A stretch of DNA of 45,380 nucleotides from a virus. This document shows, piece after piece, positions 1 to 45,380 of this stretch. The DNA lies in IMG/VR virus record IMGVR_UViG_3300029893_000015, positions 1 to 45,380 of that record. The stretch is one strand, 5' to 3'. How positions within the stretch are numbered: the first letter of the stretch is position 1; each line of letters opens with the position of its first letter. The translations under genes were made by a program, and so were the position numbers. The notes beneath the pieces were generated by a model. It made no database searches and had not been told where the DNA came from. It was given only the letters and a program-made list of their open reading frames with translations.

Positions 1-170
1 ACGGCAACGGCTACGGCTACGGCAACGGCAACGGCAACGGCAACGGCTACGGCTACGGCTACGGCAACGGCTACGGCAACGGCTACGGCTACGGCAGCGG
101 CTACGGCAACGGCAACGGCTACGGCTACGGCTACGGGACAATCAATATAAGAACACAAAAGAAACTATAA
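1..170 (+). CDS. Gly-Tyr/Asn-rich repeat protein, C-terminal part (copy B, cut by window edge)
   Basis: Reading from base 3, the frame gives repeated Gly-Tyr, Gly-Asn and Gly-Ser dipeptides and then a non-repetitive tail, YGTINIRTQKKL, ending at TAA 168-170. Another complete repeat gene at 44958-45239 ends in the related tail YGTISIRTRRRA. A third start at 45244 runs off the right edge still in the repeat. This piece is therefore probably the end of the gene that starts at 45244, with the contig ends lying inside the hexamer tract. No known function; the composition suggests a flexible, low-complexity, self-associating protein. The true repeat number cannot be known from this sequence. Confidence 0.6.
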   Translation, partial: GNGYGYGNGNGNGNGYGYGYGNGYGNGYGYGSGYGNGNGYGYGYGTINIRTQKKL

Positions 171-213
171 TAATATTGGAGTGATATGATGAAACCAAAG
201 GTGATGCGCTACC

Positions 214-381
214 ATGAACTTGATGACCTATGTATCTTCCGTGACATCCGCACTAATCGCACCTATACTCGCATTAGTGTGGGTGTTTGCGTGGATGTTC
301 ATGGTCATGATTATATTCCCGCTCTGCGTGATAGGGTTAGCCCTATCGCTCGTCTTAAAGCGTGTCGTGTATAATGGATAA
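214..381 (+). CDS. Small two-segment membrane protein (55 aa)
   Basis: This short frame encodes MNLMTYVSS and then an almost uninterrupted hydrophobic stretch from about residue 10 to 48, with a Pro near the middle that could form a hairpin of two membrane helices, and a basic tail (KRVV). AAGGTG lies 8-9 bases before the ATG. An overlapping +1 frame (186-374, 62 aa, with GGAG before its ATG) is also open but gives a polar protein with no recognisable features. I prefer the membrane protein because random frames rarely give so clean a hydrophobic profile. Function unknown; small early phage membrane proteins often act on the host envelope. Confidence 0.5.
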   Translation: MNLMTYVSSVTSALIAPILALVWVFAWMFMVMIIFPLCVIGLALSLVLKRVVYNG

Positions 382-385
382 TAAA

Positions 386-493
386 ATGAAACCCAATCCT
401 TTAGCTGAATCTATCAGGACTTTCATACTCACCATAGTTAGTGTACTCATCATAGCAGGGTTTGTTGAGTATCTAATTGATTGTTTTTTCTAA
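386..493 (+). CDS. Very small single-pass membrane protein (35 aa)
   Basis: The frame starts MKPNPLAES, has one hydrophobic helix at about residues 12-33, and ends at TAA 491-493. GGATAA precedes this ATG by about 7 bases. An in-frame ATG at 374 would add MDNK and overlap the end of the previous gene. It sits in a tight run of small genes (214-381, this one, 513-677) leading into the amidoligase operon. No homologue recognised. Confidence 0.45.
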   Translation: MKPNPLAESIRTFILTIVSVLIIAGFVEYLIDCFF

Positions 494-512
494 CAACCAA
501 GGAGACAATGAA

Positions 513-677
513 ATGATTCATCAATGCAATTGTAAACACAGCTATCAAGATAAGAAGTATGGGGAATATAGGCGTGTGTTCAATGAGTCGTTGGATAAAC
601 AACGGAGACTCATTGGTAAGTGTACTGTGTGTAGTAAGCAGGTGGAACTGAAGGGTAGCCCCACTATTAAACTCTAA
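513..677 (+). CDS. Small Cys-rich protein, possible zinc knuckle (54 aa)
   Basis: The start at 513 follows AAGGAG with good spacing; an earlier ATG at 508 stops after two codons. The protein has a CNC near its N-terminus (residues 5-7) and a CTVC at about 39-42. Together they could bind one zinc ion. The sequence between them is basic and polar. It ends 11 bases before the class I amidotransferase and is probably on the same transcript. Function unknown. Confidence 0.6.
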   Translation: MIHQCNCKHSYQDKKYGEYRRVFNESLDKQRRLIGKCTVCSKQVELKGSPTIKL

Positions 678-688
678 GAGGAGGACAA

Positions 689-1303
689 ATGCCAGCATTA
701 AAAGATATTCTCATCCTTGGTAGCGCAACTAATCAGCATATCTTTGAGGATAGGCGCTATGATATGTACAGAATTCATTCAATCAATTGGAAGAATGAAG
801 AGGAACTAGAGAAGGTAGTTGAGAAGGACAACCTAGCTTGTGTTGTGTTTACAGGTGGTGCTGATGTACACCCCATGTGGTATGGGGAATCACGTGAGGA
901 TCATACATGGCCTGACCTACCTCGTGATATAATTGAGAAGGAGTTCTTCAGCTATTGCTTGGAGAAGGGTATCCCTATGATTGGTATCTGTAGGGGTGCT
1001 CAGTTGTTCAATGTAATGCTTGGTGGTAAGATGGTGCAGGATATCAGTGGTCACTATGGCTCACACCTCATTGTTACTGAGGATGGGAGAGAGATCCCTG
1101 TTAATTCTATCCATCATCAAGCTATGATTCCTAGTGATAAGCTCAAGGTAGTAGCTAAGTCAGTGATTGATGACATCCCTGAAGTAGTAGTTAATGAGGA
1201 GCTTAGTATCCTTGGGGTACAATTCCATCCTGAACTACTGAGTTATAATCATGCTGGATTCATTTACTTCCAATCTCTTATCGAGAAATATGATATTGTA
1301 TAG
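689..1303 (+). CDS. Class I glutamine amidotransferase / peptidase C26 (gamma-glutamyl hydrolase-like)
   Basis: This 204-aa protein has the class I glutaminase triad: nucleophile Cys101 in GICRGAQ, and His180 and Glu182 in VQFHPEL. GGADVHP (56-62), the GGKMVQDI loop (112-119) and VNSIHHQ (138-144) match the C26 family (PuuD and gamma-glutamyl hydrolase type). Such enzymes cleave the gamma-amide or gamma-glutamyl bond of glutamine derivatives. It has a strong ribosome site (AGGAGG) and opens the amidoligase cluster. It may supply ammonia, or it may trim or hydrolyse a gamma-glutamyl product. The activity is assigned with confidence; the substrate is not known. Confidence 0.9.
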   Translation: MPALKDILILGSATNQHIFEDRRYDMYRIHSINWKNEEELEKVVEKDNLACVVFTGGADVHPMWYGESREDHTWPDLPRDIIEKEFFSYCLEKGIPMIGICRGAQLFNVMLGGKMVQDISGHYGSHLIVTEDGREIPVNSIHHQAMIPSDKLKVVAKSVIDDIPEVVVNEELSILGVQFHPELLSYNHAGFIYFQSLIEKYDIV

Positions 1304-1311
1304 GAGGGTAC

Positions 1312-1764
1312 ATGGTAATCAAAATTAATTTCAAGAATGGGAAGAAGGGTACTATATGGTATACTCATAACACATTTCCCGGTAATTGTGGGTATTCTAT
1401 ACTGCGTGATATAGTCTTTAAACTCCCTAGGATGGCTGATTCCTCCAAAAAGGCAGTGTTAAAGGTTGCTCTATCCAAAATGGTAGCTAATACAAGACGT
1501 ATTGTTATCACTGATAAGCACAAGGATAAGTATTTATCTAAGCTAATAGAAGATGAGAAAAATAAAGCAATTGGGTTCATGTTATCTACTGGATTCAATC
1601 TTTCCCCACCTGTGTTAGGTAACCATACTGTAGAGGGTAGATATGATCAATACTACACCACTATGGGGTGGTTGGATTATAATGAGAGAATTCTCACTAA
1701 AAAAGAGCGTGAATATATAGATAAATATATTGATAGTATCAATCCAGCAACAGGTTTTTTTTAA
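1312..1764 (+). CDS. Amidoligase-cluster protein with FPxNCG motif, paralogue 1 (150 aa)
   Basis: Unknown family. A segment at about residues 14-36 carries GTIWYT....FPGNCGYSILRDI, which is clearly shared with the protein at 6398-6841 (GTIYYS....FPSNCGISIYHDI). A hydrophobic strand with VITD/VTH follows in both at about 65-72, and a GW/GY element lies near the end. The two genes flank the amidoligase, amidotransferase and ATP-grasp genes, so they may be partners or substrates of that pathway, or enzymes using the invariant Cys. The start follows GGAGGGTAC. The gene ends in a run of eight T bases. Confidence 0.75.
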   Translation: MVIKINFKNGKKGTIWYTHNTFPGNCGYSILRDIVFKLPRMADSSKKAVLKVALSKMVANTRRIVITDKHKDKYLSKLIEDEKNKAIGFMLSTGFNLSPPVLGNHTVEGRYDQYYTTMGWLDYNERILTKKEREYIDKYIDSINPATGFF

Positions 1765-1779
1765 ACTAGGAGAAACTAA

Positions 1780-2562
1780 ATGATTCTTATTGGCGCTGAC
1801 CCTGAGGTATTCCTCAGAGATTCCAAAGGTTCTATCATACCCTCAATTGGTCTGCTTGGTGGTAGTAAGAATGCCCCGAGGGACATTGGTATTGGTAGTG
1901 TTCAAGAGGACAATGTATTAGCAGAGTTTAACATCAAGCCTGCTAAGAGTAAAGCTGAGTTTGTGCAGAGCATCCTCTCTGTTATGTCTGAGATGGGTAA
2001 GCTTGTAGACCCATTGAAGATTGATATCCGTGCTTCTCATACATTTGATATGAATGTACTACAGAAGTATGGTGATGCAGCATTCCGCTTTGGGTGTGAC
2101 CCTGATATGAATGCTTGGTTGTTCGATTACAATACACCTCCTGATCCTCATGCTGTGGGTGGTCTCCGTTCTGCTGGTGGTCACATTCATATTGGCATGG
2201 ATATGGGGGATGATGAAGAGAAGTTCATGCTTGCAGCCACTATGGATATCTTCCTTGGTATCCCATCAGTACTGCTTGATGATGATATGGAGCGCCGTAA
2301 GTTGTATGGTAAGGCTGGAGCTTTCCGCTTGAAGCCTTATGGTATTGAGTATCGTACCTTGTCTAACTTCTGGCTTAAGACTCCTGAGCTTATTGGATGG
2401 GCTTATGATAATACAATCATGGCGGCTAATACCTACAAGGATATCCGTCTATTAATTAAAAATTCTGGATATAGCCCAGAAGCTCTCTGTGATATCATCA
2501 ATAAAGCTGATAAGATTGCTGCTAAAAATGTAGTTGATACGTTACATATACCACTAGCATAG
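1780..2562 (+). CDS. Amidoligase 1 (COOH-NH2 ligase, type 2-like)
   Basis: This 260-aa protein has the amidoligase signatures of the glutamine-synthetase-like COOH-NH2 ligase fold: GADPEVF (5-11), AEFNI (49-53), GGHIHIG (133-139) and the strand pair AFRLKPYGIEYRTLS (181-195). The acidic and His residues in these motifs are expected to bind metal-ATP. Family members form amide bonds between a carboxylate and an amine and often sit beside glutamine amidotransferases and ATP-grasp ligases, as here. I recall phiEco32-type phages carrying similar sets; that was not checked. The substrate is unknown. Confidence 0.88.
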   Translation: MILIGADPEVFLRDSKGSIIPSIGLLGGSKNAPRDIGIGSVQEDNVLAEFNIKPAKSKAEFVQSILSVMSEMGKLVDPLKIDIRASHTFDMNVLQKYGDAAFRFGCDPDMNAWLFDYNTPPDPHAVGGLRSAGGHIHIGMDMGDDEEKFMLAATMDIFLGIPSVLLDDDMERRKLYGKAGAFRLKPYGIEYRTLSNFWLKTPELIGWAYDNTIMAANTYKDIRLLIKNSGYSPEALCDIINKADKIAAKNVVDTLHIPLA

Positions 2563-2571
2563 GAGGATGAT

Positions 2572-3210
2572 ATGGCTGATGAAGTAAGAGAGCTTAACCA
2601 TGCTTACTCAAGTACATATAACAAGTATGGTTCTAACAAGGTTGTATTAGTCCGTGAGTTCTACCGTTCTGATACCGAAGGTATCAGATGTCTAGCAGAT
2701 ACTATCGACAAGAATAAACCTGTAAGGGTTGATGTACCAGTCAATGATGGTACCATTGATTTCGGGTTCCCTGCTAGACTAGGTAATGTGAACTATAAAA
2801 CATTTGTAGTCCACCTCTCTAGGTCTCCATTGAGACAATACCGTAAGGCACTTGCTGTTAATAACTTTAAGCGTGAGATCATTAGCAGATCAATGCTCAC
2901 TGCAATCAAGAAGGAAGTAAGTCCTGATAGGCTGATTGAGCAAGGTGATTTCATATATAGAATCTTCAATCCTACATACTTCTCATATGAGGAGTCAATT
3001 GATATGGTTCGTAAGTATGAGCGTATCTCAGCTGCCTTCTCAGAGAACCTATGTGTGGGTGTTGAGGCTACAAGCCAGCATATCCATCTCTACTACCGAA
3101 CATTGTTGGTTGGTATTATCAATGATGATAATTCAATCACCCTACTACAGAACTCACAACATCTACGTGAGCTTATCCAATCACACCTACCCAATGTAAG
3201 GATTAAATGA
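2572..3210 (+). CDS. Hypothetical protein inside amidoligase cluster (212 aa)
   Basis: No family recognised. It is a soluble mixed alpha/beta protein with no membrane segment or Cys motif. It lies 9 bases after amidoligase 1, behind AGGAGGATGAT, and its TGA overlaps the ATG of amidoligase 2. That spacing implies coupled translation and a role in the same pathway. Residues 1-80 contain several beta-rich stretches (VVLVREFYR, FGFPARLG); the middle is basic (RSPLRQYRKAL). It could be a substrate-binding partner or a carrier, but nothing in the sequence decides this. Confidence 0.75.
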   Translation: MADEVRELNHAYSSTYNKYGSNKVVLVREFYRSDTEGIRCLADTIDKNKPVRVDVPVNDGTIDFGFPARLGNVNYKTFVVHLSRSPLRQYRKALAVNNFKREIISRSMLTAIKKEVSPDRLIEQGDFIYRIFNPTYFSYEESIDMVRKYERISAAFSENLCVGVEATSQHIHLYYRTLLVGIINDDNSITLLQNSQHLRELIQSHLPNVRIK

Positions 3211-4325
3211 TGACAGAGTATATTGGTAAACTAATGAATCATAATGAAGACCCATCCACTAAAGTAGGTGACACTAGACTGCTCACATTAGACCGTGTTG
3301 GTATTGAAGTGGAGCTTGAGGATGTTGCTCATAAGATACAGAGAGACCCCTTCAAGTATTGGAGGGTAACTGAGGATGGTTCTCTCAGGGATAATGGTCT
3401 TGAATTTGTATTCCGTGCTCCATTAGCTGGCATTGATGTAGTTAAGGCTGTCATAGAGTTGGAGGATGCGATGTCTGTAATCAAACCGCAGATATCGGAG
3501 CGTACATCAGTTCATGTACACCTCGATGTTCGTGACATGTCACCAAGCCAACTCTTTAGCCTGCTAGTAACTTATGCATTTGTTGAGAGGACAATGATGC
3601 GTTACTGCGGGGAATCACGGATGAAGAATAACTTCTGTCTCCCTATTTCTTCTACCTCAGCTGACTTCCTCTCTCGTATCAGTAGGTTTAAACAAACTGA
3701 AGGGCGTGACTTTATTCATCAGGCACAACAGTTTAATGATAACGAACGATATGCTGCATTGAATATTAGTGCTATCAATACATATGGGTCAATTGAGTTT
3801 CGTGGATATCATGGCACATATGATGCACAAGAGATATTGACATGGGTTAATATGATTCTCTCGTTAAAGAAGTTTGCTATTGAGAATGCTGAAGATGTAT
3901 TCAGGAATTTCCATGTACATATCTCTGCTAATGGTGCGTTGCAGGTATTCAATTCAATCTTCAATAGAGTATTAGCAGAGAGATTAACTACTGACTACTT
4001 GATGCATGACCTACGTGAATCAATTGTTACAGTTCAGGATATTCTCTTTAATTGGGACATAGTCTTGGAGGCTTCACAGGTATTGCGTAAGAATCAAGGT
4101 GCAGGAATGGTGTATAAGTTCATGGAGAAGCACAACAATGCACTCTTTCGTGCCTATAAAGAACAAGGGTTAGTCACTGGGAGTATTTCTATAGATGAAC
4201 TATTAGTTGATACACCTGTAACTGCTTGGGGAGCTACTAATCGTGTTCGAGTTGGAGTAAGACCAACACCTGTTTTCACAGCACCAGAAGAACCAACTGA
4301 AGATGAAGAGGAGGATGACGAATAA
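3207..4325 (+). CDS. Amidoligase 2 (COOH-NH2 ligase)
   Basis: This 372-aa protein shows a second, divergent set of amidoligase motifs: GIEVELE (32-38), EDGSLRDNGLEFV (56-68), SVHVHLDV (101-108) and YAALNISAINTYGSIEFRGY (182-201). These correspond to the ATP- and metal-binding strands of the glutamine-synthetase-like fold. The C-terminus is strongly acidic (residues from about 358 on). Two adjacent ATGs (3207 and 3210) overlap the stop of the previous gene. Having two different amidoligases in one operon suggests two sequential condensation steps or two substrates. The family call is firm; the substrate is unknown. Confidence 0.87.
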   Translation: MMTEYIGKLMNHNEDPSTKVGDTRLLTLDRVGIEVELEDVAHKIQRDPFKYWRVTEDGSLRDNGLEFVFRAPLAGIDVVKAVIELEDAMSVIKPQISERTSVHVHLDVRDMSPSQLFSLLVTYAFVERTMMRYCGESRMKNNFCLPISSTSADFLSRISRFKQTEGRDFIHQAQQFNDNERYAALNISAINTYGSIEFRGYHGTYDAQEILTWVNMILSLKKFAIENAEDVFRNFHVHISANGALQVFNSIFNRVLAERLTTDYLMHDLRESIVTVQDILFNWDIVLEASQVLRKNQGAGMVYKFMEKHNNALFRAYKEQGLVTGSISIDELLVDTPVTAWGATNRVRVGVRPTPVFTAPEEPTEDEEEDDE

Positions 4326-5638
4326 TGTGTGGTATCGTAGGGTATATGGTTAAGATTTCAAATAATAAGTATCAGGATTTCTTTCAGCAGTCTCTCTATG
4401 TTGATGCCCTCCGTGGTATGCATGGTACTGGTCTATTTCAAGTACATGAGAGGACTGGTGAGATCAATGGTATTAAGCGTGGGCTTACAGCTACAGACTT
4501 CCTTGATTCAAAGAAAGTAGAGGAGCATCTGCGTAAGCTTAGTTCCTCGTGTATCGCTGTTGGACATAATCGTCATGCTACTATAGGTGCTCATTCAAAT
4601 GAGAATGCTCATCCATTCTTCCATGGTAATATCCATCTAGTACACAATGGTTCATTACGTAGCCATCACACTCTCCCTGATAACAAAGACTTTGTAGTTG
4701 ACTCAGAGATGATTGCACACTCCATCAATAAGATTGGGGTAGAGGAAACACTTAAGTTATTGAATGGTTCCTTCGCTTTGGTGTGGTATGACAGTGCTAA
4801 GAAAACTCTTAACATGGTGAGGAATAGCGAGCGTCCTCTGTTCATTGGTAAGAACAAAGACAACACTCATATACTGTTTGCATCTGAGGCTGGGATGTTA
4901 CGTTGGATTGCCTCACGTAATGGTCTAGAGCTTGATACTGTTGAGATGGTACCAGATGGTAAGCTACATACGTTCTCCTTTAAAGAAGGGATGAATGAGA
5001 AAGAGATCCTTACCGAGGTTAAGGACGTGGAGTTTTATGAGCTTCCCAAAAGTAACTATAGCTACCATAACCCTAACGCTGGCGGCTATCATCCTAACGT
5101 TATTCTCAATAAGCTCAAGCTATCTGTAGATCAGAAAGTAACAGCATCATTCCAGACACGTGAGATTCAAGGTAACTCTACTTACAGTAAGTATACTGGT
5201 GTACTCTCTGATGACCCTTGGACTCCATGTTATGTTATGACTAACCAGATTCTCACACTTAATGAAGATTACAGACTGAAGGTGTCTGGGGTTAAGGGGA
5301 CTCTACAAGACATGAATAACATAGAGATTATCCTGAGTGGTATGAAGATTCGGAAAGTGAATAACATTCTCCACATTGGGAGAGATGGGAAGGTTACTAC
5401 TCAGCACAGTAGGAGCGACGATGATGATATCAAATGGTTACCCGGCCCCAATGGTGGGGATATCACTACAAACGAAATGAAGAAACACCTTAAGGATGGG
5501 TGTTCTAATTGTGGGTGTCGCTTAGAGATATGGGATGCTGATACAATTGCATGGGCTCCCGGTAATGCACCAATCTGTGAAGACTGTGCTCCTATTATCA
5601 GTAAACAAATCACTCTAACTTATGGGAAGAAACACTAA
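4325..5638 (+). CDS. Class II glutamine amidotransferase with C-terminal zinc-ribbon-like domain
   Basis: This 437-aa protein begins MCGIVGY, so removal of Met exposes the N-terminal nucleophile Cys2 of Ntn-type glutaminases. HNRHATIG (81-88), NENAHPF (92-98) and HNGSL (107-111) are the family's glutamine-site motifs. The domain releases ammonia from glutamine for a partner synthetase, as in asparagine synthetase or GlmS. Only the glutaminase part is recognisable (to about residue 230). The rest is unique and ends in CSNCG......CEDC, a likely zinc ribbon. Its ATG overlaps the amidoligase 2 stop and its own stop overlaps the next ATG. Confidence 0.88.
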   Translation: MCGIVGYMVKISNNKYQDFFQQSLYVDALRGMHGTGLFQVHERTGEINGIKRGLTATDFLDSKKVEEHLRKLSSSCIAVGHNRHATIGAHSNENAHPFFHGNIHLVHNGSLRSHHTLPDNKDFVVDSEMIAHSINKIGVEETLKLLNGSFALVWYDSAKKTLNMVRNSERPLFIGKNKDNTHILFASEAGMLRWIASRNGLELDTVEMVPDGKLHTFSFKEGMNEKEILTEVKDVEFYELPKSNYSYHNPNAGGYHPNVILNKLKLSVDQKVTASFQTREIQGNSTYSKYTGVLSDDPWTPCYVMTNQILTLNEDYRLKVSGVKGTLQDMNNIEIILSGMKIRKVNNILHIGRDGKVTTQHSRSDDDDIKWLPGPNGGDITTNEMKKHLKDGCSNCGCRLEIWDADTIAWAPGNAPICEDCAPIISKQITLTYGKKH

Positions 5639-6396
5639 TGTTTATTATATACCCGTATAAGATGGGGAGTAACTCAGCTAAGGAATTAGCTAGGGCTCTC
5701 AATACTAAACGTGTCTACCCTGATGGTAGATATAATTACAAACCTAATCATCAAATCATTAATTGGGGTAATAGCTATTACCCCAACTTTGATAGAGAGG
5801 GGATACGCTGGATCAATAACCCTGACAATGTTGACATGGCAACTAATAAGCTAACAACATTACAGCTTTTGCAGACAGCTAATGTATCCATCCCTGAGTT
5901 TACTACTGATATTGATCTAGTGAGGGAATCAGGTGGAGCATTATGGGTTCTTCGTCGCCTACTGAAGAGTCATTCAGGTAGAGGTATTGAACTACATCAA
6001 GTTACTAACCCTAATGATATTCCCAATGTCCCACTTTTCACTAAGTATATCAAGAAGAGTGCTGAGTATCGCTTTCATGTAATGAACAGGGAAGTAATTG
6101 ATGTACAACAGAAGCGTAAGCGTCGTGACTATGATGGGGAGCATAACTATCAGGTAAGGAACCATCATACAGGATGGGTGTACACTAGGGAGAATGTAAA
6201 TTATCATACCTCTCTGGTTCAGTTAGCCATTGATGCTGTCAATGCTATAGGGTTAGACTTTGGTGCAGTTGACATCATATGGAATGACCACTATCAACGT
6301 GGGTATGTACTAGAAGTAAACACTGCTCCCGGATTAGAGGGAGCTACTATCGACATTTACACTAGATCCTTTATCAAACATTATCGTGGAGTCTAA
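5638..6396 (+). CDS. ATP-grasp ligase (RimK-like)
   Basis: This 252-aa protein shows the ATP-grasp pattern: the SHSGRGI nucleotide-binding loop (111-117), YRFHV (144-148), DFGAVDI (207-213) and the metal-binding VLEVNTAPGL (224-233). RimK-type enzymes activate a carboxylate as an acyl phosphate and join it to an amine. The ATG overlaps the preceding stop. With the two amidoligases and two glutaminases it completes a peptide or amide biosynthetic set. The basic stretch at 159-163 (KRKRR) is unusual and could contact an acidic or nucleic-acid-linked substrate. The substrate is not known. Confidence 0.88.
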   Translation: MFIIYPYKMGSNSAKELARALNTKRVYPDGRYNYKPNHQIINWGNSYYPNFDREGIRWINNPDNVDMATNKLTTLQLLQTANVSIPEFTTDIDLVRESGGALWVLRRLLKSHSGRGIELHQVTNPNDIPNVPLFTKYIKKSAEYRFHVMNREVIDVQQKRKRRDYDGEHNYQVRNHHTGWVYTRENVNYHTSLVQLAIDAVNAIGLDFGAVDIIWNDHYQRGYVLEVNTAPGLEGATIDIYTRSFIKHYRGV

Positions 6397-6397
6397 T

Positions 6398-6841
6398 ATG
6401 GAATACACTTGGAAAAATTATCTAGAGAATCTAGAACAACCAGTTGCTTACTATGTAACTAATTTATGTCCGTCTACTATGGATGCTCATAATTTAACAT
6501 TTGTATGTGATCATGGCACAATATATTACTCTATCTCATTATTCCCCTCTAACTGTGGAATATCTATTTATCATGATATTAGATTATCTTGTGAGCTATC
6601 GCATCTTTTATGGCAGGAGTTCACTGACTTCATGAGAACAACCTCAAAAACTTCAGTTATCATGGTTACACATATAGTTAATAGTAAGGTAGCACAGTTC
6701 ATGAGGTGTGATCCTGATGTATGGAATATTAGTAAACCACATTTTAATATGAATAGTTCAAATGAAATCATAGTGGGAATGGCTAATGTACATAAAGAAG
6801 GGTGGAAACCTTTGGTATGGGGGTACATACAGAAGGTGTAA
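6398..6841 (+). CDS. FPxNCG-motif protein, paralogue 2 (147 aa)
   Basis: I chose the ATG at 6398 because GTGGAG stands about 6 bases before it; a GTG at 6386 would add four residues. The segment at about residues 41-64 (GTIYYS....FPSNCGISIYHDI) matches the protein at 1312-1764, and the following VIMVTHIVNSKVAQFM strand-helix also aligns. It lies directly after the ATP-grasp gene, so the paralogues bracket the amide-ligase set. Family and activity are unknown; the conserved Asn-Cys-Gly and Asp are the obvious candidates for a functional site. Confidence 0.7.
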   Translation: MEYTWKNYLENLEQPVAYYVTNLCPSTMDAHNLTFVCDHGTIYYSISLFPSNCGISIYHDIRLSCELSHLLWQEFTDFMRTTSKTSVIMVTHIVNSKVAQFMRCDPDVWNISKPHFNMNSSNEIIVGMANVHKEGWKPLVWGYIQKV

Positions 6842-6847
6842 CTGAGT

Positions 6848-7051
6848 ATGAGTCGCATTGATATCATAGGACAGAATGGGAATGAAGGAGACCACTACCT
6901 AGTAGAAACAGTAGCTAGGATGTTAGCTGGTGATAGTCAAGATAAAGTTCTTATGGGTGTACACAGAGGTAAAACTAATTGGGAACTCTTTATTCCAAAA
7001 GCAATCGAAGTGATTGATGTTATCAAACAGGAGATAGAGAATGCAAAATAA
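6848..7051 (+). CDS. Hypothetical protein (67 aa)
   Basis: A short soluble protein starting MSRIDIIGQ, with a basic middle (VHRGKTNW) and an amphipathic C-terminal helix. It starts 6 bases after the previous stop. Its ribosome site is weak (GAG), which suggests coupling to the upstream gene. No family recognised. Confidence 0.6.
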   Translation: MSRIDIIGQNGNEGDHYLVETVARMLAGDSQDKVLMGVHRGKTNWELFIPKAIEVIDVIKQEIENAK

Positions 7052-7211
7052 TATTCAAGATAATCATATGGCACGTAAGATTTATAATGACCATGCTACC
7101 TACATAGCCCTGTGTAAGGAACATAATCAGCCATGTTGGAATGTGTCTGATGAACGTAACTTCTATAAGCATTTCACATATGTACTTAAGAGATTCGGTG
7201 GTAAGCGGTAA
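7041..7211 (+). CDS. Hypothetical basic protein (56 aa)
   Basis: The ATG at 7041 follows AGGAG with good spacing and overlaps the end of the previous gene. The stop at 7209-7211 overlaps the next ATG, which is the packing seen across this operon. The protein is rich in His, Tyr and Lys (YNDHATYIALCKEH, RFGGKR end). No family recognised. Confidence 0.6.
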   Translation: MQNNIQDNHMARKIYNDHATYIALCKEHNQPCWNVSDERNFYKHFTYVLKRFGGKR

Positions 7212-7573
7212 TGAATAATCGTCTATGGAATTGCCGTAATCCCCATCAAGGGGATGCTAAGAAGGTGCTGTGTGTATGTAGTGCTGGGCTTCTTCGTTCT
7301 CCTACTGCTGCACAGGTGCTCAATCAGAAGTATGGGTTCAACACCAGAGCTGCTGGTTTAGATCAGGGGCATGCCCTCATCCCTATTGATGATGTCCTCT
7401 TAACTTGGGCAGATGAAATTGTATGCATGACTAAGGATCAAGAGAGGGTGTTAAAGTATTCATTGGAAACATTGGGACACACAACACAAGTGAAATGCCT
7501 AGATATTGAGGACTCATTTGCATACATGGATAGCAAGCTGATTGAGTTAATCAATAGCAATTATGTGGAGTAA
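7211..7573 (+). CDS. Low-molecular-weight protein-tyrosine-phosphatase-like protein
   Basis: This 120-aa protein has a CX5R(S/T) phosphate loop, C23-SAGLL-R29-S30, straight after a beta strand (VLCV), as in LMW phosphatases and arsenate reductases. ADEIVCM at about 77-83 matches the family's second strand. An acidic DIEDSFAYMD near 97-106 sits where the catalytic Asp and its partner Tyr lie. Family members are usually about 150 aa, so this is a compact form. It could dephosphorylate a host phosphotyrosine protein (for example capsule kinases) or act on the amidoligase product. Its start and stop overlap the neighbouring genes. Confidence 0.75.
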   Translation: MNNRLWNCRNPHQGDAKKVLCVCSAGLLRSPTAAQVLNQKYGFNTRAAGLDQGHALIPIDDVLLTWADEIVCMTKDQERVLKYSLETLGHTTQVKCLDIEDSFAYMDSKLIELINSNYVE

Positions 7574-9248
7574 GAACGAAATTATAGGTGATGCTCCTTG
7601 TCCTAGATGTCGATCCCAAGGGAATGACAAGACAGGGAACCATCTTATTATCTTCAGCAATGGTAATAAGTTTTGTAATCGCTGTGGGTATAAAGAAATT
7701 GGAGAAGGTAATGAGAAAGCAATGATAACTAAAGAAGATTTACCAGACTATCAATCAATGGAGGAGATAGACTCCTATCCATTCGACAATCTACCTGATC
7801 GTGGCATTCGTAGAGAGACAGCAGAGTTCTATGGTGTTAGAGTTTCATACGATGAAAGCTCACGGCAGGTGGATGCACACTACTATCCCCTATTCAAGAA
7901 TGGTAAACCCTCTGGGTATAAGAAGAGGATTATCATTACCAAGAAGTTCAAGATTATAGGGGATGGTAAAGAAGCACAGTTATTCGGACAGCAACTCTTT
8001 GGTGAGGGTGGTAAGCTACTCATCATCACTGAGGGTGAATGTGATGCAATGGCTGCACATCAAATGCTCCGTGATGCAGGGAAGAATTATCGTGTAGTTT
8101 CTGTGCCACATGGGGCCAACCCACAATCAATCAAAGTAAATTTACAATGGATTGAATCATTTCAATCAATCATCCTAGCCTTTGACCAAGACAAACCGGG
8201 CAAGGAAGCAGCTCAAGCTGTAGCTGAACTCCTCTCTCCGGGTAAGGCTAAGATCATGACGTTCTCTGAGAAAGATCCTAATGATCTATTGTTAGCTGGG
8301 AAAGGGAAGGAGTTTATCCAGTCTATATACAATGCTACTATGTATCGTCCTGATGGTATTGTGTCAGGTAAGGATACATGGGATATCATTAAGAGTAAGC
8401 CACGTGTAGAGTCTGTCCCTTATCCTCAGGATTGGGATGAGATCAATACTAAGACCTATGGGATGCGTCTTGGTGAGCTTGACACATGGACTTCAGGTTC
8501 AGGGATGGGTAAGTCTCAGCTACTCCGTGAGCTACAGTACCATCTGTTCCAGAAGACTGAGAGTAATGTAGGTATAATCTCCTTAGAGGAGCCTCTAACC
8601 GATTCTGTTGAATCATTAATGGCTCTACATCTAAACAAACGTATAATGCTTCCTGATGTACGTGAGAAGGTTACAGACGAGGAGATGTATGAAGCATGGA
8701 AAGCTACCGTAGGTACTAATAGGTTCCACTTCTATGACCACTTTGGCTCAGTAGATGATGAGTCATTGGTGACTAAGATACGTTACCTAGCTAGAGGGTT
8801 AGACTGTAAATATATATTCCTTGATCACCTGAGTATTGTAGTGTCAGAGTTTGCTGACCAAGGTGGTGAACGTGAACGTATTGACACAATCATGACCCGT
8901 CTTAAGAACCTGACACAGGAGCTTGGCATATGGATTGGTCTTGTGGTTCACTTACGTAAGACATCCACTGGTGGAAAATCATTTGAGGAGGGGGGTATCC
9001 CATCCCTTGATGATCTTCGTGGTAGTGGTGCCATTAAGCAGTTGAGTAATAATGTGTATGCTCTATCACGTAACCAGCAACACCCTGAGGAGGTTGTGAG
9101 GAATACATCACGCCTTCATGTATTGAAATGCAGACTAACTGGGCGTACTGGTGATGCTGACTATCTATACTTTAATGATTCAACTGGCAGAATTGAGAAG
9201 TCTGATTATGCTGATGAACCTGAGGAGAACTTAGATAATGACTTCTAA
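7563..9248 (+). CDS. Primase-helicase (T7 gp4-like)
   Basis: This 561-aa protein combines an N-terminal zinc ribbon (Cys13, Cys16, Cys38, Cys41), a Toprim primase domain (ITEGECDAMAA near 157 and AFDQDKPGKEAA near 205) and a DnaB/gp4 RecA-type helicase (Walker A GSGMGKSQ near 312, SLEEP, and FLDHLSIV as Walker B near 419). It primes lagging-strand synthesis and unwinds DNA at the fork. It overlaps the phosphatase gene before it and the phosphoesterase after it. The acidic C-terminus probably contacts the DNA polymerase, as in T7. Confidence 0.93.
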   Translation: MWSKNEIIGDAPCPRCRSQGNDKTGNHLIIFSNGNKFCNRCGYKEIGEGNEKAMITKEDLPDYQSMEEIDSYPFDNLPDRGIRRETAEFYGVRVSYDESSRQVDAHYYPLFKNGKPSGYKKRIIITKKFKIIGDGKEAQLFGQQLFGEGGKLLIITEGECDAMAAHQMLRDAGKNYRVVSVPHGANPQSIKVNLQWIESFQSIILAFDQDKPGKEAAQAVAELLSPGKAKIMTFSEKDPNDLLLAGKGKEFIQSIYNATMYRPDGIVSGKDTWDIIKSKPRVESVPYPQDWDEINTKTYGMRLGELDTWTSGSGMGKSQLLRELQYHLFQKTESNVGIISLEEPLTDSVESLMALHLNKRIMLPDVREKVTDEEMYEAWKATVGTNRFHFYDHFGSVDDESLVTKIRYLARGLDCKYIFLDHLSIVVSEFADQGGERERIDTIMTRLKNLTQELGIWIGLVVHLRKTSTGGKSFEEGGIPSLDDLRGSGAIKQLSNNVYALSRNQQHPEEVVRNTSRLHVLKCRLTGRTGDADYLYFNDSTGRIEKSDYADEPEENLDNDF

Positions 9249-9738
9249 TGTATGGTTTACATCTGACCTCCACTTAGGACATATAGGTTCAGCTAGGCAT
9301 AGAGGGTTCACATCAGTAGAAGAACATGATGCTGCAATTATCACTCACATGCAAATGGTGATTGGGAAAAGGGATAAGTTATTTATCCTTGGTGATGTAT
9401 GCTGGAACAACCAGAGTCTAAAACTCTTAGGGGAACTACCGGGGGTTAAGGAGCTTATTATAGGGAATCATGATACACTCCATACGTATGAGTATCTAAA
9501 GTACTTCAATAAGATACATGGTTTCCGTTCATATAAGAATTTCTGGTTGAGTCATTGTCCAATACATCCACAAGAGATATATCGCCATGCTGGTAATATA
9601 CATGGGCATATACATAAAGGGGCAGCTACCCAAAACCTTGGGTACCCATACTATAATGTGAATCAAGATTATAATAACTTTTGCCCTGTTAATTACGATA
9701 CAATTGTGCATTTCTTTAATGAGCATAAGGAGAAATAA
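9238..9738 (+). CDS. Calcineurin-like metallophosphoesterase (166 aa)
   Basis: The order of metal-binding motifs is complete: SDLHLGH (9-15), LGDVCW (52-57), GNHD (76-79), SHCPIHP (101-107) and GHIHKG (119-124). The size fits the small phage phosphoesterases that act on 2',3'-cyclic phosphates or nucleotides. The substrate cannot be read from sequence. It overlaps the primase-helicase stop, so it belongs to the replication operon. Confidence 0.88.
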   Translation: MTSNVWFTSDLHLGHIGSARHRGFTSVEEHDAAIITHMQMVIGKRDKLFILGDVCWNNQSLKLLGELPGVKELIIGNHDTLHTYEYLKYFNKIHGFRSYKNFWLSHCPIHPQEIYRHAGNIHGHIHKGAATQNLGYPYYNVNQDYNNFCPVNYDTIVHFFNEHKEK

Positions 9739-9739
9739 T

Positions 9740-9931
9740 ATGCATGTAGATAGTTTCAGTCATGACTTTACATTCTGTTCTAAACAGGACTGTAAGAATA
9801 TGGAGTGTAAGAGGAACCTATCATCATATCCACTAGATACTACGTTCCATTATATCTCTGTGTCAGAGCTAGCATCTCAATGTGAGTGGCATTTAGAACA
9901 TGAGAAAGGTATTCGACTTAGAGGGGAATAA
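9740..9931 (+). CDS. Small Cys/His-rich protein, possible zinc-binding (63 aa)
   Basis: The ATG at 9740 follows AAGGAGAAATAAT. The N-terminal third carries FCSKQDCKNMEC, three Cys within ten residues, and His residues nearby, suggesting a small zinc site. It overlaps the start of the DNA polymerase gene by about 30 bases in another frame. Its function is unknown. Confidence 0.65.
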   Translation: MHVDSFSHDFTFCSKQDCKNMECKRNLSSYPLDTTFHYISVSELASQCEWHLEHEKGIRLRGE

Positions 9932-11687
9932 TCTACTTCCAAATATAACTAAAGTATGGTGTGTTGTATTCAAAGATATTGATACCGATGTTGTCACAAG
10001 TTATGACATTAGATCAAGCTCATTCAGAGATGATGTAGCTAAAGAGATTAGGCAGGCTACACTATTGATTGGTCATAATGTAATTAACTTTGACTTTCCT
10101 GTTCTTGAGAAAGTATTAGGGATTACATACACTGGTGAGATATACGATACACTCGTTGTATCTAGGCTCCTTAACCCCGACAGAATAGGAGGACATTCCC
10201 TTGATAGGTGGGGTAGAAAGTTTGGTAGACTAAAGCCTGAGCATGAAGACTGGACGCAGTTCTCAGAAGAGATGTTACATCGTTGTGCTGAGGATGTGGA
10301 GATTAATTATCTCCTGTATAAATATGAGACTGAAGGGATAGCTTCCTCTAAAACAGATTGGTCACTCTCTATTAAACTTGAGCATGAGGTAGCCAAGATA
10401 ATCTCTAGACAAGAGAGGAATGGGGTGGCCTTCGATAAAGAGAAAGCTATTAGGTGTATTAACAGCTTAACTGATGAACTTGATAAGTTGTACAATCAGG
10501 TGAGACCCTCCCTCAAGTATGATGTGAATACACCATATGATAAGCCTGTTAGTAGAGTGTTCCTTAAGTCAGGACAATATACTTCCAGTGTAACACAATG
10601 GTATGATGACCCATCCGTAGTTGGAGGGCCATTCTCTCGTGTACTATTTGAGGAACCTGAGCTAGGAAGTAGGCATAAGCTTATCAAACAACTCTTAAGC
10701 TTTGGATGGAAGCCTGAGGTATTCACTGAGAAGGGAGCACCTAAGCTAACTATCAAGGGTATCCCTGTAGATTCCCTCAATAATATTGTTGGGGATATAG
10801 GGTCAGCTATAGCTAAGTGGTATACATATTCACATCGTAGGTCACAGATACAAGGATGGCTTAATCATCCTAGACTACAGGTGGATGGTAGACTACCAGC
10901 TCAGGCTAACCCACTAGGCACTCCCACTGGGAGAATGAGACATTCAGTTGTTGTCAATGTGCCTAAGGCAGAGGAGAGGGTAGTATATGGTAAAGAAATG
11001 AGGAGTTTATTCATAGCCAAGCCGGGGTATCTACTGGTTGGGCATGATGCCAGTGGCCTTGAGAACAGGATGCTAGCTCATTACATGAATGATCCTGATC
11101 TCACACATGAAATACTTGATGGTGACTTCCATACGAAGGTATGGGAGCCTATCAAAGAGTATGTCCACTCTCGTGGTAACACGAAGAACATAGAATATGC
11201 CCTATTCTATGGGGCTGCTGATGATAAGCTGGGGTCTATGGTTGACTACAAGCCCTCAGGTATGTCTAATAAAGCTATGGGTAAGATTATTAGAGAGCTT
11301 ATCATGAAGGGTCTTCCTGCCCTTGATGATTTAACTAAACGTATACAGAAAGAAGCTAAGAAGGGATACCTAATAGGATTGGATGGACGTAGACTATATG
11401 TACGCTATTCTCATTCAGCACTTAACACACAACTACAGGGTGCTGGTGCTATTGTTATGAAAACCTCTATGGTTTTCCTTGATAAATGGGTGAAGAAGTA
11501 TGAGTTAGATGTAACAAAGGTATTGGATATGCATGACGAAGCACAAGCTGAAGTATTGCCAAGTCATGTTGAACTTTATTCAACCCTCGCCGTCAAATCA
11601 ATTGAGAGAGCTGGTACATTTTACAAGATGAATGTACCCCTCACAGGTGAAGTAAAGGTTGGAAAGAACTGGGCTGAGACCCATTGA
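9900..11687 (+). CDS. DNA polymerase, family A (T7-like) with 3'-5' exonuclease
   Basis: This 595-aa replicative polymerase has exonuclease motifs FDLE (Asp6, Glu8), GHNVINFDFP (58-67) and CAEDVEINYLLY (129-140). The polymerase motifs are VGHDASGLENRML (motif A, near 382), the O-helix-like NIEYALFYGAADDKLG (near 428) and MHDEAQAE (motif C, near 543). It copies the phage genome with the primase-helicase and SSB next to it. The start overlaps the previous small gene and there is no strong ribosome site, so translation is probably coupled. At about 600 aa it is shorter than T7 gp5 (about 700). Confidence 0.95.
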   Translation: MRKVFDLEGNNLLPNITKVWCVVFKDIDTDVVTSYDIRSSSFRDDVAKEIRQATLLIGHNVINFDFPVLEKVLGITYTGEIYDTLVVSRLLNPDRIGGHSLDRWGRKFGRLKPEHEDWTQFSEEMLHRCAEDVEINYLLYKYETEGIASSKTDWSLSIKLEHEVAKIISRQERNGVAFDKEKAIRCINSLTDELDKLYNQVRPSLKYDVNTPYDKPVSRVFLKSGQYTSSVTQWYDDPSVVGGPFSRVLFEEPELGSRHKLIKQLLSFGWKPEVFTEKGAPKLTIKGIPVDSLNNIVGDIGSAIAKWYTYSHRRSQIQGWLNHPRLQVDGRLPAQANPLGTPTGRMRHSVVVNVPKAEERVVYGKEMRSLFIAKPGYLLVGHDASGLENRMLAHYMNDPDLTHEILDGDFHTKVWEPIKEYVHSRGNTKNIEYALFYGAADDKLGSMVDYKPSGMSNKAMGKIIRELIMKGLPALDDLTKRIQKEAKKGYLIGLDGRRLYVRYSHSALNTQLQGAGAIVMKTSMVFLDKWVKKYELDVTKVLDMHDEAQAEVLPSHVELYSTLAVKSIERAGTFYKMNVPLTGEVKVGKNWAETH

Positions 11688-11709
11688 TATTTTAAGGAGA
11701 TACAAAGTT

Positions 11710-12186
11710 ATGGCAATTGTAAAAGGTGCAGTTAGGTGGGCACAGGTTTACCAGCCTAATACTAAGTTTACCCCTGTATGGGAAGTGGATGTTATCCTCT
11801 CTAAAGAAGATGCTGTTCGTCTTAAGAAGGAAGGGTTGGCTGTTAAGAAGGACGATGAAGGTAATTATGTAGTTAAGTTCAAGCGCAAGGTGCAGAAGGC
11901 TAGTGGTGAACAGAACACCCCACCTCGTGTGATTGATAAGAATAACCAAGTTATCACTGACTTGATTGGTAATGGTTCCATCTGTGCTGTACAGTACTAC
12001 GCTAAGGAATGGAAGTATGCTGGTAAGTCTGGAGTTAAGGGTCACCTTCAGGGTATAAAGGTATTGAAGTTGGTTCCATATATGAAGGATGAGTTGGCTG
12101 ATATCAAGGATGATGACTTCGATGATGGCGAAACTAACTTTAATGCTAATGAACTCGACGAGGATATGCCGTTTGATGATGAATAA
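11710..12186 (+). CDS. Single-stranded DNA-binding protein (T7 gp2.5-like)
   Basis: This 158-aa protein starts MAIVKGAVRWAQVYQP behind AAGGAGATACAAAGTT. It has a basic, aromatic N-terminal OB-like region and a long acidic tail (from about residue 130) ending in PFDDE. That tail is the feature by which gp2.5-type SSBs touch the polymerase and helicase. Its place straight after the polymerase supports the call. Upstream in-frame starts have no ribosome site. Confidence 0.82.
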   Translation: MAIVKGAVRWAQVYQPNTKFTPVWEVDVILSKEDAVRLKKEGLAVKKDDEGNYVVKFKRKVQKASGEQNTPPRVIDKNNQVITDLIGNGSICAVQYYAKEWKYAGKSGVKGHLQGIKVLKLVPYMKDELADIKDDDFDDGETNFNANELDEDMPFDDE

Positions 12187-12433
12187 AACATTTGTAGCTC
12201 AAACAGTAGTAGCTCATGAGAATGAGAACTATCAAGTCATTGTTAATGACAAGAACTACACCCTTCTTAATAGAGTTTATGGTGTTAAAGAGAAGGACTT
12301 TGAGTTCTTAATTGAAGCTCTCTATGCTGCTGAACAATTCAATCATGCTCTGAAGAATAAGACATACATTATGTCAGATGAAATTATGAATCCACTTCTT
12401 AACTTCATCTCTAATCCAGAGAAGATGAACTAA
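12176..12433 (+). CDS. Hypothetical protein (85 aa)
   Basis: Two adjacent ATGs (12176 and 12179) lie within the end of the SSB gene, giving MNKTFVAQTVV. It is a soluble alpha/beta protein with an NYTLLNRVYGV strand region and a helical middle. It is the last gene before a hairpin terminator at 12442. No family recognised. Confidence 0.7.
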   Translation: MMNKTFVAQTVVAHENENYQVIVNDKNYTLLNRVYGVKEKDFEFLIEALYAAEQFNHALKNKTYIMSDEIMNPLLNFISNPEKMN

Positions 12434-12441
12434 TATAATAT

Positions 12442-12470
12442 GGGGGGTCGAAAGACCCCCTATTATTATG
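12442..12470 (+). terminator. Strong GAAA-loop hairpin, probable terminator
   Basis: GGGGGTC (12443-12449) pairs with GACCCCC (12454-12460) around a GAAA tetraloop, and flanking AT bases extend the stem. The downstream tract (TATTATTAT) is T-rich but not a pure run. It probably ends or attenuates transcription after the SSB genes. It lies just before the ribosome site of the next gene, so part of it may instead be a processing or stability hairpin. Confidence 0.65.
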
Positions 12471-12478
12471 GAGGTAAT

Positions 12479-12631
12479 ATGTTAAGTTGGTTAAAGGATC
12501 AAGTACTCCCAGCTACATTCATAATCCTCGTAGCTTACGCTATATACTCAGCCATTACATTAGCTAGATGGTATGGGTATAATGAAGCTATTGTTGATTC
12601 AATAAGGGTTGGCTTATGCATTTTATCGTAG
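12479..12631 (+). CDS. Small single-pass membrane protein (50 aa)
   Basis: The ATG at 12479 follows GGAGG. The protein is MLSWLKDQV, then a hydrophobic helix at about residues 10-28, then a polar region. It overlaps the exonuclease gene start. Function unknown. Confidence 0.6.
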   Translation: MLSWLKDQVLPATFIILVAYAIYSAITLARWYGYNEAIVDSIRVGLCILS

Positions 12632-13422
12632 ACGCTGATAGTATTGCATATAGGGCAGCCGCAGCAGCAGAAAAGAGAATCTATTCTATTCTCACTCCTG
12701 ATGGGATCTCACAGGAGTTTCAATATAAGAAGGAAGTTAATGAGTGGCTACAACTTCAGGGGTATGAGACAGCTGAGATTACATTCCGTAAGGAACCAGA
12801 GCATGTTGGTAATGCACTCCACAATGTTAATCTAATAATTAATGGCATACGTAATCATCCATTGCATACTACCAGTGAGTACCATATTAGCAGTGATTCT
12901 TCTTTTAGAAAGTTTGTAGCTGTCTCACATCCATACAAAGGGAATCGTACAGCAGATAAGCCAGTGCATTTGAGTGTATGTAAAGACTATCTACTCGCAA
13001 GATATAATGCTAAGTTAGCTGAATGGATGGAAGCCGATGATACTGTATCTATGGCTGCACTCTCTACACCTAATTCGGTTATTGTATCTATAGATAAAGA
13101 CCTTGATATGGTTGAGGGGAAGCACCTTAACTGGGTTAAGGGGGAAGTCTATGATATTACTCCAACAGAGGGATTCAGAAACTTCTGTGTTCAGATGCTA
13201 ATGGGTGATAGAACTGATAACATCGTAGGGATACATGGTATTGGTGCTGTAACAGCTCATAAATTACTAGATGGTTTAGATGAACCAAGTATGTTTAAAG
13301 TTGTCGAAAGAGAATATATTAAACAATATGGTGAATGTCATAGATCTAGGTTGCTAGAGAATGGGAGATTACTATGGATGATGCGGCATCCTCTGGATGT
13401 ATGGAATATACCATATGAGTAA
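12616..13422 (+). CDS. 5'-3' exonuclease (FEN / T7 gp6-like)
   Basis: This 268-aa protein has the acidic metal clusters of flap nucleases: VDADSIAYR (5-13), EADDTVSMAA (near 139) and SIDKDLDM (near 157). MGDRTDNIVGIHGIGAVTA (near 196) holds the last Asp residues and the helix-hairpin-helix that binds DNA. YKGNR near 112 lies in the arch region. It removes RNA primers and degrades host DNA. It starts inside the upstream gene and overlaps the HNH gene. Confidence 0.9.
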   Translation: MHFIVDADSIAYRAAAAAEKRIYSILTPDGISQEFQYKKEVNEWLQLQGYETAEITFRKEPEHVGNALHNVNLIINGIRNHPLHTTSEYHISSDSSFRKFVAVSHPYKGNRTADKPVHLSVCKDYLLARYNAKLAEWMEADDTVSMAALSTPNSVIVSIDKDLDMVEGKHLNWVKGEVYDITPTEGFRNFCVQMLMGDRTDNIVGIHGIGAVTAHKLLDGLDEPSMFKVVEREYIKQYGECHRSRLLENGRLLWMMRHPLDVWNIPYE

Positions 13423-13768
13423 GAGAACACCACCACATCCAGAGTATCCCTCATGGACTGAGGCTAGATTCAGACAGTTCATACGCTCAGCATTAAGAGC
13501 TGCATGGAGTAGATGGCCACCCAAGTACGAAGTATTAGCTGCTGCTAAGAGGACTGTCTCAGGGAAGAGACACAAGTATGAGTTTCAATGTGCTTCATGT
13601 AAGCAATGGTTCAAGCAGAAAGAAGTACAAGTGGATCACATTACCCCTGTAGGTTCTGATACCGATTGGATTCAATTTATACAAAGACTCTTTGTTGGTA
13701 AGAATAAACTACAGGTACTATGTAGTGAATGCCACAATTTGAAAACTAAAAGAGAGAGAAGTAAATGA
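13415..13768 (+). CDS. HNH endonuclease-like protein (117 aa)
   Basis: The C-terminal half carries CASCKQWF, then VDHITPVG (the catalytic His), then LQVLCSECHNLKTKRE. These are the two zinc CxxC pairs and the HNH signature. The N-terminal half is basic (RSALRAAWSRWPPK) and may bind DNA. The start overlaps the exonuclease stop. It is not next to the terminase, so a role in recombination or host DNA breakdown is more likely than packaging. A homing role is possible, but no intron is visible. Confidence 0.85.
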   Translation: MSKRTPPHPEYPSWTEARFRQFIRSALRAAWSRWPPKYEVLAAAKRTVSGKRHKYEFQCASCKQWFKQKEVQVDHITPVGSDTDWIQFIQRLFVGKNKLQVLCSECHNLKTKRERSK

Positions 13769-13983
13769 TAGCACTAAGTGAAACAGAACTCATCCTCCTA
13801 AAGGATACCCTTGATAGAGTAAAGGATGAGTTTGATGCATTAGTTGAAGAATGTGATGCAGTCTTTAATTCAGGTGCAGTAGAAGAAGTTGATGAATGCT
13901 TAGTAATTATTGATGCATTATACAATAAACACTTAGCTTATCTAATTGATAAGGGATACGTAAGAGAGGTAGTTGATGACTAA
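13765..13983 (+). CDS. Hypothetical acidic protein (72 aa)
   Basis: A short, strongly acidic, helical protein (many Glu and Asp; EVDECLVIIDALYNKHLAYLID). It overlaps the HNH stop and the next start by a few bases, so it is part of the operon. No family recognised. Confidence 0.65.
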   Translation: MIALSETELILLKDTLDRVKDEFDALVEECDAVFNSGAVEEVDECLVIIDALYNKHLAYLIDKGYVREVVDD

Positions 13984-14755
13984 ACATTTAGTAATCCCAG
14001 ATACACAGGTTAAAGATGGAGTAGATATTTCCTATCTAAATTGGGTAGGGCAGTATATAGTACATAAGAAACCTGATGTCATAGTCATGACAGGCGACTT
14101 TGCTGATATGCCATCTCTCTCCTCCTATGATAAAGGAACTAAGGGGTTCGAGGGTAGACGTTATCGTAAGGACATTGAAGCTGCACATAATGGGATGGCA
14201 GCATTGATGGCCCCTATTCTGGATTACAACTATACACAGAGATTCCATAAGAAAGCTCAGTATAAACCGCGTATGGTTCTTACCCTTGGCAATCATGAGA
14301 ATCGTATTAATCGTGCTGTTAATTCTGAGCCTATCCTTGAGGGGACTATCTCTATAGATGATTTAGAATATGAGAAATGGGGTTGGGAAGTTTATCCTTT
14401 CCTTGATGTGGTAGAGATTGATGGTGTTCTCTACTCCCATTTCTTCCCTCGCTCAGCAAATGGTAGGGTGATGCAGAATAGGAATGGTGCCCCTACAGCT
14501 AAGCTACAGGTTATGAGAGAAGCTAAGTCATGCACTGCTGGCCATATGCAGGGGCTTGATTGGCATGCTATGCAGACTCAGGATAGAATCTTATATGGTC
14601 TGATAGCTGGGTCATGCTATTTACATGATGAAGAATACCTCACCCCACAAGGTGAGAAGTATTGGAAGGGTGTCATCATGAAGCATGGTGTAAAGGATGG
14701 GCAGTATGATCCTATGTTTATATCCCTTGATTACTTGAGAGCTCGATATGGTTAA
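13976..14755 (+). CDS. Metallophosphoesterase (calcineurin-like, 259 aa)
   Basis: It has VIPDTQ (6-11), MTGDFADM (37-44) and LGNHENRINR (near 102), the dinuclear metal motifs of calcineurin-like enzymes. SHFFPR near 155 and the TAGHMQG region near 180 fit the later His ligands. Proteins of this type occur in replication operons of many phages, where they are called DNA-repair exonuclease or phosphatase. The second phosphoesterase in this operon (9238-9738) is much shorter and not a close copy. The substrate is unknown. Confidence 0.8.
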   Translation: MTKHLVIPDTQVKDGVDISYLNWVGQYIVHKKPDVIVMTGDFADMPSLSSYDKGTKGFEGRRYRKDIEAAHNGMAALMAPILDYNYTQRFHKKAQYKPRMVLTLGNHENRINRAVNSEPILEGTISIDDLEYEKWGWEVYPFLDVVEIDGVLYSHFFPRSANGRVMQNRNGAPTAKLQVMREAKSCTAGHMQGLDWHAMQTQDRILYGLIAGSCYLHDEEYLTPQGEKYWKGVIMKHGVKDGQYDPMFISLDYLRARYG

Positions 14756-14972
14756 TAATGTCATCCCTTTATTTCTAAAAGAAGAGACAGTAGAAGAAGT
14801 AATTGAGTCAGCTAAGAATTCTGGATATGAGCAGTTACTTATAGTTGGGTATGATGCCGAAGGGAAGCTACGCTATCGTTCTAACTTCCCTGACTTGAGA
14901 GGTGAACTCTCAGCTATCGAACTTATCAAACATCATATTATTATGTCGGAGTTCTTAGGCTATGAGCCATGA
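14748..14972 (+). CDS. Hypothetical protein (74 aa)
   Basis: Starts MVNNVIPLFLKEET inside the end of the phosphoesterase gene. It has an alpha/beta look, with the strand YEQLLIVGYDAEGKLRYRSN. Small proteins with 'VGYD..G....SN' in this position are common in phages, but I cannot assign a function. Confidence 0.65.
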   Translation: MVNNVIPLFLKEETVEEVIESAKNSGYEQLLIVGYDAEGKLRYRSNFPDLRGELSAIELIKHHIIMSEFLGYEP

Positions 14973-15303
14973 GTTAGATCCTAATGGCATTGACCCACAT
15001 AATGGTGGGGCCAAATTAGACAAGGGTAAAGTTAAAGCTGCTCTAGTAATGAAAGATTTTGCTAGAGCACTCTGGAAAGTATGTGAAGTTGGAACCTTCG
15101 GTGCTAATAAATATTCAGCTAGCGGTTGGGTACAGGTACCAGATGGTTTCAACAGATATGATGATGCATTAATGCGGCATAAGCTGAAGGAATGGATGGG
15201 TGAGGAGATTGATGATGACTCTGAGATTGAACATCTAGCTCATGCTGCATGGAATGCATTAGCTACATTAGAATTTAAACTTCGTGAAAAGGAAAGTGAA
15301 TGA
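14962..15303 (+). CDS. dATP/dGTP diphosphohydrolase N-terminal-like (DUF5664-type) protein (113 aa)
   Basis: The pattern DPNGIDPHNGGAKLDKGK, then EVGTFGANKY, GW and RYDDALMRHKLKEW, and finally HLAHAAWNALATLE is that of the phage family annotated as dATP/dGTP diphosphohydrolase N-terminal domain. The E....D and H..H patterns resemble the helical MazG-type pyrophosphohydrolases, which turn dNTPs into dNMPs. It overlaps the ribonucleotide reductase start, which fits a role in dNTP balance. The enzyme activity is family-level inference only. Confidence 0.75.
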   Translation: MSHELDPNGIDPHNGGAKLDKGKVKAALVMKDFARALWKVCEVGTFGANKYSASGWVQVPDGFNRYDDALMRHKLKEWMGEEIDDDSEIEHLAHAAWNALATLEFKLREKESE

Positions 15304-17012
15304 TTGATAAAGTAGTACATGGCCCAACCCTCCCTATCTCTGAAGAGATTCACTCCGCTAAGCATCGTCTTAAGGGTGAATCATTTAGAGAGGCTATGAG
15401 TAGAATTGCTAATGTATTAGCTGATTCCCCTCTCCATTACGAGTCTTACAGACAGATTCTACTGGAGCAAAGATTCCTCCCCGGGGGTAGGATCCAAGCA
15501 GCCATTGGGAGTCCTCGTAAGACTACAGCTTTTAACTGTTATGTTAGCCGCACTATTGATGATAGTGCTGAAGGTATCATGGAGGCAGCTAAAGAAGCCT
15601 TCAAGACTATGAGACTTGGGGGTGGTATTGGGTATGACTTCTCTACTCTTCGTCCTAGAGGAGATGTAATTGTCAGTCTTGATAGCAAATCTTCTGGCCC
15701 TCTTAGCTTCATGCAGATATTTGATTCTATCTGTGCTACTGTTAGTTCAGCTGGTCATCGTAGGGGTGCCCAGATGGGGGTGATGAGAGTGGATCATCCT
15801 GACATTGAAGAGTTCATTGAAGCTAAGACCAATTCTACCAACCTCACTAGATTCAATATATCAGTGGGTGTAACTGATAAGTTTATGCAGGCAGTAGAGG
15901 ATGGTGGTGACTTTGATTTAGTCTTTAATGGCAAGACGTATAAGCGAGTAGATGCCCGTTACCTCTGGGATAAGATTATGAGAGCCACTTGGGATTGGGC
16001 AGAGCCAGGAATTCTCTTCATTGATAGAATTAATGAGATGAATAACCTGTGGTACTGTGAAAACATTGCTGCTACGAATCCATGTGGTGAACAACCTCTG
16101 CCCCCATATGGCGCATGCCTCCTTGGTAGCTTCAACTTAGTTAAATATATTATCGAGTACCAGCCGGGTCACTATCGTTTCAATTGGGATCAGTTCAAAG
16201 CAGATGTTCCTGTTGTAGTTAGGGCGCAAGATAACGTGATTGATACTACTATCTATCCTCTCGTTGAACAGGAGAAGGAAGCTAAGAGTAAGAGACGTAT
16301 GGGGTTGGGGTATACAGGCTTAGCTAACGCTGGTGAAGTACTGGGGTATCCCTATGGTAGTGCTGAGTTTCTTAAGTTCCACACTAAGGTAGCTCGTGTG
16401 TTAGCTAATGAAGCGTACAAGGCTTCTGCTCTCTTAGCTAAAGAGAAGGGTAGCTTTGAATTGTTTGACAAGGAGAAGTACCTTGAAGGGAAGTTTATTA
16501 AGCGTTTGGATAGAGATACTCAAGACCTTATTGCTACTTATGGCATTCGGAATAGTCATCTCACTTCTATTGCACCAACTGGTACTATTAGCTTGGGTGC
16601 TGACAATGTAAGCTCAGGGTGTGAGCCTGTGTTCAGTCATTTCTATGACCGTACTATTATATCAGATGCTATGGAAACAAGGGTAGAAAGGGTATCTGAC
16701 TATGGGTATAGAGTATGGGGTATTAAAGGTAAGACAGCTGATGAGTGTACTACAGATGAGCATCTATCAGTACTCCTTACTGCTAATGATTGGGTCGATA
16801 GTGCTGTATCAAAGACTCTTAATGTTGGCGAAAAGGTAAGTTGGGAAGAGTTCAAGGACATCTACATGAAAGCTTGGAAGGGTAGAGCTAAGGGTTGTAC
16901 TACATTCAGAGCTGCTGGTAAGAGGTATGGTATCCTTAATGTTGTCAAGGAAGAGGAAGCTGGAGCAGCTTGCTACTATGATGTTAATACAGGAAAGAAG
17001 AGCTGTGAGTAG
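15300..17012 (+). CDS. nrdJ-like: Ribonucleotide reductase, probably adenosylcobalamin-dependent (class II)
   Basis: This 570-aa protein has AFNCYVS (near 78), RLGGGIGYDFSTLRP (near 104), RRGAQMGVM (near 156), the central NPCGEQPLPPYGACLLGSFN (near 260), SHLTSIAPTGTIS (near 419) and a C-terminal Cys pair (AACYYD...KSCE). These are the large-subunit barrel motifs. The LGGGIGYDFS and CGEQPL wording and the lack of any small-subunit gene point to the B12-dependent class II enzyme. It makes deoxynucleotides for phage replication and does not need oxygen. It overlaps the gene before it. Confidence 0.9.
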   Translation: MIDKVVHGPTLPISEEIHSAKHRLKGESFREAMSRIANVLADSPLHYESYRQILLEQRFLPGGRIQAAIGSPRKTTAFNCYVSRTIDDSAEGIMEAAKEAFKTMRLGGGIGYDFSTLRPRGDVIVSLDSKSSGPLSFMQIFDSICATVSSAGHRRGAQMGVMRVDHPDIEEFIEAKTNSTNLTRFNISVGVTDKFMQAVEDGGDFDLVFNGKTYKRVDARYLWDKIMRATWDWAEPGILFIDRINEMNNLWYCENIAATNPCGEQPLPPYGACLLGSFNLVKYIIEYQPGHYRFNWDQFKADVPVVVRAQDNVIDTTIYPLVEQEKEAKSKRRMGLGYTGLANAGEVLGYPYGSAEFLKFHTKVARVLANEAYKASALLAKEKGSFELFDKEKYLEGKFIKRLDRDTQDLIATYGIRNSHLTSIAPTGTISLGADNVSSGCEPVFSHFYDRTIISDAMETRVERVSDYGYRVWGIKGKTADECTTDEHLSVLLTANDWVDSAVSKTLNVGEKVSWEEFKDIYMKAWKGRAKGCTTFRAAGKRYGILNVVKEEEAGAACYYDVNTGKKSCE

Positions 17013-17020
17013 GGGGATCT

Positions 17021-17212
17021 ATGCCAACATATGTATATGAATGTGTAGACTGCGGAGAGATTACAGAAGTACTACAGAAGATTACGGAAGACCCACTTAC
17101 TACATGTGAGAAGTGTAGTGGTAGTCTTCGCAGAGTGATAACACCTAACCCATTTATATTACGAGGTGACGGATGGGAGAGCAACAAGAGCAAATCGAAG
17201 TATCATCAGTGA
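17021..17212 (+). CDS. FmdB-type zinc-ribbon protein (63 aa)
   Basis: MPTYVYECVDCG, then CEKCSGSLRRV, and a closing F.L.G.GW (FILRGDGW) are the full FmdB family pattern: two CxxC knuckles for one zinc. Members are small regulatory or adaptor proteins of uncertain role. It follows the ribonucleotide reductase by 8 bases behind GGGGGAT. Confidence 0.88.
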   Translation: MPTYVYECVDCGEITEVLQKITEDPLTTCEKCSGSLRRVITPNPFILRGDGWESNKSKSKYHQ

Positions 17213-17373
17213 ATCTAGCAAAAGTCTCTGATAAAGATTTAATTATGGAACTTATACATCGGAATGGTATACTAGATATGGGAAACTATTTAGTTACTAC
17301 TCTTGAAATTGACAATGAGAATGTAGCTCATTTACAAATTACACATACAGCACTGGAGGCATTAACACAATGA
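17173..17373 (+). CDS. Hypothetical protein (66 aa)
   Basis: The ATG at 17173 lies inside the FmdB gene and is preceded by GAGGTGACGG. An in-frame ATG at 17245 is another possible start. It is acidic, with an alternating strand YLVTTLEIDNENVAHLQI. Unknown. Confidence 0.5.
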   Translation: MGEQQEQIEVSSVNLAKVSDKDLIMELIHRNGILDMGNYLVTTLEIDNENVAHLQITHTALEALTQ

Positions 17374-17582
17374 GATATGAAGTAGTTTTAGCTGACTATT
17401 TTACTAATTGTAAATCATTACATATTAACTGTGACTTCATTACCACTCATGAGAAATTCATCTACTTCGAGAAACATACTGATGGTATGTCAAGTGATAT
17501 TGAAGCGATAATCCCTATCAGTAATATTCTATCAATTACTAAATGTAATGGTGATAAGGTACCACAGGTTATCACATGGTAG
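17370..17582 (+). CDS. Hypothetical protein (70 aa), last gene of rightward operon
   Basis: Starts at the TGA of the previous gene (ATGA overlap). It is beta-rich, with two Cys (CKSLHINC), FIYFEKHTDG and VIPISNILSI strands. No family recognised. It ends just before the bidirectional terminator at 17600. Confidence 0.6.
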   Translation: MRYEVVLADYFTNCKSLHINCDFITTHEKFIYFEKHTDGMSSDIEAIIPISNILSITKCNGDKVPQVITW

Positions 17583-17599
17583 AAGTAGTCTAACAAAAG

Positions 17600-17626
17600 A
17601 GAGGGGGCTTTCGCCCCCTTTTCTTT
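17600..17626. terminator. Bidirectional rho-independent terminator
   Basis: GGGGGC (17603-17608), loop TTTC, GCCCCC (17613-17618), then TTTTCTTT on the plus strand. On the minus strand the same stem is followed by TCTCTTTTG. It lies between the converging early/replication operon and the late operon and should stop both. Confidence 0.88.
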
Positions 17627-18026
17627 ACTTCCTTAATGACTTTAGTACTGCTGGGATATCTTTAACTACCATCCTAGCACCAAACCAGAATGTAATCACA
17701 GTCCATACGATATTCAGAAGAACAGGATTCATAGAAGCCAAGTGCTGTGGTTCCCCAATCCATCCAAATAGAATACCAACTACCCAGAATGTAATGATTG
17801 GCCTTGGTAATCTATTTATTCCATCTATCACCACATCAAACCGAGTAGAGTGAGAGATTTGATTCATCTTTCTAGCGCTATCCTGAGATGAATCCCCTGC
17901 TTGCATATCTTCAATACTCATCTTATGCTTAGTAGTCTCAGAAGGTATCCACTTATCAGCAACATCACTCACCTGACCAACAATCCCTTTCTCCCCACCA
18001 AATAACTTACCAATCCAACTAAACAT
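17625..18026 (-). CDS. Holin of the three-segment (3TM-holin) type
   Basis: This 133-aa protein starts MFSWIGKLFGG. It has a charged middle (GDSSQDSARKMNQISHSTRFDVVIDG), then two clear membrane helices: RPIITFWVVGILFGWIG near 73-90 and LLNIVWTVITFWFGARM near 103-120. SQDSARK..N..S..TRFD..ID..NRLPRP is typical of the 3TM-holin family. It should make the membrane lesion that frees the endolysin encoded just upstream. It is the last gene of the late operon. Confidence 0.82.
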   Translation of the reverse strand: MFSWIGKLFGGEKGIVGQVSDVADKWIPSETTKHKMSIEDMQAGDSSQDSARKMNQISHSTRFDVVIDGINRLPRPIITFWVVGILFGWIGEPQHLASMNPVLLNIVWTVITFWFGARMVVKDIPAVLKSLRK

Positions 18027-18027
18027 A

Positions 18028-18423
18028 TTAACTCCTTAATTCAAAATGTGGTGTATCCATGAAGCTCTGATTATAGAAATTCATATCTCCATCCCAGTCA
18101 TGCCCCCATCTAAGGTTTACCCCTAGCTGCTTGGCTACCCCCATGATTAACCCTGCCATGAAGAAGTGACTAGGCTTATCCCCCCAGTCTACAGGGTAGG
18201 GCATCACATCTATAGCATGGGAATACCCGTCAGACTGCACCAGATGCTTGCTGTTGAGAGTTTTGCTAACACCCCTAGCAATGTAGTCCCTTTGAGTGGA
18301 AATGTCTCTAGCGCCTTCTAAGACGGTTATATCATATATCTTAATCACTTCATTCATCACCCTCTGTATATCAGGATGACATGTAGCTAACTTCTCCAGT
18401 GATACTCTACCAAACTTAGGCAT
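18028..18423 (-). CDS. Endolysin, M15-type L-Ala-D-Glu / D-Ala-D-Ala peptidase
   Basis: I start at the ATG at 18423, behind GGAGATAAG; a longer upstream frame has no ribosome site. The 131-aa protein has the VanY/M15 zinc pattern, SKH(60)LVQSDGYSHAID(72)VMPYP with HFEL near the C-terminus (His126). It cuts peptide bridges of peptidoglycan at the end of infection. No signal peptide is seen, so it needs the holin. The size matches T5-type endolysins. Confidence 0.88.
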   Translation of the reverse strand: MPKFGRVSLEKLATCHPDIQRVMNEVIKIYDITVLEGARDISTQRDYIARGVSKTLNSKHLVQSDGYSHAIDVMPYPVDWGDKPSHFFMAGLIMGVAKQLGVNLRWGHDWDGDMNFYNQSFMDTPHFELRS

Positions 18424-18424
18424 C

Positions 18425-18685
18425 TTATCTCCAATGTCTAATCCATTGTTCAATGATAGTCTTTGCAGTGTCAGCAACAACAGTTCCTATCACACCTAAT
18501 GATGCAATGATCGACCAACCAATGACCTGAGTTTTAATCTTCTCAACTCTTTCCTTTCTCTTGTCATGATCATCTTTAAGCATCTGAACAAAGTCATGGT
18601 GACTGCTAGTACTGTGTCTATCAATCGCTTCATCAACAATTTCTTTAACAACCTCTCGTACATCTTCCTTAGTAAGATGGTTCAT
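18425..18685 (-). CDS. Small membrane protein of lysis cassette (86 aa)
   Basis: The N-terminal two thirds is charged and helical (DVREVVKEIVDEAIDRH, KDDHDKRKERVEKIK), probably a coiled coil. One hydrophobic helix follows at about 53-73 (VIGWSIIASLGVIGTVVADT). Its position between the ejection proteins and the endolysin suggests a second holin/antiholin or a spanin-like part, but no lipobox or spanin pair is seen. Confidence 0.65.
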   Translation of the reverse strand: MNHLTKEDVREVVKEIVDEAIDRHSTSSHHDFVQMLKDDHDKRKERVEKIKTQVIGWSIIASLGVIGTVVADTAKTIIEQWIRHWR

Positions 18686-18687
18686 AG

Positions 18688-20637
18688 CTATTCACTTTCT
18701 TCCTTGGGCTTACCAGTGGGGCCATATACCATCTTTAAAGGAACATCTCTCAATTCCTTTCCAACATAAGCTGAGGAAGCTACGAAATTATTAATCCATG
18801 CACCAAGAGGATCTACTGTGTAGTTAGCAATTAGATCCTTGACTACAATATACTCATTCTCTCTTCCCTTAGGAGCAGGCATCAGGATATTAATCTTCTT
18901 AGAAGAAGTTTCACCCTGATCTTTAGATACCCTACCTACTTCATTAAGGATAAACCCAAACTTAGTGGCAGCATCTTGATAGTTCTTAGACCCTTGTAAA
19001 TGAACTGATGCCTTAACATACTTAGTGAACCTAGGCATGTAGTCTCTATTGATAATAGACACATCCCTCTGAGCTTCAGGATTAGTGGTAGTTACTACAA
19101 GTCTACCATCCTGTGTAGCAGTGAGAGTCATTGTAGTAGGATCAAACTTACCAGTGAATGCTTCCATCACACTGTCAGTAATGTATGTATTGATTGGCCC
19201 AGACATCTTACCAGTCAAGTCAACAGGAACAAACTTCGATTGATACTCCACAAAGTTCTCATCAGCAATCAGATCAACCAACCCATCATAGGCAGCTGAG
19301 GACTTCTCCTTGTGTATTCCATCTAATAGGGATGAGATAGAGTCATTCACAATCTTCACATCAGAAGCATTAATATCCTTATCTTTGGTTGCAATACCAA
19401 ACTGAGATTTAAGGGTGGAGAAGAATGACTTAACATTCTGATCTCGGCTTTTAGTTTCAGCTTGGGAATAGACTACAGGGAATGGGTAGTCACCTTTAAT
19501 CACGCGTTGAACAGCAGTGATATATGGCTTAATCCCCAAATCACTAGCTATCAGTTGAGGTAGAGTCTTATCAAACAACTTATTAGCAAGAAGGACACCA
19601 CCAACATCAGGATCATTCAACAATCCAAGCTCTACAGTAGCTAGATGACCATCTAACTTAGCTTGAGCTGCATCAGCAGGAGTCTTTCCAGTGATTAACC
19701 CACGATATGATTCCTTCATATCAGTGATAACTTTAAGGAAGTTACCAACTTTAGGGTCAGAGGAACCGGGGGGATTCCATTGTGCAATATCAGTTTGGAT
19801 AGTAGCAGCAATACGCTCAAGACCCATTAACTGCTCAGCTAAAGGGGCCCCTGATTGAATAACCTCATTCATTTGAGTCTGGAACCCTCTTACTGTGGAG
19901 CGAGTAACGGGTATCCAAGCATCAGGATCATTGAGAACCATCTCCTTTCTAATCTGCCCACGATCCCTAAGGTTCTTAGTAACCTGCGTTATCTGACTGT
20001 CATTATTATTCTTAAGCATCTTAGGGAACCAATCAACATCAGTAAACGGGTTAATACCCTGTTTGACTGCTTCCTTCTGCGCCCATTCCATCATGTCAGA
20101 GCCCTGCTTAGCTTCAGCAGCTCTAGCCCCCTCAATCATTTTGATACGAGAGGCGTAATCCCCTAATTCATTAGTAGCAATACCTCTGAATCTATCAGCT
20201 AATCCGGGGAATCTATTGATATGATTCTTAGTGAGAGTCTCTACACGAGCCTTGAGTTCTAGCTCAGAGATACGCCCACCACCTTCAGCATAAGCCCCTC
20301 TCAATCTCTGCATATCGGCTTTAGCAGCCTCTAGAGCTGTATCTTCCTCAGGGGAGAGGAGCCCCTCAGTCTGCTGTGACATCATATCTACTACTTGATG
20401 CTGACCAGCAATAGATCCTTCTAGTTCAGCCTGAGTAAAGTAGTCACGGACAAGCTGTTCAGTACCAGCTTCAACCTGAGACCCCTCATATGCTGCAATT
20501 TGCTCTTGTACAAAGCCACCAAGCATCTTTATCTGCTCAGCACCAGAGGTATCAACTACACCACGCTGGACAAATGAAGCAGCACTCGTATCAATAGGTG
20601 ATAATCCAGTAACATCAGGGCCAAATTTACTCGGCAT
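18688..20637 (-). CDS. Internal virion / ejection protein (649 aa)
   Basis: I start at MPSKFGPDV (20637), which follows GAGGAGTTATTCA; the longer open frame to 20652 has no such site. It is Ala- and Gln-rich and largely helical, with long coiled stretches (ALEAAKADMQRLRGAY, LELKARVETLTKNH). No enzyme motif is evident. Place and length match the T7 gp15-like internal core proteins that form the DNA-ejection channel. The function is inferred from position. Confidence 0.72.
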   Translation of the reverse strand: MPSKFGPDVTGLSPIDTSAASFVQRGVVDTSGAEQIKMLGGFVQEQIAAYEGSQVEAGTEQLVRDYFTQAELEGSIAGQHQVVDMMSQQTEGLLSPEEDTALEAAKADMQRLRGAYAEGGGRISELELKARVETLTKNHINRFPGLADRFRGIATNELGDYASRIKMIEGARAAEAKQGSDMMEWAQKEAVKQGINPFTDVDWFPKMLKNNNDSQITQVTKNLRDRGQIRKEMVLNDPDAWIPVTRSTVRGFQTQMNEVIQSGAPLAEQLMGLERIAATIQTDIAQWNPPGSSDPKVGNFLKVITDMKESYRGLITGKTPADAAQAKLDGHLATVELGLLNDPDVGGVLLANKLFDKTLPQLIASDLGIKPYITAVQRVIKGDYPFPVVYSQAETKSRDQNVKSFFSTLKSQFGIATKDKDINASDVKIVNDSISSLLDGIHKEKSSAAYDGLVDLIADENFVEYQSKFVPVDLTGKMSGPINTYITDSVMEAFTGKFDPTTMTLTATQDGRLVVTTTNPEAQRDVSIINRDYMPRFTKYVKASVHLQGSKNYQDAATKFGFILNEVGRVSKDQGETSSKKINILMPAPKGRENEYIVVKDLIANYTVDPLGAWINNFVASSAYVGKELRDVPLKMVYGPTGKPKEESE

Positions 20638-23600
20638 TGAATAACTCCTCATTCATTCCATCATTAAGCATTTGAAGAATAGTCTTCTTTTGGTTCTCAG
20701 TAAGAGTATTGTTTCTCATGACAGTGGAGACTATCTCATTCCTAATCTCCCCACCGTTAGTAGCATCATGTAACATTCTAGAGATAACAGAATCCCCAAG
20801 GGTCTTCATCTTATCACTAGCAATCTTCTCCATATACCCAGCTACTCTCTGTCTCTCATGAGGCTCAAGTGAATTAAGAGTACTCTGCCAAGCTAAGAGA
20901 TGTACTTCATATGTCTTTCTATCGAGAGTACCATACATCTTATAGGCTCTTTCGATAGCCTCGAAGTGACGCTTAGCATAGTCTCTCAGTTCTTTCTCTT
21001 CATCATAAGAGGCTTTGAGATATTCATAAGCATCATCTACCTTGTAGTTACCAAAGCCAAAGAGCTGTGACAATGCTTCAGCTCTGGTAGCCTCAATAAT
21101 GTTATCACCCCTAGCACTAATGAGCTTACCAGTGTGCATAGCATATCTATACTTCATGTAATCACTAACACCTGAAGCAATACTAGCTACAGCAAGGAAG
21201 CTCTTACCAAGCTTCTCGGGGGTAGATAGATCAGGAGTCCCAGAGATAGCTGAGATATCATCCATTGCTCTACTAATCCTTGAGTTCTCAAACCCAACTA
21301 TATTATAAGATGGGCCCATGATAGCTGCTCTCCAGTCCTCATGGAGGAGCTTAGACATCACATCATGGAAAAATAATCCACCACTCAATGGAGCAAAGCT
21401 TTCAGAGAACTTAATCTTACTACCATCATTCTTCTCATCAGACATAACATTCAATAAGGTATTCATGGCGATATCTATAGTGCCACCACGTACTACCATG
21501 TCAACTTCAGGAGGTAGATCAACACCAATCTCATCTTGAATCATATTGATAAAACTATTAAGACCAAAGCCAGCACCACCAAACCATATCAGGTTAGCAG
21601 CAGCTATCTTCACCTTATCTGCGCCTGTGAATGCCTTAGACCCACCCATAGATGTAGGGAGAACAGAGAGTAGAGCCTTATGTGGCACTGCAACGAACTG
21701 AAGAGGCAGAGCTAGCAGACCCTTCTGATACTTAAGAGTACCCGGAACTGACATAGCATAAGAGATCTCTCTAGCATGTGCTGATATCTGATCAGAGAAT
21801 GCTTTCTCTGTCCAACGATGGGCTAACTCAGGATTAGTATCCATAAACTTCTTACGAGCAATCAACCAAGAACCAGTAAGGTTTATGAACTCACCTATAT
21901 CGAATCCAGCTGCCTTAGAGTATTGGATGATCCTCTTACCAACATTAACCCCACCAGATAATACTCTTTTAGTTGGAGATATAAGTGTAGTCTCATGGAT
22001 ATCCTTAACCAACCCTTCAATATAGAAGTTACTATCAATGGAATAAGGGAGACCACTCTTATTAAAGTAGTTATCAGATAGAATTCTAAACTCATCTTCA
22101 CTCATACCCATGAGCTTAGAGCCAGCTTTCACAGCTTTCTCGTATGCAGCAGGATACTTGATTGTAGCTCTAGCAAATGATAAAGCAATACCATCCCTAG
22201 CGAACTGACCAGATAACATATACTTCGGATCAACAAAACTATATTGTAACAACTGTAAAGACTGTACTAAGAGCTGTCTCAGTGGTCTGAGGGCAATGAA
22301 AAACACACTGGGAAGCTTACGTAAAGCCCCAGTAGGGGATATCTGACCAGCACTCTTGATACCTACTGATACATCTCTCGGAAGGATAGTCTCTAATGTC
22401 TCAGAGAGATCCATCATGAATGACTGCCACATCTTATCAGTCTTCGCAGGAGCTCTTGAGAGCGTAGAGATGTGCTCAAGTAATGCCTTAGCATTAGCGT
22501 AGTCCTGAGCCGTACCAGCCTGCTTCACAAGCTGTCTGGGGTCAGTTGGGAACGACTTAAGACCATCAGTGGCAGGAATCATGTGTCCATAAGTCTTTAA
22601 CCACCCCTGTCTGAGAGACTCAAGCAGATCATCATATGACACCTTACTTGAGATGGCTCTAATGGAACGATAGAGAGACTCAATAGGGTCTTCAATGTTA
22701 GCTAATCCCTTCTCACCATACCCTTCAAGGTGTGTACCACGACGCTTAGTGTTAGAGAGGGCAGTCTGATACAAGTGGTAGTCCTTCTCGTAGAAATTAT
22801 CATACTCATGGCCTCTACGAGCTACATAACGCTCACCTGTAGTCTCAGCTAATTCTCTAGCAGCAGCATCAGCTTCAGATTTAGTGGAATAAGCAGCAAT
22901 AGTATCCCCATGATCACGCACTAACAGTGCATCATCAGAAATTCTAGCGCCATTGACAAACATTTCCTTAGGAATCTTATCTACAAAGTAGAATTCCTTA
23001 TACGTTCTCTGAAAATACCCATTAATGTAGGGGAGAACTGAACCATTGAATGCCTTATACTGAGAATCTTTACCAGATACTAACACATAGTCAGTTTTAT
23101 GGCTGCCAACTCTCATTGGTTTATTCATACGGCCAACAGACCCGCCCTCAGCAATGAGTTTATCAAAAGCTTTCTGTGAAAAACCCTCTACTGTCCCAGT
23201 GACAGGGTTATATACAGATTTAACATTGTTCTTTACGTAATCGACGTCTAATTCCTTAGCAAATATACGATGAGTGGTACCTGTAGTAACCACTTCCATC
23301 ATTCCCTGAGCCTTAAGCTTCTTAGCCATCTCATTGTTGGCCATAGACCAGACAATATCAGAGACTTTACGATAAGAGTAGTAAGCTGCTACCTCTTTAT
23401 CAGACATACCAAGCTTGTTCTTGAGATAAGTTGTATCAAAGATTTCATTTTGACGAGCACCTTCCTCAAGAGCATAGAAAACCTTCTTCTTACTATTGTT
23501 CCCAAGCTTAGTAAGGCTATCACTAACGATATCAAGAAGTCTCTTCTCAATAGCTGAAGCCAAATCAGCCGATCTAACAGCAGCTTGAGAGATAGTCCTG

Positions 23601-25264
23601 TTAAATCTACCAACAACATCAAACAAATAGCCACCATATTTGGTAGCCCCAATCTTTGTAACTGCGTCTACACCAAAAATAGCTGCATCATATGGATTAT
23701 ATACATGGTCAAACTTATAACCTACAAAATAGGAACCTCTCTTACCAAGCTCAGCTTCAATATCAGCAACGATATCAAACTCACCAGTCTTCAAGTTCTT
23801 CTTATAGAGAATAACATTCTCAATATCCTTGAAATTCTGAGAAGCATTGGTCAATGCCTTGATAGCTGTAGAGAAACCATTCTTTACAGTGCTACCATAG
23901 ACAGCAATACCTGAATATCTCTCCATGTTATCCCCTCTTAATAGGGATTCAGCTGGATTCTGAGCAACCATTGACTTATTCAGGTGGAGTTTCATACCAT
24001 CAATAGCCCCTAAGGACTCATTGACAGCATCCATAGCAGCTACCTTAGCGTTAGCTGAGTAATTGATACCATGTGTAGCTGCCTGCTCTGCAATATCATC
24101 AGCTATCTTATTGTACTTGAGCATCTCATCGACTACATCGGAAGGTAAATCCTGTATTACCTTAATATCCCAACGAGGGAGAATCATAGAGTTGATAACA
24201 CTAACCTTAGTACCACCAGCAGCATGAGCAAGCTCATTAGTGGGGGCATTTATAGCATCAGCAGCTACCTTAGAAGCTAAGGTTTTATTAGCTTCAGCAG
24301 TCAGGATCAATGGAGACTTATTGGGGAGAATATTAGCAGCAGCCCTTGCCTTAGCAAATGGGGTCATTGCTACACGAGCAGCACCACCCACAATAAACCC
24401 TGTGTCAAGAACACCAATGAGATTATCGAGTCCTCTCTGCCACGTAGCATACTCAGGGTCTTCTACGAGATCCTGAATCATGAACATCTTCTTCATATCC
24501 ATACCGGGGAGAGCAGAGATGGCTGACAGCAACTTACTAGAAGCTTCAGCTCTCTTATCATAGGGCATTCTTTCAAGAGCTTTACGGATCTCTACTTTAT
24601 TCTCACCCATAAAGATGATATTCTTTACTCTATCCCATGTGCTCTCAGCACCAAGCACTTCTTCCTTAGCTGCCTGAACAGAAATACCCTCAATGAAAGG
24701 AAGAACTACCTCAGCAAACCCAAGTAACCCTGCCTGTACTGAGGGATCAAACTCTGCTCCTGCCTTATTGATAGCAGCTTGGGTATCATCATAGTATTTA
24801 ACACGATCAAAGATGAATGAGGCATCATATGCTTTATGCTCAGCATCGACAGCATTGGTGGCTTCTTCAGCAGCATAGATACGCTGGAGGTATTCCTCAG
24901 TGAGATTTACTTCCAGCTCTCTGTCTTTGAGATACTGAGCGATAGTGGCCTGCTTCTCCTCCTGAGGGATATTAGGATTAGCAATCATATCAGACATAGC
25001 TTTCCTATCATACTTATCAGCATCAGTCTGAATAAATCGTTGGATATTATCGTAATCAGATGAATATCCAGTAGTCTCTAGATCAATCTTAATCTTACGA
25101 TAGGTATCTATTAATTGTTGGGGATCTTGATTAGGAGTAGCAGACAAAGCAGCAGCATAGAACGCCTGAGAACTGGCGTTCTTAATCTCTACTTGAGTTG
25201 TCTTCTCTACTACCAATTGCTCAGGAGTGAATTGAGAATACGTATCTGGAGTAATTAGTTCCAT
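20627..25264 (-). CDS. Giant internal virion / ejection protein (1545 aa)
   Basis: This is the largest gene of the window, between a gp14-like protein and the gp15-like protein. It is mostly helical and polar, with short hydrophobic segments (for example near residues 285-300, VLDTGFIVGGAARVA). No transglycosylase signature was found, unlike T7 gp16. It probably enters the cell ahead of the DNA and extends the tail across the envelope. Such proteins evolve quickly, so the family is inferred from size, order and composition. Confidence 0.72.
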   Translation of the reverse strand: MELITPDTYSQFTPEQLVVEKTTQVEIKNASSQAFYAAALSATPNQDPQQLIDTYRKIKIDLETTGYSSDYDNIQRFIQTDADKYDRKAMSDMIANPNIPQEEKQATIAQYLKDRELEVNLTEEYLQRIYAAEEATNAVDAEHKAYDASFIFDRVKYYDDTQAAINKAGAEFDPSVQAGLLGFAEVVLPFIEGISVQAAKEEVLGAESTWDRVKNIIFMGENKVEIRKALERMPYDKRAEASSKLLSAISALPGMDMKKMFMIQDLVEDPEYATWQRGLDNLIGVLDTGFIVGGAARVAMTPFAKARAAANILPNKSPLILTAEANKTLASKVAADAINAPTNELAHAAGGTKVSVINSMILPRWDIKVIQDLPSDVVDEMLKYNKIADDIAEQAATHGINYSANAKVAAMDAVNESLGAIDGMKLHLNKSMVAQNPAESLLRGDNMERYSGIAVYGSTVKNGFSTAIKALTNASQNFKDIENVILYKKNLKTGEFDIVADIEAELGKRGSYFVGYKFDHVYNPYDAAIFGVDAVTKIGATKYGGYLFDVVGRFNRTISQAAVRSADLASAIEKRLLDIVSDSLTKLGNNSKKKVFYALEEGARQNEIFDTTYLKNKLGMSDKEVAAYYSYRKVSDIVWSMANNEMAKKLKAQGMMEVVTTGTTHRIFAKELDVDYVKNNVKSVYNPVTGTVEGFSQKAFDKLIAEGGSVGRMNKPMRVGSHKTDYVLVSGKDSQYKAFNGSVLPYINGYFQRTYKEFYFVDKIPKEMFVNGARISDDALLVRDHGDTIAAYSTKSEADAAARELAETTGERYVARRGHEYDNFYEKDYHLYQTALSNTKRRGTHLEGYGEKGLANIEDPIESLYRSIRAISSKVSYDDLLESLRQGWLKTYGHMIPATDGLKSFPTDPRQLVKQAGTAQDYANAKALLEHISTLSRAPAKTDKMWQSFMMDLSETLETILPRDVSVGIKSAGQISPTGALRKLPSVFFIALRPLRQLLVQSLQLLQYSFVDPKYMLSGQFARDGIALSFARATIKYPAAYEKAVKAGSKLMGMSEDEFRILSDNYFNKSGLPYSIDSNFYIEGLVKDIHETTLISPTKRVLSGGVNVGKRIIQYSKAAGFDIGEFINLTGSWLIARKKFMDTNPELAHRWTEKAFSDQISAHAREISYAMSVPGTLKYQKGLLALPLQFVAVPHKALLSVLPTSMGGSKAFTGADKVKIAAANLIWFGGAGFGLNSFINMIQDEIGVDLPPEVDMVVRGGTIDIAMNTLLNVMSDEKNDGSKIKFSESFAPLSGGLFFHDVMSKLLHEDWRAAIMGPSYNIVGFENSRISRAMDDISAISGTPDLSTPEKLGKSFLAVASIASGVSDYMKYRYAMHTGKLISARGDNIIEATRAEALSQLFGFGNYKVDDAYEYLKASYDEEKELRDYAKRHFEAIERAYKMYGTLDRKTYEVHLLAWQSTLNSLEPHERQRVAGYMEKIASDKMKTLGDSVISRMLHDATNGGEIRNEIVSTVMRNNTLTENQKKTILQMLNDGMNEELFNAE

Positions 25265-25272
25265 TTTTATCC

Positions 25273-25734
25273 TTATGGCTTCTTTTTAAATGCTTTCATA
25301 AATGTTTCACTACCACCAACCAAGCTAGCGAAAGTCCCAGCAACACTACTCCATGCACCCATCTCTGCTGCTGCTCCCTGATGAGAAGCTGCTTTCATCT
25401 CAAAGATTGAAGCCTCCCTAGAATACCCCTGTACTCTATCCACGAAGGAAAGGTTAGACCCAAGCTGTGCGGATACTGAAGAGACTGCGCCCATAGCACC
25501 TGAGCTCTGAGCTACACCACCTTGGGAAGCCTGAGCCTGTACTGTAGCTCTACGTACTCTAGCTTCACGTATAGCTCTCACCCTCTCCCGATACGCCTTC
25601 ACATCTGCTGACTTCCGCTGTGCTTCTATTGCCTGTCTCTGCGCACCAGCAGCCGCCTTAGTCTCCTGACCAGCTTCATATGCAGTGTAAGCACTATACG
25701 CAGTCAATAAATACCCTGCTGCTTGCCAACCCAT
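25273..25734 (-). CDS. Internal virion protein, T7 gp14-like (153 aa)
   Basis: It starts MGWQAAGYLLTAYSAYTAYEAG, a hydrophobic N-terminal segment. A long Ala/Arg/Gln coiled coil follows (RQAIEAQRKSADVKAYRERV), then Gly-Ser-rich and Ala-rich parts. This is the usual make-up of the first ejection protein, which enters the outer membrane. The next two genes downstream are the larger ejection proteins. Confidence 0.72.
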   Translation of the reverse strand: MGWQAAGYLLTAYSAYTAYEAGQETKAAAGAQRQAIEAQRKSADVKAYRERVRAIREARVRRATVQAQASQGGVAQSSGAMGAVSSVSAQLGSNLSFVDRVQGYSREASIFEMKAASHQGAAAEMGAWSSVAGTFASLVGGSETFMKAFKKKP

Positions 25735-25735
25735 T

Positions 25736-26191
25736 TTAACCCCCTATATACTTAGTATGTAACCTTTCGGTATTCTGGTAACCTAAACGGTTCAGAATTG
25801 GATCGAATGGTGCATGTGTTTTTGTATTGATCATTACTACAGAGACTCCTTGTTCCTTTAGTTTAGACTCAGCATACTTAATCAATCTTATACCTGCTGA
25901 TCCTTTTCTATGATCTGGATGAATAAAAAGTATATCATTTGAAGCGAATATATGATCCATATAATGTAAAGATGGCTGCACAAAAAATACTATGTACCCA
26001 ACTAACAATCCATTATCTCTCGCAGTAAATACTTTTATAATACCAACTCTTTCTAATTCTAAATAAGCTGCTACATTTGGTTTTAATTGTATCTTGTCTT
26101 TATTGATAGCAATCATTTCCCAATGTTTAACTAAGAGTTCTAATCCTTCTGTCAGGATAGTCTTAACATTCTCAACTTGAAATGTTATCAT
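25736..26191 (-). CDS. GNAT-family acetyltransferase-like protein (151 aa)
   Basis: The fold order fits a GNAT: the strand LLVGYIVFFV (near 62-71), the strand DILFIHPDHRKGSAGIRLIKYAESKL (near 87-112) with the R/KGxAG pyrophosphate loop for acetyl-CoA, then VVMINTKTHAPFDPILNRLGYQ. A GNAT gene between nozzle and ejection proteins is common in podoviruses (T7 gp13 has such a fold). It may be a virion assembly factor rather than an enzyme. It overlaps the nozzle gene stop. Confidence 0.8.
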   Translation of the reverse strand: MITFQVENVKTILTEGLELLVKHWEMIAINKDKIQLKPNVAAYLELERVGIIKVFTARDNGLLVGYIVFFVQPSLHYMDHIFASNDILFIHPDHRKGSAGIRLIKYAESKLKEQGVSVVMINTKTHAPFDPILNRLGYQNTERLHTKYIGG

Positions 26192-28401
26192 ACATTAGTA
26201 AATCCAGAATATGATACTGCCCAACCTAAGAGGTGCATATCCTTCCCAACCTCAGAAGTGATATACAAGGAGAGAGCTCTCCCCTTACCCCTTAATCTAT
26301 TCTTAGTAGTTATTACAGTGTACCCGTAATTAAATGTATCAGACACCGATTCAGGGATATAGTTCAATTTAATTCTATAAGCTTGGAACTCAGACCCCCA
26401 TCTACCACCAGCAGCAGAGTTAGTCCATTCCCATCTACTCCTAACCTTACACCCAGATTGATTAGCTAATTGTATTACACCATCAACTAGCTTAAATCCA
26501 TCCTCAGTGCGATTAAAATGGAAGGTGATATTATCCACCATCTTATCTCTCTGGGTATCCTGTAAGGATTCATAACCAGTTACAAGATAACTTGAGAAAG
26601 AGACACCTATAGCATTATCACTAAACCAATCCATGAAGTCTGTATTACGATAGTTACTAAAGGTAAACCTAGTAGTAAGCCTAGTTCTAGGGCGTATCGT
26701 TAGATATTTAACTACAGACTGATCACTATTATTCAGTGATGAAGTAACTATAACATTATTAGCACCAACTACAACTGTATCACCACTAGCCAATACCTGT
26801 TCATCAGTATCAATAGTAGTGAATCCTGGGGAGGTGATATACCCAGAGACAAATGGGGTATCACCACTCAGGGAACTAATTGTGTGTGGATAAAATGCTT
26901 TCAGTCTAGTATCAAAGATCAGCTCTCGATTATACTTAGCTCTTGCACCAGTTGATCCATACCCATCAGAATCGTTATAAAGCCATCTAATCTTCTTAAC
27001 GATAGGATCATATACCCCAGTAGCATACTTCTTCCCTAACGTAGGAATATTATTATAGAAGCTCTGGATTGTTTCAGTGCTTACATTCTGAGCTTGTAAC
27101 CTACCAGATACATTCTCAAAAGCAACTAAATAGATGCCACCTAAGCTCCAGAAGAAAACACTACCTTCAGCATTAACTACGGAAGAAGGAGATGAGACAC
27201 CAATAGTAGTAATCTTATTGATCTGATAGTCTGTGGCTGAGAACCCCCCAGTACCTCCGTAGAGCTCCCACAATCCATTCTCTGCAACAATCAATAGAGA
27301 GTTACCAACAGGGATCAACTTACGAATACCAGTGGCCTCAGGGATGATTAGATGACCACCATCTGTATCAATGATATCTGAGATATGCTCAGAGGTAGGG
27401 TCAGCTTCCTGATGGCAAGCACCAAGGTTAGTATCATTATTAATGATATTGGAGAAGAACACTACTCCAGAGTAATTAGGGGACTCATCATCCCCACCTG
27501 TTACAACTGAATCAATCCCAGAGTAGAAGACACGACTAGCATATGAAGCTACACATGACACGCTACCACCCTCAGAGTCAGATGGTAATCCAGAGACTCC
27601 AGACTCAGCACCACGAGAGGCACCACGAGCACGGTAGTCAATAATGAATTTACCTGAAGGAGCATGAGTGTTGCCAAAGAACTGCTTAGCTAATAGGCCG
27701 CTCTGGAAATCATCATTAGAATCTTTAGCTACATGAACAATATCCGCATTGGAAGGATAGGTTCCAAGCCCAGACTTTACAGCATCATACTGAGTAGCTG
27801 TCCATCCTTGATTAAGGAGATTGTATTGATGTAAAGCTGAGAGAGTTGAGGGTCTATCACTAACAGCTATACCATCATCTACCCCCCAGAAATCTCTTAT
27901 CTTAATAGTGATATTAGTTTTAGTAACAGTATCAGTGACGGTGTCATAAGACAGATAGAAGGGTCCATTATCAGAATTAACACACACCAACAATCCATTG
28001 ATGATAGCGGTATCAATGATGTTATCAGTGGCAGTAATAGAGATGGCTGCCCCACCATTAAGGACAACACTAGAGAAAGCTTCAGCGTTCAGATCTACAA
28101 AGAATAGTTTATCTCTGATATGTACTACACCAATAGAATTCTCAGGATCATTATCAGCATTGTCCCATCTATGGACGGAGTAAAATGCTGAATTAATATA
28201 TGAGTCTAATTCTCCAGTGTCAACTAGAGCATAGTTATTCTCATAATCTATCCCGAGGCGTCTACGACGAGAGCCATCAATATCTAAAACAAAGTTATCT
28301 TCATCTACAGAAGCGTTTTCAGGAAAGGCTAACACATTGGCCTCAGTGATGAGACCTTTAATAAAGGTGTTATACTCTTTGTTTGCCTTTGCGATTGCCA
28401 T
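26188..28401 (-). CDS. Tail nozzle protein (tail tubular protein B-like, 737 aa)
   Basis: It starts MAIAKANKEYNTFIKGLITEANVL, with NASVDEDNFVLDIDGSRRRRLG near 30-51. This is the characteristic N-terminus of podovirus nozzle proteins (gp12-like, also called stabilisation proteins). The rest is beta-rich, as expected of a propeller (GNSLLIVAENGLWELYG near 367). It closes the tail below the adaptor ring. It overlaps the GNAT gene after it and the small gene before it. Confidence 0.85.
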   Translation of the reverse strand: MAIAKANKEYNTFIKGLITEANVLAFPENASVDEDNFVLDIDGSRRRRLGIDYENNYALVDTGELDSYINSAFYSVHRWDNADNDPENSIGVVHIRDKLFFVDLNAEAFSSVVLNGGAAISITATDNIIDTAIINGLLVCVNSDNGPFYLSYDTVTDTVTKTNITIKIRDFWGVDDGIAVSDRPSTLSALHQYNLLNQGWTATQYDAVKSGLGTYPSNADIVHVAKDSNDDFQSGLLAKQFFGNTHAPSGKFIIDYRARGASRGAESGVSGLPSDSEGGSVSCVASYASRVFYSGIDSVVTGGDDESPNYSGVVFFSNIINNDTNLGACHQEADPTSEHISDIIDTDGGHLIIPEATGIRKLIPVGNSLLIVAENGLWELYGGTGGFSATDYQINKITTIGVSSPSSVVNAEGSVFFWSLGGIYLVAFENVSGRLQAQNVSTETIQSFYNNIPTLGKKYATGVYDPIVKKIRWLYNDSDGYGSTGARAKYNRELIFDTRLKAFYPHTISSLSGDTPFVSGYITSPGFTTIDTDEQVLASGDTVVVGANNVIVTSSLNNSDQSVVKYLTIRPRTRLTTRFTFSNYRNTDFMDWFSDNAIGVSFSSYLVTGYESLQDTQRDKMVDNITFHFNRTEDGFKLVDGVIQLANQSGCKVRSRWEWTNSAAGGRWGSEFQAYRIKLNYIPESVSDTFNYGYTVITTKNRLRGKGRALSLYITSEVGKDMHLLGWAVSYSGFTNV

Positions 28402-28594
28402 TGGGAGTCTCTTCTGTAGTCAATCCGTTTAGATATTGTTCAATCTTTTCTACTGCTCTCTCAGGGGAGGTGAAGATACCTGTTAGTATACTAGGTAACT
28501 CACCCCCTGAAGTAAAACAAATTTCACACCCTGATATATTTCTTGCTGGTCTAATTGTGATTCCCTTACCATTAGGTGTAACGAATTCCTTCAA
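28370..28594 (-). CDS. Hypothetical protein (74 aa), probably TTG start
   Basis: A perfect GGAGGA lies six bases before a TTG codon at 28594, giving (M)KEFVTPNGKGITIRPARN. The in-frame ATG at 28609 has no ribosome site of its own, and the GGAGGA would then lie inside the gene. It overlaps both neighbouring tail genes. It has two close Cys (GCEIC). Proteins of this kind sit between adaptor and nozzle genes; the role is unknown. Confidence 0.65.
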   Translation of the reverse strand: MKEFVTPNGKGITIRPARNISGCEICFTSGGELPSILTGIFTSPERAVEKIEQYLNGLTTEETPNGNRKGKQRV

Positions 28595-28595
28595 A

Positions 28596-29345
28596 CTACT
28601 TCCTCCCATATGATTTGAATACTATCTCATCAATTGTCTTAGCCTTCTTTGTAGCAAGTCTACGACGCTGACGGGTTGACTTCTGTTCTTCCTTGGAGTT
28701 AGGTGTCTGTCTAAGATCCATGAATACAGTTGACTTACACTCAGCGAGTAAATAACTAAATGCTTCAGCTGGGAGATCAGGATAGAAATCTTTATCCATA
28801 GTCCATGTAGGTTCCTTAATTGAAAACACCTGAGTCTTACTAGACTGCATAGTTGTATCTACTACTGAATCATAAGAATCAAACACAATATTGTTATCAT
28901 CAAATGAAGTCCAGTAGGTTGGGGATACATCATTTCTGATATAAAGTTTTACACCACTAGCATCAGAAACTGTAACTACATTACTAGCATCTGAACGTCT
29001 CTGAGACACATAGCTCAAAAACTCTTCAGGACTCCTATACATTACATCCTCGTACTTATCATACGTGTCAGTGGACTTCCTCTTATTATATTTAAGAGTA
29101 GTAATACGATTGGTATTAGTAGGAACCTGCATGTAGTTAGGCTTCGTGGTATCACCCAGTCCTGTGAGGGTCACAAGAGTCTTGAGGTGAGGCCAGTCCT
29201 TACCATGGATAATCTCATAGTAGGTACTCTTAACAATGTTAGCTACCTGCGTGGATTCAATTGTATCATAGATATCATTAACCTCATCACCATTAGTGTC
29301 ATTGAGGATATCTTGAACAATTTCTAATAGAGTCATCTTAGGCAT
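28596..29345 (-). CDS. Head-tail adaptor (tail tubular protein A-like, 249 aa)
   Basis: It starts MPKMTLLEIVQDILNDTNGDEVNDI. A helical bundle follows, with YYEIIHGKDWPHLK near 42-55, then a beta part with KYEDVMYRSPEEFLSYVS. This matches the gp11-type adaptor that binds under the portal. It is next to the nozzle gene, which supports the call. The C-terminus is basic. Confidence 0.82.
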   Translation of the reverse strand: MPKMTLLEIVQDILNDTNGDEVNDIYDTIESTQVANIVKSTYYEIIHGKDWPHLKTLVTLTGLGDTTKPNYMQVPTNTNRITTLKYNKRKSTDTYDKYEDVMYRSPEEFLSYVSQRRSDASNVVTVSDASGVKLYIRNDVSPTYWTSFDDNNIVFDSYDSVVDTTMQSSKTQVFSIKEPTWTMDKDFYPDLPAEAFSYLLAECKSTVFMDLRQTPNSKEEQKSTRQRRRLATKKAKTIDEIVFKSYGRK

Positions 29346-29929
29346 CAGTTTGCCCTTTTGATAGTCATATTACAGAACTGGACTGTCAATTCATTACCAG
29401 CAGCTTCTTTAACAAGCGGGTATATCTTATCTCCAGCAGATAATGAAGGGAGACATAACAAAGTTATAATTGAAGTTTCTGATGTTCTAGTTGTAGCCAA
29501 GATAGCTTGCACTGAGGTTGATTGTTCAACAATACCTAGCCCAGAATCAACACCAATAGTAAACGTAAAAGTAGATGGATTTGTGGAAGCTAGAAAACTA
29601 ACATTCAAGTTAAGCTCGAACACACCAGCCTCAGCCACCTGCATATAACCGGAGGCTGTATCAGTAGTTATACCGGAAGACGCAATGTTCTCCACCCAAG
29701 TGACAGTACCACCAACACTAGCTGTATTTAATGGGAGGAACGCAGTAGTTATACCAGTAGTAGCAGTTGAAGTACAATGCATACATGCGTATTCACCCTT
29801 AGAAACATTTCTCCATGCGCCAGAACCAGAGCCATTAGCAACATAAGCTGTACCAGCAGCAGCAGCAGCTACCCCCTTAGGCTCATGGATATTCGGATCA
29901 GTTATATTTACATGTTCAATTGCCATCAT
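29345..29929 (-). CDS. Virion decoration / head-fibre-like protein with TNF/C1q-type beta fold (194 aa)
   Basis: An N-terminal Ala-rich segment (VAAAAAGTAYVANGSGSG) precedes a beta domain with GYMQVAEAGVFELNLNVSF and FTFTIGVDSGLG near 92-130, typical of jelly-roll head-fibre or decoration proteins. It sits between coat-associated and adaptor genes. Two adjacent ATGs are possible (29929 and 29926); AGGATTAG precedes them. Confidence 0.6.
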   Translation of the reverse strand: MMAIEHVNITDPNIHEPKGVAAAAAGTAYVANGSGSGAWRNVSKGEYACMHCTSTATTGITTAFLPLNTASVGGTVTWVENIASSGITTDTASGYMQVAEAGVFELNLNVSFLASTNPSTFTFTIGVDSGLGIVEQSTSVQAILATTRTSETSIITLLCLPSLSAGDKIYPLVKEAAGNELTVQFCNMTIKRAN

Positions 29930-29934
29930 CTAAT

Positions 29935-29983
29935 CCTAATAAAGTGAAGCCAGCCCCCACTATGTAGGAGCCAGCTCACGGTT
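29935..29983 (-). terminator. Possible weak intra-operon hairpin
   Basis: On the minus strand GGCTCC can pair with GGGGCT, two of the pairs being G-U, across the gap between the 72-aa gene and the decoration gene. The same gap has a direct repeat of GCTGGCT. There is no T run of more than three directly after it. It may be an attenuator or processing site. Confidence 0.3.
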
Positions 29984-30202
29984 TTATGCATCAGCCATTA
30001 GGCCATGCGCTTCTAGTACATCTAGAATAGAGTTTATCTTGGTATTAGCTGCGTTGATCGCTACTATGATCTCTGCTTCAGTATCAAGATCCGGGGTTGC
30101 ATAGTCCACCTTAGCATCAGCAATTACTGCTTGCTGAGAACCAATAAGTGGTTTACCATTCTCATCAGCGAACTGGCTATTCTCTTTACTCGGATTTGCC
30201 AT
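29984..30202 (-). CDS. Hypothetical structural-region protein (72 aa)
   Basis: MANPSKENSQFADENGKPLIGSQQAV, then a helical acidic C-terminal half (DTEAEIIVAINAANTKINSIL). It starts behind AGGAGATTATAACT. Small proteins of this pattern are common beside head-decoration genes and may trimerise at the base of a fibre. The role is inferred only from position. Confidence 0.6.
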   Translation of the reverse strand: MANPSKENSQFADENGKPLIGSQQAVIADAKVDYATPDLDTEAEIIVAINAANTKINSILDVLEAHGLMADA

Positions 30203-30216
30203 AGTTATAATCTCCT

Positions 30217-30248
30217 GAAAAGGGAGAAGAGGGAAACCCCTCCTCCCC
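30217..30248 (-). terminator. Minus-strand hairpin after the capsid-associated gene
   Basis: On the minus strand GGGGAGGAGGG pairs (with one bulge) with CCCTCTTCTCCC around GTTT and is followed by TTTT. It follows the capsid-associated gene and precedes the 72-aa gene. It is probably a partial terminator that keeps capsid mRNA more abundant than distal messages. Confidence 0.6.
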
Positions 30249-30256
30249 TATATTAT

Positions 30257-30745
30257 TTACACACCCTCAGGCATATACTCAATAACAATACGAGCCTTAC
30301 CAGTCAGGAGATCATTCACATTAGGAGCCACAACTACTTCACCAGCAGCAGCACCAGTAGACACACCAACCAGAGCACCAGCACCAGTGTAGAAATTACC
30401 ACGAGTAGCAATAGCAGTCGGAGTCAGCTGAGCAGCAGTATGCAAGCCATCATTATCAATCTCAGTACCATCAGCCTGCTGCAAACCTACAAGCAGATTA
30501 GTGGTAGTAGAGGTAGAGGTGAAGGCAGTCAGTACTTCAAACCGCGAGGAGATGATCTTGGAGTAAGCCGGGATCACAATCTGTTGGTTATTAGTACCTG
30601 CGGCAGGCAGCTCATTGTAGTCAAACACGAAGTCAATCGTGCGAATGGGGCCATCATATGAGAACTCACCGCCGTAACGCTTGGTAGTCTCAAGGGGGCC
30701 GTAATGCTTGGTAACCCCACGAATAGCCTGTGTTTCAATACCCAT
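30257..30745 (-). CDS. Capsid-associated / head decoration protein (162 aa)
   Basis: A beta-rich protein (IRTIDFVFDYNELPAAG, IVIPAYSKIISSRFEVL) ending YMPEGV, directly after the major coat gene behind AAGGAGAAATATT. The codon use and higher G+C resemble the highly expressed coat gene. It is probably a cement or decoration protein. No precise family is assigned. Confidence 0.65.
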   Translation of the reverse strand: MGIETQAIRGVTKHYGPLETTKRYGGEFSYDGPIRTIDFVFDYNELPAAGTNNQQIVIPAYSKIISSRFEVLTAFTSTSTTTNLLVGLQQADGTEIDNDGLHTAAQLTPTAIATRGNFYTGAGALVGVSTGAAAGEVVVAPNVNDLLTGKARIVIEYMPEGV

Positions 30746-30756
30746 AATATTTCTCC

Positions 30757-31722
30757 TTAATAAGCAGTAGCAGAGCTAACAACAACACCCAGAGTGTCAC
30801 CACGCTGAGCACCAAAGCCGAAGCGGGAAGTAACTTGGAACTTATCAGCACGTTCCTCACTATCTCTCCAACCTTCAGTCTTCGGCATCAGACGCCATGC
30901 GCGCATAATAGGCTTGCAGTTGTCATCAGCAACACACTGGAACACGTTAGCTACGTCACCAGCAGCACCAGCAGTAGTGTTACCATCACGGTCAGTCAGA
31001 GAACCTTCAGCACCAGTCAGTACATGCAGACGATTACTGGTGTAGATATCCCAACCGAATACGTTCCGAATGAAGCGATGCTCCTTAGCGAAACCTTCAG
31101 TGATGATACCCTCGAACTGCGGGTTGTTGGATACATTAACCAGATTGGTCAGGGTATTGAGGGTAAGCTCAACCACCGGATCTACAATGGCAATACGGCC
31201 ACTCTGCGGAGCATCAGCCTTATCAAAGGCGTAACGCATATAAGCAAAGTCCTGCACTTCAAACTGCTTGGATGCACCATTAGCGGTGAAACGATGCTTA
31301 ACACCATTCACAGCATTGGCAGCATTAGCAGTCTGAGCAGAGTTACAAGCCTTCAGGTACTTGGTCTCAACGTTCTCAGCGATCTTACGGGTGGCTTCCA
31401 TAGCCCGCATAGCCATCAAGGCTTCGAGCTGCTGGCCATCCTGACGAAGCTCATCAGAGATCTTCCAAGCATCACCGATGTAGTCAGTGATCGACATGGT
31501 GATAGTGTTAGTATCAATATTGGTGAAGGACAACGGCAGACCTTCAGCCACATCCTGAATGGTGGTAGTACCAACAGTCTTGATGTTCAGCGTAGTACCA
31601 GTACCGAAGTCGGTGACATCACGAGTGAAGCTATCCGGCAGTACCATGCTGGGCAGATTTTCCAGAATAAACTGGGAGTACTGCTGTGCCTCAATAAAGG
31701 CAGTAGTGTTATTACGATCCAT
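30757..31722 (-). CDS. Major capsid protein (321 aa)
   Basis: The position after the scaffold, strong ribosome site, raised G+C and protein features indicate the coat protein. These features are FIEAQQYSQFILENLPSMVLPDSFTRDVTDFGTG at the start, an E-loop-like region, IAENVETKYLKACN helices (spine) and a beta-rich end with RVTS-like strands. The fold is expected to be HK97-like. An antisense open frame of similar length is only a shadow. Confidence 0.85.
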   Translation of the reverse strand: MDRNNTTAFIEAQQYSQFILENLPSMVLPDSFTRDVTDFGTGTTLNIKTVGTTTIQDVAEGLPLSFTNIDTNTITMSITDYIGDAWKISDELRQDGQQLEALMAMRAMEATRKIAENVETKYLKACNSAQTANAANAVNGVKHRFTANGASKQFEVQDFAYMRYAFDKADAPQSGRIAIVDPVVELTLNTLTNLVNVSNNPQFEGIITEGFAKEHRFIRNVFGWDIYTSNRLHVLTGAEGSLTDRDGNTTAGAAGDVANVFQCVADDNCKPIMRAWRLMPKTEGWRDSEERADKFQVTSRFGFGAQRGDTLGVVVSSATAY

Positions 31723-32459
31723 TATTCAACTCCTAATTGTTGTTTGACTTTAACCCCTGCATTCCTCCAACCAGCAACTAGATCTTTAGTCGTGTTGCCA
31801 GAGATGACAGAAGATATCTCCTGATCTTTAGGATGGATTGCTCCGGTATTTATAGAACCTGATGTCTTAGCTGGAGCCATTGGCGCCTGTTGTGCATCAA
31901 CACCAGTTAGTTTAAACACCGCATTGGGAGAGGATGCAGCAAGTTGATTCATCATTGACAGAGACATACCAGCTTCAGAAGCAGCCTTCTTGTACATCTC
32001 ATCAGCCCTCTCACCAAACTTAGCAGTCAGCTTCTCCATGACAGTGTTTACATTGTCACGAGCTTTCTGACGTACATCTTTCTCAGTGAGCTTGCGTTCA
32101 ATAATTGAATCTAAGTCTTTCAAATCAAGAGTCGGTGCGGAGGGTTTCTCCACGGAATTCTTTTCACCAACCGATTTGAAGTTCTCAAGTACTTCTTCAG
32201 CAGTCTTACGTCTTTCAACCTCTACTCTCAACTCTTGGAGTTCCTTCTCAAGGGTGGAGATATGACTCTGTGCATGAGGTATAGAACGAATAGCTGCCTC
32301 TACATTAGTGTACTTGGGACTCCCATCTTCCTTCACAACCATAGCCAGAAGGTCTTCATAGCTCTTATTCTGCGAAGGGGCTTCAGCAACCTGTTGGTCT
32401 TGGGGGGCTGAAGGTACTACATTATTACTACCAAAAATACTTTCGTCTTGGTCAGACAT
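31722..32459 (-). CDS. Capsid scaffold protein (245 aa)
   Basis: Acidic, Gln/Ala-rich N-terminus, then a long coiled coil (ISTLEKELQELRVEVERRKTAEEVL near 68-92), more charged helices and a basic C-terminal end. This is the pattern of podovirus scaffolds, which guide coat assembly and leave the head. The stop overlaps the coat gene start. Confidence 0.8.
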   Translation of the reverse strand: MSDQDESIFGSNNVVPSAPQDQQVAEAPSQNKSYEDLLAMVVKEDGSPKYTNVEAAIRSIPHAQSHISTLEKELQELRVEVERRKTAEEVLENFKSVGEKNSVEKPSAPTLDLKDLDSIIERKLTEKDVRQKARDNVNTVMEKLTAKFGERADEMYKKAASEAGMSLSMMNQLAASSPNAVFKLTGVDAQQAPMAPAKTSGSINTGAIHPKDQEISSVISGNTTKDLVAGWRNAGVKVKQQLGVE

Positions 32460-32467
32460 ACTTACTC

Positions 32468-32713
32468 CTAAGTGATTATAGCGAGAACTTTATATAAAGC
32501 CTTCTGCTCACCAAGAAGGTGAGCTTGGTACTCAGACCATGCAGGCTTAGAAAAGTTCACTTCGTCTCGTTGTTTTCTTTGAGAAGTTTCAATATCATCT
32601 CTAAGTAAATCAGCAAGTTTTTTTAAAGCAGGCTGAGCAGCTGCCCAATCTCTGTCAAAATCTGCCTTCTCCTTGGCTGACCATGACTGCTCATACAGTC
32701 TAATACTAGACAT
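32468..32713 (-). CDS. Hypothetical protein between portal and scaffold (81 aa)
   Basis: A helical protein, MSSIRLYEQSWSAKEKADFD, with WAAAQPALKKLADLLRDD. Its start overlaps the portal stop. Small proteins at this location occur in many podoviruses. They may help portal-scaffold contact, but this is not shown by the sequence. Confidence 0.65.
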   Translation of the reverse strand: MSSIRLYEQSWSAKEKADFDRDWAAAQPALKKLADLLRDDIETSQRKQRDEVNFSKPAWSEYQAHLLGEQKALYKVLAIIT

Positions 32714-34481
32714 CCATCTCTCCTAACATACTCTCTTCAATATCAGGGGTAGCTTCCATTATCTGAAGTCCCTTCTGAGCTTGGCTAACTAACTGCTGGG
32801 TTTCAGCCTGTTCAAAGATAGCTACGTTATCACGAATCAATTCAGCTCTCTCCAACTGTAATAGCCCTTCAACATACTTAGCCAACTGTTTGCTACTCAT
32901 ATGAACTGCAATACTATCCCAGATACGAGTGTTAGACAGGGCTACTAAGTTCTGCATCAACTGAGCTTGAGCTGAGAAATGTCTAGCTCCAACTGGTTTC
33001 AACTTACCCTTAGCTGTAATATCTTCCTTAGAGATCTCCATGAAGTCTTCTACACCGAAGTCATCATCCATCACTCTTACTAGATCAACTGTATCTAAGT
33101 TCCTACGTGATACTTCTAACATCATATTCAAGCAGGGCTCAAGGAACTCTAACTCAAACTTCGTAATCTTATCTTGGAAGATACGGCCAGCAGCAAGCTG
33201 TAGCTGCTGCACTTCAAATGCTGTCTTCTCACCGGGTGTTCTAATACCCATAGCTTCCTTAGGAGCACCAGCCATCTCTTCCATGAGCATCATGATATAG
33301 CCAATTTCATTATTGACTTGGAATGCTGCTGCATTAGGAGGCATTGGAATTACATCACCATCCTCAGGGATAGGGATAGAAGTAAACGGCCCATACTCAA
33401 AAGGTTCTACATCACCAAATATCTTAAGTGGAGGATGGATAGTCAGATCCAGAGCATCAGCCTTTAAGTTCTCAAGGTGATCAAGTCTATACTGTAAGCC
33501 TACTAGATTGTCTAAAGGGCCCATGGAATACAGATTATCAGGGCGATCTCTCCAACCTGTATGAAGCTTAGAAGCATACCCAAGCCAAGAAGGATTGATA
33601 GCCTTACGAACAATCCATGATCTGTCAATGATGGTGACAATACAATTTTGCATTAACACACCATTCTCATGATCATAGAGGTTCCCTTCAAACTCCAGAA
33701 TCTCTACCATGTTAGAGCCAAGGTACTCAAAGAAGTTACCAAAGCCCTCTACTTCCATTGATGTAGCTTTATTAAAGTCCTCTACCCTGTATCCATAAGC
33801 GCGTCTACGAACATCTCTAGCCTTAGCTACTACCTCAGTATTGTACTGGAGATCAGGGCGGCTATGCGCTTCCATCTCTAGATCACCAAATGATTTCAGA
33901 TACCGTGTAATCTTAGGGGAGTCTTTATAATTTGAAGACAAAGGATTAAAGACAATATCATAAGGGGAAGTTCGGATAAGCTTGGGGCCAATGTACCCAG
34001 CAATCTCTTCACCAGTGAGAGGATCTACCTTAGACTCATTTACATAAACAACTTCACCGTAGCAATTACCATTGTCAATATAATCATAGAGGATTCTAGA
34101 GATAGTCTCTCTGAACCCACTCTCCCTGAGTTTATTATTAATATATGCTTTGATAGCTTTTACTTTTTTGATATCACGAGAGTCTCTATCATAAGCTTCC
34201 CACTTAATCCAATCATCGTTTGGGACAAGGGCAGCCATGTAGTTAGCATGGAGGTTATCTCTAATCTGCGTGAGCTTAGGAATAGTAGTGCTATTCTTCC
34301 AGCCATTCTTATTATTGGTGGTAGCAGTAGTATCCGTAGCGAAGAGATATTTATTAAGCTCTAACCAATTAGCAACCTGCTTCTGCCTCTGAGAATTAAA
34401 TGTATCATACATTGATACGATATCCTTAGCCAGCATATCAGGATTAAGAAGGTCTCTAATCTCTAGTACTTTACGGTTCAT
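32706..34481 (-). CDS. Portal (head-tail connector) protein (591 aa)
   Basis: It starts MNRKVLEIRDLLNPDMLAKDIVSMYDTFNSQRQKQ, with NKNGWKNSTTIPKLTQIRDNLHANY near 57-81, and later DALDLTIHPPLKIFGDVEPFEYGP and GAPKEAMGIRTPGEKTAFEVQQL. All are portal features (wing, stem and crown). The length agrees with the podovirus portals of the larger type. The start overlaps the terminase stop, as usual. Confidence 0.88.
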   Translation of the reverse strand: MNRKVLEIRDLLNPDMLAKDIVSMYDTFNSQRQKQVANWLELNKYLFATDTTATTNNKNGWKNSTTIPKLTQIRDNLHANYMAALVPNDDWIKWEAYDRDSRDIKKVKAIKAYINNKLRESGFRETISRILYDYIDNGNCYGEVVYVNESKVDPLTGEEIAGYIGPKLIRTSPYDIVFNPLSSNYKDSPKITRYLKSFGDLEMEAHSRPDLQYNTEVVAKARDVRRRAYGYRVEDFNKATSMEVEGFGNFFEYLGSNMVEILEFEGNLYDHENGVLMQNCIVTIIDRSWIVRKAINPSWLGYASKLHTGWRDRPDNLYSMGPLDNLVGLQYRLDHLENLKADALDLTIHPPLKIFGDVEPFEYGPFTSIPIPEDGDVIPMPPNAAAFQVNNEIGYIMMLMEEMAGAPKEAMGIRTPGEKTAFEVQQLQLAAGRIFQDKITKFELEFLEPCLNMMLEVSRRNLDTVDLVRVMDDDFGVEDFMEISKEDITAKGKLKPVGARHFSAQAQLMQNLVALSNTRIWDSIAVHMSSKQLAKYVEGLLQLERAELIRDNVAIFEQAETQQLVSQAQKGLQIMEATPDIEESMLGEMDV

Positions 34482-36043
34482 CAGCCGCAGACTCCACCAA
34501 ATCGTTTATGAGTAACTACATTGTTCGTAATCACATGTACTCCTGTAAAAGTCTTCCTAGGGGGAATAGCAATATCAATTGCTGAAGCAAGAGCATCCTT
34601 GATATCATCGTGTGGGGGCTTAGCCATCAATACTTCTTCCTCCAGCAAATGACACATACCACCCTTGTAATGATAGATCTGCTGATTATCATACTTAGGC
34701 TCTAGTATATTACTCACTCTTTCTTCTTTATTACCCTCATGTCTTGTAGGACGATACTCCTCAATCTTCAAGCTTAGACCATGTTGCTTGATATAAGTTT
34801 CACGTAATTCACGAACTACTGAGATTTGTGCTACAGTTACTTCAGCCCTCATCCTACTAAACCCCCACTTAACATGTGAGTCAAGGATGTGTTTGAAGTA
34901 CACTGATATCTTACCATCAGTTTTGAATCTATCAATATCAAGAATATAAATATTATGTTCTGCATCAATCCCAATAACTACAATGGCTGTATAGTCAGCT
35001 CTCTTAGAGAGAGAGAAAGCAAAGTCAATGGAAGCAAATAGGTTAAGCTTCCTATCCTTTATGTACCATGAACCATCCTTTGATGTGAGATGCTTCTTAT
35101 CATAGTACTGTATCTTATCTCTATCAATCCTCTGAGTCTCAGTATCATTAGGATTGTTATAGTACTGAGCAAAGAACTGAGTTCTATCTGTATACTTAGC
35201 TTTCTTTCTAGCTAACTCTTTCTGATCAAACCCATAACACTTACCATCAGCCCTACATTCCTTAGGCCATAAGAAGATGCCATCAGTCTCAACTACTTCT
35301 TCCATCACTTCATAGACTGGTTCTCTTGAAACAAGCTCACCATTTAGATCATAGATCTCTTCTTCCAAACTAATAAGGGTAGCATACAAATCTTTCGGGT
35401 GATATCTAGTTCCGACTACTACCTCTTTAGCTCCAGTGGTTTCAATAGAAGCTAGCTGTGAATAGATAGAACTAACCTTCTCTCGCATACCAGCTGTGTA
35501 TGCATTATCAGGAACCACCATGTCATCAAGGAATACCATTGTAGCATGGAGTCCAGTGATATTCATAGTGATACCACCAGCAGTGATAGTGGAATCTCGT
35601 ATCCCTTCCTTCTTACGTAGGGGATGATCTACATTGATTTCACTTACTGACCACTTATCCCTCTTGGCTTCTTCAGGATGAATCATCTCTGGCCAGTATG
35701 TGCGATATACATCCGACTCTAGAATGGACTTAATAGCATACAGCTGACGCTCAGCCAGAAGGGCTGTGGCTGACAAATAGAGAATAGTTACTGTTGGATC
35801 CCTAGTAATCTCCCAAGCGGCTCTAACAGCAGCACAATGGCTCTTCATGTGATCACGAGGGAGAAGAACTAATTGGTTCTCCTTGGCCCCAGGTCTCGTC
35901 CACCATTGGAATAGACGTTGGTGTACCTCTCCATAGATACGCTGAGGATTAACCAACTGAGCAAAGAACCATAAGTCATTCTCCGCTTTGTTACGGATGA
36001 GAGACTTCTTCTCAGCTAATTGGTTAGCTCTAGTATTACCCAT
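34481..36043 (-). CDS. Terminase large subunit (520 aa)
   Basis: The ATPase has a Walker-A-like LPRDHMKSH (61-69) and Walker B ATMVFLDDMV (near 164), with ATALLAERQ near 92. The RNaseH-type nuclease has ASIDFAFS (near 334), VVIGIDAEHNIYILDID and a late Asp in HDDIKDALASAID (near 486). It cuts and pumps DNA into the head. It is the first gene of the head block and follows the short gap after the fibre-chaperone-like genes. Confidence 0.92.
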   Translation of the reverse strand: MGNTRANQLAEKKSLIRNKAENDLWFFAQLVNPQRIYGEVHQRLFQWWTRPGAKENQLVLLPRDHMKSHCAAVRAAWEITRDPTVTILYLSATALLAERQLYAIKSILESDVYRTYWPEMIHPEEAKRDKWSVSEINVDHPLRKKEGIRDSTITAGGITMNITGLHATMVFLDDMVVPDNAYTAGMREKVSSIYSQLASIETTGAKEVVVGTRYHPKDLYATLISLEEEIYDLNGELVSREPVYEVMEEVVETDGIFLWPKECRADGKCYGFDQKELARKKAKYTDRTQFFAQYYNNPNDTETQRIDRDKIQYYDKKHLTSKDGSWYIKDRKLNLFASIDFAFSLSKRADYTAIVVIGIDAEHNIYILDIDRFKTDGKISVYFKHILDSHVKWGFSRMRAEVTVAQISVVRELRETYIKQHGLSLKIEEYRPTRHEGNKEERVSNILEPKYDNQQIYHYKGGMCHLLEEEVLMAKPPHDDIKDALASAIDIAIPPRKTFTGVHVITNNVVTHKRFGGVCG

Positions 36044-36114
36044 TAGTTATAATGCCTTATCTTTCGGCGCAAAATTGACACAATGGTTCGGGTCGGCAAG
36101 GTTTAGAACGTCCA

Positions 36115-36360
36115 TCATACGAAGAACCCATTGCGCCGTACGGCAAACCAGTCGGCAAACGCCTCGAACTCTGTAGCAGCTATCGGCATATGTGTACCAT
36201 TCTCGAAATGGATAACCGTTGAGGTGATGCCTCTGCTGAATGCTGCCTGAACCTGCAACATGCCGCTGCCATCGTCAGCGGTGAAACTCACCTGATAGCC
36301 GTTGTAGTCCGCCCCGGCCAGCATTGCGACGGTGTTATCAGCCAGCACCTATGCGGTCAT
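36115..36360 (-). pseudogene. Tail-module protein with amber codon at position 4
   Basis: GGAGGCACAGC precedes an ATG (36360) that overlaps the TGA of the previous gene. The reading runs Met-Thr-Ala-TAG (amber, 36349-36351), then GTG CTG and an intact frame to 36115. Downstream residues such as GYQVSFTADDGSGMLQV and TSTVIHFENGTHMPI look like the small genes that follow prophage tail fibres. One base change (CAG to TAG) would explain the stop; GTG at codon 5 could restart. The G+C is much higher than in the rest of the phage, in line with a borrowed fibre module. Confidence 0.7.
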
Positions 36361-36716
36361 GCTGTGCCTCCAATATCATTAAACACTGCCTGTACATCAT
36401 CAATCCCCAGCAGTGGAGCAGCACCAAGAATCAATGGATGGTCTACGGCCAGCGACGTGGCAGCGTCCCATTTGAATTTGAGGATTGCATCTGAATTGAG
36501 GATGTCAACCAGCGTGTCAAGCATTTCATTCGCTTCGCACCATTCTACTAATTGCAGCTTGGTGATGGTAGTGGTGTTTAGAGTGGCCGGCACATTCAAC
36601 TCTTCCACCAACGCATCGAACTGTTCTTTGCTAATTTCAGTCAGGCCGTCCCTCGCAATGATTGCAGGAGACGGGTCGAAATACGGACTGTTGTCTTGTG
36701 ATTTATAATAACTCAT
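36357..36716 (-). CDS. Tail-fibre-associated protein, possible assembly chaperone (119 aa)
   Basis: It starts MSYYKSQDNSPYFDPSPAI. A segment near residues 26-33 (EQFDALVE) and a mostly helical remainder (LVEWCEANEMLDTLVDIL) follow. It directly follows the fibre gene with an ATGA overlap, the place where fibre chaperones are found. Its G+C matches the fibre C-terminal part, so they were probably acquired together. The function is inferred from position. Confidence 0.6.
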   Translation of the reverse strand: MSYYKSQDNSPYFDPSPAIIARDGLTEISKEQFDALVEELNVPATLNTTTITKLQLVEWCEANEMLDTLVDILNSDAILKFKWDAATSLAVDHPLILGAAPLLGIDDVQAVFNDIGGTA

Positions 36717-38341
36717 CGTAATTCACTCCACGATTGCAGACTAGCATTATTTAATGTTGCTGAATAGGTAACACCATTAGGCACTAATGCAGAGGTAGAC
36801 ATGGAGAACCCTGCAGAGGCACTAGAAGCCACATGGCTAGACAGACCTGCCACTGTACATACTATTGATGCTATTGTGGTTGTTGATGATGCCCGCACCG
36901 TAAACACAATTGGCCTGCCAGTAGTGTTCGTATAAGTAACACCGGCGCTCCTGCTTCCAGTCACGTCCTGCCACGTCTGACCATACCCAAGCGACTGCAT
37001 AGCAGTCACAGCATTGCCACCAGCTCCCTGAATCAAACTCGGGGCTGTTGCCCATGTTCCAGCAGTCGCCTGCGTTGATTTGATGATACCGACAACCCTG
37101 TAAGGAACGTTCGTTCTCGCAGTTGTGGAGTAGATAGTTGATGCACTATCAGCGCCGCCAGCTCCGCCTTCCGCTGTGGTAGAAATCAAACCAGTTTCGC
37201 TAAGGTCATTAGCGCCAGCAAGATTGACTACCGCAAGTTCAACTGTGCCGGCGTTATCCAGGGCTATGACAACAATATGGGACGCGACAGCATTGATAGT
37301 GCCGAGAGTTGATCCGCTTGAAACCGTCACCGAAATTGCAGAACTCACGCGACGGCGATTTACTGTCCCGCTGCCAAGTGTTTTAGAACGAAAATCCAGA
37401 GTGCATGGATTGAGCGTGACGGTCAGGGCATTTGCTGCTACGGATGCATCCACTGAGTAGACGCCCGGCAAATCTTTATCAGTCAGCGGATCAACCACAT
37501 TCGTCCCATCACACATCAGCAGACGGGAGGTGCCAACGCCTACGGGGATGCCGGTGCCTGAGGAGGTTTTGACGGTGGCGGTGTAGGCTGAATTATTCTG
37601 AAACCAGAAGCGACGTTTGGTGTTGTCAACAATGACATCATGAGCAGCAGTCCATGCACCGGTGACGAGGATGGGACGGTCAAGAGTGTTCTGCGCGGAG
37701 TTAAACGTTACATCTGCGTCTGAGGCTGGAGTGATAGTATCATCATTAATCTCATTACCAGCAGTTACAGAGAGTGTGTTACGAACATCATCAGCTGTAG
37801 CATCATCAAGGATTGTACGAGCAAAAGCAGTGAGAGGGGTCTCAGCCCATGTGTCTACCCCTGTGGTATAAGCAATCTTATCAGCAGCAGTGCCTAAGGC
37901 TGCAATAGAAGTGAGGGTAGCATCAATAGGCTGCTTCTCTGTATCAAGCTCATTAATAGCTGCCTGTACTGTAGTAGCTGCAATAGCTCCAGCTGGAGTA
38001 TTACTTACCTCTGTAGCATCAGGGATCTGCCATGTGGCAATAGTCCCGTCAGTCTGAATAAACTTCCCAGCATATCCTGTCTGTACAGGAAGACTTGTGC
38101 TCCCCATAGTTTGTACATCTACAAGCCTAGCAGCCTCATTAGCATTAACAGGCTCAGGGAGATTTAAAATTCTATTGGAGTTCATATCCAATGAATTTTC
38201 CATCTGGTTATCTTCCCCAGAAGTATTATTCCTGTACAACACCTTATTCTGAAACTCAGCTACAAGCTTAGTGAAATTATCATTAAGCTGTGCTGCTGAA
38301 AGAAACCCTGAGAGAATACTTGTTAAGCTAATCTTAGCCAT
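36713..38341 (-). CDS. Tail fibre protein, mosaic (542 aa)
   Basis: The N-terminus (MAKISLTSILSGFLSAAQLNDNF, NKVLYRNNTSGEDNQMEN, LDMNSNRILNLPEP) is the conserved virion-attachment segment seen in many podovirus fibres. From about residue 200 on (DNA below about 37735) the base composition changes to G+C-rich. The protein becomes a Thr/Ser/Ala-rich beta prism with a Gly-rich tip (GYGQTWQDVTG and RPIVFTVRA near the end), as in prophage fibres. This is a typical sign of host-range module exchange. It lies between the two terminase genes, which is unusual. Confidence 0.85.
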   Translation of the reverse strand: MAKISLTSILSGFLSAAQLNDNFTKLVAEFQNKVLYRNNTSGEDNQMENSLDMNSNRILNLPEPVNANEAARLVDVQTMGSTSLPVQTGYAGKFIQTDGTIATWQIPDATEVSNTPAGAIAATTVQAAINELDTEKQPIDATLTSIAALGTAADKIAYTTGVDTWAETPLTAFARTILDDATADDVRNTLSVTAGNEINDDTITPASDADVTFNSAQNTLDRPILVTGAWTAAHDVIVDNTKRRFWFQNNSAYTATVKTSSGTGIPVGVGTSRLLMCDGTNVVDPLTDKDLPGVYSVDASVAANALTVTLNPCTLDFRSKTLGSGTVNRRRVSSAISVTVSSGSTLGTINAVASHIVVIALDNAGTVELAVVNLAGANDLSETGLISTTAEGGAGGADSASTIYSTTARTNVPYRVVGIIKSTQATAGTWATAPSLIQGAGGNAVTAMQSLGYGQTWQDVTGSRSAGVTYTNTTGRPIVFTVRASSTTTIASIVCTVAGLSSHVASSASAGFSMSTSALVPNGVTYSATLNNASLQSWSELR

Positions 38342-38838
38342 TAATGTAACCCTAGTCTGTCTAAATCATCTTTAACGCTATTAAGGATATGATCATCAAT
38401 AGATGACTCTTTCCCCTTCTTAGCCTTAGTAGCTCTACTCTCCCACCCCCTCTCAGCTAAATACTTAGCTGCTACAGTCCCCTTAGCTCCCTCATTGGAG
38501 GCTGTATGAATGATAGCCTTAATAGCTTGGGAGGCTAGCTTAATCTCTAATTCCTCTCTCCATGTGGAGATGTGCTCCATCATAGCCTTGGAGCTGCACA
38601 AAGCAAGCCAATGCTTCCAATTACCAAACACCTCTATAGCAAACCTATATTCTGTAGGATCTGCTATCTCCAAATAAATTCGCTTAAGAGAGAGATAAAC
38701 ATTATCACCAACTTTATAATCATAATCTTTAAGAGTAAAGATAGCTTGGTACCCTTCTGTTCTTGTCTCATAGAAGAGCCCCTGAGTAAGGAATCTACCC
38801 ATCTTATCAATAAGCTGTTCTCTCTCAAACATGCTCAT
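38341..38838 (-). CDS. Terminase small subunit-like protein (165 aa)
   Basis: I start at the ATG at 38838, eight bases after AAGGA. The protein has helical DNA-binding-like N- and middle parts (FEREQLIDKMGRFL, WREELEIKLASQAIKAII). The C-terminal VAAKYLAERGWE....KKGK is typical of phage small terminases. It should recognise the packaging site. The call depends on this motif and on its place at the start of the late operon. Confidence 0.72.
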   Translation of the reverse strand: MSMFEREQLIDKMGRFLTQGLFYETRTEGYQAIFTLKDYDYKVGDNVYLSLKRIYLEIADPTEYRFAIEVFGNWKHWLALCSSKAMMEHISTWREELEIKLASQAIKAIIHTASNEGAKGTVAAKYLAERGWESRATKAKKGKESSIDDHILNSVKDDLDRLGLH

Positions 38839-38840
38839 TA

Positions 38841-39035
38841 TCAATATCCTTTCTTCTTCTTTCTAAAATACTCATCAGCATCCTTATTGGAATCCCCTGA
38901 TGACTTCCTTCCCTTAATAGCATCAGCAGCCTTACCAAGGAGGCCACCAAAGGCTGCACTAATCATAGCTGGGGTAACCTTAACAGGATCATCCTTTTCA
39001 TGAATCCTACGAGGGGTCTTCTTCTTTTCTGCCAT
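38841..39035 (-). CDS. Basic hypothetical protein, first late gene (64 aa)
   Basis: MAEKKKTPRRIHEKDD and a C-terminus of YFRKKKKGY flank a helix-glycine middle (ISAAFGGLLGKAADAIKG). It starts behind AGGAAGAACATT. It is strongly basic at both ends, so it may bind DNA or membranes. It is the first gene downstream of the probable late promoter. No family recognised. Confidence 0.65.
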   Translation of the reverse strand: MAEKKKTPRRIHEKDDPVKVTPAMISAAFGGLLGKAADAIKGRKSSGDSNKDADEYFRKKKKGY

Positions 39036-39044
39036 AATGTTCTT

Positions 39045-39100
39045 CCTATTATGTTAATGTATAGCTTATGTTGTCCTTAGACAACAATATTAAAAATAAA
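39045..39100 (-). promoter_or_regulatory. Probable late promoter with palindromic operator
   Basis: On the minus strand upstream of the first late gene, TTGTTG and TATACA are 18 bases apart, giving a sigma70-like promoter. The spacer region holds the perfect palindrome TGTTGTC-ctta-GACAACA (39069-39086). It may be an operator for a repressor or activator, or a hairpin in the opposite transcript. GTTGTCC occurs again at about 39242 and GGACAAC in inverted form at about 39463. Confidence 0.5.
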
Positions 39101-39370
39101 GTTCCATAAAAATAAAAATATTTATTATTTATTTAATTCTTTCTACTAAGGGGCTGGATAAATGAATAACTATTAATGTATATATTAATTGATTAACATT
39201 AAGGGTATTATCTATTAGGGCCCTATTATGTTACCTTAATAGTTGTCCTGTTCGAGATGGGGGTTCCCTTAGGATCTCTTAGGGTCTATAAAAAAATTAT
39301 TAGATAATTTTGGGGTGTAATGCACCTTATATAACCTTCCCCCTGTCCCCCCTTGGTACCCCCGCAGATT
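39101..39370. other. AT-rich gene-free region with palindromes (control region or possible origin)
   Basis: No convincing gene. It holds long A/T runs (39090-39150), TAGGGCCCTA (39216-39225, a perfect 10-bp palindrome) and AAAATTAT-tag-ATAATTTT (39293-39311, an 8-bp stem with a three-base loop). The combination of AT-rich DNA and palindromes between diverging transcription units suits a replication origin or promoter cluster, but no DnaA boxes or iterons were identified. Confidence 0.4.
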
Positions 39371-39378
39371 AGTCTCCC

Positions 39379-39393
39379 TGATAATCATTCTCA
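39379..39393. promoter_or_regulatory. Fur-box-like site 1
   Basis: TGATAATCATTCTCA agrees with the 7-1-7 Fur consensus (TGATAATnATTATCA) at 13 of 14 informative bases. It lies about 110 bases left of the ubiJ fragment. It was recognised by eye; binding is not shown. Confidence 0.5.
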
Positions 39394-39489
39394 TTTGCAC
39401 CTAGATTCTCAACCTCGCTTACTCTCTCATTTACCTTCGCATGTTTAATATGTGGTATTAGACAACAGGGATTCAAAAAAGTTCCCTGA

Positions 39490-39609
39490 AAACGCGTGCA
39501 GCGCATCCTCGGCGGTCTCGACATCGACTGGGAGGAGCATCTGTCCCGCCTCACCGGCGATGTGGTGGCGCACCAGCTCGGCAACATGGTGCGAACCTGG
39601 AGCGTGACA
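39490..39609 (+). pseudogene. ubiJ (fragment): Fragment of a host ubiJ-like gene (SCP2-type ubiquinone factor)
   Basis: A G+C-rich island of about 120 bases stands out in AT-rich DNA. In one frame it reads VQRILGGLDIDWEEHLSRL-TGDVVAHQLGNMVRTWS with no start or ribosome site, and a stop lies just before it. The pattern VQ..(9)..DWEE.LSR.TGD..AHQ matches the middle of UbiJ (the SCP2-domain ubiquinone accessory factor) as I recall it from gammaproteobacteria. It probably came from a host chromosome. The identification is from memory and needs a database search. Confidence 0.6.
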
Positions 39610-39610
39610 A

Positions 39611-39625
39611 TGAGAATTATTTTCA
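39611..39625. promoter_or_regulatory. Fur-box-like site 2
   Basis: TGAGAATTATTTTCA agrees with the 7-1-7 Fur consensus at 12 of 14 bases and lies directly next to the right end of the ubiJ fragment. The longer 19-mer GACAATGAGAATTATTTTC matches the classical box at 15 of 19 by my count. Confidence 0.5.
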
Positions 39626-39683
39626 TTTATTTTTAGATTAATATTAGGGTGTAATTCCCCAAGGTGCCCTATACCACTCCAAA

Positions 39684-39698
39684 TAAGAACAATTATCA
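39684..39698. promoter_or_regulatory. Fur-box-like site 3
   Basis: TAAGAACAATTATCA agrees with the 7-1-7 Fur consensus at 11 of 14 bases; CATTACCATT follows and may extend the array. It lies 58 bases to the right of site 2. Confidence 0.4.
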
Positions 39699-39791
39699 TT
39701 ACCATTCAAGCACTTACCAATTCCCCCCATCCATAAGCAATACCTTATCCATGCCAGTACCCAATCCGCCCTATATAGGAGTGCCCAAAAG

Positions 39792-39806
39792 TGTCACATT
39801 GTGACA
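39792..39806. promoter_or_regulatory. Operator-like perfect palindrome
   Basis: TGTCACA-T-TGTGACA is a perfect 7-1-7 palindrome. A second partial copy, GGTCACATTG, lies from 39812. It sits about 60 bases before the first 20-bp repeat and may bind a dimeric regulator. It is not a standard CRP site, since the half sites are inverted. Confidence 0.45.
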
Positions 39807-39863
39807 AAAATGGTCACATTGCGCCGATAATTGTCATTTTTTAGCCTTAGTCTAATTCTTCCC

Positions 39864-39951
39864 CCTATCCACAATGGGATATACATATCATTCTTCCCCC
39901 TATCCACGATGGGATATATTGGCACACTTGGCCTATCCACAATGGGATATA
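39864..39951 (+). repeat. Three copies of a 20-bp promoter-associated repeat
   Basis: CCTATCCACRATGGGATATA occurs at 39864-39883, 39899-39918 and 39932-39951, with starts 35 and 33 bases apart. Each copy contains a short inverted repeat, TATCC....GGATA. Each is followed by a -10-like hexamer: TATACA, TATATT and, best, TATAAT. Copies 1 and 2 also share TTCTTCCCC before the repeat. They look like tandem promoters or operators upstream of the structured region. Confidence 0.7.
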
Positions 39952-39955
39952 TAAT
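39928..39955 (+). promoter_or_regulatory. Probable sigma70 promoter for the structured RNA
   Basis: TTGGCC (39928-39933) and the perfect TATAAT (39950-39955) have a 16-base spacer, which contains most of repeat copy 3. The start of transcription would be near 39962, just before the first long helix of the structured region. A factor that binds the repeat would control this promoter. Confidence 0.55.
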
Positions 39956-39961
39956 GCGGCT

Positions 39962-40545
39962 TTGCAGGTTAGCATCTACTAACTTGGCATGGGGGGTGCA
40001 TTGTATTGGGCAGGGGCGAAAGCCCTGGCTGGAACCCGGGCCTTAATCGAGGGCTACTGTGGAGCGCCGCTTGTCGCTTCTCGCAGGGTATTACTATCAA
40101 GCTAGACCTGCCTCAAGATATGGGGCTAACGTATGGCGTAGTAACGCTTACGTTATTGTAAGGATAGGGAAGCGCGAAGGGTGCCTTTATATAGGGTGCC
40201 CGCATAGCCAACCGACTCCACGCTGCATAGGTCGAAGGGTAAAGCGGGTACACTGCCGCAACCCCCCATAGGCATTGGGCCAGCTCACTGAAAGCATGTA
40301 ATGATGCTAGTACGAGCTAATAATCAAATAACCCCCGATATTGGTTGACAGCCTCTCACGGTAAGGGTTAGCAGTAGGGGGGAGGAAAGCAATGGGAAAG
40401 AGGTAGAACCTAAAGGAACTGCCTTTGCCCTGTTTCAAGTATTCCCCCTGTATGTGATAATCAAACAATCCCTACAGGTTAATCAAAAGGTTAGCCCATG
40501 GGGTTAGTTTGACAATAGGCTTTCATTGAATGAGAGTCTATTGTC
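39962..40545 (+). ncRNA. Candidate large structured noncoding RNA
   Basis: There is no convincing gene for nearly 600 bases, yet many perfect stems. The outer helix ATGGGGGGT/ACCCCCCAT (39989-39997 with 40261-40269) encloses CAGGGgC-GAAA-GCCCTG (40011-40027), GGAGCG/CGCTTC (40061/40075), GCAGG/CCTGC (40083/40107), CTTAC/GTAAG (40147/40158) and GCGG/CCGC (40244/40256). After it come nested AGCTC-AGCAT/ATGCT-GAGCT (40282-40318), TAACCC/GGGTTA (40329/40365), a GGG/CCC three-way junction with AAAGG/CCTTT (40394-40430) and a 15-bp hairpin (40511-40545). It has its own promoter. Ornate phage RNAs such as GOLLD and ROOL are of this general kind; no match to them is claimed. Confidence 0.55.
40511..40545. 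other. Near-perfect 15-bp stem-loop
   Basis: GACAATAG, then CTTTCAT after one unpaired base, a TGA loop, ATGAGAG, and CTATTGTC after one unpaired base: a stem of 8 plus 7 pairs (one G-U) in only 35 bases. There is no T run after it, so it is not an ordinary terminator. It may be the 3' end of the structured RNA, an RNase III site, or an operator before the 40590 gene. Confidence 0.6.
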
Positions 40546-40589
40546 CTACTAATCCATACAATACTGAACGGAAAAGAGGTGTGGGAAAA

Positions 40590-40796
40590 ATGAGTGTCCA
40601 ATTTTTCTATGGCGTTAGCAGCAATGGAAAAATCCATAAGACCCTTGGTCCCTCGGCTACTTTGTGTAGTTCGTCTAACCGCGGATTGCGCACTACTCAG
40701 ATAGATAAGGTACTCCTTGGTCAATATCACTTTAGTCGGTTTTGCAATAAATGCTTCAGCCGTTCTGAGGCACGCGGTTTCTGGGGTGCAAAATGA
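40590..40796 (+). CDS. Small protein with possible zinc-binding Cys (68 aa)
   Basis: I start at ATG 40590, behind AGAGGTGTGGG. It begins MSVQFFYGVSSNGKIHKTLG, has a basic STLC-like middle (ATLCSSSNRGLRTTQ) and ends with FCNKCFSRSEARGFWGAK; the CxxC plus an earlier Cys could hold zinc. It is the first gene after the structured region and leads an early-type set of small genes. It is not a family I know. Confidence 0.6.
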   Translation: MSVQFFYGVSSNGKIHKTLGPSATLCSSSNRGLRTTQIDKVLLGQYHFSRFCNKCFSRSEARGFWGAK

Positions 40797-40818
40797 GCAC
40801 CTTCCTCCCCTGCGAGGA

Positions 40819-41031
40819 ATGATTAACTACCAGACAACAGAAGCATACGCCTACGGCCTTGGAGTATCTGCCGCCCTCGCTGGCAAGCTCCAAAAAAGTA
40901 ACCCGTATGAAACTGGCTCGGCCTCCTGGCACAAATTCAACGAGGGTCACGGCGTAGCGTCCAAAACCCTCGAAAGAGAAAGGTTCCACTTTAAAGACAG
41001 GCCCGCGCAACCCTGCGGCGCGAAAGCCTGA
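40819..41031 (+). CDS. RMF-like small protein (70 aa)
   Basis: The ATG at 40819 follows GCGAGG. The protein reads MINYQTTEAYAYGLGVSAALAG, then NPYETGSASWHKFNEGHGVA. This A.....G..AA..G.....NPY......W..F..G..A pattern resembles ribosome modulation factor (RMF), which makes ribosomes form inactive dimers. Similar domains occur in phage proteins, often as unknowns. A phage RMF-like protein could change host translation; this is inference from a motif. Confidence 0.55.
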   Translation: MINYQTTEAYAYGLGVSAALAGKLQKSNPYETGSASWHKFNEGHGVASKTLERERFHFKDRPAQPCGAKA

Positions 41032-41068
41032 ACAAAAGCAGGCAACAACCTAAAGAGGCAAAAAAATC

Positions 41069-41548
41069 ATGTCCGAAGTAAACAGCCGTACATTCAATAA
41101 AGTATTAGGTTCCTTCATCACGTCGCAGAAGAAAAGCCGTGATGTGCTCCAGTCACTCATTATCTTTGGGCTTGAGCAGTACAAGGAACACCAAAACGCT
41201 TCCTTCCTTTCATCTATCATCATTAAGTGTAAGGGGGCTAAAAGCATCCCTACTGGTACAGTGAAGGAGTACATTAAGGCACATGCCAATGTTCGCTTCG
41301 TGAAGTTGAGTGATGGGACACATGGGTTCAAGAAGGATGGGGAGGTTGCAGAAGTTAATACCCCTGATATGCCTTGGTATGAATGGGAAGGCGCTAAGCA
41401 TAACAATGTGACAGTCGATATGGATGTAGTAGCACAAGCCAAGCGCCTTCTCACAATGCTCCGCACCAAGCTTGAGGAAGGGCATGTGAAGGATAGGGAA
41501 GCCGCTATGAAAATTGGCAAGGCGCTGGATGAAGCTTTGACTGCCTAG
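41069..41548 (+). CDS. Hypothetical early-type protein (159 aa)
   Basis: It starts MSEVNSRTFNKVLGSFITSQKKSRDVLQSLI behind AAAGAGGCAAAAAAATC, with helical ends and a middle that reads FVKLSDGTHGFKKDG. Such proteins are common among phage early genes with high copy transcripts. No Cys motif and no membrane part. It is followed by a strong terminator (41608). Unknown function. Confidence 0.75.
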   Translation: MSEVNSRTFNKVLGSFITSQKKSRDVLQSLIIFGLEQYKEHQNASFLSSIIIKCKGAKSIPTGTVKEYIKAHANVRFVKLSDGTHGFKKDGEVAEVNTPDMPWYEWEGAKHNNVTVDMDVVAQAKRLLTMLRTKLEEGHVKDREAAMKIGKALDEALTA

Positions 41549-41607
41549 GTCATCCACACTGGTGACAAGAGGACGGACATACGATTAACAGCAGTCGATA
41601 TAAATCT

Positions 41608-41638
41608 GCCCCCTAGTGTAATGTTAGGGGGCTTTTTT
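41608..41638 (+). terminator. Rho-independent terminator
   Basis: GCCCCCTA (41608-41615) pairs with TAGGGGGC (41625-41632) around a nine-base loop and is followed by six T bases (41633-41638). It ends the transcript of the 159-aa gene. Confidence 0.9.
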
Positions 41639-41666
41639 ATGTCTACTCACAAAGGAGGAATACATA

Positions 41667-41885
41667 ATGTCAATGCGTAATGTAGGGCATAAGCTGGCAA
41701 ACGCTGCTAATCTCTATCGGCGTAAAGCTAAGGGTACCTTCCATGTCATTGCTGTTCGCACTAAGGAAGGGTACAAGAAAACCAATGACACGGAAGTTAG
41801 GCCATTGGAGAAAGTTAATTGGGCATTGGAAGCTATCAAAGACAGGAAGAAATATGGGCCTGCCCCTTCCATTGGTAAAGGTTAA
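41667..41885 (+). CDS. Hypothetical basic protein (72 aa)
   Basis: It starts MSMRNVGHKLANAANLYRRKAKG behind AAAGGAGGAATACATA, a very strong ribosome site. The many Lys and Arg suggest nucleic-acid or ribosome contact. It is the first gene after the terminator, so a promoter is expected in 41540-41660 but is not clear by eye. No family recognised. Confidence 0.7.
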   Translation: MSMRNVGHKLANAANLYRRKAKGTFHVIAVRTKEGYKKTNDTEVRPLEKVNWALEAIKDRKKYGPAPSIGKG

Positions 41886-41910
41886 ATTGCTATTTTATCT
41901 CCCAGTGGAT

Positions 41911-42129
41911 ATGAAGATGAAAACTATTAACAACCCAACATCAACCATCACCAACTGGTATTATAGTCCTTTCACCAATTGTATCCATGGAGTTATCTCT
42001 AATGATTCAAGGTTCTCCGATGGTACGCCAGTTAAAACATCAAGAGTTGAAATGTTCTGTTGTGATAGAACTAAGGCTGTTACTCAGAACACCATTTATA
42101 ACCTTGTTAATGAGATAAAATGGGAGTAA
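41911..42129 (+). CDS. Hypothetical protein (72 aa)
   Basis: I take ATG 41911 (MKMKTINNPTSTITNWYYSPFTNC); the longer frame to the left lies over the previous gene. CCAGTGGAT is a weak ribosome site. There are several Cys (NCIHG, EMFCCD), and the end is helical. Unknown. Confidence 0.55.
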   Translation: MKMKTINNPTSTITNWYYSPFTNCIHGVISNDSRFSDGTPVKTSRVEMFCCDRTKAVTQNTIYNLVNEIKWE

Positions 42130-42131
42130 TA

Positions 42132-42317
42132 ATGAAAATGTTTCATGAATCATGTCGTGTTATCAAGATGCCCATCACTAACCCCGATGGTACTGAAACA
42201 ATTAAGATAGTAGTAACTAAAGGTATTACCTACCGTTGCCCAACTACTAAGGGGAGGCATATCCGTAGACAATATTGGATGTCTCGTCGTCAGTATAAGA
42301 AGGATATACATAAATGA
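42132..42317 (+). CDS. Hypothetical basic protein (61 aa)
   Basis: The ATG at 42132 follows GGGAG, which lies at the end of the previous gene. MKMFHESCRVIKMPITNPDG has a beta look; the C-terminal half is very basic (TTKGRHIRRQYWMSRRQYKK). Its stop overlaps the next start. Unknown. Confidence 0.6.
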   Translation: MKMFHESCRVIKMPITNPDGTETIKIVVTKGITYRCPTTKGRHIRRQYWMSRRQYKKDIHK

Positions 42318-42466
42318 ACATATACCTTGTGTCATACATGTGGAAGGGTGAACCAAGACAAGTGAAGATGAGAGCATTGAGTATAGCACATGCCCGTATT
42401 ATGTGCCGTGCTCATAAGATTCCGGGCTCCCCTATAATCAGGGAGCAAGGAGAGTTGAAGTTCTAA
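42314..42466 (+). CDS. Hypothetical small protein (50 aa)
   Basis: The ATG overlaps the TGA of the upstream gene (ATGA). It reads MNIYLVSYMWKGEPRQVKMRALSIAHAR and ends in REQGELKF. Small basic alpha/beta protein; function unknown. Confidence 0.5.
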   Translation: MNIYLVSYMWKGEPRQVKMRALSIAHARIMCRAHKIPGSPIIREQGELKF

Positions 42467-42716
42467 CAAAGTGTTAGTTCTTTAGCGTACGTAACCCTAA
42501 AGCGTCAAGGGTAAATGATGCTTAGTGATACTGGAGGGGTGGTTCCTTTTGTATTGCGATGGGCTTGTAGTTTAAGCTCTAATAAACCATATATGGCATA
42601 TCCTATACTAAGGATAGTATTACCTGTAGTGGGCCTTGCCAGCTAATGATTATGGGGTCGCCCCCTCCTCATAAACACTACAGGCTTTTCATTCTCTTAA
42701 CTATGAGACCAATGCT
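42467..42716 (+). promoter_or_regulatory. Structured leader before amidoligase 3
   Basis: 250 bases without a gene. ATCCT/AGGAT (about 42601-42615) forms a small hairpin. CCTGTAGTG (42623-42631) pairs perfectly with CACTACAGG (42676-42684) around 44 bases that include GGGGTCGCCCCC. CTTTTCATTCTCTT follows. It could be a terminator/antiterminator or riboswitch-like leader for the gene that starts at 42717. No known riboswitch class was recognised. Confidence 0.45.
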
Positions 42717-43337
42717 ATGCTTAGCTATGATTTCAAAAAGTATGCTAACCCATACCATCCATTTACATTTGGAATTGAGATAGAAGTAAGCAATCTCGCA
42801 AGCTTAGTACGGAGTCTGACTTTCTTTAAGGGATTTTATATCAAAGAGGATGTGAGTATCCGTGGTGGTAGTACTGCTGAATTAGTTTCTAACCCTCTCA
42901 CCGCAGAAAAATTAAAAAGAAATGTGAGGGCTTTATATAAATCTGGTGCAATCAGGGAAGTTAATGATTCATGTGGCATACACATACATGTATCAAAGAA
43001 ACTTCTTACAACTGAGAAAGCATTAAAAATAGAGAAGTTTATCAATCGTGATGCTCATAGTATGCACATTCACCCCATTGCAGGGAGACCAAGGAACGCG
43101 TATTGGGGGGGAGTAGAGGAGTACACTCGCTATCGCAGTGTTAACACGCGGCCAGCCTACACTAATGAGGTGAGAATCTTTGCCTCTAGTACTAAGAGTG
43201 AATGGGTTGAGAGATGTATTGATGTAGTTAGTACTATGATTTCATATAGCAACCTTGATGATAGCGTACCCCTTGAGAAGTTCTCTCAGTTCTTCTTTAA
43301 GAAGTTTGGGTATAGACACGAGGATGTTAAACCATAA
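42717..43337 (+). CDS. Amidoligase 3 (COOH-NH2 ligase family, 206 aa)
   Basis: The motifs are FGIEIEV (18-24), EDVSIRGGSTAELVS (44-58), CGIHIHVS (86-93), RYRSVN (138-143) and EVRIFAS (151-157). This is the core of the amidoligase fold in a compact version. It is separate from the two amidoligases at 1780 and 3207 and has no glutaminase next to it, but on a circular map it lies only about 4.5 kb upstream of them. It may use another amine, or it may work with the main cluster. Confidence 0.85.
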   Translation: MLSYDFKKYANPYHPFTFGIEIEVSNLASLVRSLTFFKGFYIKEDVSIRGGSTAELVSNPLTAEKLKRNVRALYKSGAIREVNDSCGIHIHVSKKLLTTEKALKIEKFINRDAHSMHIHPIAGRPRNAYWGGVEEYTRYRSVNTRPAYTNEVRIFASSTKSEWVERCIDVVSTMISYSNLDDSVPLEKFSQFFFKKFGYRHEDVKP

Positions 43338-43344
43338 GTTTATT

Positions 43345-43421
43345 CTGCCCGTAGCTCAATCGGATAGAGCAACAGCCTTCTAAGCTGTAGGTTGGGGGTT
43401 CGATTCCCTCCGGGCAGGCCA
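43345..43421 (+). tRNA. tRNA-Arg (UCU)
   Basis: The acceptor CTGCCCG pairs with CGGGCAG, followed by G and an encoded CCA. GCTC/GAGC forms the D stem, ACAGC-CTTCTAA-GCTGT gives anticodon TCT, and GGGGG-TTCGATT-CCCTC forms the T arm. It reads AGA, a codon common in this AT-rich phage and often rare in the host. Confidence 0.95.
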
Positions 43422-43427
43422 ATCAAA

Positions 43428-43503
43428 GCCTCTGAAGCATTTAGTGGATGATGTGCTGCCCTGTAAGCAGCGGAAGCCGGATCGTTACCGGACAGAGGCT
43501 CCA
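43428..43503 (+). tRNA. tRNA-Thr (UGU), unusual T arm
   Basis: The acceptor GCCTCTG pairs with CAGAGGC, then T and CCA. The anticodon arm GCTGC-CCTGTAA-GCAGC gives TGT (Thr, ACA). The T arm GCCGG-ATCGTTA-CCGGA has one end mismatch and lacks the usual A58; the D arm GCAT/ATGT has one G-U and no base 26. It may be a degenerate but working tRNA. Confidence 0.75.
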
Positions 43504-43760
43504 TATTTATCAATTCAAATTGAAATGACCCCTAAAGCCTCCTAACAGTGCTCAAATCTAGGGTGTTCGGGGCGTAGCTCCGGCTGACGCAGGCAGAGTT
43601 GTCCATTTCTCCTCGCTGACAGAGAACTGTTGTGGTTATGCCTTGTTCATTGGGAGTCCCCGGTGATGGAGTAGCTACCAAGGCTGAGACTACGTAACGT
43701 GTACTGTGTGCGGGCACTACGAAAAGGTGTCGCCGGAATCGTAACCGGCACTAACTCCAA
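43504..43760 (+). other. Inter-tRNA region with tRNA-like 3' end
   Basis: No gene found on either strand. The last part (43730-43759) has GCCGG-AATCGTAA-CCGGC and then ACTAACTCCA, which resembles a T arm and CCA end. It stops one base before the next tRNA. I could not fold a complete cloverleaf upstream of it. It may be a decayed or interrupted tRNA, or a processing leader. Confidence 0.35.
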
Positions 43761-43838
43761 GCCCCCCTAGCATAATTGGTTAATGCGCTCAGCTCATAAC
43801 TGAAGGAAGGAGCGGTTCGAATCCGCCGGGGGGCACCA
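43761..43838 (+). tRNA. tRNA with CAU anticodon (elongator Met, or Ile2)
   Basis: GCCCCCC pairs with GGGGGGC, then A and CCA. GCAT/ATGC forms the D stem, CTCAG-CTCATAA-CTGAA gives CAT with one mismatch at the top of the stem, and GGCGGATTCGAACCGC-type pairing holds the T arm. There are no three G-C pairs as in the initiator. Whether it is Met or lysidine-modified Ile2 (reading AUA) cannot be told by eye. Confidence 0.9.
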
Positions 43839-43870
43839 ATTTATGGCAGTTTAGAGGAGGATAACTCTAA

Positions 43871-44038
43871 ATGAGTACGTATAACATTGAAATGCGCAGA
43901 CTGCTGGAAGTGAATACTGACCCACAGCGCCGCTGCAAGGTGCGCGACGTGAGTTTAGAGCAGTGCTATCAAGCACCATTTAATCACCCCCTAGAAGCCC
44001 CTGAGAAGCTCTCTGTTGCGTTTTCATGGACTACCTAG
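43871..44038 (+). CDS. Hypothetical protein between tRNAs (55 aa)
   Basis: A very strong ribosome site, GAGGAGGATAACTCTAA, precedes the ATG at 43871. The protein reads MSTYNIEMRRLLEVN, then DPQRRCKVRDVSLEQ and ends VAFSWTT. The G+C is higher than in the neighbours. No family recognised; it lies in the tRNA block and is short. Confidence 0.6.
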   Translation: MSTYNIEMRRLLEVNTDPQRRCKVRDVSLEQCYQAPFNHPLEAPEKLSVAFSWTT

Positions 44039-44070
44039 GGCTACCTCATTGGTTGTGGTGATAAGATTGA

Positions 44071-44157
44071 GCCTGAGTGGCGAAATTGGTAGACGCAAGG
44101 GACTTAAAATCCCTCAGCTGAAATGCTATGCCGGTTCGACTCCGGCCTCAGGTACCA
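44071..44157 (+). tRNA. tRNA-Leu (UAA)
   Basis: Class II tRNA of 87 bases. GCCTGAG pairs with CTCAGGT, then A and CCA; the anticodon loop CTTAAAA gives TAA; there is a long variable arm and the T arm GCCGG-TTCGACT-CCGGC. It reads UUA. Confidence 0.95.
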
Positions 44158-44185
44158 ACACGAAACTGACAGAGAGGAACGAAAC

Positions 44186-44395
44186 GTGACGACGAACGAA
44201 CACCAGAACAGCGCCGCAGAAGGTCGGTCGGATATCGAAGGCGTTGTTAGGGCTGGCCCGCACCCATCACACAAGACACGGTTTAGCGACTCGTCTCTGT
44301 ATGACGAGGTTTGCGAACTGTGCGGAGTCACCGACATTGCTGGTGGCGGATGGGGGAAATTGGCCGAACCGTGCAAAGCGAACACACAGGCCTAA
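44186..44395 (+). CDS. Small zinc-ribbon-like protein (69 aa), GTG start
   Basis: The GTG at 44186 follows AGAGAGGAACGAAAC. It reads (M)TTNEHQNSAAEGRSDIEGV and then YDEVCELCGVTDIAGGGWGKLAEPC, a CxxC plus a late Cys with the conserved D and GW, known from many small phage proteins. The G+C-rich composition differs from its neighbours, which suggests transfer. The start is uncertain, since an upstream frame runs into the tRNA. Confidence 0.65.
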   Translation: MTTNEHQNSAAEGRSDIEGVVRAGPHPSHKTRFSDSSLYDEVCELCGVTDIAGGGWGKLAEPCKANTQA

Positions 44396-44427
<32 letters not shown>

Positions 44428-44447
44428 AACTATAAGGATAATCATTT

Positions 44448-44666
44448 ATGAAATCAAATAATGATATTATCTTTATACCTATCCTTGGGTTTATCTTAGG
44501 GATAGTCTTTACTATCATCCTTATCTCTCATACTAAAATGGATATGAGATATATGGGGCAGGTAGATGTAGCAAGTGGTAAGGTAGTATGTGTTAAGCTC
44601 CAAGCTCAGCACATTAGGTGGTATTGCAAAGAGGTTCTAAACTCAAAGGAGAAACAAAATGACTAA
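44448..44666 (+). CDS. Single-pass membrane protein (72 aa)
   Basis: MKSNNDIIFIPILGFILGIVFTIILISHTK has one membrane helix at about residues 7-27, followed by a soluble tail with two Cys (VVCVKLQ..., RWYC). AAGGATAATCATTT is the ribosome site. It overlaps the next gene. Unknown function; possibly an envelope factor. Confidence 0.65.
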   Translation: MKSNNDIIFIPILGFILGIVFTIILISHTKMDMRYMGQVDVASGKVVCVKLQAQHIRWYCKEVLNSKEKQND

Positions 44667-44970
44667 GCCTAATTCAATTAAGATTGATGAAGTTGAATAT
44701 GTCCGTAAGGACTTGGTAAATACCCCTGTAGTTGGCAATCGTGCTGTAATTGTTGTTGATCGTGGGTGGATTTTCGCTGGTGATGTTACCCGCGAGAATG
44801 GCCGAATCAAGCTAACACGTGCATTACACGTATTCAAATGGGAGTCTGTTGGATTCGCTGGCATGCTTGAAAACACGAAGAAAGCTGACCTTCGCAAGAT
44901 ATCTGATGTTGATATCCCTGAGGATTCAGAAATCTTTTGTGTGCCGGTTCATGAATCATGGGGACTCTAA
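44659..44970 (+). CDS. Conserved hypothetical phage protein (103 aa), DUF6948-like
   Basis: MTKPNSIKIDEVEYVRKDL, then VIVVDRGWIFAGDVTRENGRIKLTRA and VFKWESVGFAGM, followed by LRKISDVDIPEDSEIFCVPVHESWGL. A beta-rich small fold with RG..FAGD......L..A..V..W....GF.G resembles a family in phages that I recall as DUF6948, often right before a Gly-rich repeat gene, as here. The ribosome site AAAGGAGAAACAAA is strong. Function unknown. Confidence 0.65.
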   Translation: MTKPNSIKIDEVEYVRKDLVNTPVVGNRAVIVVDRGWIFAGDVTRENGRIKLTRALHVFKWESVGFAGMLENTKKADLRKISDVDIPEDSEIFCVPVHESWGL

Positions 44971-45239
44971 CTCTACCTGTAGGTGATGGAAGCAGCGACG
45001 GCAGCGGCTACGGCTACGGCTACGGCTACGGCAACGGCTACGGCTACGGCTACGGCAGCGGCAGCGGCTACGGCTACGGCTACGGCAGCGGCTACGGCAA
45101 CGGCAACGGCTACGGCAACGGCTACGGCTACGGCTACGGCAACGGCAACGGCTACGGCTACGGCAGCGGCAACGGCAACGGCAACGGCTACGGCTACGGC
45201 TACGGGACAATCAGTATAAGAACACGGAGAAGAGCTTAG
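44958..45239 (+). CDS. Gly-Tyr/Asn/Ser repeat protein (copy A, 93 aa)
   Basis: The ATG at 44958 overlaps the end of the upstream gene; MGTLTLPVGDGSSDGSG is followed by about 30 Gly-Tyr, Gly-Asn and Gly-Ser dipeptides and a basic tail (TISIRTRRRA). The DNA is a GGC-TAC hexamer tract with GGCAAC and GGCAGC variants. All six frames are open in it. The low-complexity aromatic/Gly composition resembles silk or phase-separating proteins. The number of units can change by slippage. A start codon in another frame (44986, Ala-Thr repeat) is rejected. Confidence 0.65.
   Translation: MGTLTLPVGDGSSDGSGYGYGYGYGNGYGYGYGSGSGYGYGYGSGYGNGNGYGNGYGYGYGNGNGYGYGSGNGNGNGYGYGYGTISIRTRRRA
44990..45215 (+). repeat. 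Hexanucleotide GGC(TAC/AAC/AGC) tandem repeat
   Basis: An irregular array of GGCTAC with GGCAAC and GGCAGC units. A second array covers 45280-45380 and a third 1-137. These repeats occupy both window ends and are the probable reason the contig ends here. Confidence 0.9.
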
Positions 45240-45243
45240 GATA

Positions 45244-45380
45244 ATGGATACTCTACCTGTAGGTGATGGAAGCAGCGACGGCAGCGGCTACGGCTACGGC
45301 TACGGCAACGGCTACGGCTACGGCTACGGCTACGGCAACGGCTACGGCTACGGCTACGGCAACGGCTACGGCTACGGCTA
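45244..45380 (+). CDS. Gly-Tyr repeat protein (copy B), N-terminal part, runs off window
   Basis: The ATG at 45244 follows TTAGGATA and gives MDTLPVGDGSSDGSG and Gly-Tyr repeats. The first 40 bases are nearly identical to those of copy A, so it is a tandem duplicate. It continues past the window edge and probably joins the fragment at 1-170. Confidence 0.6.
   Translation, partial: MDTLPVGDGSSDGSGYGYGYGNGYGYGYGYGNGYGYGYGNGYGYG

Follow-up and report, generated by a model that had tools for sequence, protein, structure and literature searches.

A short ubiJ-derived stretch in the control region of a Zobellviridae-like podovirus, probably captured from a Thiohalomonadales-like host

The podovirus and its control region

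The window analyzed here, i.e., the whole stretch of 45,380 bases that makes up the virus record, represents a Zobellviridae-like podovirus. Its portal protein shares 61% identity with that of an uncultured podovirus (Manatee Spring). The portals of two phages that their records place in the Zobellviridae, namely Methylophilales phage MEP401 and Pseudomonas phage PA11, are 56% and 52% identical, respectively. The order of the terminase, portal, and capsid genes is the same in MEP401 and in the phage of the window. Structural genes are oriented leftward from position 39,035, the early module runs rightward beginning near 40,530, and the region between these modules harbors the following features, for which coordinates of the host gene refer to contig DYFR01000019.1 of a MAG:

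39036–40529, no strand assigned: non-coding region bearing the insert, between the leftward structural and the rightward early modules, based on the ORF layout and on counterpart regions in relatives
39379–39393, no strand assigned: second Fur-like site of the 7-1-7 type, about 100 nt to the left of the insert, 1 mismatch to the consensus
39466–39488, no strand assigned: phage hairpin beside the left junction, with a 6-pair stem in both predicted folds; by eye, a similar element is present in relatives L172 and L174
39491–39593, plus strand (sense): ubiJ piece 1, corresponding to nt 326–428 of the 612-nt host gene (contig positions 3002–3104, 103/103 nt identical)
39594–39608, plus strand: ubiJ piece 2, past a 34-nt deletion, corresponding to nt 463–477 of the host gene (contig positions 3139–3153, 15/15 nt identical)
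39609–39627, no strand assigned: Fur-like palindrome adjoining the right junction, 0 mismatches to the pattern AATGANAATNATTNTCATT, the sole place in the window at ≤1 mismatch

Both palindromes (39609–39627 and 39379–39393) were called Fur-like based on what we take to be the Fur consensus. For sites like that at 39379–39393, 0.05 occurrences are expected in the whole window, and the region of this site forms a 22-nt inverted repeat with 39604–39625. Across nine phage control regions, that of the window among them, palindromes at ≤1 mismatch occurred in three, namely those of the window, G005, and L315, the last of which is not an independent case because it was fetched by the palindrome pattern itself; the other six had none. 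Since G005 carries the palindromes without ubiJ, the boxes are probably phage features and older than the insert. Outside the window, the Fur-like palindromes of this podovirus group lie at L175 (146–218), L174 (7845–7859), and L315 (12852–12872), again in the divergent control region. Use of the Fur box as a host signal was rejected, the 19-nt pattern being rare in two genomes of the host group (G014 has a single palindromic site at 1 mismatch, and G031 has none).

Position, composition, and coding capacity of the insert

Alignment with the host gene placed the host-derived stretch at exactly 39491–39608, a length of 118 nt in two pieces between which a clean 34-nt segment of the host gene is absent. 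All retained positions (118/118 nt) are identical to the ubiJ gene of the MAG, and BLAST of piece 1 against this genome resulted in E = 3e-47. Host and phage sequences diverge at the first base past each junction, and no 14-mers shared between host and phage were found near the insert but outside it. The G+C content of the insert is 0.661, which resembles that of the host locus (0.629) and differs from that of the flanks (0.40 and 0.375) and of the window (0.423); other 118-nt stretches that are equally G+C-rich occur only at the contig ends, within a tandem repeat.

In regard to coding capacity, the frame 39490–39636 is open, no in-frame ATG precedes it, and loss of the 34 nt causes a frameshift. 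The insert begins close to where the SCP2 match of the host gene ends and, taken alone, revealed neither a significant protein-family match nor an SCP2 match. A protein-coding gene or functional UbiJ was thus ruled out by the missing start codon, the frame-shifting deletion, and the lack of an SCP2 match. Two overlapping minus-strand ORFs (39369–39626 and 39445–39705) were also rejected as genes, as they had no PHROGs match at E 0.1.

The initial annotation had described a ubiJ fragment at 39490–39609 within a G+C-rich island, with no start and no complete domain. The fragment was confirmed by the identity of both pieces to the ubiJ of one MAG, and the island and the lack of a start and of a domain hold as well. 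Its span proved real, with the limits now set one base further in on either side, and the 34-nt deletion and the adjoining Fur-like palindrome are additions to that description.

Source gene and host group

The record title of the source contig (DYFR01000019.1) names Thiohalomonas denitrificans. Positions 2677–3288 comprise an ORF of 203 codons; it contains an SCP2 domain according to Pfam (E 4.9e-16) and also matched the NCBIfam UbiJ model along most of its length (E 4.3e-19), at 69 bits and thus below the 275-bit cut-off of that model. Among the best 80 of 86 UbiJ relatives in genome contigs, this contig ranked first at 97% of residues, followed by a runner-up at 94%. Within the order to which the MAG belongs, 14 of 20 genomes, the MAG itself included, matched the insert, with identities of 100, 91, 90, 87, and 84%, followed by 78–84% on shorter stretches. 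E. coli genomes searched for the insert gave no match. A search against gammaproteobacteria for a hit at near-identity had been proposed at the outset as a pointer to the host group, and this pointer was borne out by the single MAG at 100% over 103 nt, with the next genomes at 91% or below.

Judged from these sequence matches, the insert probably points to Thiohalomonadales-like gammaproteobacteria as the host group, and we infer that the phage actually infects the source lineage. As the label of the MAG is the depositor's, the claim is kept to the order and the source lineage and does not extend to a species name. The 103 nt without mismatch represent a sharp pointer to a host lineage for an uncultivated podovirus. 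Comparison of the rest of the window with five genomes revealed no further host pieces, but only tRNAs, weak short matches, and a low-complexity repeat at the contig ends.

Origin of the insert

Among 14 virus records, a UbiJ match was found in the window alone and in none of the 13 related records. While MEP401 shares its gene order with the window, a tblastn search with the ubiJ piece resulted in no match in any of 50,697 phage records, nor did the piece match viral contigs, both scans being ones that may leave out the window's own or very near records. A search of phage records for DNA similar to the control region gave no match, and none of the papers listed by the literature searches gives an account of such a ubiJ scrap in a phage, judged by titles and the openings of abstracts.

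We regard a recent, illegitimate, and probably neutral capture of host ubiJ DNA, marking the host group, as the best explanation, with a rough probability of 0.62. A Thiohalomonadales-like gammaproteobacterium would have been infected, and a fragment of the central part of its ubiJ, or a copy made of that DNA, would have served as starting material. This scrap would have been joined without extensive homology into the non-coding control region of the phage, beside the phage hairpin, and during copying a polymerase that jumped across a stem would have skipped the missing 34 nt, which fold into a strong hairpin. Encoding no protein, it would then persist as a passenger that records the host, and its neutrality is most likely. 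As the retained bases and the source gene do not differ at any position, the event would be recent. Insertion and date are nevertheless indirect, because a search for an empty-site sibling phage using a 20-base pattern from the control region found none. The initial annotation had offered a scar of recombination with the host among its options, and this is the one that fits best, given the identity to host ubiJ, the host-like G+C content, and the absence of the piece in 13/13 related records.

The deleted segment together with its flanks folds at −26.8 kcal/mol and ranks 6 among 569 ubiJ windows with RNA energies. The missing 34 nt are thus one of the strongest hairpins of ubiJ, which suggests a polymerase jump. 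Both the deletion of the hairpin and the position of the left junction at the phage hairpin would be accounted for by such a jump if the strand was looped, and laboratory amplification can do likewise. Further points count against capture: with DNA energies, the deleted hairpin is less outstanding (rank 12/569); the perfect identity would fit selection for base-pairing equally well; and the insert ends exactly at the Fur-like palindrome, a coincidence that random insertion does not predict.

Hairpin-bridging deletions of this sort are also made by amplification enzymes, and the insert might accordingly be a chimera from library amplification or assembly, the real phage having no ubiJ at this place. 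Perfect identity to a cellular gene and the absence of the piece from every relative searched would fit such an artifact. However, two junctions and an internal deletion lie inside 118 nt, the insert contains no Ns, and the junctions offer no shared sequence by which k-mer overlap could mislead an assembler. We regard a chimera as the main rival of capture, less probable than the latter but with an appreciable probability. A further reading takes up the Fur-like palindromes, one adjoining the insert and another about 100 nt away, and holds that transcription of the piece yields an active RNA, either antisense to ubiJ or as a truncated EsrE-like sRNA under Fur-like control, which would alter the quinone supply or respiration of the host during infection. 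According to the available parts of two reports, E. coli ubiJ (yigP) bears in its 3' region the 3'-UTR sRNA EsrE, which is needed for aerobic growth (PMC5581919) and is activated by Fur with iron (PMC9728176). The insert resembles this system in that it comes from the 3' half of ubiJ and has a Fur-like site close by. In addition, a weak leftward promoter-like site (39720–39692) would read across the insert, and the plus strand folds somewhat better than shuffled sequences (z −2.18). On the other hand, the fold of the minus strand is ordinary when compared with shuffled sequences (z −1.30), the number of promoter-like sites is close to that expected by chance (6 vs. 4.7), and the only terminator-like site lies about 1 kb away. 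Differences from EsrE, as far as described in the available text, are that no promoter, terminator, or 3' end of its own was detected for the insert, from which the 3' end of ubiJ is absent, and that the host segment shows no synonymous constraint: the captured codons 109–143 had no raised synonymous identity across 84 ubiJ genes (0.431, rank 109 of 168 windows). Moreover, the Fur-like boxes look phage-native, being present without ubiJ in G005, and no typical Fur box is present in the esrE promoter of E. coli according to the available part of the report (PMC9728176).

An RNA interfering with ubiJ, as first suggested, thus gained no positive evidence beyond its position, and we regard a regulatory RNA as improbable. 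Still less credence is given to the specific version in which a ubiJ-derived RNA beside a Fur-like box is produced in infected cells and either forms perfect base pairs with the ubiJ mRNA or imitates an EsrE-like RNA, thereby coupling the iron state of the host to its quinone supply. If the RNA reading were true, part of a host respiratory gene would be serving the phage as a regulator. Perfect identity over 103 nt is long enough in principle for homologous recombination, and the piece might then be a homology arm or an attachment site for recombination with, or integration at, host ubiJ. Yet a PHROGs scan of 28 of the 46 listed ORFs revealed no integrase, integration in the middle of the gene would break ubiJ, and none of the related phage records searched carries the piece. 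The homology arm raised by the initial annotation thus found no positive support, and we consider it very improbable.

Capture of host DNA, the preferred reading, is an established type of event, and the insert is chiefly of value as a pointer to the host group. According to the available part of a review, phages acquire host DNA by illegitimate recombination, and exact phage–host matches serve as a host signal (PMC5831537). The cases described there resemble the present one in that a stretch of a phage genome is identical to a host gene, is attributed to uptake in a past infection, and is usable for host prediction; in contrast to these cases, as far as the available text describes them, the scrap in the window is very short and non-coding, lies in a control region, and carries a 34-nt internal deletion at a hairpin. 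It would represent a very fresh example of homology-independent entry of host DNA into a phage genome, and the hairpin-shaped deletion hints at the copying route.

Further features of the genome

Apart from the insert, the control region displays several other elements. The stretch 39950–40530 is poor in ORFs, and its plus strand folds far better than shuffled sequences (z −4.14; 0/100 shuffles as good); judged from these predicted folds, it is possibly a large structured phage RNA, and a search of this stretch against Rfam revealed no family above cut-off. By eye, relatives G004 and G005 have ORF-free, hairpin-rich stretches at the matching place. Rfam gave no match for the insert itself either, and two hits to miRNA families far under their cut-offs were located elsewhere (40498–40561). 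A short element around GGTGTAATGCACC recurs within the window (39305–39326 and 39639–39660), occurs also in the control regions of relatives L175 (241–303) and L171 (859–915), and might be a promoter or operator of the phage. Three 29-nt direct repeats with start-to-start spacings of 35 and 33 were identified at 39855–39951; they contain a core that we take to be DnaA-box-like and are a possible replication origin. Tandem repeats of 20 nt with a TGTCACA-type palindrome occupy 39781–39840, and 32 nt within them (39792–39823) match a site in G031 at 91%.

Both contig ends (44983–45380 and 1–136) lie in a repeat of TACGGC/AACGGC units, and the first 156 bases of the window are 93.6% like a stretch near its end. 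Given this repeat at both ends, circular permutation of the genome or a break within the repeat is possible. Finally, positions 689–6396 harbor a gene cluster with similarities to a glutamine amidotransferase, a COOH.NH2 ligase, an amidoligase, an aminotransferase, and an S6 glutaminyl transferase, possibly a peptide- or surface-modifying set.

Follow-up and report, generated by a model that had tools for sequence, protein, structure and literature searches.

Described Phage RNAs and the Present Locus

The packaging RNA of phi29 is a small phage RNA encoded near a genome end, and the put RNA of HK022 is a phage RNA that controls transcription elongation by a mechanism of the antitermination type. 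The early mRNA of phage T7 is transcribed by the host, and long stems that are RNase III sites lie between its units. RNase III sites are long imperfect duplexes without a T-run. The T7 early leader is not known to hold a structured RNA of ~550 nt. The large phage RNAs GOLLD and ROOL are of a known kind, of which few are known and the functions are poorly understood (PMC12286853, Nature 2025).

The window analysed here was the whole 45,380-base virus record IMGVR_UViG_3300029893_000015, to which all coordinates refer unless another phage is named. A folded, non-coding region in it appears to be an early phage RNA of an undescribed type. The window RNA resembles GOLLD and ROOL in being phage-encoded, several hundred nucleotides long, highly folded and non-coding, and the window also has four tRNA genes (Arg, Thr, Met and Leu; 43345-44157) 3-4 kb from the RNA. 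However, GOLLD and ROOL are often reported near tRNA islands, whereas the window RNA is located at the left end, at the head of the predicted early transcript. For the window RNA, oligomeric cages would be hypothetical. The Rfam search proposed in the earlier note gave no match at the gathering score over 40010-40589, GOLLD and ROOL included, and an identity with either of these RNAs was thus ruled out. The only Rfam match at E up to 5, to MIR8001, was rejected as a generic chance miRNA hairpin with a score far below its cut-off. The phi29 packaging RNA, for its part, is much shorter and serves another packaging system. The open-licence papers searched contained nothing on structured RNAs or sigma54 promoters of Zobellviridae.

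Genome Layout and Left End

As judged from its sequence, the window phage is a Zobellviridae-like podovirus (a short-tailed water phage). Its terminase had 61% identity to that of Manatee Spring podovirus MW202697 and 59% identity to that of Methylophilales phage MEP401, a member of Zobellviridae. A close relative was not found in IMG/VR scans with neighbouring proteins and DNA motifs, in which the best terminase was 64% identical. The transcription directions diverge in the window, with late genes running leftward and early genes rightward, and the structured region lies in the non-coding gap between them. The following features were placed at the left end and in the rightward early region:

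39314 to 39326, no strand: conserved palindrome GGTGTAATGCACC, where the terminase probably cuts
40590 to 40796, + strand: small ORF of 68 aa with AGAGG upstream, likely the first early gene (an uncertain sequence reading)
40819 to 41031, + strand: small ORF of 70 aa, weakly RMF-like, directly after the RNA
41069 to 41548, + strand: early gene (PHROG 14737) with relatives in ICP2 (p27) and RIO-1 (gp1), the left-end anchor across relatives

The 68-aa ORF had a codon score of -0.05 and no family match, and the likeness of the 70-aa ORF to the Pfam RMF (ribosome modulation factor) family was below the cut-off (E = 0.14). In the window phage, ICP2 and RIO-1 alike, a non-coding gap of ~1 to 1.8 kb precedes the 41069 gene or its homologue, or a neighbouring small gene. 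An amidoligase-like gene was located at 42717-43337, ~3 kb downstream of the RNA.

The RIO-1 record starts at the TGCACC of its motif, directly after GGTGCTA, and its annotated left terminal repeat is 121 bp. In HP1, a close RIO-1 relative, the RIO-1 end falls within the palindrome GGTGCTATGCACC. Because these ends lie inside a palindrome and a similar motif occurs at 39314-39326, the window phage probably has its physical left end at about 39321. Similar terminase-site motifs were read in most of the relatives inspected, namely in Manatee, L065, L093, L020, HP1, KZY1, all174 and ICP2; a packaging-motif search of IMG/VR returned mostly chance matches. Cobaviruses are reported to have direct terminal repeats whose 5' end is conserved and rich in G+C (PMC6775973). 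An imperfect second copy of the terminase site was present at 39639-39660, 334 bp downstream of the first (39305-39326), and may mark the other end of a terminal repeat. The structured region starts ~0.65 kb inward of the predicted left end and precedes the first early genes, an arrangement shared with HP1, RIO-1 and others, and the left end would be the DNA end that enters the cell first.

Folding Signal and Coding Potential

The + strand of 39962-40545 had a minimum free energy of -229.6 kcal/mol, compared with -193.1 ± 6.9 kcal/mol for 200 dinucleotide shuffles, none of which reached it (z = -5.3). A smaller run with 20 shuffles gave a z value of -6.0. When the genome was divided into 154 tiles of 584 nt on both strands, this region ranked first with a z value of -5.4, followed by a tile at -3.7; the mean was -1.2 and the standard deviation 1.1. 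The complementary strand of the same region had a z value of only -1.6. The expectation of the earlier note that the energy would be better than that of shuffled sequences was therefore borne out. The G+C content was ~0.53 in the region versus 0.39-0.43 upstream, in line with the rise over the flanking DNA that had been reported. The RNA and its 3' stem were delimited as follows:

40010 to 40560, + strand: structured RNA body, with a 5' GAAA hairpin (40013-40026), several branched helices and a 3' terminal stem
40505 to 40551, + strand: terminal stem of 16 bp (40511-40526 with 40530-40545), a 2x2 internal loop and then 4 bp

For 40010-40589, the z value was -5.5 and none of 100 shuffles reached the native energy. 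After removal of the terminal stem, the value was -3.1, again with none of 100. The claim of a large structured noncoding RNA withstood two of the three refutation tests in the earlier note, those of folding energy and coding signal, whereas its boundaries were revised and the outer helix that had been assigned to it probably does not belong to it.

The possibility that the region encodes small unknown proteins was weighed against the same stretch. ORFs of 51-71 aa are present, but they scored -0.13 to -0.24 per codon under phage codon usage, whereas long phage ORFs averaged +0.16, and no ORF inside the region matched a family. The earlier statement that the region lacks a convincing gene stands, and a coding explanation appears very improbable.

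Individual Stems

The GAAA-capped hairpin described in the earlier note was present in the minimum-energy fold, at 40013-40026. The nested double hairpin at 40282-40318 was likewise recovered, with pairing probabilities of 0.95-0.98. The terminal stem at 40511-40545, first described as 15 bp, has 15-16 bp in the minimum-energy fold and beat all shuffles: 16 uninterrupted pairs close a 3-nt loop, and 0 of 300 shuffles reached 16 bp. In contrast, the supposed three-way junction at 40394-40430 folded as a stacked hairpin with internal loops (40391-40396 with 40429-40434, and 40399-40406 with 40419-40426). The outer helix (39989-39997 with 40261-40269) exists as an exact 9-bp match and appears in the minimum-energy fold, but it is not beyond chance, since a distant 9-bp Watson-Crick match arose in 198 of 500 shuffles. 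This helix also overlaps the DNA of a sigma54-type promoter at 39985-40000.

Chance pairing in G-rich DNA had been named as a caveat from the outset, and it applied to the outer helix but not to the whole fold or the terminal stem, both of which exceeded the shuffles. More generally, the whole signal might be chance folding of a G-rich non-coding stretch. The chance-level outer helix is consistent with this explanation, as is the lack of a homologue of the window RNA in distant blastn searches of 50,697 phage records and in nhmmer and blastn searches against all loci fetched. However, the first rank among 154 tiles, the absence of any shuffle reaching the native energy (0 of 200 and 0 of 100), the excess of the remainder over shuffles without the terminal stem, and the structured RNAs that relatives carry in this slot all argue against it, and chance folding was considered improbable.

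No T-run follows the terminal stem, and no intrinsic terminator was found after the RNA on the + strand. As a long imperfect stem (~20 bp) without a U-run, the terminal stem is a candidate RNase III-like processing site.

Promoters and Upstream Repeats

Upstream of the structured region, the following elements were found:

39781 to 39840, no strand: three 20-bp repeats GTGACA-N5-TGTCAC, spacing 20, activator-like
39855 to 39951, no strand: three 29-bp repeats with the palindrome TATCC-N6-GGATA, spacing 35 and 33
39928 to 39955, + strand: sigma70-like promoter TTGGCC-16-TATAAT, 10/12 match, overlapping the third 29-bp repeat
39985 to 40000, + strand: sigma54-type -24/-12 promoter TGGCATGGGGGGTGCA, predicted RNA start about 40010

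The promoter with TATAAT that had been placed just before the region is present (TATAAT at 39950-39955, with TTGGCC 16 nt upstream; 10 of 12 positions). However, six sigma70-like sites were seen in the region versus 3.7 expected, the site is weak by itself, and it was kept only as an alternative to the preferred sigma54-type site. The pattern TGGCAYGN5TGCW has a single match in the window (0.14 expected), and 14 of 100 genome shuffles hold one. TGGCATGGGGGGTGCA scored 15 of 16, with a shuffle p of 0.015 in the leader and with the TGG...TGC elements at the correct spacing; base -14 is off consensus (G instead of T/C). Of the 21 phages compared, 12 have a sigma54-type element in the left-end leader that scores 14-16 of 16; scores in the remaining nine stay at background, 13 or less. 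The flanking bases are also shared, as in the window (TTGGCATGGGGGGTGCATTGTATTGGG) and L167 (TTGGCATGGGCCTTGCATTCTATTGGGG). Beyond the window, this promoter was seen in the left-end leaders of L010, L015, L020, L093, L166-L168, L170, L171, L189 and L006. Phage-specific palindromic repeats often lie upstream of it in Zobellviridae and related phages.

The palindromic repeats at 39781-39951 may be activator sites, and the GTGACA-N5-TGTCAC palindrome is also repeated in L166 and L167. A sigma54 activator domain (PF00158) was not found in the window phage; the presumed host genome encodes at least 13 sigma54 activators. Because the outer helix is at chance level and lies inside the sigma54-type promoter, a start of the RNA near 40010, right at the GAAA hairpin, is more likely; use of this promoter would leave the outer helix upstream of the transcript. 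The alternative start at 39962 gives an equally good fold plus an extra 9-bp helix.

Folded Leader RNAs of Related Phages

When IMG/VR was queried with the first gene of the Manatee phage, four more phages came up whose leaders could be aligned (L169 and L065 are one contig, and no Manatee-type RNA was seen in L171). Six leaders shared one architecture in single-sequence folds at low sequence identity:

L004, 5709 to 5868: Manatee-type RNA
L065, 588 to 751: Manatee-type RNA
L166, 2319 to 2469: Manatee-type RNA
L167, 2313 to 2457: Manatee-type RNA
L168, 2105 to 2251: Manatee-type RNA
L170, 2103 to 2252: Manatee-type RNA

A covariance model built from L170, L168 and L065 found L166 (E = 1.6e-16), Manatee (4.5e-12) and L167 (1.8e-9). 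The model covers the 3' domain, with five covarying helices and 43 pairs. Double compensatory changes occurred in 36 of the 43 pairs, and 96% of the cells paired, compared with 35-48% when the partners were slid by 1-3 columns; fitting of the alignment to the structure biases these values somewhat in favour, but the model recovered three of the six members without having been trained on them. Shuffles reached none of the covariation measures. The Manatee-type leader is thus a new structured RNA family, for which no Rfam match was found in four sequences. An invariant GGGCA precedes its last hairpin, and the first gene follows shortly after. An H-type pseudoknot (GGGC with GCCC) is a putative further element, as the columns concerned hardly vary.

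The window RNA occupies the Manatee-type position between the left-end promoter and the first early gene, and it shares the length class (~0.5-0.7 kb) and a long stem near the 3' end. A sigma54-type promoter is present in five of the six Manatee-type phages (absent in L065), as in the window. However, the covariance models missed the window RNA, and there is no sequence similarity. With filters off, R1 and R2 matched the terminal stem only (9.7 and 13.4 bits, respectively), whereas members scored 43-179 with R1, and membership was rejected; the 13.4 bits correspond to E = 0.003 in 2.6 kb, a score that a long hairpin alone could yield. The left-end RNA of the Melvirus phages RIO-1, HP1 and KZY1 likewise shares the slot, the length of ~0.5 kb and the terminal stem. 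In these leaders, the terminal stem changes on both sides while the flanking internal loop AGTC/TATCA is kept. Unlike the window, they carry a sigma70-type promoter (TTGACA...TATTAT/TATAAT), and they show no sequence similarity to the window RNA. Since no sequence homologue of the window RNA was found, the covariation evidence belongs to the RNAs of relatives. Nevertheless, the massive covariation of a family in the same slot makes an RNA in the window much more likely. Separately, the MEP401 leader (L014, 42400-42987) folded strikingly well, and better on the strand that does not carry the early genes (z of -10.2) than on the one that does (-5.6).

A DNA-level element near the genome end, such as a replication origin or a packaging or nicking site, is suggested by the predicted packaging site and the palindromic repeats nearby. 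It does not account for the strand-specific signal (z of -5.3 on the + strand and -1.6 on the - strand). Moreover, the Manatee-type family conserves G-U pairs, which turn into A-C mismatches in the complementary strand and therefore point to RNA rather than DNA. An element of this kind was considered quite unlikely.

In L020 and L093, the promoter lies ~70 nt before the ATG, directly before the first gene and without the RNA; hence, the RNA is an optional cassette. Furthermore, the gene after the RNA varies among phages with the same RNA family, and this variation, together with the absence of the RNA from L020 and L093, argues against control of one particular gene. These observations bear on the main rival explanation, a purely cis-acting 5' leader that controls elongation (attenuation or antitermination) or the translation or stability of the early mRNA and is never a separate molecule. 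Such a leader would look much the same as an RNA acting in trans. It fits the apparent co-transcription with the early genes, as no terminator intervenes, and the Manatee-type hairpin, in which GGGCAA and AACC are conserved and which immediately precedes the ribosome-binding site. The change of the downstream first gene within one RNA family, the phages without the RNA and a length of ~550 nt, which is long for an attenuator, speak against it. On this balance, a purely cis-acting leader was regarded as possible but somewhat doubtful.

Proposed Mechanism

The explanation preferred here, to which we attach about an even chance, is that a structured RNA heads the first early transcript, is freed by cleavage of its terminal stem and acts in trans. 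From the sequence, we infer that transcription would begin near 40010 from the sigma54-type promoter at 39985-40000, with the activator-like repeats upstream. The first ~550 nt would take up a compact, branched structure and code for no protein, and without an intrinsic terminator this RNA would be co-transcribed with the first early genes. Cleavage within the long terminal stem (40505-40551) would probably free it, as RNase III does in T7 early RNA, and the freed RNA may then act in trans early in infection.

A wider reading is offered tentatively, and we hold it to be rather less than probable: the left end of Zobellviridae would be reserved for large structured RNAs that diverge quickly. 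These would be the first products of infection, in many cases transcribed from a sigma54-type promoter, and once freed from the early mRNA they would counter the host or its defences in trans. In this picture, the window RNA would represent one of several classes that are unrelated or have diverged beyond recognition, possibly ornate and self-assembling. The whole phage family appears to reserve a slot for structured RNAs where the early region begins, and one RNA family in this slot combines strong covariation with absence from Rfam. The slot suggests a natural time of action, and RIO-1 and HP1 are culturable members. A sigma54-type promoter heading a phage early region would be unusual and would couple early transcription to host activators.

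Other Observations Near the Left End

Within 39491-39608, 103 bp showed 100% identity to a coding gene from a Thiohalomonas denitrificans MAG (DYFR01000019), and the 15 bp that follow match the same stretch of DYFR01000019 once 34 bp are skipped. We read the gene as ubiJ-like from the peptide VQRILGGLDIDWEEHLSRLTGDVVAHQLGNMVRTW. The segment is either a remnant of a host gene at the left end of the phage or the product of a chimeric assembly, and the identity suggests a Thiohalomonas-like host. Two Fur-box-like sequences, TGATAATCATTCTCATTT, lie in inverted orientation on either side of this segment (39379-39400 and 39604-39625); the same sequence also occurs in L029 (about 3061-3080), and a near copy was seen in L020.
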